A DNA stretch of 32,301 nucleotides, taken from assembly GCA_013812265.1 (NCBI GenBank), contig JACCTQ010000070.1, forward strand, positions 1 to 32,301, written 5' to 3'. Below the pieces are notes generated by a model. That model searched no databases and was not told where the DNA came from. It saw only the letters and a program-made list of their open reading frames with translations. Shown here one piece after another: positions 1-32,301 of this stretch; positions within the stretch are counted from its first letter, which is position 1, and every line of letters begins with the position of its first letter. The position numbers and the translations under genes are program-made. This stretch comes from Actinomycetota bacterium. GTDB lineage: Bacteria > Actinomycetota > Thermoleophilia > Gaiellales > Gaiellaceae.

Positions 1-61
1 CGCCTGGCCGGCTTGGAAGACCGCCCGCGCCGGGGCCGGCCCTCGACCTTTCCCCCCTCAC

Positions 62-931
62 GTGCGAGCTGAGGTTATCGCGATGGCCTGCGAGCTACCC
101 GTCGCCAGCGGCGTGCCGCTGTCGCGCTGGTCCTCGGCAGAGTTGGCGCGCGAGGCGATCTGGCGCGGGATCGTCGAGCAGATCAGCGACGTGACCGTCT
201 GGCGCTGGCTGTCCCAGGACGCGATCAAGCCCTGGCAGCACCGCTCCTGGATCTTCCCGCGTGACCCGCTGTTCGCCGAGCGCGCCGGCCCGATCCTCGA
301 CCTCTACGCCGGCTACTGGCAGGGCGAGCGACTCCACCCCGGCGACTACGTCGTCTGCGCCGACGAGAAGCCCTCGATCCAGGCGCGCAAGCGGATCGCC
401 GCGACCCGTCCCGCCCGGCGCGGCGAGGGCCAGAAGCTCGAGCACGAGTACGAGCGGACGGGCGCGCTGTGCTACCTGGCCGCCTGGGACGCGCGGCGCG
501 CACGGATCTTCGACCGCTGCGCCCCCAAGGACGGCATCGAGCCGTTCGACGCGCTCGTCGATCAGTTCATGTCGCAGCACCCCTACGTGCGCGCGCAGCG
601 CGTCTTCCTGATCGTCGATAACGGCTCCGCGCACCGCGGCAAGCGCTCGATCGACCGCCTCCAATCCGCCTGGCCCAACCTGATCGTGGTGCACACACCC
701 GTCCACGCCTCGTGGCTCAACCAGGCCGAAATCTACTTCTCCGTTGTCCAACGCAAGGTCGTCACCCCCAACGACTTCGCCGACCCCGACACCCTCGAGC
801 AGCACCTACTGGCCTTCGGTCGCCGCTACGAGCAGGTCGCCGCGCCGTTCCAATGGAAGTTCACCCGCCACGATCTCCACAAGCTCCTGGCCAAGACCGA
901 GACCGCCCAGCCCACGCTCCTCGCCGCCTGA
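62..931 (+). CDS. IS630-family transposase (DDE), 3' portion; N-terminal part lies upstream in another frame
   Basis: ORF translation with CADEKPSIQAR, VDNGSAHRG and SWLNQAE (D, D, E positions) typical of IS630/Tc1-mariner transposases. Frame +1 at positions 1-51 reads RLAGLEDRPRRGRPSTF, the usual upstream IS630 segment. Confidence 0.9.
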   Translation: MRAEVIAMACELPVASGVPLSRWSSAELAREAIWRGIVEQISDVTVWRWLSQDAIKPWQHRSWIFPRDPLFAERAGPILDLYAGYWQGERLHPGDYVVCADEKPSIQARKRIAATRPARRGEGQKLEHEYERTGALCYLAAWDARRARIFDRCAPKDGIEPFDALVDQFMSQHPYVRAQRVFLIVDNGSAHRGKRSIDRLQSAWPNLIVVHTPVHASWLNQAEIYFSVVQRKVVTPNDFADPDTLEQHLLAFGRRYEQVAAPFQWKFTRHDLHKLLAKTETAQPTLLAA

Positions 932-988
932 TACGTGCGCGAACTTCCGAGCCAGACCACTTAGGAACAACCTTGTTGGGTCCTACAT

Positions 989-1243
989 CTAGCGGACGAG
1001 AGCCCAGAGCACGATCGCTACCACGATCGCGATGGGGATGAAGGCCAAGCGCATGACGTTAAACGCTCGCTGCTCACCCGGTCGGGGGCCCGGCTCCGGG
1101 GTGTAGGGATCCAGTGGTGGAGCGGGCTGGCGGGGTAGCTCGTCTTCTCCTTCGAGCACGACCGGCTCGACGTCTACGAAGCGCTCATCCGAGTCGCCGG
1201 ACGCAAGACGGTCATGCTTGCTGCCTCTGCCTTCTTCGGCCAC
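989..1243 (-). CDS. small hypothetical protein with one C-terminal transmembrane helix
   Basis: ORF; hydrophobic tail LAFIPIAIVVAIVLWALV after an acidic/proline-rich N-terminus; divergent from rmlA. Confidence 0.5.
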   Translation of the reverse strand: MAEEGRGSKHDRLASGDSDERFVDVEPVVLEGEDELPRQPAPPLDPYTPEPGPRPGEQRAFNVMRLAFIPIAIVVAIVLWALVR

Positions 1244-1274
1244 GCCCCAACCCTAGCGATAGCATCGCGCCGGC

Positions 1275-2024
1275 ATGAAGGGAGTAGTCCTCGCGGGAGG
1301 AAGCGGCACGCGGCTGTATCCGCTCACGCGGATCACCAACAAGCACCTGCTCCCGATCTACGACCGTCCGATGGTCACCTATGCGATCGAGGCCCTGGTG
1401 GGGGCCGGCGTGACGGAGCTCATGCTCGTCACGGGCGGAACGCATGCGGGCGAGTTCCTGCGGCTGCTCGGGAATGGGCACGAGTACGGGATCGATCGCC
1501 TGTCGTACGCTTACCAGGAGCGCGCGGGCGGGATCGCCGAGGCGCTCGGCCTCGCGGAGCGCTTCGTGGGCGGCGATCGGGTCGTCGTCATGCTCGCGGA
1601 CAACGTGCTGGAGCTCTCGATCCGCCCGGCGGTGGAGAGCTTCTCGCGGCAGGAGCAAGGGGCTCGGATCCTGCTCTCGCGGGTGGAGAACCCCGAGCAC
1701 CTCCGCCATCTCGGCGTCCCCGAGCTGGACGGAGACGACCGCGTGACCCGCATCGTCGAGAAGCCGGCGGCACCCCCGAGCGCGTTCGCGGTCACCGGCA
1801 TCTACTTCTACGAGGGGAGCGTCTTCGAGATCATCCCGAGCCTCACTCCGTCCGGGCGTGGCGAGCTGGAGATCACGGACGTCAACAACTGGTTCGTCTC
1901 CGAGGGCACGATGGAGTACGACGTACTCGACGGCTTCTGGGGCGACGCCGGAGAATCCATCGACGCCTACTACGCGGTGAACGACTTCGTGCGCGCGCAC
2001 GGAGCGAACAAGGTCCTCGGATGA
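1275..2024 (+). CDS. rmlA: glucose-1-phosphate thymidylyltransferase
   Basis: MKGVVLAGGSGTRLYPLTRITNKHLLPIYDRPM nucleotidyltransferase signature. Confidence 0.95.
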   Translation: MKGVVLAGGSGTRLYPLTRITNKHLLPIYDRPMVTYAIEALVGAGVTELMLVTGGTHAGEFLRLLGNGHEYGIDRLSYAYQERAGGIAEALGLAERFVGGDRVVVMLADNVLELSIRPAVESFSRQEQGARILLSRVENPEHLRHLGVPELDGDDRVTRIVEKPAAPPSAFAVTGIYFYEGSVFEIIPSLTPSGRGELEITDVNNWFVSEGTMEYDVLDGFWGDAGESIDAYYAVNDFVRAHGANKVLG

Positions 2025-2503
2025 TCGCAGGGGTGCGGGTCATCCCGCTGCGTCGGTTCGCCGACGAGCGGGGCTGGTTCATGGAGATCCAGCGGGAGAG
2101 CTGGTTGCCGAAGCGGTCTCGCCAGACGAACTTGTCGTTCTCCCGGCGGGGGGTAATCAAGGGCCTGCACTACCACGAGCGTGGCCAGGACGATCTGTTC
2201 GCCAGCCTGAGCGGGATGGCGCGAGTTGTCCTGCTCGACCGGGACTCGGGCGAGACCTTCAGCGCTGACATCGGTGACGACAATCCCGTGGCCGTCTACG
2301 TGCCGGGCACCCTGGCGCACGGCTACGAGGCGCTCACGGATGTGCTGTTCTGCTACCACGTCACGGAGGAGTACGACCCGGCCGACCCTGACGAGCATGC
2401 GATCGCGTGGAGCGATCCGCGCGTGAAGTCGCTCTGGAGCACGCAGTCGCCCATCCTGTCCGATCGCGACGCCGCTGCAGCGTTGCTCGGACCGTCTCGG
2501 TAG
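2021..2503 (+). CDS. rmlC: dTDP-4-dehydrorhamnose 3,5-epimerase family protein
   Basis: In-frame ATG at 2021 overlapping the rmlA stop (ATGA); RGVIKGLHYHERGQDDLF, RmlC cupin motif; inside the rml cluster. Confidence 0.9.
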   Translation: MIAGVRVIPLRRFADERGWFMEIQRESWLPKRSRQTNLSFSRRGVIKGLHYHERGQDDLFASLSGMARVVLLDRDSGETFSADIGDDNPVAVYVPGTLAHGYEALTDVLFCYHVTEEYDPADPDEHAIAWSDPRVKSLWSTQSPILSDRDAAAALLGPSR

Positions 2504-3322
2504 GTGCCGGCGAGCGGCGCTCGGGGATCGAAGCGGCGGATCGCCATTACGGGCGCAGGTGGCCAGCTCGGCGTGGCTCTCGCCGAAGCGTTCGCGGCAG
2601 ACGATGTGATTCCGCTGACCCGCCACGAGTGGGATGTGACCTACCCGGCGCCCCCTGATCTTTCGAGCCCGGACATGATCCTTCATGCGGCTGCCTGGAC
2701 GGATGTCGACGGCGCCGAAGCCGACCCGCAAGGCGCGGCGGCCGTCAACGTGGGCGGGACCTCGAACGTTGCCGAGCTGGGCGTGCCGCTCGTCTACTTC
2801 TCGTCGGACTACGTCTTCGACGGACGCAAGCGCACGCCGTACGGCGAGTCGGACACTGTGGGACCCCTGTCGGCGTACGGGCGGACGAAGCTCCACGGCG
2901 AGGCGGCAGCCGGTGAGAACGCGTGGATCGTTCGAAGCTCATGGCTCTTCGGCCCCACTGGGCAGAATTTCGTGCGCACGATGCTCCGGCTTGCCCGCGA
3001 TCGAGACGAAGTCGCCGTTATCGGCGATCAGCGCGGCTCACCGACGTACGTGGGTCATCTCGCGGAAGCGGTCCGCGACCTGATCGAGCTGCCTCGAGGC
3101 ACGTGGCACCTCGCTGCACAGGGAGCTTGCACCTGGGCAGAGCTCGCAACGGCAATCTTCGACGAAGCAGGCGTCGCTTGTCGCGTCCGGCCCATCACGA
3201 CGGCCGAGCTCGGCCGTCCGGCGCCCCGCCCGTCGTACTCGGTACTCCGGAGCGAGCACAAGGAGACACCGCGCTTGCCGCACTGGCGGGACGGTTTGCG
3301 GGCTTGTCTCGAGCGGCTGTAG
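2504..3322 (+). CDS. rmlD: dTDP-4-dehydrorhamnose reductase
   Basis: ITGAGGQLGVALAEAF, FSSDYVFDGRKRTPYGESDTVGPLSAYGRTKLHGE; GTG start directly after the rmlC stop. Confidence 0.93.
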   Translation: MPASGARGSKRRIAITGAGGQLGVALAEAFAADDVIPLTRHEWDVTYPAPPDLSSPDMILHAAAWTDVDGAEADPQGAAAVNVGGTSNVAELGVPLVYFSSDYVFDGRKRTPYGESDTVGPLSAYGRTKLHGEAAAGENAWIVRSSWLFGPTGQNFVRTMLRLARDRDEVAVIGDQRGSPTYVGHLAEAVRDLIELPRGTWHLAAQGACTWAELATAIFDEAGVACRVRPITTAELGRPAPRPSYSVLRSEHKETPRLPHWRDGLRACLERL

Positions 3323-3332
3323 CGTCGGATCG

Positions 3333-3803
3333 ATGGCGAGCTATCGCTTCTTGACGACCTGGTGCCTGGACGCGCCGATTCAGGCCGTCTGGGATGCCAT
3401 CTGGAATGCGGAGCGCTGGCCCGAGTGGTGGCAGGGCGTGGAGCTTTCGGTGAAGCTGGCGGAGGGCGATGCAGCCGGCGTCGGTTGTGTCTGGCAGCAG
3501 ACATGGCGTAGCAGGTTGCCTTATCCCCTCCGGCTCGAATCCCGGACGACGAGAGTCGAGCGTCCGTTCCTGATCGAAGGCGTGGGCACGGGGGACCTCG
3601 CCGGCTGGGGCCGCTGGCGGTTCTTCGAGGGCCAGGGAACGGCCGCCACATACGAATGGGACGTGCGGACGACGAGGCCGTGGATGAATGCTCTGGGGTC
3701 TGTGGCCGGACCGGTCTTCTCCTGGAACCACGACGTCGTGATGCGTCAGGGGGGTCTCGGCCTCGCGCGGTTTCTCGGCGTAAGGCTGCTCGCGCAGGAC
3801 TGA
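3333..3803 (+). CDS. SRPBCC/polyketide-cyclase-like protein
   Basis: TTWCLDAPIQAVWDAIWNAERWPEWWQGVE, START/SRPBCC pattern. Confidence 0.75.
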   Translation: MASYRFLTTWCLDAPIQAVWDAIWNAERWPEWWQGVELSVKLAEGDAAGVGCVWQQTWRSRLPYPLRLESRTTRVERPFLIEGVGTGDLAGWGRWRFFEGQGTAATYEWDVRTTRPWMNALGSVAGPVFSWNHDVVMRQGGLGLARFLGVRLLAQD

Positions 3804-3842
3804 GCGCCAAGCTCGTCAAGGACAATCATCTACGCTTCGCTT

Positions 3843-4844
<1,002 letters not shown>

Positions 4845-4869
4845 TCCGGGCTACCCTGAGCGGTGGGTC

Positions 4870-6498
4870 ATGTGGAATCGCCTACTGACAATCGGAGCCG
4901 CGTCGGCGCTCGTCCTCACGGCGGGAGCCCCTGCCTCGATGACGAGGGCCGCCGACGAGCCCGCCGTCGGGTCGGGCCCAACGTTCGTTTTCACGGGACG
5001 GGGCTGGGGACACGGCGTCGGCATGAGTCAGTACGGAGCGCTCGGCTTCGCCCGTCGCGGGACGCCGTACTCCCGGATCCTCTCCCACTATTACCCAGGC
5101 ACCGAGCTGTCACGTGCCTCGACGGCGCAGGTACGCGTGCTGCTGGCGGAAGGACGGTCCAGTGTGAAGCTTTCCTCGGCAGCCGCCTTCCGCGTCCGTG
5201 ATGCGAGCGCCAAGATCCATCGGCTGGACCCGGGCGAATACCAGCTCGGGCCGGGCCTGAAGCTGAAGGTGAAGGGGGCCCGGAAGGCGACTGCGCTTCC
5301 CGGGCCGTTGGCGTTTCTCCCCGGCGACATGCCCCTCCACTTTGGCCGGCCGTATCGTGGCTGGCTGCAGGTTGCCTCGAACGGGCGCAAGCTGAGTGTC
5401 GTCAACACCGTCGGCCTCGAGGCGTATCTGTACGGCGTCGTGCCCGACGAGGTGCCGGACACGTGGCCGGCCGAAGCGCTGAAGGCGCAGGCGGTGGCGG
5501 CGCGCTCCTATGCGATGGCGACCCGCAAGATCGGTGGCCCGTTCGATCTGTACGCCGATACCCGCAGCCAGGTGTACGGCGGCGTCGATGCCGAGAGCTT
5601 TCCGACCACCGCGGCGGTCGACGCCACCGCCGGCCGGGTGCTGAACTACCGTGGCCGCCCGGCGGTCACGTACTTCTTCTCCACCTCCGGCGGCCGGACG
5701 GCGGCCATCCAGGATGCCTGGCCGGGCGCGAGACCCGTTCCATATCTCGTCTCGGTCGCCGATCCGTACGACTCGCTGTCTCCACACCATCGCTGGGGGC
5801 CACTGTCGTTCTCCGCGAAGCCCTTGCTTCGGAGGCTGAAGGTCCCGGGCCAGCTACTCGACCTGAAGGCGACTCCCAACCCGTCCGGCAGGATTACTAG
5901 CGTGACCGCCGTGAGCACGCTGGGCTCCCTCAGCATTCCGGCCGGTGACGTCCGGCGCCTCCTCGACCTGCGCTCGACGTGGTTCCGGGTCGGCGTGCTG
6001 TCTCTCACCCGTCCGGCCGCACCGGCCGTGCACGGGTCGGCGGTCAGGGTCTCCGGTATCGCGCGCGGGCTTCCCGGCGTCACGCTCCAGCAGCGAGTCA
6101 GTGGTTCGGTATGGGAGCCGGCGAGCCGAATCAAGCCTGCGAGCGACGGAACCTTCTCGGTCTCGGTGAAGCCGCAAGCGGGGAGCGAATATCGGCTCGT
6201 GAGCGGCCGCACGTCCAGCGGGTCAGTCCGCGTTAGCGTCGCGCCGCTGGTCCGCTTCTTCCTGGCGAGAGACACCGGAATGCTGCGCGGAATGGTCAGG
6301 CCCATCCTGCCGGGCGCGATCGTGCAAATCCAGCAGCTGGCCGGGCCGACGTGGAAGACGGTGGAGCAACTCCCGGTGGACGCGAAGGGGAACTTCCAAC
6401 CCAAGCTGAAGCTTCCGGCAGGAACGTACCGGGCTCGTTTTGCTCCCGGCCGTGGACTTGCACCCGGCACTTCTCCTGTCCTGAAGGTGGTCGCTTGA
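4870..6498 (+). CDS. SpoIID/LytB-domain secreted protein
   Basis: In-frame ATG at 4870 (the longer ORF from 4513 overlaps rmlB); signal peptide; GRGWGHGVGMSQYGALGFARRG, LPDEVP/AEALKAQAVAARSYA and DTRSQVYGG SpoIID motifs. Confidence 0.9.
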   Translation: MWNRLLTIGAASALVLTAGAPASMTRAADEPAVGSGPTFVFTGRGWGHGVGMSQYGALGFARRGTPYSRILSHYYPGTELSRASTAQVRVLLAEGRSSVKLSSAAAFRVRDASAKIHRLDPGEYQLGPGLKLKVKGARKATALPGPLAFLPGDMPLHFGRPYRGWLQVASNGRKLSVVNTVGLEAYLYGVVPDEVPDTWPAEALKAQAVAARSYAMATRKIGGPFDLYADTRSQVYGGVDAESFPTTAAVDATAGRVLNYRGRPAVTYFFSTSGGRTAAIQDAWPGARPVPYLVSVADPYDSLSPHHRWGPLSFSAKPLLRRLKVPGQLLDLKATPNPSGRITSVTAVSTLGSLSIPAGDVRRLLDLRSTWFRVGVLSLTRPAAPAVHGSAVRVSGIARGLPGVTLQQRVSGSVWEPASRIKPASDGTFSVSVKPQAGSEYRLVSGRTSSGSVRVSVAPLVRFFLARDTGMLRGMVRPILPGAIVQIQQLAGPTWKTVEQLPVDAKGNFQPKLKLPAGTYRARFAPGRGLAPGTSPVLKVVA

Positions 6499-8147
6499 CG
6501 CGCCTGACGTTGGCTTTGCTGGCGCTGGTGCTGCTTGCGGCCGAACCGGGCCTGGCGGGGCGGCGCTTCGCTGTCGGCGTCGAGCCGGGCGCGCCACTGG
6601 GCAAGGTTGCCTCGCAGCTGGAAGCGGTGACGGGGCAGCCCGTCGAGGCTGACGCAGCCCTTCGCGCGATCTTCGTCGTGACGCGCTCGCCGCGGCAGCT
6701 CGCGGCCCTTCCGGGAGTTGCGTACGTCGAGTCCCTCACGGCGTCGCGCAGGCTCGCCTTCACACCCAACGACCCGCTGCTTCCGCGCCAGTGGTACCTG
6801 TTCCAGACGAGGGCGTTCAACTTCTGGCTGCAGCCGCCGAAGTTCTCCGGCCCGCCGGTGAAAGTCGCCGTGATCGACTCCGGCGTGGACGGTAAACACC
6901 CCGAGCTCGCGGGCAGGATCTCGGGGGCGAGGAGCTTCGTCGGCGGCTCCGCGCTTACCGACAGCAAGGGCCACGGAACCTTCGTCGCGGGTCAGATTGC
7001 GGCCGCGACGGGAAACGGGCAGGGGATCGCCGGCATGGCTTTCCCCGCACGCCTTCTCATCGCCAAGGTCGTACGACCGGATCTCTCCATCCCACTGGAG
7101 GCCGAGGCGCGGGCGATCCGGTGGGCCGTCGACCAAGGTGCGCGGGTGATCAACCTCAGCCTGTCGGGCGTTCGGCACCCGCAAAACCCGCGCAAGGACA
7201 CGTACTCGCCGCTCGAAGCGAGCGCGATCGCCTACGCCTACAAGAAGGGCGTGATGGTCGTCGCCGCCGTCGGGAACGGCGATGCCGCCCCGGAGAGTCC
7301 ATGGGAGTACGCCGGCTGGCCCGCGGCTCTCCCGCACGTCGTCTCGGTGAGCGCCTTCGGCCGGGACGGCTCGGTACCAGGGTTCTCGAACCGCGACGCC
7401 TTCTACAACGACATCTCCGCGCCCGGCGAGGAGATTTTCTCCACGCTGCCGCGCAATCTCACGAGCAAGCGGCCCAGCTGTGCGAACCAGGGGTACTCGG
7501 ACTGCGGCCCGGGCGAGTACCGCAATGCGGAGGGGACGTCGTTCGCAGCTCCTCAGGTCTCCGCGGCTGCCGCTCTGCTGTTGAGCCAGAAGCCAAGTCT
7601 CAAGGCCGACCAGCTCGCGAACGTGCTCACCCGCACAGCGGTCGACGCCACGCCGGTGAACGGCTGCCGCCTCTGCACCTCGGGACACGACGAGCTGACC
7701 GGGTGGGGCCGTCTCGACGTTCAGAACTCGCTCATGCAGACCTACTACTCTCCGCCGCCGGAGGCCGACCGCTACGAGACGAACGACGATGCCGGCTCGC
7801 AGGCGTGGAGGTTCTGGGGGTCGGCCCCCAGGAAGGTGAGCGCCACCCTCGACTTCTGGGACGACCAGATCGACGTCTACAGCATCAAGCTTGCGCCGGG
7901 CCAGAAGCTCACCGCCAGGGTGCGCGGGCCAATCGGGGCCGAGACGAAGCTCCTGCTCTGGAAACCGGGGACGAAGCGTGTCGAGGGCCTGGCCGTCCCC
8001 GCGGGCCGGGTAGCGCAGTCCACTCGCGTCGGGACGACGGAGTACATCCGCAGCTACAGCGCAAAGGCCGCTGGCTGGTACTACCTCCAGGTCAAGCTCG
8101 TCGAGCCCGGCTGGGGCTCCTACACCCTCGACTACGCCAAGCAATAA
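6495..8147 (+). CDS. S8 family serine peptidase (subtilisin-like), secreted
   Basis: VAVIDSGVDGKHPELAG (Asp), GHGTFVAGQIAA (His), GTSFAAPQVSAAAALLL (Ser); TTG start overlapping the upstream stop (TTGA); signal peptide. Confidence 0.92.
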   Translation: MTRLTLALLALVLLAAEPGLAGRRFAVGVEPGAPLGKVASQLEAVTGQPVEADAALRAIFVVTRSPRQLAALPGVAYVESLTASRRLAFTPNDPLLPRQWYLFQTRAFNFWLQPPKFSGPPVKVAVIDSGVDGKHPELAGRISGARSFVGGSALTDSKGHGTFVAGQIAAATGNGQGIAGMAFPARLLIAKVVRPDLSIPLEAEARAIRWAVDQGARVINLSLSGVRHPQNPRKDTYSPLEASAIAYAYKKGVMVVAAVGNGDAAPESPWEYAGWPAALPHVVSVSAFGRDGSVPGFSNRDAFYNDISAPGEEIFSTLPRNLTSKRPSCANQGYSDCGPGEYRNAEGTSFAAPQVSAAAALLLSQKPSLKADQLANVLTRTAVDATPVNGCRLCTSGHDELTGWGRLDVQNSLMQTYYSPPPEADRYETNDDAGSQAWRFWGSAPRKVSATLDFWDDQIDVYSIKLAPGQKLTARVRGPIGAETKLLLWKPGTKRVEGLAVPAGRVAQSTRVGTTEYIRSYSAKAAGWYYLQVKLVEPGWGSYTLDYAKQ

Positions 8148-8148
8148 A

Positions 8149-8171
8149 CGGGGGAACCCGTGGTTCCCCCG
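8149..8171 (+). terminator. hairpin terminator candidate after the S8 peptidase gene
   Basis: cgggggaacc-cgt-ggttcccccg, 10-bp perfect stem with 3-nt loop, right after the TAA stop; no U-tract. Confidence 0.6.
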
Positions 8172-8271
8172 CTGGCCCCTCCTTCACGCTGCCATCCATC
8201 TGCGCTGGTTTGGCCTCCCGCCGGGCGGAGCCCGGCTCCGGCGGCGGCTCGCAGCGGCAGGCGACTGACGA

Positions 8272-8424
8272 GGGTCAGGTCTTGCGTTGCAACACTGGTT
8301 TCTTGTAGCGAGCTGCCTGGTGGTCACGGCTAACTCGCACCCGATCCTGCTCGACCGGCCCCGATTCAGCAGTTTCTGGCGCGGCTGGCCGGAGCCTTTG
8401 CTGTTGCGCTGCAAGACCTGACCC
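8272..8424. repeat. 153-bp segment bounded by 23-bp imperfect inverted repeats (20/23)
   Basis: gggtcaggtcttgcgttgcaaca (8272-8294) versus tgttgcgctgcaagacctgaccc (8402-8424). Confidence 0.65.
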
Positions 8425-8434
8425 CCACTGTCGC

Positions 8435-9115
8435 CTACTGGCTCTCGAGCAGCTCGTCCTCCGGGACGTCGCGAATGTGCCGGGCAGGGTTCCCCACCAC
8501 CACTGCTCGCGGCTGGACGTCGTGAACCACGACGGCGCCGGCGCCGACGAACGCCTCCTCACCGATCTCGACGCCGGGGCACAGAATCGCGCCGCCGCCA
8601 ATGCGCGCTCCCCGTCGTATCGTCGGGCCCTTGATCAAGCTGCGCCGCCGCTCGGTCCGGCCCATGAAGTTGTCGTTCGTCGTCGCCACGCAGGGAGCGA
8701 TGAAGACGTTGTCCTCCAGTGTCGAGTACGCGGTTATGTAGGCGTGCGCCTGGATCTTTGTCAGCGCCCCGATCGTGGTGTCGTTCTCCACCAGCGACCC
8801 GCGCCCGATCACGACATCGTCCTCGATCACGCAGCGCTCACGGATACACGCCTGATCGCCCACGATGACGCGCGCACCGATCCTCGTCCCGGCGAAGACG
8901 ATCGCTCCCGTCGAGACGATCGTGCCCGGCCCGAGCTCGAGCGGCGGAAGCGGCTCTCGCTTCGCGGTGGAGCGAGGGGAAAGCGACGGCTGCTTTCCCA
9001 GCACGACGTTGTCCGCGATGGTGCAACCCTCTCCGATCACCGTCCCGGGATAAACGACAACGTTCTGCCCGAGCTCGTAAGGCGGAGAGGCCGCTGGCGT
9101 CCGCCTCCCGGTCAC
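8435..9115 (-). CDS. left-handed beta-helix acyl/acetyltransferase (WbpD/WlbB-like)
   Basis: Hexapeptide repeats (VVYPGTVIGEGCTIADNVVLG, GGGAILCPGVEIGEEAFVGAGAVV); GTG start at 9115 overlapping the stop of the upstream oxidoreductase gene. Confidence 0.88.
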   Translation of the reverse strand: MTGRRTPAASPPYELGQNVVVYPGTVIGEGCTIADNVVLGKQPSLSPRSTAKREPLPPLELGPGTIVSTGAIVFAGTRIGARVIVGDQACIRERCVIEDDVVIGRGSLVENDTTIGALTKIQAHAYITAYSTLEDNVFIAPCVATTNDNFMGRTERRRSLIKGPTIRRGARIGGGAILCPGVEIGEEAFVGAGAVVVHDVQPRAVVVGNPARHIRDVPEDELLESQ

Positions 9116-10089
9116 GCGGCAGCGCGCTCGAGTGACGCCTGCAGTTGTTCCAGCGCTCGCACCACTGCGACGCCGTCGCGTGCCGCCGCGAGGGGATCGC
9201 CCTCCCCGGCCGCAAGGGCCAGGAAGTGTCGGCACTCGAGACGAAGCGGCTCGTCGTTCGAGATCTTCGGAATGAAGATGTCCCCGGTGCGCGTGCGCCA
9301 CTCCCCGTAGCTCTCGGGCGGCTTCTCCGTACCCTTGTCGTAGACCGTCACCTTTCGTTCCAGTTCCATGTCGTCGAAAACCGCCATCTTGTCCCGCCCG
9401 ACCACAGTCATCTTGCGCATCTTGTGCGGATCGAGCCAGGAGAGGTGCATGTGCGCGACGATCCCGGAGGGAAAACGGAGATAGCAGAACACGACGTCCT
9501 CGACCCCTTCACGCACGAACGACTCGCCGCGTGCCCAGATCTCGCTCGGCTCTTCCTCGACCAGGTGCAGGATGACCGAGAGATCGTGAACACCGAGCGA
9601 CCACAAGGCGTTCTCGTCCTTGCGGATCTGGCCGAGGTTTTGCCGGTTGCCATAGAGGTACAGGACGTCGCCGAGCTGTCCGGAAGCGATCAGCTCCTTG
9701 AGCTTCTTGACGCCCGGGTGGTAGAGGAGCAGGTGGCCCGGCATAAGCGCGACGCCCCGCTCCTCCGCGACGCCCAGGAGGTCCTCCGCCTCCGCTGCAG
9801 TGAGCGCGGGAGGCTTCTCCACGAAGGTGTGCTTGCCAGCTTCCAGGGCTCGGCGAGCCAGCTCGTAGTGGGTGACGACGGGAGTCGCGACCACGACCGC
9901 GTCGAGCTCCGGATCCGCGAGCATCTCGTCGAAATCGCCCGTCATGCGTACCCGCGGATACCGCGCCGCGAACCGGTCGCGCAGCTCGGGCGAGATGTCG
10001 CAGAGCCAGCGGAGATCGGCGAGATCGTCGAAGTTCCGGGCGAGGTTCGGCCCCCAGTAGCCGAGACCGGCAAGACCGATTCGAATCAT
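9112..10089 (-). CDS. Gfo/Idh/MocA family oxidoreductase
   Basis: IRIGLAGLGYWGPNLARNF; FVEKPPALTAAEAEDL; Rossmann N-terminus. Confidence 0.92.
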   Translation of the reverse strand: MIRIGLAGLGYWGPNLARNFDDLADLRWLCDISPELRDRFAARYPRVRMTGDFDEMLADPELDAVVVATPVVTHYELARRALEAGKHTFVEKPPALTAAEAEDLLGVAEERGVALMPGHLLLYHPGVKKLKELIASGQLGDVLYLYGNRQNLGQIRKDENALWSLGVHDLSVILHLVEEEPSEIWARGESFVREGVEDVVFCYLRFPSGIVAHMHLSWLDPHKMRKMTVVGRDKMAVFDDMELERKVTVYDKGTEKPPESYGEWRTRTGDIFIPKISNDEPLRLECRHFLALAAGEGDPLAAARDGVAVVRALEQLQASLERAAA

Positions 10090-11150
10090 CGCGGGCTAGC
10101 GTACAGAGCGGCCGCGATGCGCTCCGCGGCATGGCCGTCGCCGTAGAGGGCCGGGCGGTCCAGCGGCATCCGAGCTCGCGTGACGGCATCCACGATCCGG
10201 TCCGGGTCAGCGTCCACGAGCTGGTTGGCGCCTGCCTCCACCGTGTCGACCCACTCCGTCGATGGCCGCATCGTGACGCAGGGGACGCCGTACCAGTACG
10301 CCTCCTTCTGGAGGCCCCCCGAGTCGGTGGCGATGACGCGCGCCTGCGATGCGAGCGCCGCGAAATCGAGGTATCCGAGTGGTCGGACGACCTGGACGTG
10401 GGGCGCGGCGGTCAGGCCGCCGGTCTCAAGGGCGGCCCGGGTGCGTGGGTGGGCCGGGAAAACGACCGGTTCTGCCAGGCGGTTCAGGCCGTCCATGATG
10501 CGCGCGAGCCGAGACGCTCGGACGTTGGCCTCTCGGTGCACGGTTGCGATGACGTACCGGCCGGGCTGCAGGGTGAGGGCGTCGAGGATCCTGGAACGCC
10601 GGCGCGCGAGCGGGGCCAGGCGGAAGCACGCGTCGGCCATGACGTCGCCGACGACCTGCCGGTCGCCCCGGACCTCTTCCCGGGCAAGCGTCGTGCTGGA
10701 GCGCTCGTCAGGGCAGAGGAGGAGATCGGAGATGGCGTCCACCTCTATCCGGTTGTGCTCCTCCGGCATCGAGAGGTCGCCGCTGCGAAGGCCGGCCTCC
10801 ACATGGGCGAGGGCAACGCCGACCGCGCTCGCAGCCCGCGCGCCCGCGAGCGTCGAGTTCGTGTCACCGTAGACGAGCGTCCAGTCGGGCCTTTCCTCGG
10901 CCAGAGCGGCCCCAATCGCAGGCTGCATGCGGGCGAGCATCTCGTCGCGTGGCAGCGCAGAGATTCCGAGTCGGTACCGAGGCTCGCCGAGGCCCAGCTC
11001 GTCGAAGAAGACCTGCGACAGCTCGGGGTCGTAGTGCTGACCCGTGTGCAGCACCACCTCCTCGATGCCCTCAGCGCGGAGCGCCACCGAGAGGGGGGCC
11101 GACTTGACGAACTGGGGCCGGTTCCCGACCACGGAAAACACCTTCACCAC
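10086..11150 (-). CDS. wecB: UDP-N-acetylglucosamine 2-epimerase (non-hydrolysing)
   Basis: VFSVVGNRPQFVKSAPLS; HTGQHYDPELSQVFF; VYGDTNSTLAGA; HVEAGLRSGDLSMPEEHNRI; TDSGGLQKEAYWYGVPCVTMR. Confidence 0.93.
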   Translation of the reverse strand: MVKVFSVVGNRPQFVKSAPLSVALRAEGIEEVVLHTGQHYDPELSQVFFDELGLGEPRYRLGISALPRDEMLARMQPAIGAALAEERPDWTLVYGDTNSTLAGARAASAVGVALAHVEAGLRSGDLSMPEEHNRIEVDAISDLLLCPDERSSTTLAREEVRGDRQVVGDVMADACFRLAPLARRRSRILDALTLQPGRYVIATVHREANVRASRLARIMDGLNRLAEPVVFPAHPRTRAALETGGLTAAPHVQVVRPLGYLDFAALASQARVIATDSGGLQKEAYWYGVPCVTMRPSTEWVDTVEAGANQLVDADPDRIVDAVTRARMPLDRPALYGDGHAAERIAAALYASPR

Positions 11151-11171
11151 GGCTACACTACGCAGCCGCCC

Positions 11172-11244
11172 GGGCCGTTAGCTCAGCTGGTAGAGCAGGG
11201 GACTCTTAATCCCAAGGTCGAAGGTTCGAGTCCTTCACGGCCCA
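11172..11244 (+). tRNA. tRNA-Lys (anticodon CTT)
   Basis: gggccgt acceptor pairs with acggccc; anticodon loop actcttaat; T-arm ggttcgagtcc; discriminator A at 11244. Confidence 0.95.
11201..11244 (+). repeat. attL core (44-bp direct repeat within tRNA-Lys)
   Basis: gactcttaatcccaaggtcgaaggttcgagtccttcacggccca, identical to 19387-19430. Confidence 0.93.
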
Positions 11245-11305
11245 TAGCCGAAGCTCCTGGAAACAGGCACTTTCGCTCTTCCGGCTCCGTCCTCTCTGCC
11301 GAGCA

Positions 11306-11325
11306 GGTCAAACAAACGGTCAAAC
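11306..11325 (+). promoter_or_regulatory. putative integrase arm-type sites, left end
   Basis: GGTCAAAC at 11306-11313 and 11318-11325 (12-bp period), matching a pair of identical period at the right end. Confidence 0.6.
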
Positions 11326-11365
11326 ACTCCTCTCTCGTCCGGCGCTCCAGGCACGCTGAGGCGTT

Positions 11366-11782
11366 GTGAACCGCAACGGCACACCCGCGAGCCTCGTGCC
11401 TGCACCGGCAGGCAACGTCCGCGCGGCACGGCACGGCATCTACTCGGAGCGACTTCGCGAGCCACGTGCGCAGGAGCACTTCGACGCGATCCTCGACCTT
11501 CCATGGATCGGAGAGGCCGACATCATCGGCGCGAGGCAGGTGGCACGGCTGGAAGCCTTGATCGAGGCACTCTCGGACGAGGTGTTCCGGGTCGGCGTCG
11601 GCTCGAAGAAGGCAGAAAAGCTGATCGACATGGAGCTACGTGCGATCAGACGGCAGGCGGAGCTACTGAGCCGCTTCGGACTGGACCCGAAGTCGCGAGC
11701 GGACTGGACTGCGAAGCTGACCAGCGGCACGCTCGGCGAGCGCATCGCCGCTCGCATCGCCGAGATCGAGGCCAACGAGTGA
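11366..11782 (+). CDS. phage-related protein, possibly small-terminase-like
   Basis: GNVRAARHGIYSERL N-terminus and LIDMELRAIRRQAELLSRFGLDPKSRADW resemble small-terminase-type phage proteins; first ORF of the element. Family assignment is from memory. Confidence 0.5.
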   Translation: MNRNGTPASLVPAPAGNVRAARHGIYSERLREPRAQEHFDAILDLPWIGEADIIGARQVARLEALIEALSDEVFRVGVGSKKAEKLIDMELRAIRRQAELLSRFGLDPKSRADWTAKLTSGTLGERIAARIAEIEANE

Positions 11783-12375
11783 GCCATGCGAAGCGACGTG
11801 CTGCGCTGGAGGAGATCGCATACAGCGCGGACGCCAGTCCGGCCGATCGGATGCGAGCGCTGGAGGCTCTCCGCGAGTACCAGGGTGTCGAGCCGAATCC
11901 GGCCTTGGTGGAAACCAGCGACCAAGAGCTCTTCGACACGATGGACGACGAGCTGAGCAGCGACCTCCTCGACATCATCGCCTCCGTCCTCGACGGCCGA
12001 GATATCTCCGGGTCCGTTGCCGAGACCACCTGGAACGGCTGGCCACGCACGGTGGAGAACATCGCCTCGGAGATCAATCGCCGGGTGACCCTCGCCGTCG
12101 AAGAGCACACCGATGTTGCTCGCGTCGAGCTGGAGATCGAGCAGAGAGCGCAGGAAAAAGCGGAGCACCTCTATAGGACACGTTCATTCAGCGCCGTAAG
12201 CCCTTCTGACGGCCTGGAAGGCGATCAGGAAGGTGAACAGCCCACCTCGGTACCTGGCGAGCTTAAATCGCCTCCTACGCTCCCGCCGGGTATCGACCTT
12301 GAACGCGGGTGGCCGAAGCCGCGAGGGCGGAATCCAAACACACGACGGCTCGGAGATCGACGCCGAAGTTGGTAA
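11779..12375 (+). CDS. hypothetical element-encoded protein
   Basis: GTG at 11779 overlapping the upstream TGA (GTGA); in-frame portion of ORF 11503-12375. Confidence 0.6.
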   Translation: MSHAKRRAALEEIAYSADASPADRMRALEALREYQGVEPNPALVETSDQELFDTMDDELSSDLLDIIASVLDGRDISGSVAETTWNGWPRTVENIASEINRRVTLAVEEHTDVARVELEIEQRAQEKAEHLYRTRSFSAVSPSDGLEGDQEGEQPTSVPGELKSPPTLPPGIDLERGWPKPRGRNPNTRRLGDRRRSW

Positions 12376-12384
12376 CAACTTCGG
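12363..12384 (+). terminator. strong hairpin containing the stop codon of the upstream ORF
   Basis: ccgaagttg-gtaa-caacttcgg, 9-bp perfect stem with GUAA tetraloop; TAA stop at 12373-12375 in the loop. Confidence 0.5.
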
Positions 12385-12444
12385 GGTAGGGCCGCCAGCA
12401 GCCGCACCCCAGGACTCCTTGAAAGCCCTGCAAATAGCGGGTCG

Positions 12445-12502
12445 CAGCCCCCGGGGCTCCCCTCCCTCAGCCCCCGGGGCTCCCCTCCCTCAGCCCCCGG
12501 GG
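12445..12502. repeat. 23-bp GC-rich tandem repeat, about 2.5 copies
   Basis: cagcccccggggctcccctccct at 12445-12467 and 12468-12490, partial copy 12491-12502. Confidence 0.85.
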
Positions 12503-12856
12503 CCGCGCCCTTCGGGAAAGCCCTGCAAATGCCAGCCCCGCGCGAGTAGCACGAAGAAGGTTCCGGTAGTTTTGTTCCGGGCCCGGACGCTCCGTTCGGC
12601 GGGAACGGCCTCGAAGTTGTCTGCGGCGCTGGCGACCCGACGGGAACAAAGACTCCATCCGGCCCACCGGCTACCTTAGCGCCGAACAAATCAGTTCCGC
12701 AATTCGTGCCCTGCGCCTGGCAGCGCGGGCGGAAGCGAAACTGGGCAGCCTCGCCAAAGGGTATGCCCGGCTGATTCCCTACACGTATAAGCGGACGTTA
12801 ACCGCCCATGCCCCCCATCGGGGGGTGGGGCGACGCGTTCGGAAGGGGGAATCAGC

Positions 12857-14029
12857 ATGCAACATCTGGACGAAGTCCTGGATCGCATTTCGAGCGATCT
12901 AGCTCGCCTGGACAACAAGAGCAGCGGTGCCGACGAATGGCGCTCAGGCAGCCGCTACGTCGGCCCTAACGCTGAGCGTTCACTCGTGGAGCACGTGGCG
13001 GCCGGAGGGTCGGTAGGCCGAACCGTAAAGCCGTATCGACCCGCAGGCAGCCGCACGAAAGGCGGCCTCGCCTTCGGAATGAAGGCGCTCGCCGAAGGCA
13101 CCGCCACAAGCGGTGGATATCTGGTCGAGCCGGAATTCGCCGCGGAGATCGCTCACCTCGTGCGTGCTCGGTCGGCCGTAATGCAGATGGGTGTGACCAC
13201 GATTCCTGTCCGCAAGGAACTGAACGTGACCTCGGTCTCAACGGGTGCCACTGCGGCCTACGTCGCGGAGAACGCTCGCATCCCGGTCAGTGAGGAGACC
13301 TTCGCACAAGCGGCCATCCTCCGGCCTCGGAACCTGGCGGCGCTGGTTCCCATCTCGAACCGCTTGCTCCGTGATGCGGACGAGACCCCAGCCGTCGAAG
13401 ATGTGATTCGTCGCGACCTGGCGGAAGTGCTCGCGCTGAGGCAGGACATCGCGTTCCTTCAAGGCACCGGAACGGGCGAGGAACCCCTCGGGCTCCGCAA
13501 CGTCGCCGGGACGACCGCTGCACCTTCCCTGGGCGCGAATGGCGGCGCTCCTGACTGGGACACGCTCAAAACCACGGTGGCCAACATCCGTGCCACGAAC
13601 GCACCCTTCGAGCGGCCCGGCTGGATTTTCAACGCGCGCCTTCTGAGCACGTTGGAGCGCTTGAAGGACTCGACGGGTCACTATCTCGCCGATACCGGAT
13701 TGCTCACCTTCGATCCGGCCGGGAACGGGGGCACGCTGCTCGGATACAGCTTCCGAACCACAAGTCAAATTCCGGTCAACCTGACGACCGGCACGAGCAC
13801 GGATACGACGTTCGCCCTCTTCTGCTCGGACTGGGGTGAGGTCTGGGTAGGGCAGAACGACGCCTTCGAGATCGTCCTGTCCGGCGAGGCGACCTACACG
13901 CCCGACGGAGGTACCACCTACATCAGCGCATTCCAGAATCAGCAAACGTTGTTCCGCGCATCCACGACTAATGACATCGCGATCCGCCGTCCGCAGTTCC
14001 TGAGCGTCCTTACGGGAGTCCGACCGTGA
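12857..14029 (+). CDS. HK97-family phage major capsid protein
   Basis: ATSGGYLVEPEFAAEI, NLAALVPISNRLLRDADETPAVEDVIRRDLAEVLALRQDIAFLQGTGTGEEPLGLRN, WIFNARLLSTLERLKDSTGHYL, TLLGYSFRTTSQIP; SD-like aagggggaatcagc upstream. Confidence 0.95.
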   Translation: MQHLDEVLDRISSDLARLDNKSSGADEWRSGSRYVGPNAERSLVEHVAAGGSVGRTVKPYRPAGSRTKGGLAFGMKALAEGTATSGGYLVEPEFAAEIAHLVRARSAVMQMGVTTIPVRKELNVTSVSTGATAAYVAENARIPVSEETFAQAAILRPRNLAALVPISNRLLRDADETPAVEDVIRRDLAEVLALRQDIAFLQGTGTGEEPLGLRNVAGTTAAPSLGANGGAPDWDTLKTTVANIRATNAPFERPGWIFNARLLSTLERLKDSTGHYLADTGLLTFDPAGNGGTLLGYSFRTTSQIPVNLTTGTSTDTTFALFCSDWGEVWVGQNDAFEIVLSGEATYTPDGGTTYISAFQNQQTLFRASTTNDIAIRRPQFLSVLTGVRP

Positions 14030-14352
14030 CCGAGGCCGAGAGCGTCGCGAAGGGTTCCAAGCCGCTCACCGGCCAGCTCGCCGCAGCCGTCGAGGAGGTC
14101 GTGCTCGCCGTCCAGCGGACGAACAGTGGCGCAACGAGGTACGAACTGCTCGACGACAGAAGCGTGCTCGAAATCTCGGTCCCGGAGCCTGGCTCCAAGC
14201 TTCGGCTAATCCCGAGGCGCTCGCTCGTGTCGAACGAGCCGGGTCACCTTGCCGGTGGCCCAGCTCCCACCTTGAGTGAAGAGCAACAACGGCGGCTGCT
14301 AGAGGCCAAGGCGCGGAAGTCGTTTGGTCCGATGCCTTCGGAAACGGCCTGA
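14026..14352 (+). CDS. hypothetical element-encoded protein
   Basis: GTGA overlap with the capsid gene stop; acidic/hydrophilic 108 aa. Confidence 0.6.
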   Translation: MTEAESVAKGSKPLTGQLAAAVEEVVLAVQRTNSGATRYELLDDRSVLEISVPEPGSKLRLIPRRSLVSNEPGHLAGGPAPTLSEEQQRRLLEAKARKSFGPMPSETA

Positions 14353-14361
14353 CCACGACCG

Positions 14362-15033
14362 TTGAACCGGGAGGAGCGAGAGCGTCTTAAGCGCGCCGTA
14401 GACCGCGCCCGTCGGCAGCGGCAGGGCTACGCAAGCGAGGTGGCGCCTGGCGCGATCAACTTCGTCCTGGCGAACGTGGAGGACACGTGGAGGACGCTGG
14501 ACGAGGTGCGGCGAGCCTGCCGTCTTGATCCTCAGCGCGTCGCTTCGGCGCTCGGGCTCTTGTGGGCGCGCGGGCAGGTCGAGTGCGAGCTGGTCAATGG
14601 AGAGGACCTCTACCGTGTGCCCGCGGTGGCAGCGGAGGCACAATCCCGACGGTGTCGGGAGTGCGATTCCGCCATTCCGAGCACGATGCGCTCCGATAGC
14701 GTCTTCTGCTCCAGGCGCTGTAATTCCCGGATGCAGACAAGGCGTGCTAGAGCACGCCACCATAAAACTCAACCCGTGCGAGCCTGCGAGTATTGCTCGA
14801 CGCTATTCCAGCCGCTGACTCCGCGACGGCGATTCTGCGGCTCTACGTGCGCCAACGCCGCTAAGAACAGGCGTCCTGGCATCCATCACTTGATCTGCGC
14901 TCATTGCAGGATCGAGTTTCAGTCTCGCAAAACAGGGCAGCTTTACTGCTCGCGCGCCTGCCTGGCCGCGGTCAATCGCGAGAGAAATTCTGACTTCGGA
15001 AGCGTGAGTAGGTGGACCGGTGCTAGACCATGA
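14362..15033 (+). CDS. winged-helix-like plus triple C4 zinc-module protein
   Basis: N-terminal TWRTLDEVRRACRLDPQRVASALGLLWARGQVEC; then CRECx14CSRRC, CEYCx13CGSTC, CAHCx13CSRAC. Confidence 0.75.
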   Translation: MNREERERLKRAVDRARRQRQGYASEVAPGAINFVLANVEDTWRTLDEVRRACRLDPQRVASALGLLWARGQVECELVNGEDLYRVPAVAAEAQSRRCRECDSAIPSTMRSDSVFCSRRCNSRMQTRRARARHHKTQPVRACEYCSTLFQPLTPRRRFCGSTCANAAKNRRPGIHHLICAHCRIEFQSRKTGQLYCSRACLAAVNRERNSDFGSVSRWTGARP

Positions 15034-15436
15034 GATGCGCCTAGCGCTCCGTCAGGAGATCGACAGGCGCAGACGGCTACAACGACCTTGCTCGTATTGT
15101 GGGTTGGCATTAACGCCGTCGAAGCGGAGTCACCGATACTGCTCGGAGGAGTGCAAGCGCCGGAGCAACAATGCTCGGCGCCAAGCGCGCGGACAGGCAA
15201 TTGACTTTCAGGTAAGCGCTTGCGGCTGGTGCGACAGCCGATTCGTACCGAGTAGGCGCGACCAGCGGCATTGTTCGTCAGCATGCTGGCGCTCGTCCGA
15301 CCATCGCTCGAAACACCCTCTCCCGAGGCGCCGCGCCTGCCGAACGTGTGGTCAGCGATTCCAGCCGAAGCGGAAGGACGGTCGCTATTGCAGCGCTCAA
15401 TGCCACAAGCATCGCGACCGGCGTTTGCACGGCTAG
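15020..15436 (+). CDS. triple C4 zinc-module protein
   Basis: CSYCx13CSEEC, CGWCx13CSSAC, CRTCx13CSAQC; overlaps the upstream gene by 14 nt. Confidence 0.75.
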   Translation: MLDHEMRLALRQEIDRRRRLQRPCSYCGLALTPSKRSHRYCSEECKRRSNNARRQARGQAIDFQVSACGWCDSRFVPSRRDQRHCSSACWRSSDHRSKHPLPRRRACRTCGQRFQPKRKDGRYCSAQCHKHRDRRLHG

Positions 15437-15464
15437 ATCGGCTGGCCGCCAGCCGATCTAGTTG
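15430..15464 (+). terminator. hairpin overlapping the stop codon of the second zinc-module gene
   Basis: ctagatcggctgg-ccg-ccagccgatctag, 13-bp perfect stem (15433-15445/15449-15461) extendable by two G-U pairs and one C-G pair; TAG stop at 15434-15436 lies in the stem. Confidence 0.65.
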
Positions 15465-15690
15465 GCTCACTGGCGCAGGGCGATCCCGTAGCGGGCGAGG
15501 CCATGGAGAGCGCCGTCATGTCGGTTGTGTAGAGTGTTTTTCGTCTGCTCCCGCGCCTTCGTCTGCGCGTGAGTCTTCACCGCACATCCCTTCGGAAGCC
15601 TGGCCTACGGTCAGGCTTTCGTGGTTCTGAAGGTGACCTCCGACACCACCCGTAGACTGATTCGTGGATGCGGTCGAAGACTGAGCAGCG

Positions 15691-16038
15691 ATGGAACGTG
15701 CGCAACGCGTAGCGGTCTCAACGGAGCCGTTCGCTCTGGCGCTCAGCCTCACTCTTGAGCGAAGCCAAACGGAGCTGCGGGATCAATTCCGTGACGCCGT
15801 GGTGTCGCCGCACCATGCAGCGACGCGAGCTTTCACCCTCGCAATGAGCCTTCGCCGTAGGCCGGTTTTGGCGAGGTGTTTGCCCCGCTTTGCCTCCCGA
15901 GCGCGGCCTCCAAGAGCGCCGCGAGCACGACGCCGGACGCGACGCACGGCTCGTCGAGCGCCACCCGGCGACCCTGACGACCCTGACGAACCTGGCGACC
16001 CTGACTTAAGCCATACCAGCGCAGGACGGCGCGCGTGA
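15691..16038 (+). CDS. hypothetical basic protein with DPD-repeat tail (uncertain)
   Basis: ORF whose stop overlaps the next start (GTGA), as in the other gene junctions of the element; composition is otherwise low-complexity. Confidence 0.35.
   Translation: MERAQRVAVSTEPFALALSLTLERSQTELRDQFRDAVVSPHHAATRAFTLAMSLRRRPVLARCLPRFASRARPPRAPRARRRTRRTARRAPPGDPDDPDEPGDPDLSHTSAGRRA
15969..16004. repeat. four tandem 9-bp repeats (cgaccctga)
   Basis: cgaccctga/cgaccctga/cgaacctgg/cgaccctga directly upstream of the replication-like gene. Confidence 0.8.
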
Positions 16039-16736
16039 AGCGCCGCCTGCGCTACTCGTCGTTCACGGCGATCCCGGACCGCGCGGACGTGTTACTGCGC
16101 GCGGGTCGGCACTCCGATTACGCGATCCTCGCCGTGCTGTACAGGCGCCAGAATTTCGACACCCTGACGGCGTCGGCCAGCCTCGATCAGCTCGCGGAGT
16201 GGGTCGGGTGGACGAGGCGGCTCGACTCACTCTCTAAACGCCTGCGCAAGCTCCGGGACGAAGGCTGGCTCGGCTACGACACCGCGACTGCGCAGCGGAC
16301 GCGCCGTTACGTGTTCCATCTCGTTCCCGAGCAGTCCGAGTCGGGTCCGAACGGTTTTGCTCGGATCGGTCCGAACGAGACCGACTCCGAAGGCCGCAGT
16401 ACAAGCGGGAATCAGGCCTCCGTCAGCTCGGACACGTCCGAACACGAAAGCGCACCCGAGCCGCACGTAGGTCCGAACGAGCGTCCAGACGGTCCGAACG
16501 GCGAGTCCTCCGCAAGCTCGCTTCTGGAGCAGGATTCCGCCGTTTCCCCGCCTGGCAACGTCCGAACGCCTCAGAGGATCAGAGTAAACCTTCTGGGTAA
16601 GGAGAACAAAAGAACTACGTCTTGGTTTGTGGAGGACGACCACGATGTAGGTGAAGGGACTGACGAGGCCGAGCTAGAGCGGCTGCTTGAGGAAACGATC
16701 ACAGGACCGCCGACGGGGACAGAGGTGGACGGGTGA
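16035..16736 (+). CDS. putative replication initiator (N-terminal winged helix, disordered repeat linker)
   Basis: FDTLTASASLDQLAEWVGWTRRLDSLSKRLRKLRDEGWLGYDTATAQRTRRYVFHL is wHTH-like; S/P/G/N-rich linker with GPNG/GPNE repeats; GTGA start overlap. Confidence 0.55.
   Translation: MKRRLRYSSFTAIPDRADVLLRAGRHSDYAILAVLYRRQNFDTLTASASLDQLAEWVGWTRRLDSLSKRLRKLRDEGWLGYDTATAQRTRRYVFHLVPEQSESGPNGFARIGPNETDSEGRSTSGNQASVSSDTSEHESAPEPHVGPNERPDGPNGESSASSLLEQDSAVSPPGNVRTPQRIRVNLLGKENKRTTSWFVEDDHDVGEGTDEAELERLLEETITGPPTGTEVDG
16344..16568 (+). repeat. iteron-like repeats GGTCCGAACG inside the putative rep gene (candidate ori)
   Basis: Exact copies at 16344, 16368, 16470, 16491; one-mismatch copy CGTCCGAACG at 16559; degenerate CGTCCGAACA at 16435. 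Confidence 0.6.
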
Positions 16737-16960
16737 TGAGCGACCGGCGTCCGATCATCCGTCGAGGCGAGGCTGTCGGCGTCGCGAACATCATCCGCCG
16801 CCTCGGGCAACTGGAGAGACAGGCCGCCGACCTCGGCGACGAGCTGGAGGTAAACGAGCGCGAGTACCAGACGCTTCGCGAGCGCCTCCATGAGGTGGTC
16901 AGCGAGCGCGAGCGACTGCGGCGCAAGCTGACCCTGCTTCACTCTGAGGAGCAAGCGTGA
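16733..16960 (+). CDS. small coiled-coil protein
   Basis: GTGA overlap; heptad-like LGQLERQAADLGDELEVNEREYQTLRERLHEVVSERERLRRKL. Confidence 0.6.
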   Translation: MMSDRRPIIRRGEAVGVANIIRRLGQLERQAADLGDELEVNEREYQTLRERLHEVVSERERLRRKLTLLHSEEQA

Positions 16961-17316
16961 GCTTCAGACACGATCGGCCACCGGAGCTTCGACATCGACC
17001 TCTCTCGCTCTCCAGCGCGCTCGATGTTCTGGTACAGCTCGCACGAGACGAAGGACGGGACGACTTCGCGGCCTGGCTCGCGAGCCTCCCAGCGAACGAC
17101 GCGGCGAGAGTGCAGCTCAGCACGCTCACGCCGGTTGGCGCACAACGTCCGTTCCCCAGCGAGGGGACGCGCGAGCTTGTCAGGAACTTCGGCAGGCCGG
17201 ACTTCACAGGCGGCTATCGCCTTCTGCTCGACGTGCTCGTAAGCGAAGAGATCGCGGCGGCGACAGAGGTGGAGGCACCTCGCCTGCTCCCGCGCCTGGA
17301 GGAGGAGGACGAGTGA
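16957..17316 (+). CDS. hypothetical element-encoded protein
   Basis: GTGA overlaps on both sides; 119 aa. Confidence 0.6.
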   Translation: MSFRHDRPPELRHRPLSLSSALDVLVQLARDEGRDDFAAWLASLPANDAARVQLSTLTPVGAQRPFPSEGTRELVRNFGRPDFTGGYRLLLDVLVSEEIAAATEVEAPRLLPRLEEEDE

Positions 17317-17603
17317 GCGACCTCCTCCTCCAGCTTCCGGACCACGCGCTGGAGGAGATCGCCTCGCGAGCAGCGGAGATCGTGCTGGAGCGGCTGGAGC
17401 GACCGGAGGAGCCATCGCCGTACCTCACCGTCTCCGAGGCAGCCGACTACCTGCGGACTTCACGACAGGCCGTGGACGATCTCCTCCGGCGCGGAAAGCT
17501 CACTCGCCACAAGCGCGGCGACGGTCGCAACGGACGCGTACTCGTGCTCCGTCACGAGGTAGAGGGGCAGGTGCGAACACCACAACAACAGGAGGAGCCA
17601 TGA
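17313..17603 (+). CDS. excisionase-family helix-turn-helix DNA-binding protein
   Basis: PYLTVSEAADYLRTSRQAVDDLLRRGKLTRHKRGDGRNGRVLVLRHEVE, typical excisionase/MerR-like HTH. Confidence 0.85.
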   Translation: MSDLLLQLPDHALEEIASRAAEIVLERLERPEEPSPYLTVSEAADYLRTSRQAVDDLLRRGKLTRHKRGDGRNGRVLVLRHEVEGQVRTPQQQEEP

Positions 17604-17932
17604 ACGATGCTGAGGCGGTCAAGATCATCCGAACTGAGCTGCGCCGCAGGAGCGGCAAGGCCTGGAGCGTGACGCAGAGCAGGCGGAGTAGCTACATCCA
17701 GGTGACTTCGCCGCCGAGGCGACGTGTGCTAAAGGCGCTGAGCGAGGCTGATCGAGTCGAGCTTGCAAGCTTGCTCGGGTTAGACCGCGTGGCGACCTTC
17801 GGCGTCTTCATCGACCACTGCGAGCGTGCGGAGTATGTCGAGCGTGCTCGCGGCGCTTACGAAGGGTCAAAAACGGGTGCCTCGCATTCCGTGTCCTCGA
17901 CCGCCGCGACCTCGACCTCGACCTCGACGTAA
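17600..17932 (+). CDS. hypothetical protein, mobile-element associated
   Basis: ATGA overlap; VKIIRTELRRRSGKAWSVTQSRRSSYIQVTSPPRRR pattern; C-terminal (TS)n tail from a hexanucleotide repeat. Confidence 0.6.
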   Translation: MNDAEAVKIIRTELRRRSGKAWSVTQSRRSSYIQVTSPPRRRVLKALSEADRVELASLLGLDRVATFGVFIDHCERAEYVERARGAYEGSKTGASHSVSSTAATSTSTST

Positions 17933-18125
17933 CAGGCTTCACGGTGTTTGACCTCTGTTTGATCGTGCGCCGCAATCCATGGAGCCATGCGACCTCCCGG
18001 CCGAGCAGGCAATAGAGCATCGCCGGGTCGGAGCAAGTATGATCGAGGTGACAAGAGGCCGAGCAGCGCTCACGGGATGCCACCCGCTCGCGCTCCCGGC
18101 CGTGGCACGGAAGGAGTAAACTTCC

Positions 18126-19340
18126 ATGCAAGATCAGGATAGAACGACGGCTCGCCTGGACCGCAAGCCGAAGCGCACGAAGGTGCCGAGCGTGTACGCC
18201 GTCGGCAACCGCTTCAAAGTCGTGGTTCGCAACGGCGACAAGCAGGTCACGGAGTACGTCGGCACGCTCAGCGAGGCACGGAAGCGGAAGGCGGCTCTCT
18301 CGACGGCCGTGGCCGAAGGCGAGTACCACGCCGAGGCGAGGCTCACGTTACAGGCCTACTTCGACCTCTGGCGCACGGTCTACAAAGGCCGATCCCGCAA
18401 GCGCATCCGGCCAGAGACGTTGAACGAATACGTCCGAGACCTAGAGCTACACGTCCTGCCGACGCTGGGAGGCAGGAAGCTGCGCACGATCCGTCCCATG
18501 CACATCCGCAAGCTCGCCTCGGACCTGGAGGCGAAGGGTCTCTCGCCTGGCACCGTCCGCCTCGCCGTAGCGCCGTTGCGAGCGCTCTTCGCTACGGCCG
18601 TCGAGGACGACCTGCTCCGCTCGAATCCGTGTACTGGCGTGAAGCTCTCTCAGCAAGTCGAGCAGGCAGACGACGAAGACGAGCACGCGACGAAGGCACT
18701 CACGGAGGAGGAGCTTCGCGAGCTTCTGGCGCAGGTCCCAGCCGACCACCGTCTGTTCGTGGAGTTCCTGGCTCACTGCGGCCTGCGGATCAGCGAAGGC
18801 ATCGCCGTGCGTTGGGGAGACATCGCGTGGGGTGACCCGCCTCGCTTGAAGGTGCGGCGCCGCATCTACAAAAACCAGGTGGCTCCTCCGAAGTCGGACT
18901 ACGGCAAGCGCACGATCAAGCTCTCACCCGGCATGGCGAGGCAGCTATGGGAGCTGCGCAAGGCGAACCGGCCGCAGGACGACGAGTACGTCTTCACGAC
19001 CAGTAACGGAAGCGTCCTCGACCCGTCCAACCTGGCCGCTCGCGTCTTCAAGCCTGCCGCTCGACGTGCAGGCGTGCCGTGGGCCGGGTTCCACTCGCTT
19101 CGGCACACCGCTGGGACGATCCGGTTCCGCAACGGCTGGAACGCGAAGCAGGTGCAGCTCTTCCTTGGACACCATGATCCGGCGTTCACCTTGCGGGTCT
19201 ACGTCCATCTCCTGCCGGACGATCAACCGGACTGCGGCTGGTTGGACGAGCTAACGAGCGGTCAAACAAAAGGTCAAACCGAACGGCGCGAGACGGAGCA
19301 GGACGCCGAAACGGTCGAACAGGCGGTTTCGCTCGCTTAG
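18126..19340 (+). CDS. int: tyrosine recombinase/integrase
   Basis: LAHCGLRISEGIAVRWGDI (Arg I), HSLRHTAGT (HxxR), LFLGHHDPAFTLRVYVHLLPDD (Tyr). Confidence 0.96.
   Translation: MQDQDRTTARLDRKPKRTKVPSVYAVGNRFKVVVRNGDKQVTEYVGTLSEARKRKAALSTAVAEGEYHAEARLTLQAYFDLWRTVYKGRSRKRIRPETLNEYVRDLELHVLPTLGGRKLRTIRPMHIRKLASDLEAKGLSPGTVRLAVAPLRALFATAVEDDLLRSNPCTGVKLSQQVEQADDEDEHATKALTEEELRELLAQVPADHRLFVEFLAHCGLRISEGIAVRWGDIAWGDPPRLKVRRRIYKNQVAPPKSDYGKRTIKLSPGMARQLWELRKANRPQDDEYVFTTSNGSVLDPSNLAARVFKPAARRAGVPWAGFHSLRHTAGTIRFRNGWNAKQVQLFLGHHDPAFTLRVYVHLLPDDQPDCGWLDELTSGQTKGQTERRETEQDAETVEQAVSLA
19260..19279 (+). promoter_or_regulatory. putative integrase arm-type sites, right end (inside int 3' end)
   Basis: GGTCAAAC at 19260-19267 and 19272-19279, same 12-bp period as at 11306. 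Confidence 0.6.
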
Positions 19341-19386
19341 CAGGGAAAGGTCCCGACGGAGCAGGGCGGAGCGGGACGCCGTTTCC

Positions 19387-19430
19387 GACTCTTAATCCCA
19401 AGGTCGAAGGTTCGAGTCCTTCACGGCCCA
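19387..19430 (+). repeat. attR core (44-bp direct repeat of tRNA-Lys 3' half)
   Basis: Identical to 11201-11244. Confidence 0.93.
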
Positions 19431-19734
19431 CTCGAGAAAGCCCTGCCAACAGGCGAAATACTTCCCAGCCAGCTAGCCGGAATCCACAGGCGGCGTCCTC
19501 GGCACCGGCGCGCAGTCCAAGCACTCCGTCGACGTCGCCAAAGGCGCTCGGTTCCCGATTGCAACCCGAGCGTCCTCCTCGTCTGGAAAGAGCTGCTACG
19601 GGCGCTACGAGCGGAAACCCGAACCAGCTGTGATCCCCGCGCAATGCTATGGCGGTCGCCACCATCCCGATGATGGCGCTCAGCATGAGGGCGATAAAGG
19701 CGAGATCGTGGATCCAGCCGTTCCAGGTCTCGGG

Positions 19735-20053
19735 CAAGAGCATACGCATCGTGGCCCGTGGCGACGCACTTCTCTCCCCGACGATCACCAGACGCCTCGT
19801 TGAGGAGTTCGTCCGGCGGCCCCGGCCGGACGATATTCCTTCCGAGCTCGTCGAGCTGAGCGAGCGTGAGCTCGAGGTCATGCGGCTGGTCGCGCGCGGA
19901 CTGTCGAATGCCGAGATCGCAGGGCAGCTCTATCTCAGCGAGGCGACCGTCAAGACCCACGTCGCGCACATTCTCCAGAAGCTCCATCTTCGCGATCGCG
20001 TGCAGGTGGTCGTGCTCGCGTACGAGTCGGGTCTCGCGCAGCCGGGCAGCTGA
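19735..20053 (+). pseudogene. NarL/LuxR-type response regulator remnant lacking the receiver domain
   Basis: SIRIVARGDALLSPTITRRLVEEF...LSERELEVMRLVARGLSNAEIAGQLYLSEATVKTHVAHILQKLHLRDRVQVV; homology-like sequence begins abruptly near 19735, with no REC domain upstream. Confidence 0.7.
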
Positions 20054-20396
20054 CCTCTGGGGGCGCCTAGGACCGCCAGCATCGACATCTCCCACACCCG
20101 ATATGGTCGTTCCGCGAGTTTGTTGGGCGCTAACTCACACGCGTCCCGCTCTGCGTGGCGCATGGTCCGGGCTACCTGAGCGGGCACTGCGACTCGTGAT
20201 GACTGCGGCGCGGTCATGTACGTCAGGGCGATTTGCTGCCGGATACTGGCAGCGCGCTGACGTCGCCTGACACCCGCGCCTCTCTTCTCGGTACAAGTAT
20301 CCGTGTGGGGCGCTGACCGCGCCCGTTCAGGATCGGGGGTGAGCTCTCGCGGGTTAGGGTCGAGCACTTGTCACCGCCGCCCAGCGAAGAGATCCC

Positions 20397-20930
20397 ATGG
20401 TTTTGAAGACAGACGACGTCCACCTCCTTCGCGCCGCGCAGTTGGGCGATCTTTCCGCCTTCGAGGAGCTGGTGCGCCGTCATCGGACGCGGATCTATCG
20501 CGTAGCACTCCGGATGCTCGCGAATCCCGCCGATGCTGAGGACGCGGCGCAGGACGCCTTCTTGCAGTGCTGGTCGGCGCTGCCGCGTTTCCGCGCAGAA
20601 AGCTCTTTCTCGACCTGGGTGGTACAGATCGCGACCAATCGGTGTCTCAACATGCTGCGTTCGCGGCGGGCGGAGGCATCTGCGGAGCGAACAGACGCGC
20701 GCGCAGCGCGTTTGAGCGAGGTCGTCGAGACACGTGCCGAGCTGGAAGCGCTGGAGGCGGCACTCGTTCGCCTCACGCCGGAGCAGCGCGCGCCGCTCGT
20801 GTTGCGCGAGTTCGAAGGCCTCTCGTACGAGGAGATCGCCTCCGTGCTCGAGGTGACCGTGCCGGCGGTGAAAGGGCGGATCCACCGCGCCCGCTTGGAG
20901 CTCATTGCTGCTATGAGGCAGTGGCGATGA
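20397..20930 (+). CDS. ECF RNA polymerase sigma-70 factor
   Basis: Region 2 (FEELVRRHRTRIYRVALRMLANPADAEDAAQDAFLQCW) and region 4 (LTPEQRAPLVLREFEGLSYEEIASVLEVTVPAVKGRIHRARLEL). Confidence 0.93.
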   Translation: MVLKTDDVHLLRAAQLGDLSAFEELVRRHRTRIYRVALRMLANPADAEDAAQDAFLQCWSALPRFRAESSFSTWVVQIATNRCLNMLRSRRAEASAERTDARAARLSEVVETRAELEALEAALVRLTPEQRAPLVLREFEGLSYEEIASVLEVTVPAVKGRIHRARLELIAAMRQWR

Positions 20931-21640
20931 ACGTCGACGTCGGTGCGAGGCTTCCCTGCGGCACTTGGCTTGCTGCCCTGGTCGAACAGGTTGCCGATAA
21001 CCTCGCGCCTGCGAATCCCGAGCATCAGGTGAGTTGCTCGCACTGCCAGCAGACGCTGGGCGAGCTCGAGGAGCTTTGGGGTCGGGTGCGCAAACTGGCT
21101 CGCAAGCAGGTGAGGGCGCCGTACCGGATCGTGCAGGCGGTTATGCGTGGCATCCGCGCGGAGAGGACGCTACCGTCGCTACCCCTTCCCCTGGAGGTGG
21201 TCGTCCCTCAGCTCGTCCGGCACGCACTGCTCCAGCAGGAGCGCGGCAGTACGAGGATCGCCGACTCCGTCCTCGCGAGGATCGCCGCGCTGAGCTTGTG
21301 CGAGTTTCCCGCAGTCGAGCCCGCCGTCCGCGCGGCTGAGATGGTAGGCGGGCGGTTCCTCGGCCGAACGACCAGCGGAATCCACGTCACCGTCTCCGAG
21401 CGGGGAGTCGTCGTCGAGCTGAGAATCACCGTCGACTACGGCCCCCACCTTCCGAGTTTGGTGGAAGCGATCCGCAGGAACATGGTGGACCGGCTGATCC
21501 AGATGACCGGCCTGGTCGTTCAAGAGGTCAACGTCCTCGTCGAGGATGTTCGGCTCCCACTGGACTACGAGGAGCCTGTCCGACCGGCTCGGCCGCTCGC
21601 TCATGAAAGCACGGAACTTTCGGCGCCCCGCCGGTTCTAA
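20927..21640 (+). CDS. ZAS-like anti-sigma N-terminus fused to an Asp23/Gls24 domain
   Basis: In-frame ATG 20927 overlapping the sigma stop (ATGA); HQVSCSHC = H-x3-C-x2-C; C-terminal RIADSVLARIAALSLCEFPAV...ELRITVDYGPHLPSLVEAIRRNMVDRLIQMTGLVVQEVNVLVEDV. Confidence 0.75.
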   Translation: MNVDVGARLPCGTWLAALVEQVADNLAPANPEHQVSCSHCQQTLGELEELWGRVRKLARKQVRAPYRIVQAVMRGIRAERTLPSLPLPLEVVVPQLVRHALLQQERGSTRIADSVLARIAALSLCEFPAVEPAVRAAEMVGGRFLGRTTSGIHVTVSERGVVVELRITVDYGPHLPSLVEAIRRNMVDRLIQMTGLVVQEVNVLVEDVRLPLDYEEPVRPARPLAHESTELSAPRRF

Positions 21641-21673
21641 CAAGACGTAACGACCAAAGCTCAACGAGGAGGA

Positions 21674-22129
21674 ATGATGGCTGACGAGACGACAGCTTCC
21701 AGCCGGCCGAAAACGCCCACTGCGCCGGCGGGGGCGGCCTCGGCGTTGCAGACCGAGCACGGCACGACCACGATTGCCGATCTTGTCGTGACCAAGGTGG
21801 CCAGTATCGCTGCTCATGAGGTGCCCGGCGTCTACGCTCTCGGTGGCGGCGCGGCCCGCGCGCTCGGCGCGGTCACACAACGCGTGGGCATCGGCGACGA
21901 GCGCACGCAGGGCGTCTCGGTCGAGGTCGGCGAGCGCGAGGCGGCGGTCGACCTGACGCTGGTGATCGAGTACGGTGAGTCGATCCCACAGGTCTCCACC
22001 CGTGTGCGCGAGAACGTGATCCGGCGGATCGAGGGCATCTGCGGTCTGACGGTCACCGAGGTCAACGTGACCGTCAACGACCTCCACTTCCCGGGCGACG
22101 ACGTGCCCGAGCCAGCGCGCGTCGAGTAG
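21674..22129 (+). CDS. Asp23/Gls24 family envelope stress response protein
   Basis: TTIADLVVTKVASIAAHEVPGVYALGG...VDLTLVIEYGESIPQVSTRVRENVIRRIEGICGLTVTEVNVTVNDLHF. Confidence 0.92.
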   Translation: MMADETTASSRPKTPTAPAGAASALQTEHGTTTIADLVVTKVASIAAHEVPGVYALGGGAARALGAVTQRVGIGDERTQGVSVEVGEREAAVDLTLVIEYGESIPQVSTRVRENVIRRIEGICGLTVTEVNVTVNDLHFPGDDVPEPARVE

Positions 22130-22135
22130 CGCTCG

Positions 22136-22519
22136 ATGGTCGAAGGCACGTCCGAGCAGGCGGCGGGCGCGACGCTGCCCGCCCTTGCCGCGTCCAAACG
22201 GGTCGAGCTCGCGCGACTCGCACTTACGCAGGCGCTCTCGGTCGACGCCGTCTTACACGCGACTGCGGGCCCGCTCGGGACGCGGTCTACGCTCGACGGG
22301 CGCGAGCGGCTCGGCGGCGTTACCGCGGCTGCGCTCTCGGATGGTCGCTACGGCGTGACATTGCACCTCGTGGTGCACGTCGTCCCGCTCCGCCCGCTCG
22401 CGCATCGGATCAGGGCGCGGATCGAGCGCGGAGCTGCTCGCGCGGGACTCGAGAACGCGCTAGGCCCGATCGACATCGTGTTCGAGGACGTCGCAGACTT
22501 GCCGGGAAGAGGGGTTTAG
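22136..22519 (+). CDS. hypothetical Asp23-operon protein (divergent Asp23-like)
   Basis: YGVTLHLVVHVVPLRPLAHRIRARIERGAARAGLENALGPIDIVFEDV; position in the operon. Confidence 0.6.
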   Translation: MVEGTSEQAAGATLPALAASKRVELARLALTQALSVDAVLHATAGPLGTRSTLDGRERLGGVTAAALSDGRYGVTLHLVVHVVPLRPLAHRIRARIERGAARAGLENALGPIDIVFEDVADLPGRGV

Positions 22520-22682
22520 TGCTCCGTCCCGGAAGTCACTCGCGCCCTGGGCGGCTGCAAAGCGGCGCCGGACTGCGTCCTCAGTCGCTTACATGTGCCC
22601 GCACATGCGCGCTCCCTGCGTCCTTCCCCAGCTTGCTTTTCGCGCGCCAGGATCATCAAGCGACCTCCGGGACGGAGCACTA
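22517..22682. mobile_element. MITE-like insertion with TIRs and TA target duplication
   Basis: 21-bp IR (20/21): tagtgctccgtcccggaagtc (22517-22537) / gacctccgggacggagcacta (22662-22682); TA at both outer ends; sits exactly between a stop and a start codon. Confidence 0.6.
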
Positions 22683-22683
22683 G

Positions 22684-23280
22684 ATGGTGCTCGTCCTGCG
22701 AGCGATCGCCCGTCTGATCGCGCTCCTGCTCCTGCTCGCGCTTGCGCTGCTCGGCCTCGCCACTGCGATCTTCTCGATCCAGGGCGACACACGTGCGCTG
22801 AGCCTGCCGACGCTCGCCCGCCACTTCCAGCTCCCGCCGCTCCGCGAAGTTGTGGAGGACTTCCTCTCTCAGCTCGAGGCAGACGGGCCTGTGGCCTGGG
22901 TATCCGTGGGCGGAGGCGCCGCGGCGATCGCCCTCGGCACGCTGCTGCTCATCGGCGCGCTTGTGCCCCGGCGTGAGCGGCTCGCTGTGCTCGAGGAGAA
23001 TGGCACGGCACGCTTGGCTGCGAGGCGACGCCCGCTCGCGCAAATCGCCGGCGCTCTCGTCGAGCAGGTGCGCGGAGTAACCGACGAGCGGACGCGGGTG
23101 CGGCTGCGACGTGTCGGTCGGGGCGGGCAGCTGAAGGTCTCCGCCTACCATTCGCGCACCTTCCCCTCTACGGAGATCGAGCAGCGAGCTTCGGCGGCGG
23201 TGACGCCGCTCGCGGATGCGTTCTCGCTCAGGCTTCGCGTCCACGCCCGTCAGGGCGAAGGAAAGACGAGCGTCGATTAG
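22684..23280 (+). CDS. two-TM membrane protein of the Asp23 operon (DUF6286-like)
   Basis: Two hydrophobic segments followed by a small alpha/beta domain; operon context. Confidence 0.6.
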   Translation: MVLVLRAIARLIALLLLLALALLGLATAIFSIQGDTRALSLPTLARHFQLPPLREVVEDFLSQLEADGPVAWVSVGGGAAAIALGTLLLIGALVPRRERLAVLEENGTARLAARRRPLAQIAGALVEQVRGVTDERTRVRLRRVGRGGQLKVSAYHSRTFPSTEIEQRASAAVTPLADAFSLRLRVHARQGEGKTSVD

Positions 23281-23886
23281 GTGTTTCGCCAGCGGATCCG
23301 CGCGCGCGTCTCAGGGGCCGTCTTCACCGGCAACCTCTTGGTGACCGCGGTCGGTCTTGCGCTCATCTGGTACGGCCTCATGGTTGTGCTGCTCGCGTTC
23401 AAGTCGTCGCCGGGCTTCGTCAACGACATCAGCGGTTATCGAACCGTCTACGACTACTTCGCGGGCCTGGAGCCGAGTGACATTACCGCTCGGGTGAGAC
23501 TGATCGCCGGCCTCGCTGGATTGGCAGCGTTCGTCGTGCTCGGCATTCTGGCGTGGAAGCACCTGCCACGCCCCTATCTCGCTCGCAGCGAACTCCTACT
23601 CGGCGAAGACGAACGTGGGACAGTCATCGTCGAGCCGCGCGCGGTCGAGCGTGCGGTTGAGATGGCGGCGCGCGAGCATCCAGCGGTCAGCGAGTCCGCC
23701 GGCCGCTACGGTATCGACGGGGTCGCCGTCAATGTGCACGTCGAACGAGGGACTGACCTAGCCGAGACGCTCCGAGACGTCGATCGCCGCGTGCGCGAAG
23801 CGCTCGGGCGTCATGACCTTCCCAGCTTACCGGTCAGCGTGACGCTTACCGGCTTCGACAGACGACACCGAAGGGAGCTCAATTGA
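23281..23886 (+). CDS. membrane protein, AmaP/DUF6286-like
   Basis: Two TM segments plus an Asp23-like C-terminal VEPRAVERAVEMAAREHPAV...; GTG immediately after the upstream TAG. Confidence 0.6.
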   Translation: MFRQRIRARVSGAVFTGNLLVTAVGLALIWYGLMVVLLAFKSSPGFVNDISGYRTVYDYFAGLEPSDITARVRLIAGLAGLAAFVVLGILAWKHLPRPYLARSELLLGEDERGTVIVEPRAVERAVEMAAREHPAVSESAGRYGIDGVAVNVHVERGTDLAETLRDVDRRVREALGRHDLPSLPVSVTLTGFDRRHRRELN

Positions 23887-24110
23887 CCATTTCATCCAAG
23901 CAGTTCGCCGCCGTGCTCGGTTTCGCGTTCGTGACCGTCTGGATCACGCTCGGCTTCGGGTGGGCCGTGCTGTGCCTGATCGGGGCGCTCGTCTTCTACC
24001 TCGCCGCGGTTCTCATCGAGCGGGCGATGCAGTCGACTGACTTCGTCACGTTAGTGCGCACCTGGGGAAGTGCGCAGACGCCGCCCCCTCCGCGGGCAGG
24101 CGTCCGCTGA
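23883..24110 (+). CDS. DUF2273-like small membrane protein
   Basis: LGFAFVTVWITLGFGWAVLCLIGALVFYLAAVLIE; last gene of the Asp23 operon. Confidence 0.7.
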   Translation: MTISSKQFAAVLGFAFVTVWITLGFGWAVLCLIGALVFYLAAVLIERAMQSTDFVTLVRTWGSAQTPPPPRAGVR

Positions 24111-24121
24111 GCGGGGCGGCG

Positions 24122-25051
24122 CTAGAGCTTCCGAAGCAGCTCGATCATGGTCTCACCGACGATGTCCAGGCTTCGCTCCGAGACGGCCGTCAGGTTGTCG
24201 CACGGACGGTGAAAGCACGGAAACGCGAAATCGATCAAGTCGATGGCCGGCACGCCTGCACGCTGAAACGGGACATGGTCGTCCAGCACGAATAGTTCAC
24301 TTGTACCGGAGAAGTAACGGCCCGTCCCGAGACGCCGCGCTGCCGCTCGGAGGCTCGCGTAGAGCTGTTCGTCCGAACCACGCTCGCGCGGGAGCGCGAG
24401 GTCCCTGTCTCCCACGAAGTCGAGGAGAATCATTGCCTCTGCGTGGCGCAGCGCCCGGCTCGCGATCTTGCTCCCACGGAGACCTCGAAGCTCGAACTCG
24501 GCATCCGGCGTTCCGCGCGGACTCTCCTCGCCGTCGAAGAAGGCAAAGACGAGCGTCGGGCGCACGTCGCCGGGCCGAAAGCTGCGCGCGAGTTGCAAGA
24601 GCACGGCGGTTCCGGACGCCCCGTCGTTCGCGCCGAGGAAGCCGGGCAGGTCTTTCGTGTCGTAATGGGCTCCGACGACGACCACACGGCCCGGTTGGCG
24701 CCCCCGCACTGTGCCGATCACATTGCGCAGCCCGCCGGGCACGGGCTGGTAGCTCCCATTGGGGAGTTCCGCGCGGAGCCTGGCTGCGAGCCTCTTGGAT
24801 GCCCGCGACCCTGCCGGCCGCGGGCCGAGCTGCACTTGCCAGCGCAAGAACCGGAACGCTCGGCCTGCGTCGAAGCGATTTGCGGCGAGATTCCGGGTGG
24901 GCCCCGCCGTGCGCGTGCTCGGCTCGTCGGACCCGGCGAGTCGGGTGCCCGCGAGCGCCGCGCCCGCGGCAGCGAGCGCCGCAATCGCGACCAGAGTGCT
25001 GCGTCGTGCCGACCGAGTCCGGCCGCTCGCCGAGGAGCCATACCGATTCAC
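24122..25051 (-). CDS. M28 family zinc aminopeptidase-like protein
   Basis: VVVVGAHYDTKDLPGFLGANDGASGTAVLLQLARSF...FAFFDGEESP...; signal/TM N-terminus; GTG start near 25051. Confidence 0.88.
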   Translation of the reverse strand: MNRYGSSASGRTRSARRSTLVAIAALAAAGAALAGTRLAGSDEPSTRTAGPTRNLAANRFDAGRAFRFLRWQVQLGPRPAGSRASKRLAARLRAELPNGSYQPVPGGLRNVIGTVRGRQPGRVVVVGAHYDTKDLPGFLGANDGASGTAVLLQLARSFRPGDVRPTLVFAFFDGEESPRGTPDAEFELRGLRGSKIASRALRHAEAMILLDFVGDRDLALPRERGSDEQLYASLRAAARRLGTGRYFSGTSELFVLDDHVPFQRAGVPAIDLIDFAFPCFHRPCDNLTAVSERSLDIVGETMIELLRKL

Positions 25052-25632
25052 GGTGTCGATTGCAGCACGCCCGGCGAGTCTAGTCCGCGGTAGCGGCGAA
25101 TCTTGGTTCGGTTCCCGCAGACGGACATCGCGCACCATGTGCTGGAGCGGTTCTTCGACCTGTCGTAGAAGACCCAGCGGCAGATGTCGCGGCGGCACGC
25201 CTTGAGCCGCTGCCAGCTTCCGTCCGCCATGGCGGTGAAAGCCACGGCGACAATGCGGCCGAGTGCCCCGTCAAGACCGGTCGCCTGGGGGACCAGCGTC
25301 GCCCCGCCATCCTCGTGAAACTGGATGGAGAGCTGACCCGCTCCGGCCGATCGCCCGAGTACATCGAGCGCCCTTCGCCCTAAGCGGCCTCGGTTGTTAG
25401 CGAGGAGCAGCTCACGGAGGGCCTCGCGGAGTTGCACGGCCGCCTGAAGGTGCCCATCGCCGAGACCCGAAAGCGGCTTCTCCGTCACCCCGATGCGGCG
25501 GAGGACCCTCGCCAGCTCTGCCGGGGCGGAAAGCTCGTCCCCGCCGTTCTCGATGTCCCGCGTGTTGACGAACTGTTGAACGAGTCGAAGCGGCTGTGGC
25601 GCCGGCTGCCGGTCGCCCGGATCAGGAAACAC
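25048..25632 (-). CDS. CGNR zinc finger (ABATE domain) protein
   Basis: KACRRDICRWVFYDRSKNRSSTWCAMSVCGNRTKIRRYR. Confidence 0.9.
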   Translation of the reverse strand: MFPDPGDRQPAPQPLRLVQQFVNTRDIENGGDELSAPAELARVLRRIGVTEKPLSGLGDGHLQAAVQLREALRELLLANNRGRLGRRALDVLGRSAGAGQLSIQFHEDGGATLVPQATGLDGALGRIVAVAFTAMADGSWQRLKACRRDICRWVFYDRSKNRSSTWCAMSVCGNRTKIRRYRGLDSPGVLQSTP

Positions 25633-25679
25633 CTCGCCAGTGTAACCGATGAAAGTATTTTGCTAGTGTCGTTGCGAAT

Positions 25680-26453
25680 ATGCGGGCGACTCGCATACCC
25701 GAGCGAGGGCGGCTGGTTCCCGCCTCTCCCCGGGGCCGTCGGAGAGCGTGCAGGATCGCTGTCGCCGGTCTGGGCCTCGGGCTCGCCGTCTGGTTGCTGT
25801 CTCTCGTTCCGGACTCCGAGCTGCACGGCCTCGAGCCATCCGACGATCCCGGGTACGTCGTCCGCGAACCGCCCACCGTGGCGCTTCGGGCCCGCGAGCG
25901 GCGGAAGATCAATGAAACCCTCGACCGCTTCGTCTACGCCGCTGTCCGCAGGCGGGATCCCGGATCGGCCTACGGGCTCGCGGCGCCGCGTCTTCGCACG
26001 GCCGCCTCGCGGGCGGACTGGCAGCGTGGAGACATCCCCGTGTATGCCTATCCCGCTCGCGGTCGCCGCTTCCACGACTGGCTACTTCAGTATTCGTACT
26101 CCAACCTGGTCGGGTTGGACCTCATCCTTCAACCCGACCGCCAAGCGAGGACGGGCGCCGTCGTCTTCGCCGTCGAGTTGCGGCGGATTCGAGGCCGCTG
26201 GCTCGTGGAGGCATTCGACCCGTCCGCCACCTTCGCACCGGTTGACGAGCCGCCGCGAATGGCCGCCCAGCCCGATTTCGCACCTGGGACGGGGAGTGTC
26301 GATCCCGCTGAGAAGCCGCGCATCGCGGCGTTCTGGTTCGTAGTCTTGCTCGTCATGCTCGTCGCGCTGCCTCTTCTACTCCTCGCCGGAATCCTCGGCA
26401 GGGAACGACTCCGCCAACGCCGAGCGGCTCATCAGGAGGCGTCGGTTCCCTAG
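25680..26453 (+). CDS. hypothetical membrane-anchored protein with two TM segments
   Basis: ORF with N- and C-terminal hydrophobic helices; no family recognised. Confidence 0.65.
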   Translation: MRATRIPERGRLVPASPRGRRRACRIAVAGLGLGLAVWLLSLVPDSELHGLEPSDDPGYVVREPPTVALRARERRKINETLDRFVYAAVRRRDPGSAYGLAAPRLRTAASRADWQRGDIPVYAYPARGRRFHDWLLQYSYSNLVGLDLILQPDRQARTGAVVFAVELRRIRGRWLVEAFDPSATFAPVDEPPRMAAQPDFAPGTGSVDPAEKPRIAAFWFVVLLVMLVALPLLLLAGILGRERLRQRRAAHQEASVP

Positions 26454-27787
26454 TCCCCTCCGCCGAAGTCTCCGCCTCCGAAGTCTCCTCCGCCGAAGTC
26501 TCCTCCGCCGAAGTCCCCTCCGAAGTCTCCGCCTCCGAGATCGTCGCCGCCGAAGTCTCCGCCTCCGGAGTCACCCGAATCGAACCCTCCGGGTTCGGCC
26601 CCCGCTGCTCCGGGGAACATGAGGCCGCCTCCGAGCATCGACCCGATGAGCAAACCCGGAAGGAGCCCGCCGCTCATGCCGCCGAAGTAGCCTCCCGCCC
26701 ACGGGCCGTAGGACGCCGGCGCATTCCAGTACGGCGTCGCCCGGCCACCGACCATTACCTCCCTGGCTGCCGGCTCGAGGCCTCGCTCCACACGCTGCGC
26801 GTCAGCTTCACACGCCGGCACCAGGCGCAGGGCGCCATCGGGGGGAGACCATTCGACGTCCCGATCGGAGGGGCCGTGGCGCGGGTCGAAGAAGCAGGGC
26901 GGCCGCCGCTCAGGTGGTTCTTTCCCCTCGAGGCGCGCCTTCGCCGAGGTCATGGCGAATCTTCCTTCCTCGACCGCTGCGGTGACCGCCTCGAGGTCCT
27001 CGGGAGCCCGCGCCCGGTCGAGCGCCTGATCCGCCCGCTCGTAGCACTGAAGCGCGCGGCCGTAGTCCTCCTTCGCCGCCGGGCTCGTGCCCGGCATCTC
27101 CACATCGAGGTCGAGCTCGCGAATGTCCTCCGTCAGCGCGAGTAGATCTTCCTGGGCTGCCTGGCGCACAGGCGCGAACTCCTCTCGCCGCCGGCGCCGC
27201 TTACGAAAGGCATGGAGCCCGATCGCACCGGCGGCTACGGCAGCGATCAACGCCAGGATGCCGCCTCCTCCACCGGGTGACCCGTCGTCCCCTGATTCGC
27301 CTTCGCTTCCGGATCTCCCGGCCGATCTCTCCGCCTCCACCCGGCCGATGAAGTCGAGAAGCGTGGCCGTCACTCCCGCGCCCCGGTTCTCACGCAGGGC
27401 CTCGTTCGCGAGCTCACGCACCTGGAAGTCGGTGCCGCCCGCCCGAAACTCGCGACCGACGACGACGGCGTACGTGCCGCGGCGACGAAGCTCCTGGACG
27501 AGCGCCCGCAGAACTCCGGCGGTGTCGCCACCTGCCTCGTTGCGCGCCTCGGCGGGAAGAATGGCGATGTACATCGGCCCGCCGCCGGGCTCTGCGATCC
27601 GCGCCCGCACCCGCTCCGCCTCCGCCGGAGAGATCGCCTCCTCCACAGCGGCATCCACATAGACGGGGTCATTTCTCAAAGCGGTGACAGCTCGAGTCAG
27701 AATCTCGGCGGCCATGGCCGGAGACGCGTGGAGGGCCACTCCGACGAGGAGCGCGCACGCGGCTGCCCAAAAAATGCGAACGCTCAC
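26450..27787 (-). CDS. TPM-domain-like secreted/membrane protein with GGGDF repeat tail
   Basis: Signal peptide, alpha/beta N-terminal domain, TM, long cytoplasmic part, C-terminal GGGDFGGGDFGGGD. Confidence 0.65.
   Translation of the reverse strand: MSVRIFWAAACALLVGVALHASPAMAAEILTRAVTALRNDPVYVDAAVEEAISPAEAERVRARIAEPGGGPMYIAILPAEARNEAGGDTAGVLRALVQELRRRGTYAVVVGREFRAGGTDFQVRELANEALRENRGAGVTATLLDFIGRVEAERSAGRSGSEGESGDDGSPGGGGGILALIAAVAAGAIGLHAFRKRRRRREEFAPVRQAAQEDLLALTEDIRELDLDVEMPGTSPAAKEDYGRALQCYERADQALDRARAPEDLEAVTAAVEEGRFAMTSAKARLEGKEPPERRPPCFFDPRHGPSDRDVEWSPPDGALRLVPACEADAQRVERGLEPAAREVMVGGRATPYWNAPASYGPWAGGYFGGMSGGLLPGLLIGSMLGGGLMFPGAAGAEPGGFDSGDSGGGDFGGDDLGGGDFGGDFGGGDFGGGDFGGGDFGGGD
26456..26575. 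repeat. 15-bp tandem repeats (ccgccgaagtctcct) encoding GGGDF
   Basis: Repeated ccgaagtctcctccg units visible on the + strand. Confidence 0.85.
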
Positions 27788-27858
27788 AGTGCTTCGTTAC
27801 CCGGCCCGACACACGTGGAAACGGCGTTCACATCCATGAGCGGAGCGGGAGCCGCGAA

Positions 27859-27951
27859 CTAGAGGGCGGTGTGCGCCCGACGGGCCAGTCAGGTCGTACG
27901 GGCTCTGCGACTGAGTGCATCACCCGTGATCGGGCGCACACGACCCTCTAG
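27859..27951. repeat. 93-bp inverted-repeat element in a divergent intergenic region
   Basis: ctagagggcggtgtgcgcccga (27859-27880) / tcgggcgcacacgaccctctag (27930-27951), 20/22 match. Confidence 0.7.
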
Positions 27952-28044
27952 CAGCGGCAAAAGCGGGAGCCGAATAGTAGCGCTTTTGGGGCGAAATTTG
28001 TAGGGCGGCGGGCCGGCGGTCGCCACGGCTACAGTTCTTCTCGG

Positions 28045-28602
28045 GTGAGGCCCTACTCTCGGCTCGTCTCGCTGGGGGCGCTCTGCGCCTTCGCTGGCGC
28101 ACAGGTCGTTGCGCTTCCGGCAGCCTCCGCAGCTCCGCGCTCAGCCGCGTTGCCCGCCTTTGCGTCCGCGTCCTCCCTCCGGGCTACCCAGGTGCTCGCC
28201 GAGGTCAACGCGGTCCGTCTTCGGCGGGGCATCCCGACGCTCGCGAGCTCGCCTGATTTGCGGAGAGCGGCCCAATTCCATTCGCGCGAGATGGGTCGCA
28301 AGGGTTTCTTCAGCCACGCGTCTGCGGATGGAACCTCGTTCTCCAAGCGCGTTCGCCGCTTCTACAGGTCCGACGGTCACCGGCGGTGGGCCGCCGGCGA
28401 GAACCTGCTCTGGGCCCGGGACGACATCGGCGCCGGCTCAGCAGTGGCAATGTGGATGAAAAGCTCAGGCCACCGCGCCAACCTCCTGTCGCACCGCTGG
28501 ATCGAGGTCGGTATCGCCGTCGTTCGGCAACCTCGAGCTCGTGGCGTCTTCCGCCGCAACGACGTCGTGATCGTCACGGCCGACTTCGGCGCTCGCGAAT
28601 AA
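28045..28602 (+). CDS. CAP-domain (SCP-like) secreted protein
   Basis: VNAVRLRRGIPTLASSPDLRRAAQFHSREMGRKGFFSHASADG...GENLLWA...MWMKSSGHRANLLSHRWIEVGIAV. Confidence 0.92.
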   Translation: MRPYSRLVSLGALCAFAGAQVVALPAASAAPRSAALPAFASASSLRATQVLAEVNAVRLRRGIPTLASSPDLRRAAQFHSREMGRKGFFSHASADGTSFSKRVRRFYRSDGHRRWAAGENLLWARDDIGAGSAVAMWMKSSGHRANLLSHRWIEVGIAVVRQPRARGVFRRNDVVIVTADFGARE

Positions 28603-28628
28603 AAGCGAGCCGAGCGCTGGCCCGGGAG

Positions 28629-28662
28629 AACCGGAGCCCGCCCCGCTGGACGAGCTCCGGTT
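28629..28662 (+). terminator. hairpin terminator candidate after the CAP gene
   Basis: aaccggagc ... gctccggtt, 9-bp perfect stem. Confidence 0.5.
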
Positions 28663-28693
28663 AGTGCGTGATCCGCGCGGCAGTCACCCCCTA

Positions 28694-28727
28694 TAGAGGT
28701 TTGACCTGTTTTCCGGTCAAACCTCTA
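28694..28727. terminator. bidirectional terminator between convergent genes
   Basis: tagaggtttgacc-tgttttcc-ggtcaaacctcta, 13-bp perfect stem, 8-nt loop. Confidence 0.75.
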
Positions 28728-28955
28728 GTAGCCGGGCGGCGGAGCCTCGTCGACGTACGTCGTCCTGCGCCGCGAGAAAGCGCCGGGCCCACCCCACGAC
28801 GACCAGAAAAGCAGTGAAAGCAGCAGTCCAACGAGCCCGACGATCATCAGAATCACGCCGACGACGTTGACGTCGACGCCCGATACCTCTGCCGTCACGG
28901 CCCACGTGAGAATGGCGCCGATGGCGATCAAGAACAAGCTGACTCCAAGTCCCAT
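28725..28955 (-). CDS. small two-TM membrane protein (DUF6458-like)
   Basis: MGLGVSLFLIAIGAILTWAVTAEVSGVDVNVVGVILMIVGLVGLLLSLLFW; internal ATG at 28955. Confidence 0.75.
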   Translation of the reverse strand: MGLGVSLFLIAIGAILTWAVTAEVSGVDVNVVGVILMIVGLVGLLLSLLFWSSWGGPGAFSRRRTTYVDEAPPPGY

Positions 28956-29056
28956 TCGATCCTCCCTTGTGTAGGGCTGGCGTACCCGTTTCGAGCGGCC
29001 GCTAATCGCCGCCTCACCTAGCGGCGCGGCCTCTTCTTTCAGTAGGCTCGCCTTCG

Positions 29057-30091
29057 GTGCGCAGGGGAGCAATCCTTTCTCTCGTCGCGATCGGCCTGAT
29101 CGTCGGCGCCGCGGTCACTGCAGTCGCCGTCCTCGTCGACTGGCTGCCTGAGCAGGCGTCCAAGGAGCGAGAACGGATCGACTTCGTTTTCTGGTTCACG
29201 ACCGCGATCTGCATCGCCATCTTCGCTCTGGTGGCAGCCGTGATGCTGTACGCGGTGGTCAAGTTCCGGGCGCGACCGGACGACGACTCCGACGGTCGCC
29301 CCATCCACGGTCATACCGGGCTGGAGATCGCCTGGACGGCGGTACCGGCCGTGCTCGTTACTGGCATCGCGATCGTCAGCACGGTTGCCCTGGCCCAGAA
29401 CGACCGTTCGTCTGGGACGCCGATGTCGATCGAGGTGACCGCGCGTCAGTTCGCCTGGAGCTTCAAGTACCTGGATGAGCAAGACCTGACGTCGACCACA
29501 CTCCGTTTGCCTGTGGATCAACCGGTCAAGCTCACCCTCAAGGCATCCGACGTGATCCATTCGTTCTGGGTGAAGGAGTTCGGCCAGAAGCAGGACGCCG
29601 TTCCCGGCATGGTCACGACGCTCCGGATCACGCCGACGAAGGTCGGGAGGTTCTCGGTCATCTGCACGGAGCTCTGCGGTCTCGGGCACGCTTTCATGCG
29701 CTCGAAGGCGGTCGTGATGGAGCGGGCACAGTACGAGCAATGGATCTCGGAACAACGGCAGGCGCTAAACGGATCCCCGGGGCAGGCCGGGAAGGCGGTG
29801 TTCGCCCAGAACAGCTGTGGCGGGTGCCACACGTTCACGCCGGCCGGCTCGAAGTCGGAGGTTGGGCCGAATCTCGACCGGCTGGCCGCCCAGGCAAAGG
29901 GGCCGGGTCAGCCGCTCGAGCAATTCGTCCGGGAATCGATCGTGAAGCCGGACGCCTACGTCGAGCGGGGATTCTCCGCCGACCTGATGCCCGAGACGTA
30001 CGATCAGCTGCCAAAGGACCAGCTCGACGCCCTCGTGCAGTATCTGACCTCTCCAGCTTCGCCGAAGAAGTCTAAGAAGGAAGGACGATGA
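29057..30091 (+). CDS. ctaC: cytochrome c oxidase subunit II with C-terminal cytochrome c domain
   Basis: TGLEIAWTAVPAVLVTGIAI; CTELCGLGHAFM CuA motif; CGGCHTF haem-binding motif. Confidence 0.95.
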   Translation: MRRGAILSLVAIGLIVGAAVTAVAVLVDWLPEQASKERERIDFVFWFTTAICIAIFALVAAVMLYAVVKFRARPDDDSDGRPIHGHTGLEIAWTAVPAVLVTGIAIVSTVALAQNDRSSGTPMSIEVTARQFAWSFKYLDEQDLTSTTLRLPVDQPVKLTLKASDVIHSFWVKEFGQKQDAVPGMVTTLRITPTKVGRFSVICTELCGLGHAFMRSKAVVMERAQYEQWISEQRQALNGSPGQAGKAVFAQNSCGGCHTFTPAGSKSEVGPNLDRLAAQAKGPGQPLEQFVRESIVKPDAYVERGFSADLMPETYDQLPKDQLDALVQYLTSPASPKKSKKEGR

Positions 30092-32040
30092 GGACCGAGG
30101 AGCCCTGGGTTTCTTCGACAGAGCTTTCGCCCGCAGGGCGAAAGGCCCCCGGCTGGCGCCGCGCGCTCGCCCCCGGCTGGCTGCGCGTGCCGTGGATGAC
30201 CGCGCTCTTCTTCGGCATCGGGCTCGGGATCGTCGTCGGCATCCGGGCGCTAGCCGGCTGGGATCCCGTGTGGGACTGGCGCGCGATCACGACCGTCGCA
30301 ACCCTGACGACGGCTCCGATCGGGTTCCTGGCGGGGATCGGCGCCTTCGACTACTGGGTGCGCTACGCGATCGGGTCGCCGACCGCGCCGGAGGATCACT
30401 CCAGTCACGGCGCCTACAGCTGGCGGGACTACTTCCGCGTGAACACCGATCACAAGGTGATCGGGATCCAGTACGTCTCGACGACGATCTTCTTCTTCCT
30501 GGCGGGCGGCCTGCTCGCGATGATGGTGCGCGCCGAGCTGGCGCAGCCCGGGACGCAGTTCTTCGACAGCCAGACCTACAACGGCCTGTTCTCGGTGCAT
30601 GCCTCGCTGATGATCTTCCTGTTCGTGATTCCGGCCTTCGCCGGCCTCGCGAACTACGTCATTCCGCTCATGATCGGGGCGCCGGACATGGCGTTCCCGC
30701 GCCTGAACGCGCTGTCGTTCTGGCTGCTGCCGATCGCGGGGATCATGATGCTCTCGAGCTTCCTCGTCCCGGGCGGCGCTTTCGGCGCCGGCTGGACAGG
30801 CTACGCGCCGCTCTCGGTCGTCGGCACGGACGGCAACATCTTCTTCAACATGGGCGTCCAGTGGGCAGGCGCCTCCTCGATCATGACGGCGCTCAACTTC
30901 CTGGTCACCATCATCACCATGCGGGCGCCGGGGATGACCTTCTGGCGCATGCCGCTGCTCGTGTGGGCGAACTTCACCACGTCCCTGCTGGTGGTCGTCG
31001 CCACGCCGTTCATCGCCGGGTCGCAGTTCTTCGTCCTCTTCGACCGCGTGATGCACACCAACTTCTTCCTACCGGGCGACGGCGGGTACACGCTCGCCTA
31101 CCAGCACATCTTCTGGTTCTACTCTCACCCTGCGGTCTACATCATGATGCTGCCCGGCTTCGGCATCGCCTCGGAGGTCATCTCAGTCATGGCGCGGAAG
31201 CCGATCTTCGGATACCGGCTCATGGCGCTCTCGCTGATGGCCATCCTCGTCCTCGGGTTCTCAGTGTGGGCGCATCACATGTTCGTGTCGGGCATGGCCA
31301 CGTATCTGCGCGTGCCGATGATGATCACGACGCTTCTGATCGCGGTTCCCACCGGGATCAAGGTCTTCTCGTGGCTCGCCACCCTGTGGGAGGGAAAGTT
31401 GAACCTCTCCACGCCCATGCTCTGGGCGCTCGGGTTCGTGTCCATGTTCGTCATCGGCGGGCTGTCCGGCATCTACCTGGGGGCGGTCCCCATCGATATC
31501 GCAGTATCCGACACGTATTTCGTCGTGGCGCACATTCACTACGTGCTACTCGGCGGCTCGCTGTTCACCATTTTCGCCGGCATCTACTACTGGTTCCCAA
31601 AGATGACGGGACGCCAGTACAGCGAGCGTCTAGGCAAGACCCACTTCTGGCTCACTTTCGTCGGCTTCAACCTGACGTTTTTCCCCATGCACCTGATCGG
31701 GGTGCAGGGTATGCCGAGGCGGGTTGCCGACTACGACCCGCAGTTCGGCGACTGGAATCTCTTCATCTCGATCTCGTCGTTCCTGCTCGGAGCCTCGTTC
31801 ATCGTGTTCGTCTACAACATGATCGTCAGCTGGGCGCGCGGCCCGGCGGCGGAGGCCAATCCGTGGCGCGCCATGACGCTCGAGTGGCAGGTCTCGTCCC
31901 CGCCTCCGATCTTCAACTTCGACGAGATTCCACAGGTGGTCGGCAACCCGTACGAATACGGCGTTCCCGGCGCGCGGCATGCGCTCCTGAACGGTGACCA
32001 GGCCGCAGTCGAGGAGCGCGAACGGGTGCGCGCGCGGTGA
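30088..32040 (+). CDS. ctaD: cytochrome c oxidase subunit I
   Basis: WRDYFRVNTDHKVIGIQY; HIFWFYSHPAVYIMMLPGFG; HHMFVSGM; HIHYVLLGG. Confidence 0.96.
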   Translation: MRTEEPWVSSTELSPAGRKAPGWRRALAPGWLRVPWMTALFFGIGLGIVVGIRALAGWDPVWDWRAITTVATLTTAPIGFLAGIGAFDYWVRYAIGSPTAPEDHSSHGAYSWRDYFRVNTDHKVIGIQYVSTTIFFFLAGGLLAMMVRAELAQPGTQFFDSQTYNGLFSVHASLMIFLFVIPAFAGLANYVIPLMIGAPDMAFPRLNALSFWLLPIAGIMMLSSFLVPGGAFGAGWTGYAPLSVVGTDGNIFFNMGVQWAGASSIMTALNFLVTIITMRAPGMTFWRMPLLVWANFTTSLLVVVATPFIAGSQFFVLFDRVMHTNFFLPGDGGYTLAYQHIFWFYSHPAVYIMMLPGFGIASEVISVMARKPIFGYRLMALSLMAILVLGFSVWAHHMFVSGMATYLRVPMMITTLLIAVPTGIKVFSWLATLWEGKLNLSTPMLWALGFVSMFVIGGLSGIYLGAVPIDIAVSDTYFVVAHIHYVLLGGSLFTIFAGIYYWFPKMTGRQYSERLGKTHFWLTFVGFNLTFFPMHLIGVQGMPRRVADYDPQFGDWNLFISISSFLLGASFIVFVYNMIVSWARGPAAEANPWRAMTLEWQVSSPPPIFNFDEIPQVVGNPYEYGVPGARHALLNGDQAAVEERERVRAR

Positions 32041-32301
32041 CGGACGGACGGCCGCGCGAGTTGCTCGTGATCGCGAACGAGACGGTCGCCGGAGGAAAGC
32101 TGATCGACACCCTGCGCGCCCGCGCGGACGCCGGGCCGGTCCGGATCACGGTGGTCTGCCCGATCAACCAGCCCCGCGAGGGGTACGTCGTCTACGAGGA
32201 CACGCGCCGCGCCGCCGCCGGTCGCCGCCTCACCCAAACGCTGGAGGTGCTCGGTAAGGCCGAGATTCCGGCACACGGACTGGTCGTCGATTCCGATCCC
32301 G
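32037..32301 (+). CDS. hypothetical protein, truncated by window end
   Basis: GTG at 32037 overlapping the ctaD stop (GTGA); TDGRPRELLVIANETVAGGKLIDTLRARADAGPVRITVVCPINQPREGYVVYEDTRR, alpha/beta universal-stress-like start. Confidence 0.6.
   Translation, partial: MTDGRPRELLVIANETVAGGKLIDTLRARADAGPVRITVVCPINQPREGYVVYEDTRRAAAGRRLTQTLEVLGKAEIPAHGLVVDSDP

Follow-up and report, generated by a model that had tools for sequence, protein, structure and literature searches.

A short island holding a phage major capsid protein (MCP) gene lies in the tRNA-Lys(CTT) of a Gaiellaceae bacterium of the class Thermoleophilia, and the question it raises is whether such an element is a broken phage or a parasite of phages. 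We analyzed it within a 32,301-nucleotide stretch of contig JACCTQ010000070.1, referred to here as the window (Table 1). The boundary proposed in the preliminary description, a perfect 44-bp repeat of the tRNA-Lys 3′ half around about 8.2 kb, was recovered exactly, and the spacing of the two direct repeats gives the element a span of 8,186 bp. Because an exact 44-mer recurs at this spacing, a chance origin of the repeat is excluded. The island is absent from relatives that share the wecB-tRNA-Lys neighborhood, which present an empty attB.

Table 1. Features of the element and of its attachment site, with positions in the window.
Feature	Position	Strand	Evidence
tRNA-Lys(CTT), intact; 3′ half = attL	11172..11244	+	ARAGORN
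attL, 44-bp repeat	11201..11244	+	44/44 identical to 19387-19430
ORF1, TerS-like, opens conserved cassette	11366..11782	+	Terminase_4 E = 0.01; sister and distant homologues
ORF2	11779..12375	+	conserved in complete sister elements (alignment)
Intergenic stretch, 481 bp, with repeated CAGCCCCCGGGGC units and two AAAGCCCTGCAAAT copies	12376..12856	+	sequence not conserved in sisters
HK97-type MCP, 390 aa	12857..14029	+	PF05065, TIGR01554
ORF4, 108 aa, overlaps MCP stop codon	14026..14352	+	no family match (including Pfam, PHROGs, NCBIfam)
ORF5, multi zinc-binding protein, accessory	14362..15033	+	PHROG 1271, 4.6e-12
ORF6, multi zinc-binding protein, accessory	15020..15436	+	PHROG 1333, 4.6e-15
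ORF7, O-like/winged-helix replication initiator (weak call)	16035..16736	+	PHROG 678, E = 0.002
ORF8, coiled-coil type	16733..16960	+	
ORF9	16957..17316	+	no match in Pfam, PHROGs, NCBIfam
ORF10, excisionase-type HTH	17313..17603	+	HTH_17 3.7e-8, PHROG 66 3e-7, TIGR01764 3.5e-7
ORF11	17600..17932	+	
Tyrosine integrase, catalytic motifs kept	18126..19340	+	PF00589, 1.6e-19
attR, 44-bp repeat	19387..19430	+	44/44 identical to 11201-11244

The gene content named in the preliminary description held up under profile searches. The single MCP gene is intact, and its product matched Pfam Phage_capsid (PF05065, E = 1.4e-40), the PHROG major head family (3e-40), and the NCBIfam equivalog TIGR01554 (1.2e-39, with almost the full model covered); by profile it also matches the solved capsids of the Rhodobacter gene-transfer agent and HK97. 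The nearest phage MCPs come from ordinary tailed phages, at no more than 34% protein identity to INPHARED phages for this MCP and 39 to 44% to IMG/VR phages for its clade. The excisionase-like HTH (ORF10) and the tyrosine integrase were likewise matched to their families, the latter with the motifs LRISE, HSLRHT, and LGHHD..Y. The weak call of a replication initiator for ORF7 is accompanied by clearer matches of its counterpart in locus L024 (HTH_36, 1e-7; PHROG 678, 3e-5).

ORF1 had been described as a possible small terminase (TerS)-like gene. Its own Pfam match to Terminase_4 is below threshold for TerS; sister ORF1s match Terminase_6 (E = 1e-4 to 6e-3), and a distant homologue, with TerL directly downstream, matches Terminase_4 at 1.1e-7, above the TerS cutoff. 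ORF1 homologues sit upstream of TerL genes, and together with the sister matches this argues for the TerS assignment. No ORF1 relative was found in a scan of IMG/VR. A weak resemblance of ORF1 to ribosomal protein S15 was put down to a generic helical hairpin. ORF2 belongs to no known family, its profile search matching family members only, and combines an N-terminal TerS-like helical hairpin, a long helix, and a disordered tail with a conserved PP..W motif at its end. The fold matches of ORF1 are weak and enriched in TerS, and the top three viral matches of ORF2 are TerS proteins that cover its N terminus; the AlphaFold models have low confidence, with mean pLDDT values of 68 and 61, and every fold match has an E value above 0.04, which makes them support only. 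Since the repeats between ORF2 and the MCP gene are not conserved in sister elements, we make no claim of a packaging site there.

The scanned ORFs of the element gave no match to a portal, TerL, protease, tail, or lysis family in Pfam, PHROGs, or NCBIfam, and the prospect, raised beforehand, of portal, TerL, or tail genes hidden among the hypothetical ORFs was not borne out. A genome-wide search of the host MAG returned no match to PF04860, PF03354, or PF04586, so that no HK97-type helper is recognizable in it; the MAG does hold a TerL of another type, on a 6.2-kb contig.

A recurrent, tRNA-borne element of 7 to 10 kb, for which the preliminary description proposed a search, was found in two closed genomes (G305, 8,619 bp; G364, 9,529 bp, in tRNA-Cys). 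Both complete sisters have their own att repeats and the identical gene order TerS-like, ORF2, MCP, and every complete sister retains the MCP. In G056, a third copy lies after tRNA-Gly and is truncated where the contig ends. The same minimal set, flanked each time by intact att repeats, occupies different tRNA genes in two host families, or three counting a remnant in G122, where an open MCP gene stands beside an integrase only and neither ORF1 nor ORF2 was found by profile; the MCP may therefore have a packaging-independent role. Other family copies are decayed: in G058, the ORF1 next to tRNA-Asn is interrupted by an internal stop, and G085 has ORF1 and an integrase. In the MCP tree the five members of the group form a clade with 100/100 support that includes no portal- or TerL-bearing member, and a phylum-wide MCP search of 397 genomes at E ≤ 1e-45 added no further member.

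We also took a census of Thermoleophilia, in which 44 of 399 genomes contained 55 MCP loci. Fifteen of these are islands between exact repeats of 34 to 50 bp, mostly of a tRNA 3′ half, with no portal or TerL profile match; 13 have a portal nearby, and the census classes leave about twenty of the 55 unclassified. Island lengths fall at 8.2 to 9.7 kb (11 islands) and 13.9 to 14.5 kb (three), with one of 5.0 kb that has a truncated MCP. Curated TerS families occur together with the MCP in further islands (L025, L058, L078, and L087). L078 also encodes a protease, and L092 (G356, 14.4 kb) is a fuller element with a prohead protease and an NlpC/P60 protein. A 50-bp repeat around an MCP in G055 (L060) was left out of the island count, the interval being chromosomal-looking by eye. 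MCP islands of this type recur in Thermoleophilia and have more than one origin.

Canonical PICIs and SaPIs, which like this element have an integrase, an excisionase, and a replication gene, and in some cases a TerS of their own, redirect the helper's MCP via scaffold-type factors and are not known to have an MCP of their own. phiRv1 and phiRv2 carry a protease, unlike the element here, in which none was found. The nearest known kind is the Mycobacterium "candidate PICIs," among which tRNA-integrated MCP islands with tyrosine integrases were described and grouped with phiRv1/2 (PMC10654092), and the element is a host-distant variant of it. An integration gene and an MCP in one region, the criterion of that study, are present here, as are the integrase, the single MCP, and the presumed dependence on a helper; some candidate PICIs also share a tyrosine integrase in tRNA genes, and some share terminase and replication genes (PMC10654092). 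The earlier view that the tyrosine integrase sets the element apart is thus superseded. What does differ is the host class and the conserved TerS-ORF2-MCP cassette. The cf-PICIs likewise have their own capsid gene and borrow tails, but carry portal, protease, connectors, TerL, TerS, and HNH (PMC10690885), whereas portal, protease, and TerL are missing here. MulchRoom and MiniFlayer, satellites of Streptomyces phages, are also actinomycete satellites with capsid genes, MulchRoom having a tyrosine integrase; unlike the present element, they encode TerL, portal, and scaffold and no obvious replicase (PMC10690885, which summarizes satellite mechanisms). PICMIs share the very small size and the core of integration and replication but have no capsid-remodeling or packaging gene and integrate beside fis (PMC10803314), in contrast to the MCP and TerS-like genes found here.

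We consider it likely that this integrated element is a minimal phage satellite of an MCP + TerS type, for which a helper provides portal, protease, TerL, and tail. It is a discrete integrated element with integrase, excisionase, and (by a weak call) replication genes and an incomplete set of virion genes, and its att repeats, gene content, and equally minimal relatives uphold the initial description of a minimal satellite that carries a capsid gene and is sharply delimited at its att sites. From the sequence we infer induction, packaging, transfer, and capsid size. Infection by or induction of a helper phage would lead Xis and Int to release an 8.2-kb circle from tRNA-Lys, on which the O-like protein (ORF7) would initiate replication. 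ORF1, perhaps with ORF2, would direct the helper's TerL onto satellite DNA, and the satellite MCP would form, or mix into, procapsids with the portal, maturation protease, TerL, and tail of the helper. Remodeling of the helper's capsid, as first suggested, is less likely than the supply of the element's own MCP to capsids completed by helper proteins.

A full prophage that by chance retained the MCP, TerS, and integration genes after deletion would fit the decayed copies in G058, G085, and G122 and for the affinity of the MCP to ordinary tailed phages. We regard this as very unlikely, because independent decay would not repeatedly yield an identical cassette; moreover, the ORFs of the element are open, and its relatives are equally minimal and separately integrated, with no full prophage at the same site or in the MCP clade. 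Because relatives with the same gene set occupy tRNA genes in distant hosts, the element is probably a parasite of phages rather than a broken phage. An island that stays unpackaged and uses the MCP as a dominant-negative subunit to spoil the capsid assembly of infecting phages would fit the few packaging genes, the near-solitary MCP of G122, and the lack of a recognizable HK97-type helper in the MAG. Such a decoy has no need of the TerS that the cassette conserves, excision and replication genes are retained, and PADLOC detected no defense family in the nine ORFs scanned, which leaves this explanation similarly improbable.

By simple scaling from HK97, T=3 and T=4 heads would hold about 11 and 17 kb. 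A doubtful but conceivable extension is that "MCP + TerS" satellites evolved recurrently in Thermoleophilia and show two length steps because their own MCP sets small heads, with the helper's portal, protease, TerL, and tail captured on the satellite shell. A satellite might instead package its DNA as concatemers in helper heads, full-size or mixed, much as PICMIs fill full-size heads (PMC10803314), and the MCP would then only bias packaging toward the satellite; we think this unlikely, given that PICMIs have no capsid gene whereas every complete sister keeps one, and that the islands group at lengths of about 9 kb and 14 kb.

The hosts of this family are little-studied actinobacteria, and several closed-genome examples exist. 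Satellites known so far fall into those that alter the shell of their helper and those that encode an almost complete head module. An element with only a shell protein and a packaging selector raises the questions of what a minimal satellite needs and of how a foreign MCP accepts the portal and protease of another phage.

The tRNA-Lys(CTT) gene at the insertion site is intact, and the functional genes of the element all lie on one strand, ending in a tyrosine integrase that retains its catalytic motifs (see table). The identity of the major capsid protein (MCP) was unmistakable (PF05065, 1.4e-40; TIGR01554, 1.2e-39). The preliminary description had recognized no portal, large terminase (TerL), protease, tail, or lysis gene, and this was borne out by family profile scans, which returned no match to these families in any element ORF. 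The host metagenome-assembled genome (MAG; 2.63 Mb, 98.6% complete) contains one MCP, and a genome-wide search of it detected no PF04860 portal, PF03354 TerL, or PF04586 protease. A single TerL, of a different type (PF03237, 3.9e-12), was found on a 6.2-kb contig (L217), possibly a fragment of a helper or of a second prophage.

Features of the element and of loci compared with it (TerS, small terminase)
Feature	Source	Positions	Content
tRNA-Lys(CTT)	window	11172-11244	Intact gene
Repeat	window	19387-19430	Exact copy of tRNA-Lys 3' 44 bp; spacing 8,186 bp
Functional genes	window		All + strand, in order: ORF1 (TerS-like), ORF2, 481-bp gap, MCP, ORF4, two zinc-binding proteins, replication-type winged-helix protein, small ORFs including excisionase-type HTH, tyrosine integrase
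Gap before MCP	window	12396-12530	Repeated CAGCCCCCGGGGC units, two AAAGCCCTGCAAAT copies; near copy of AAAGCCCTGCAAAT just right of attR
L138	G025:C13	186-3564	Second tRNA-Lys 3'-end copy, 3.3 kb downstream of same attB
L217	G000:C29	1116-4200	ParB-like, TerS-like (both by eye), TerL
L210	G058:C170	7285-7860	ORF1 homologue with internal stop, adjoining tRNA-Asn
L058	G143:C3	5806-15342	MCP + TerS island, 44% G+C (surroundings, 61%)
L023		5722-15434	Three consecutive tRNA 3'-half copies
L215	G024:C4:58000-77000	4270-14814	10.5-kb tRNA-Gly island, 44-bp att repeats; integrase, TerS, TerL
L213	G137:C139	2929-11337	Integrase, primase-polymerase, excisionase-like gene, TerS, TerL in a row

Among family relatives, the wecB-tRNA-Lys pair was kept at 22 of 29 loci. 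In four relatives (G016, G084, G075, and G086), cytochrome oxidase genes whose counterparts lie at 29 to 32 kb in the window occur ~1.2 to 6 kb past the tRNA, too close for an 8.2-kb island, and no island genes follow tRNA-Lys. The site is therefore empty in these relatives, and the window holds the element plus other chromosomal genes there. L138 suggests another integration at this attB.

MCP searches identified four relatives of the element's own kind. A recurring tRNA-borne element of 7 to 10 kb had been proposed as a check, and the same cassette was indeed repeat bounded in two closed genomes: G305 (integrase, MCP, ORF2, and ORF1 within 45-bp repeats; spacing, 8,619 bp), where the two att copies each correspond to the 3' part of a tRNA-Gly-like gene, with the intact tRNA outside the stretch, and G364 (tRNA-Cys, 44-bp repeats; spacing, 9,529 bp). 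In G056, tRNA-Gly is followed by ORF1 (39%), ORF2 (33%), and an MCP truncated at the contig end; in G122, the MCP (57 to 58% identical) adjoins a tyrosine integrase and an apparent recombinase fragment and is probably a remnant. Among the loci covered by the profile scan, full-strength matches of the ORF1 and ORF2 profiles occurred only in this group. L210 is a decayed relative.

In a 49-row MCP tree, the window and these four relatives formed a clade (support, 100/100) with no portal-bearing member; full-prophage relatives at the same site, named beforehand as refuting, were not found. MCP islands were scattered over several places in the tree, and well-supported branches forced at least six label changes, indicating that elements of this kind originated, or exchanged capsids, repeatedly. 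The nearest IMG/VR capsids (39 to 44%) come from ordinary tailed phages; a portal adjoins the MCP in three of the five contigs, and at the N terminus these MCPs are extended by a long stretch resembling, by eye, a protease fusion.

ORF1 by itself was subthreshold for TerS. Three sister ORF1s gave weak Terminase_6 or Terminase_4 matches, and a distant homologue in G137 exceeded the Terminase_4 cutoff (1.1e-7) directly upstream of TerL (5e-15), a neighborhood also present in G356 and G024. The ORF2 N terminus is predicted to form a TerS-like helical hairpin (best three viral fold matches all TerS, E = 0.05 to 0.13). After it come one long helix and a disordered tail that closes with a conserved PP..W motif. 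We propose tentatively that ORF2 serves as an adaptor or scaffold in concert with ORF1 or the MCP.

Across 399 Thermoleophilia genomes, 55 MCP loci (E ≤ 1e-8) were detected in 44, with a PF04860 portal within ~10 kb of 13 and TerL near 5 more (home-made profile). Exact 34- to 50-bp repeats, nearly all a recognizable tRNA 3' half, bounded 15 loci, inside which profile searches matched no portal or TerL; the rest were cut by contig ends or unclassified. Island lengths, measured between the repeats, were 8,186, 8,608, 8,619, 9,102, 9,116, 9,287, 9,492, 9,529, 9,639, 9,664, and 9,691 bp; 13,922, 14,374, and 14,487 bp; and 4,987 bp (MCP truncated). The repeat search covered spacings of 4 to 19 kb, so larger elements would escape; this range does not by itself produce the clustering. 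Speculatively, the steps among 14 lengths would match heads of T=3 (11.1 kb by HK97 scaling) and T=4 (17.1 kb) if DNA is packed as densely as in HK97. A prohead protease was found in L078 and L092 (L058, L077, L080, and L089 were scanned in part), and curated TerS genes in L025, L058, L078, and L087. L058 appears to have been acquired recently from a distant source, and L023 suggests that islands have accumulated in tandem at a single tRNA gene. L215, with no MCP or portal match, mirrors the MCP-only islands as a packaging-only element; L213, likewise without either match, is likely another such element.

Our literature search, with most subscription papers beyond its reach, found no article describing elements of this kind in Thermoleophilia. 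Among known satellites, cf-PICIs encode a full head and packaging set (PMC10690885), and a test for that set ruled out this identity. PICMIs lack capsid remodeling and packaging genes (PMC10803314), whereas the element carries an MCP and a TerS-like ORF1. The closest described kind is the Mycobacterium candidate PICIs. These are defined as regions with an integrase and an MCP, and they include phiRv1/2-like elements; some of the candidate PICIs sit in tRNA genes and have tyrosine integrases (PMC10654092). The element is most likely a satellite: it would contribute the shell protein and the packaging selector itself and borrow the portal, protease, TerL, and tail of an infecting phage, with excision, packaging, and transfer as the predicted steps.
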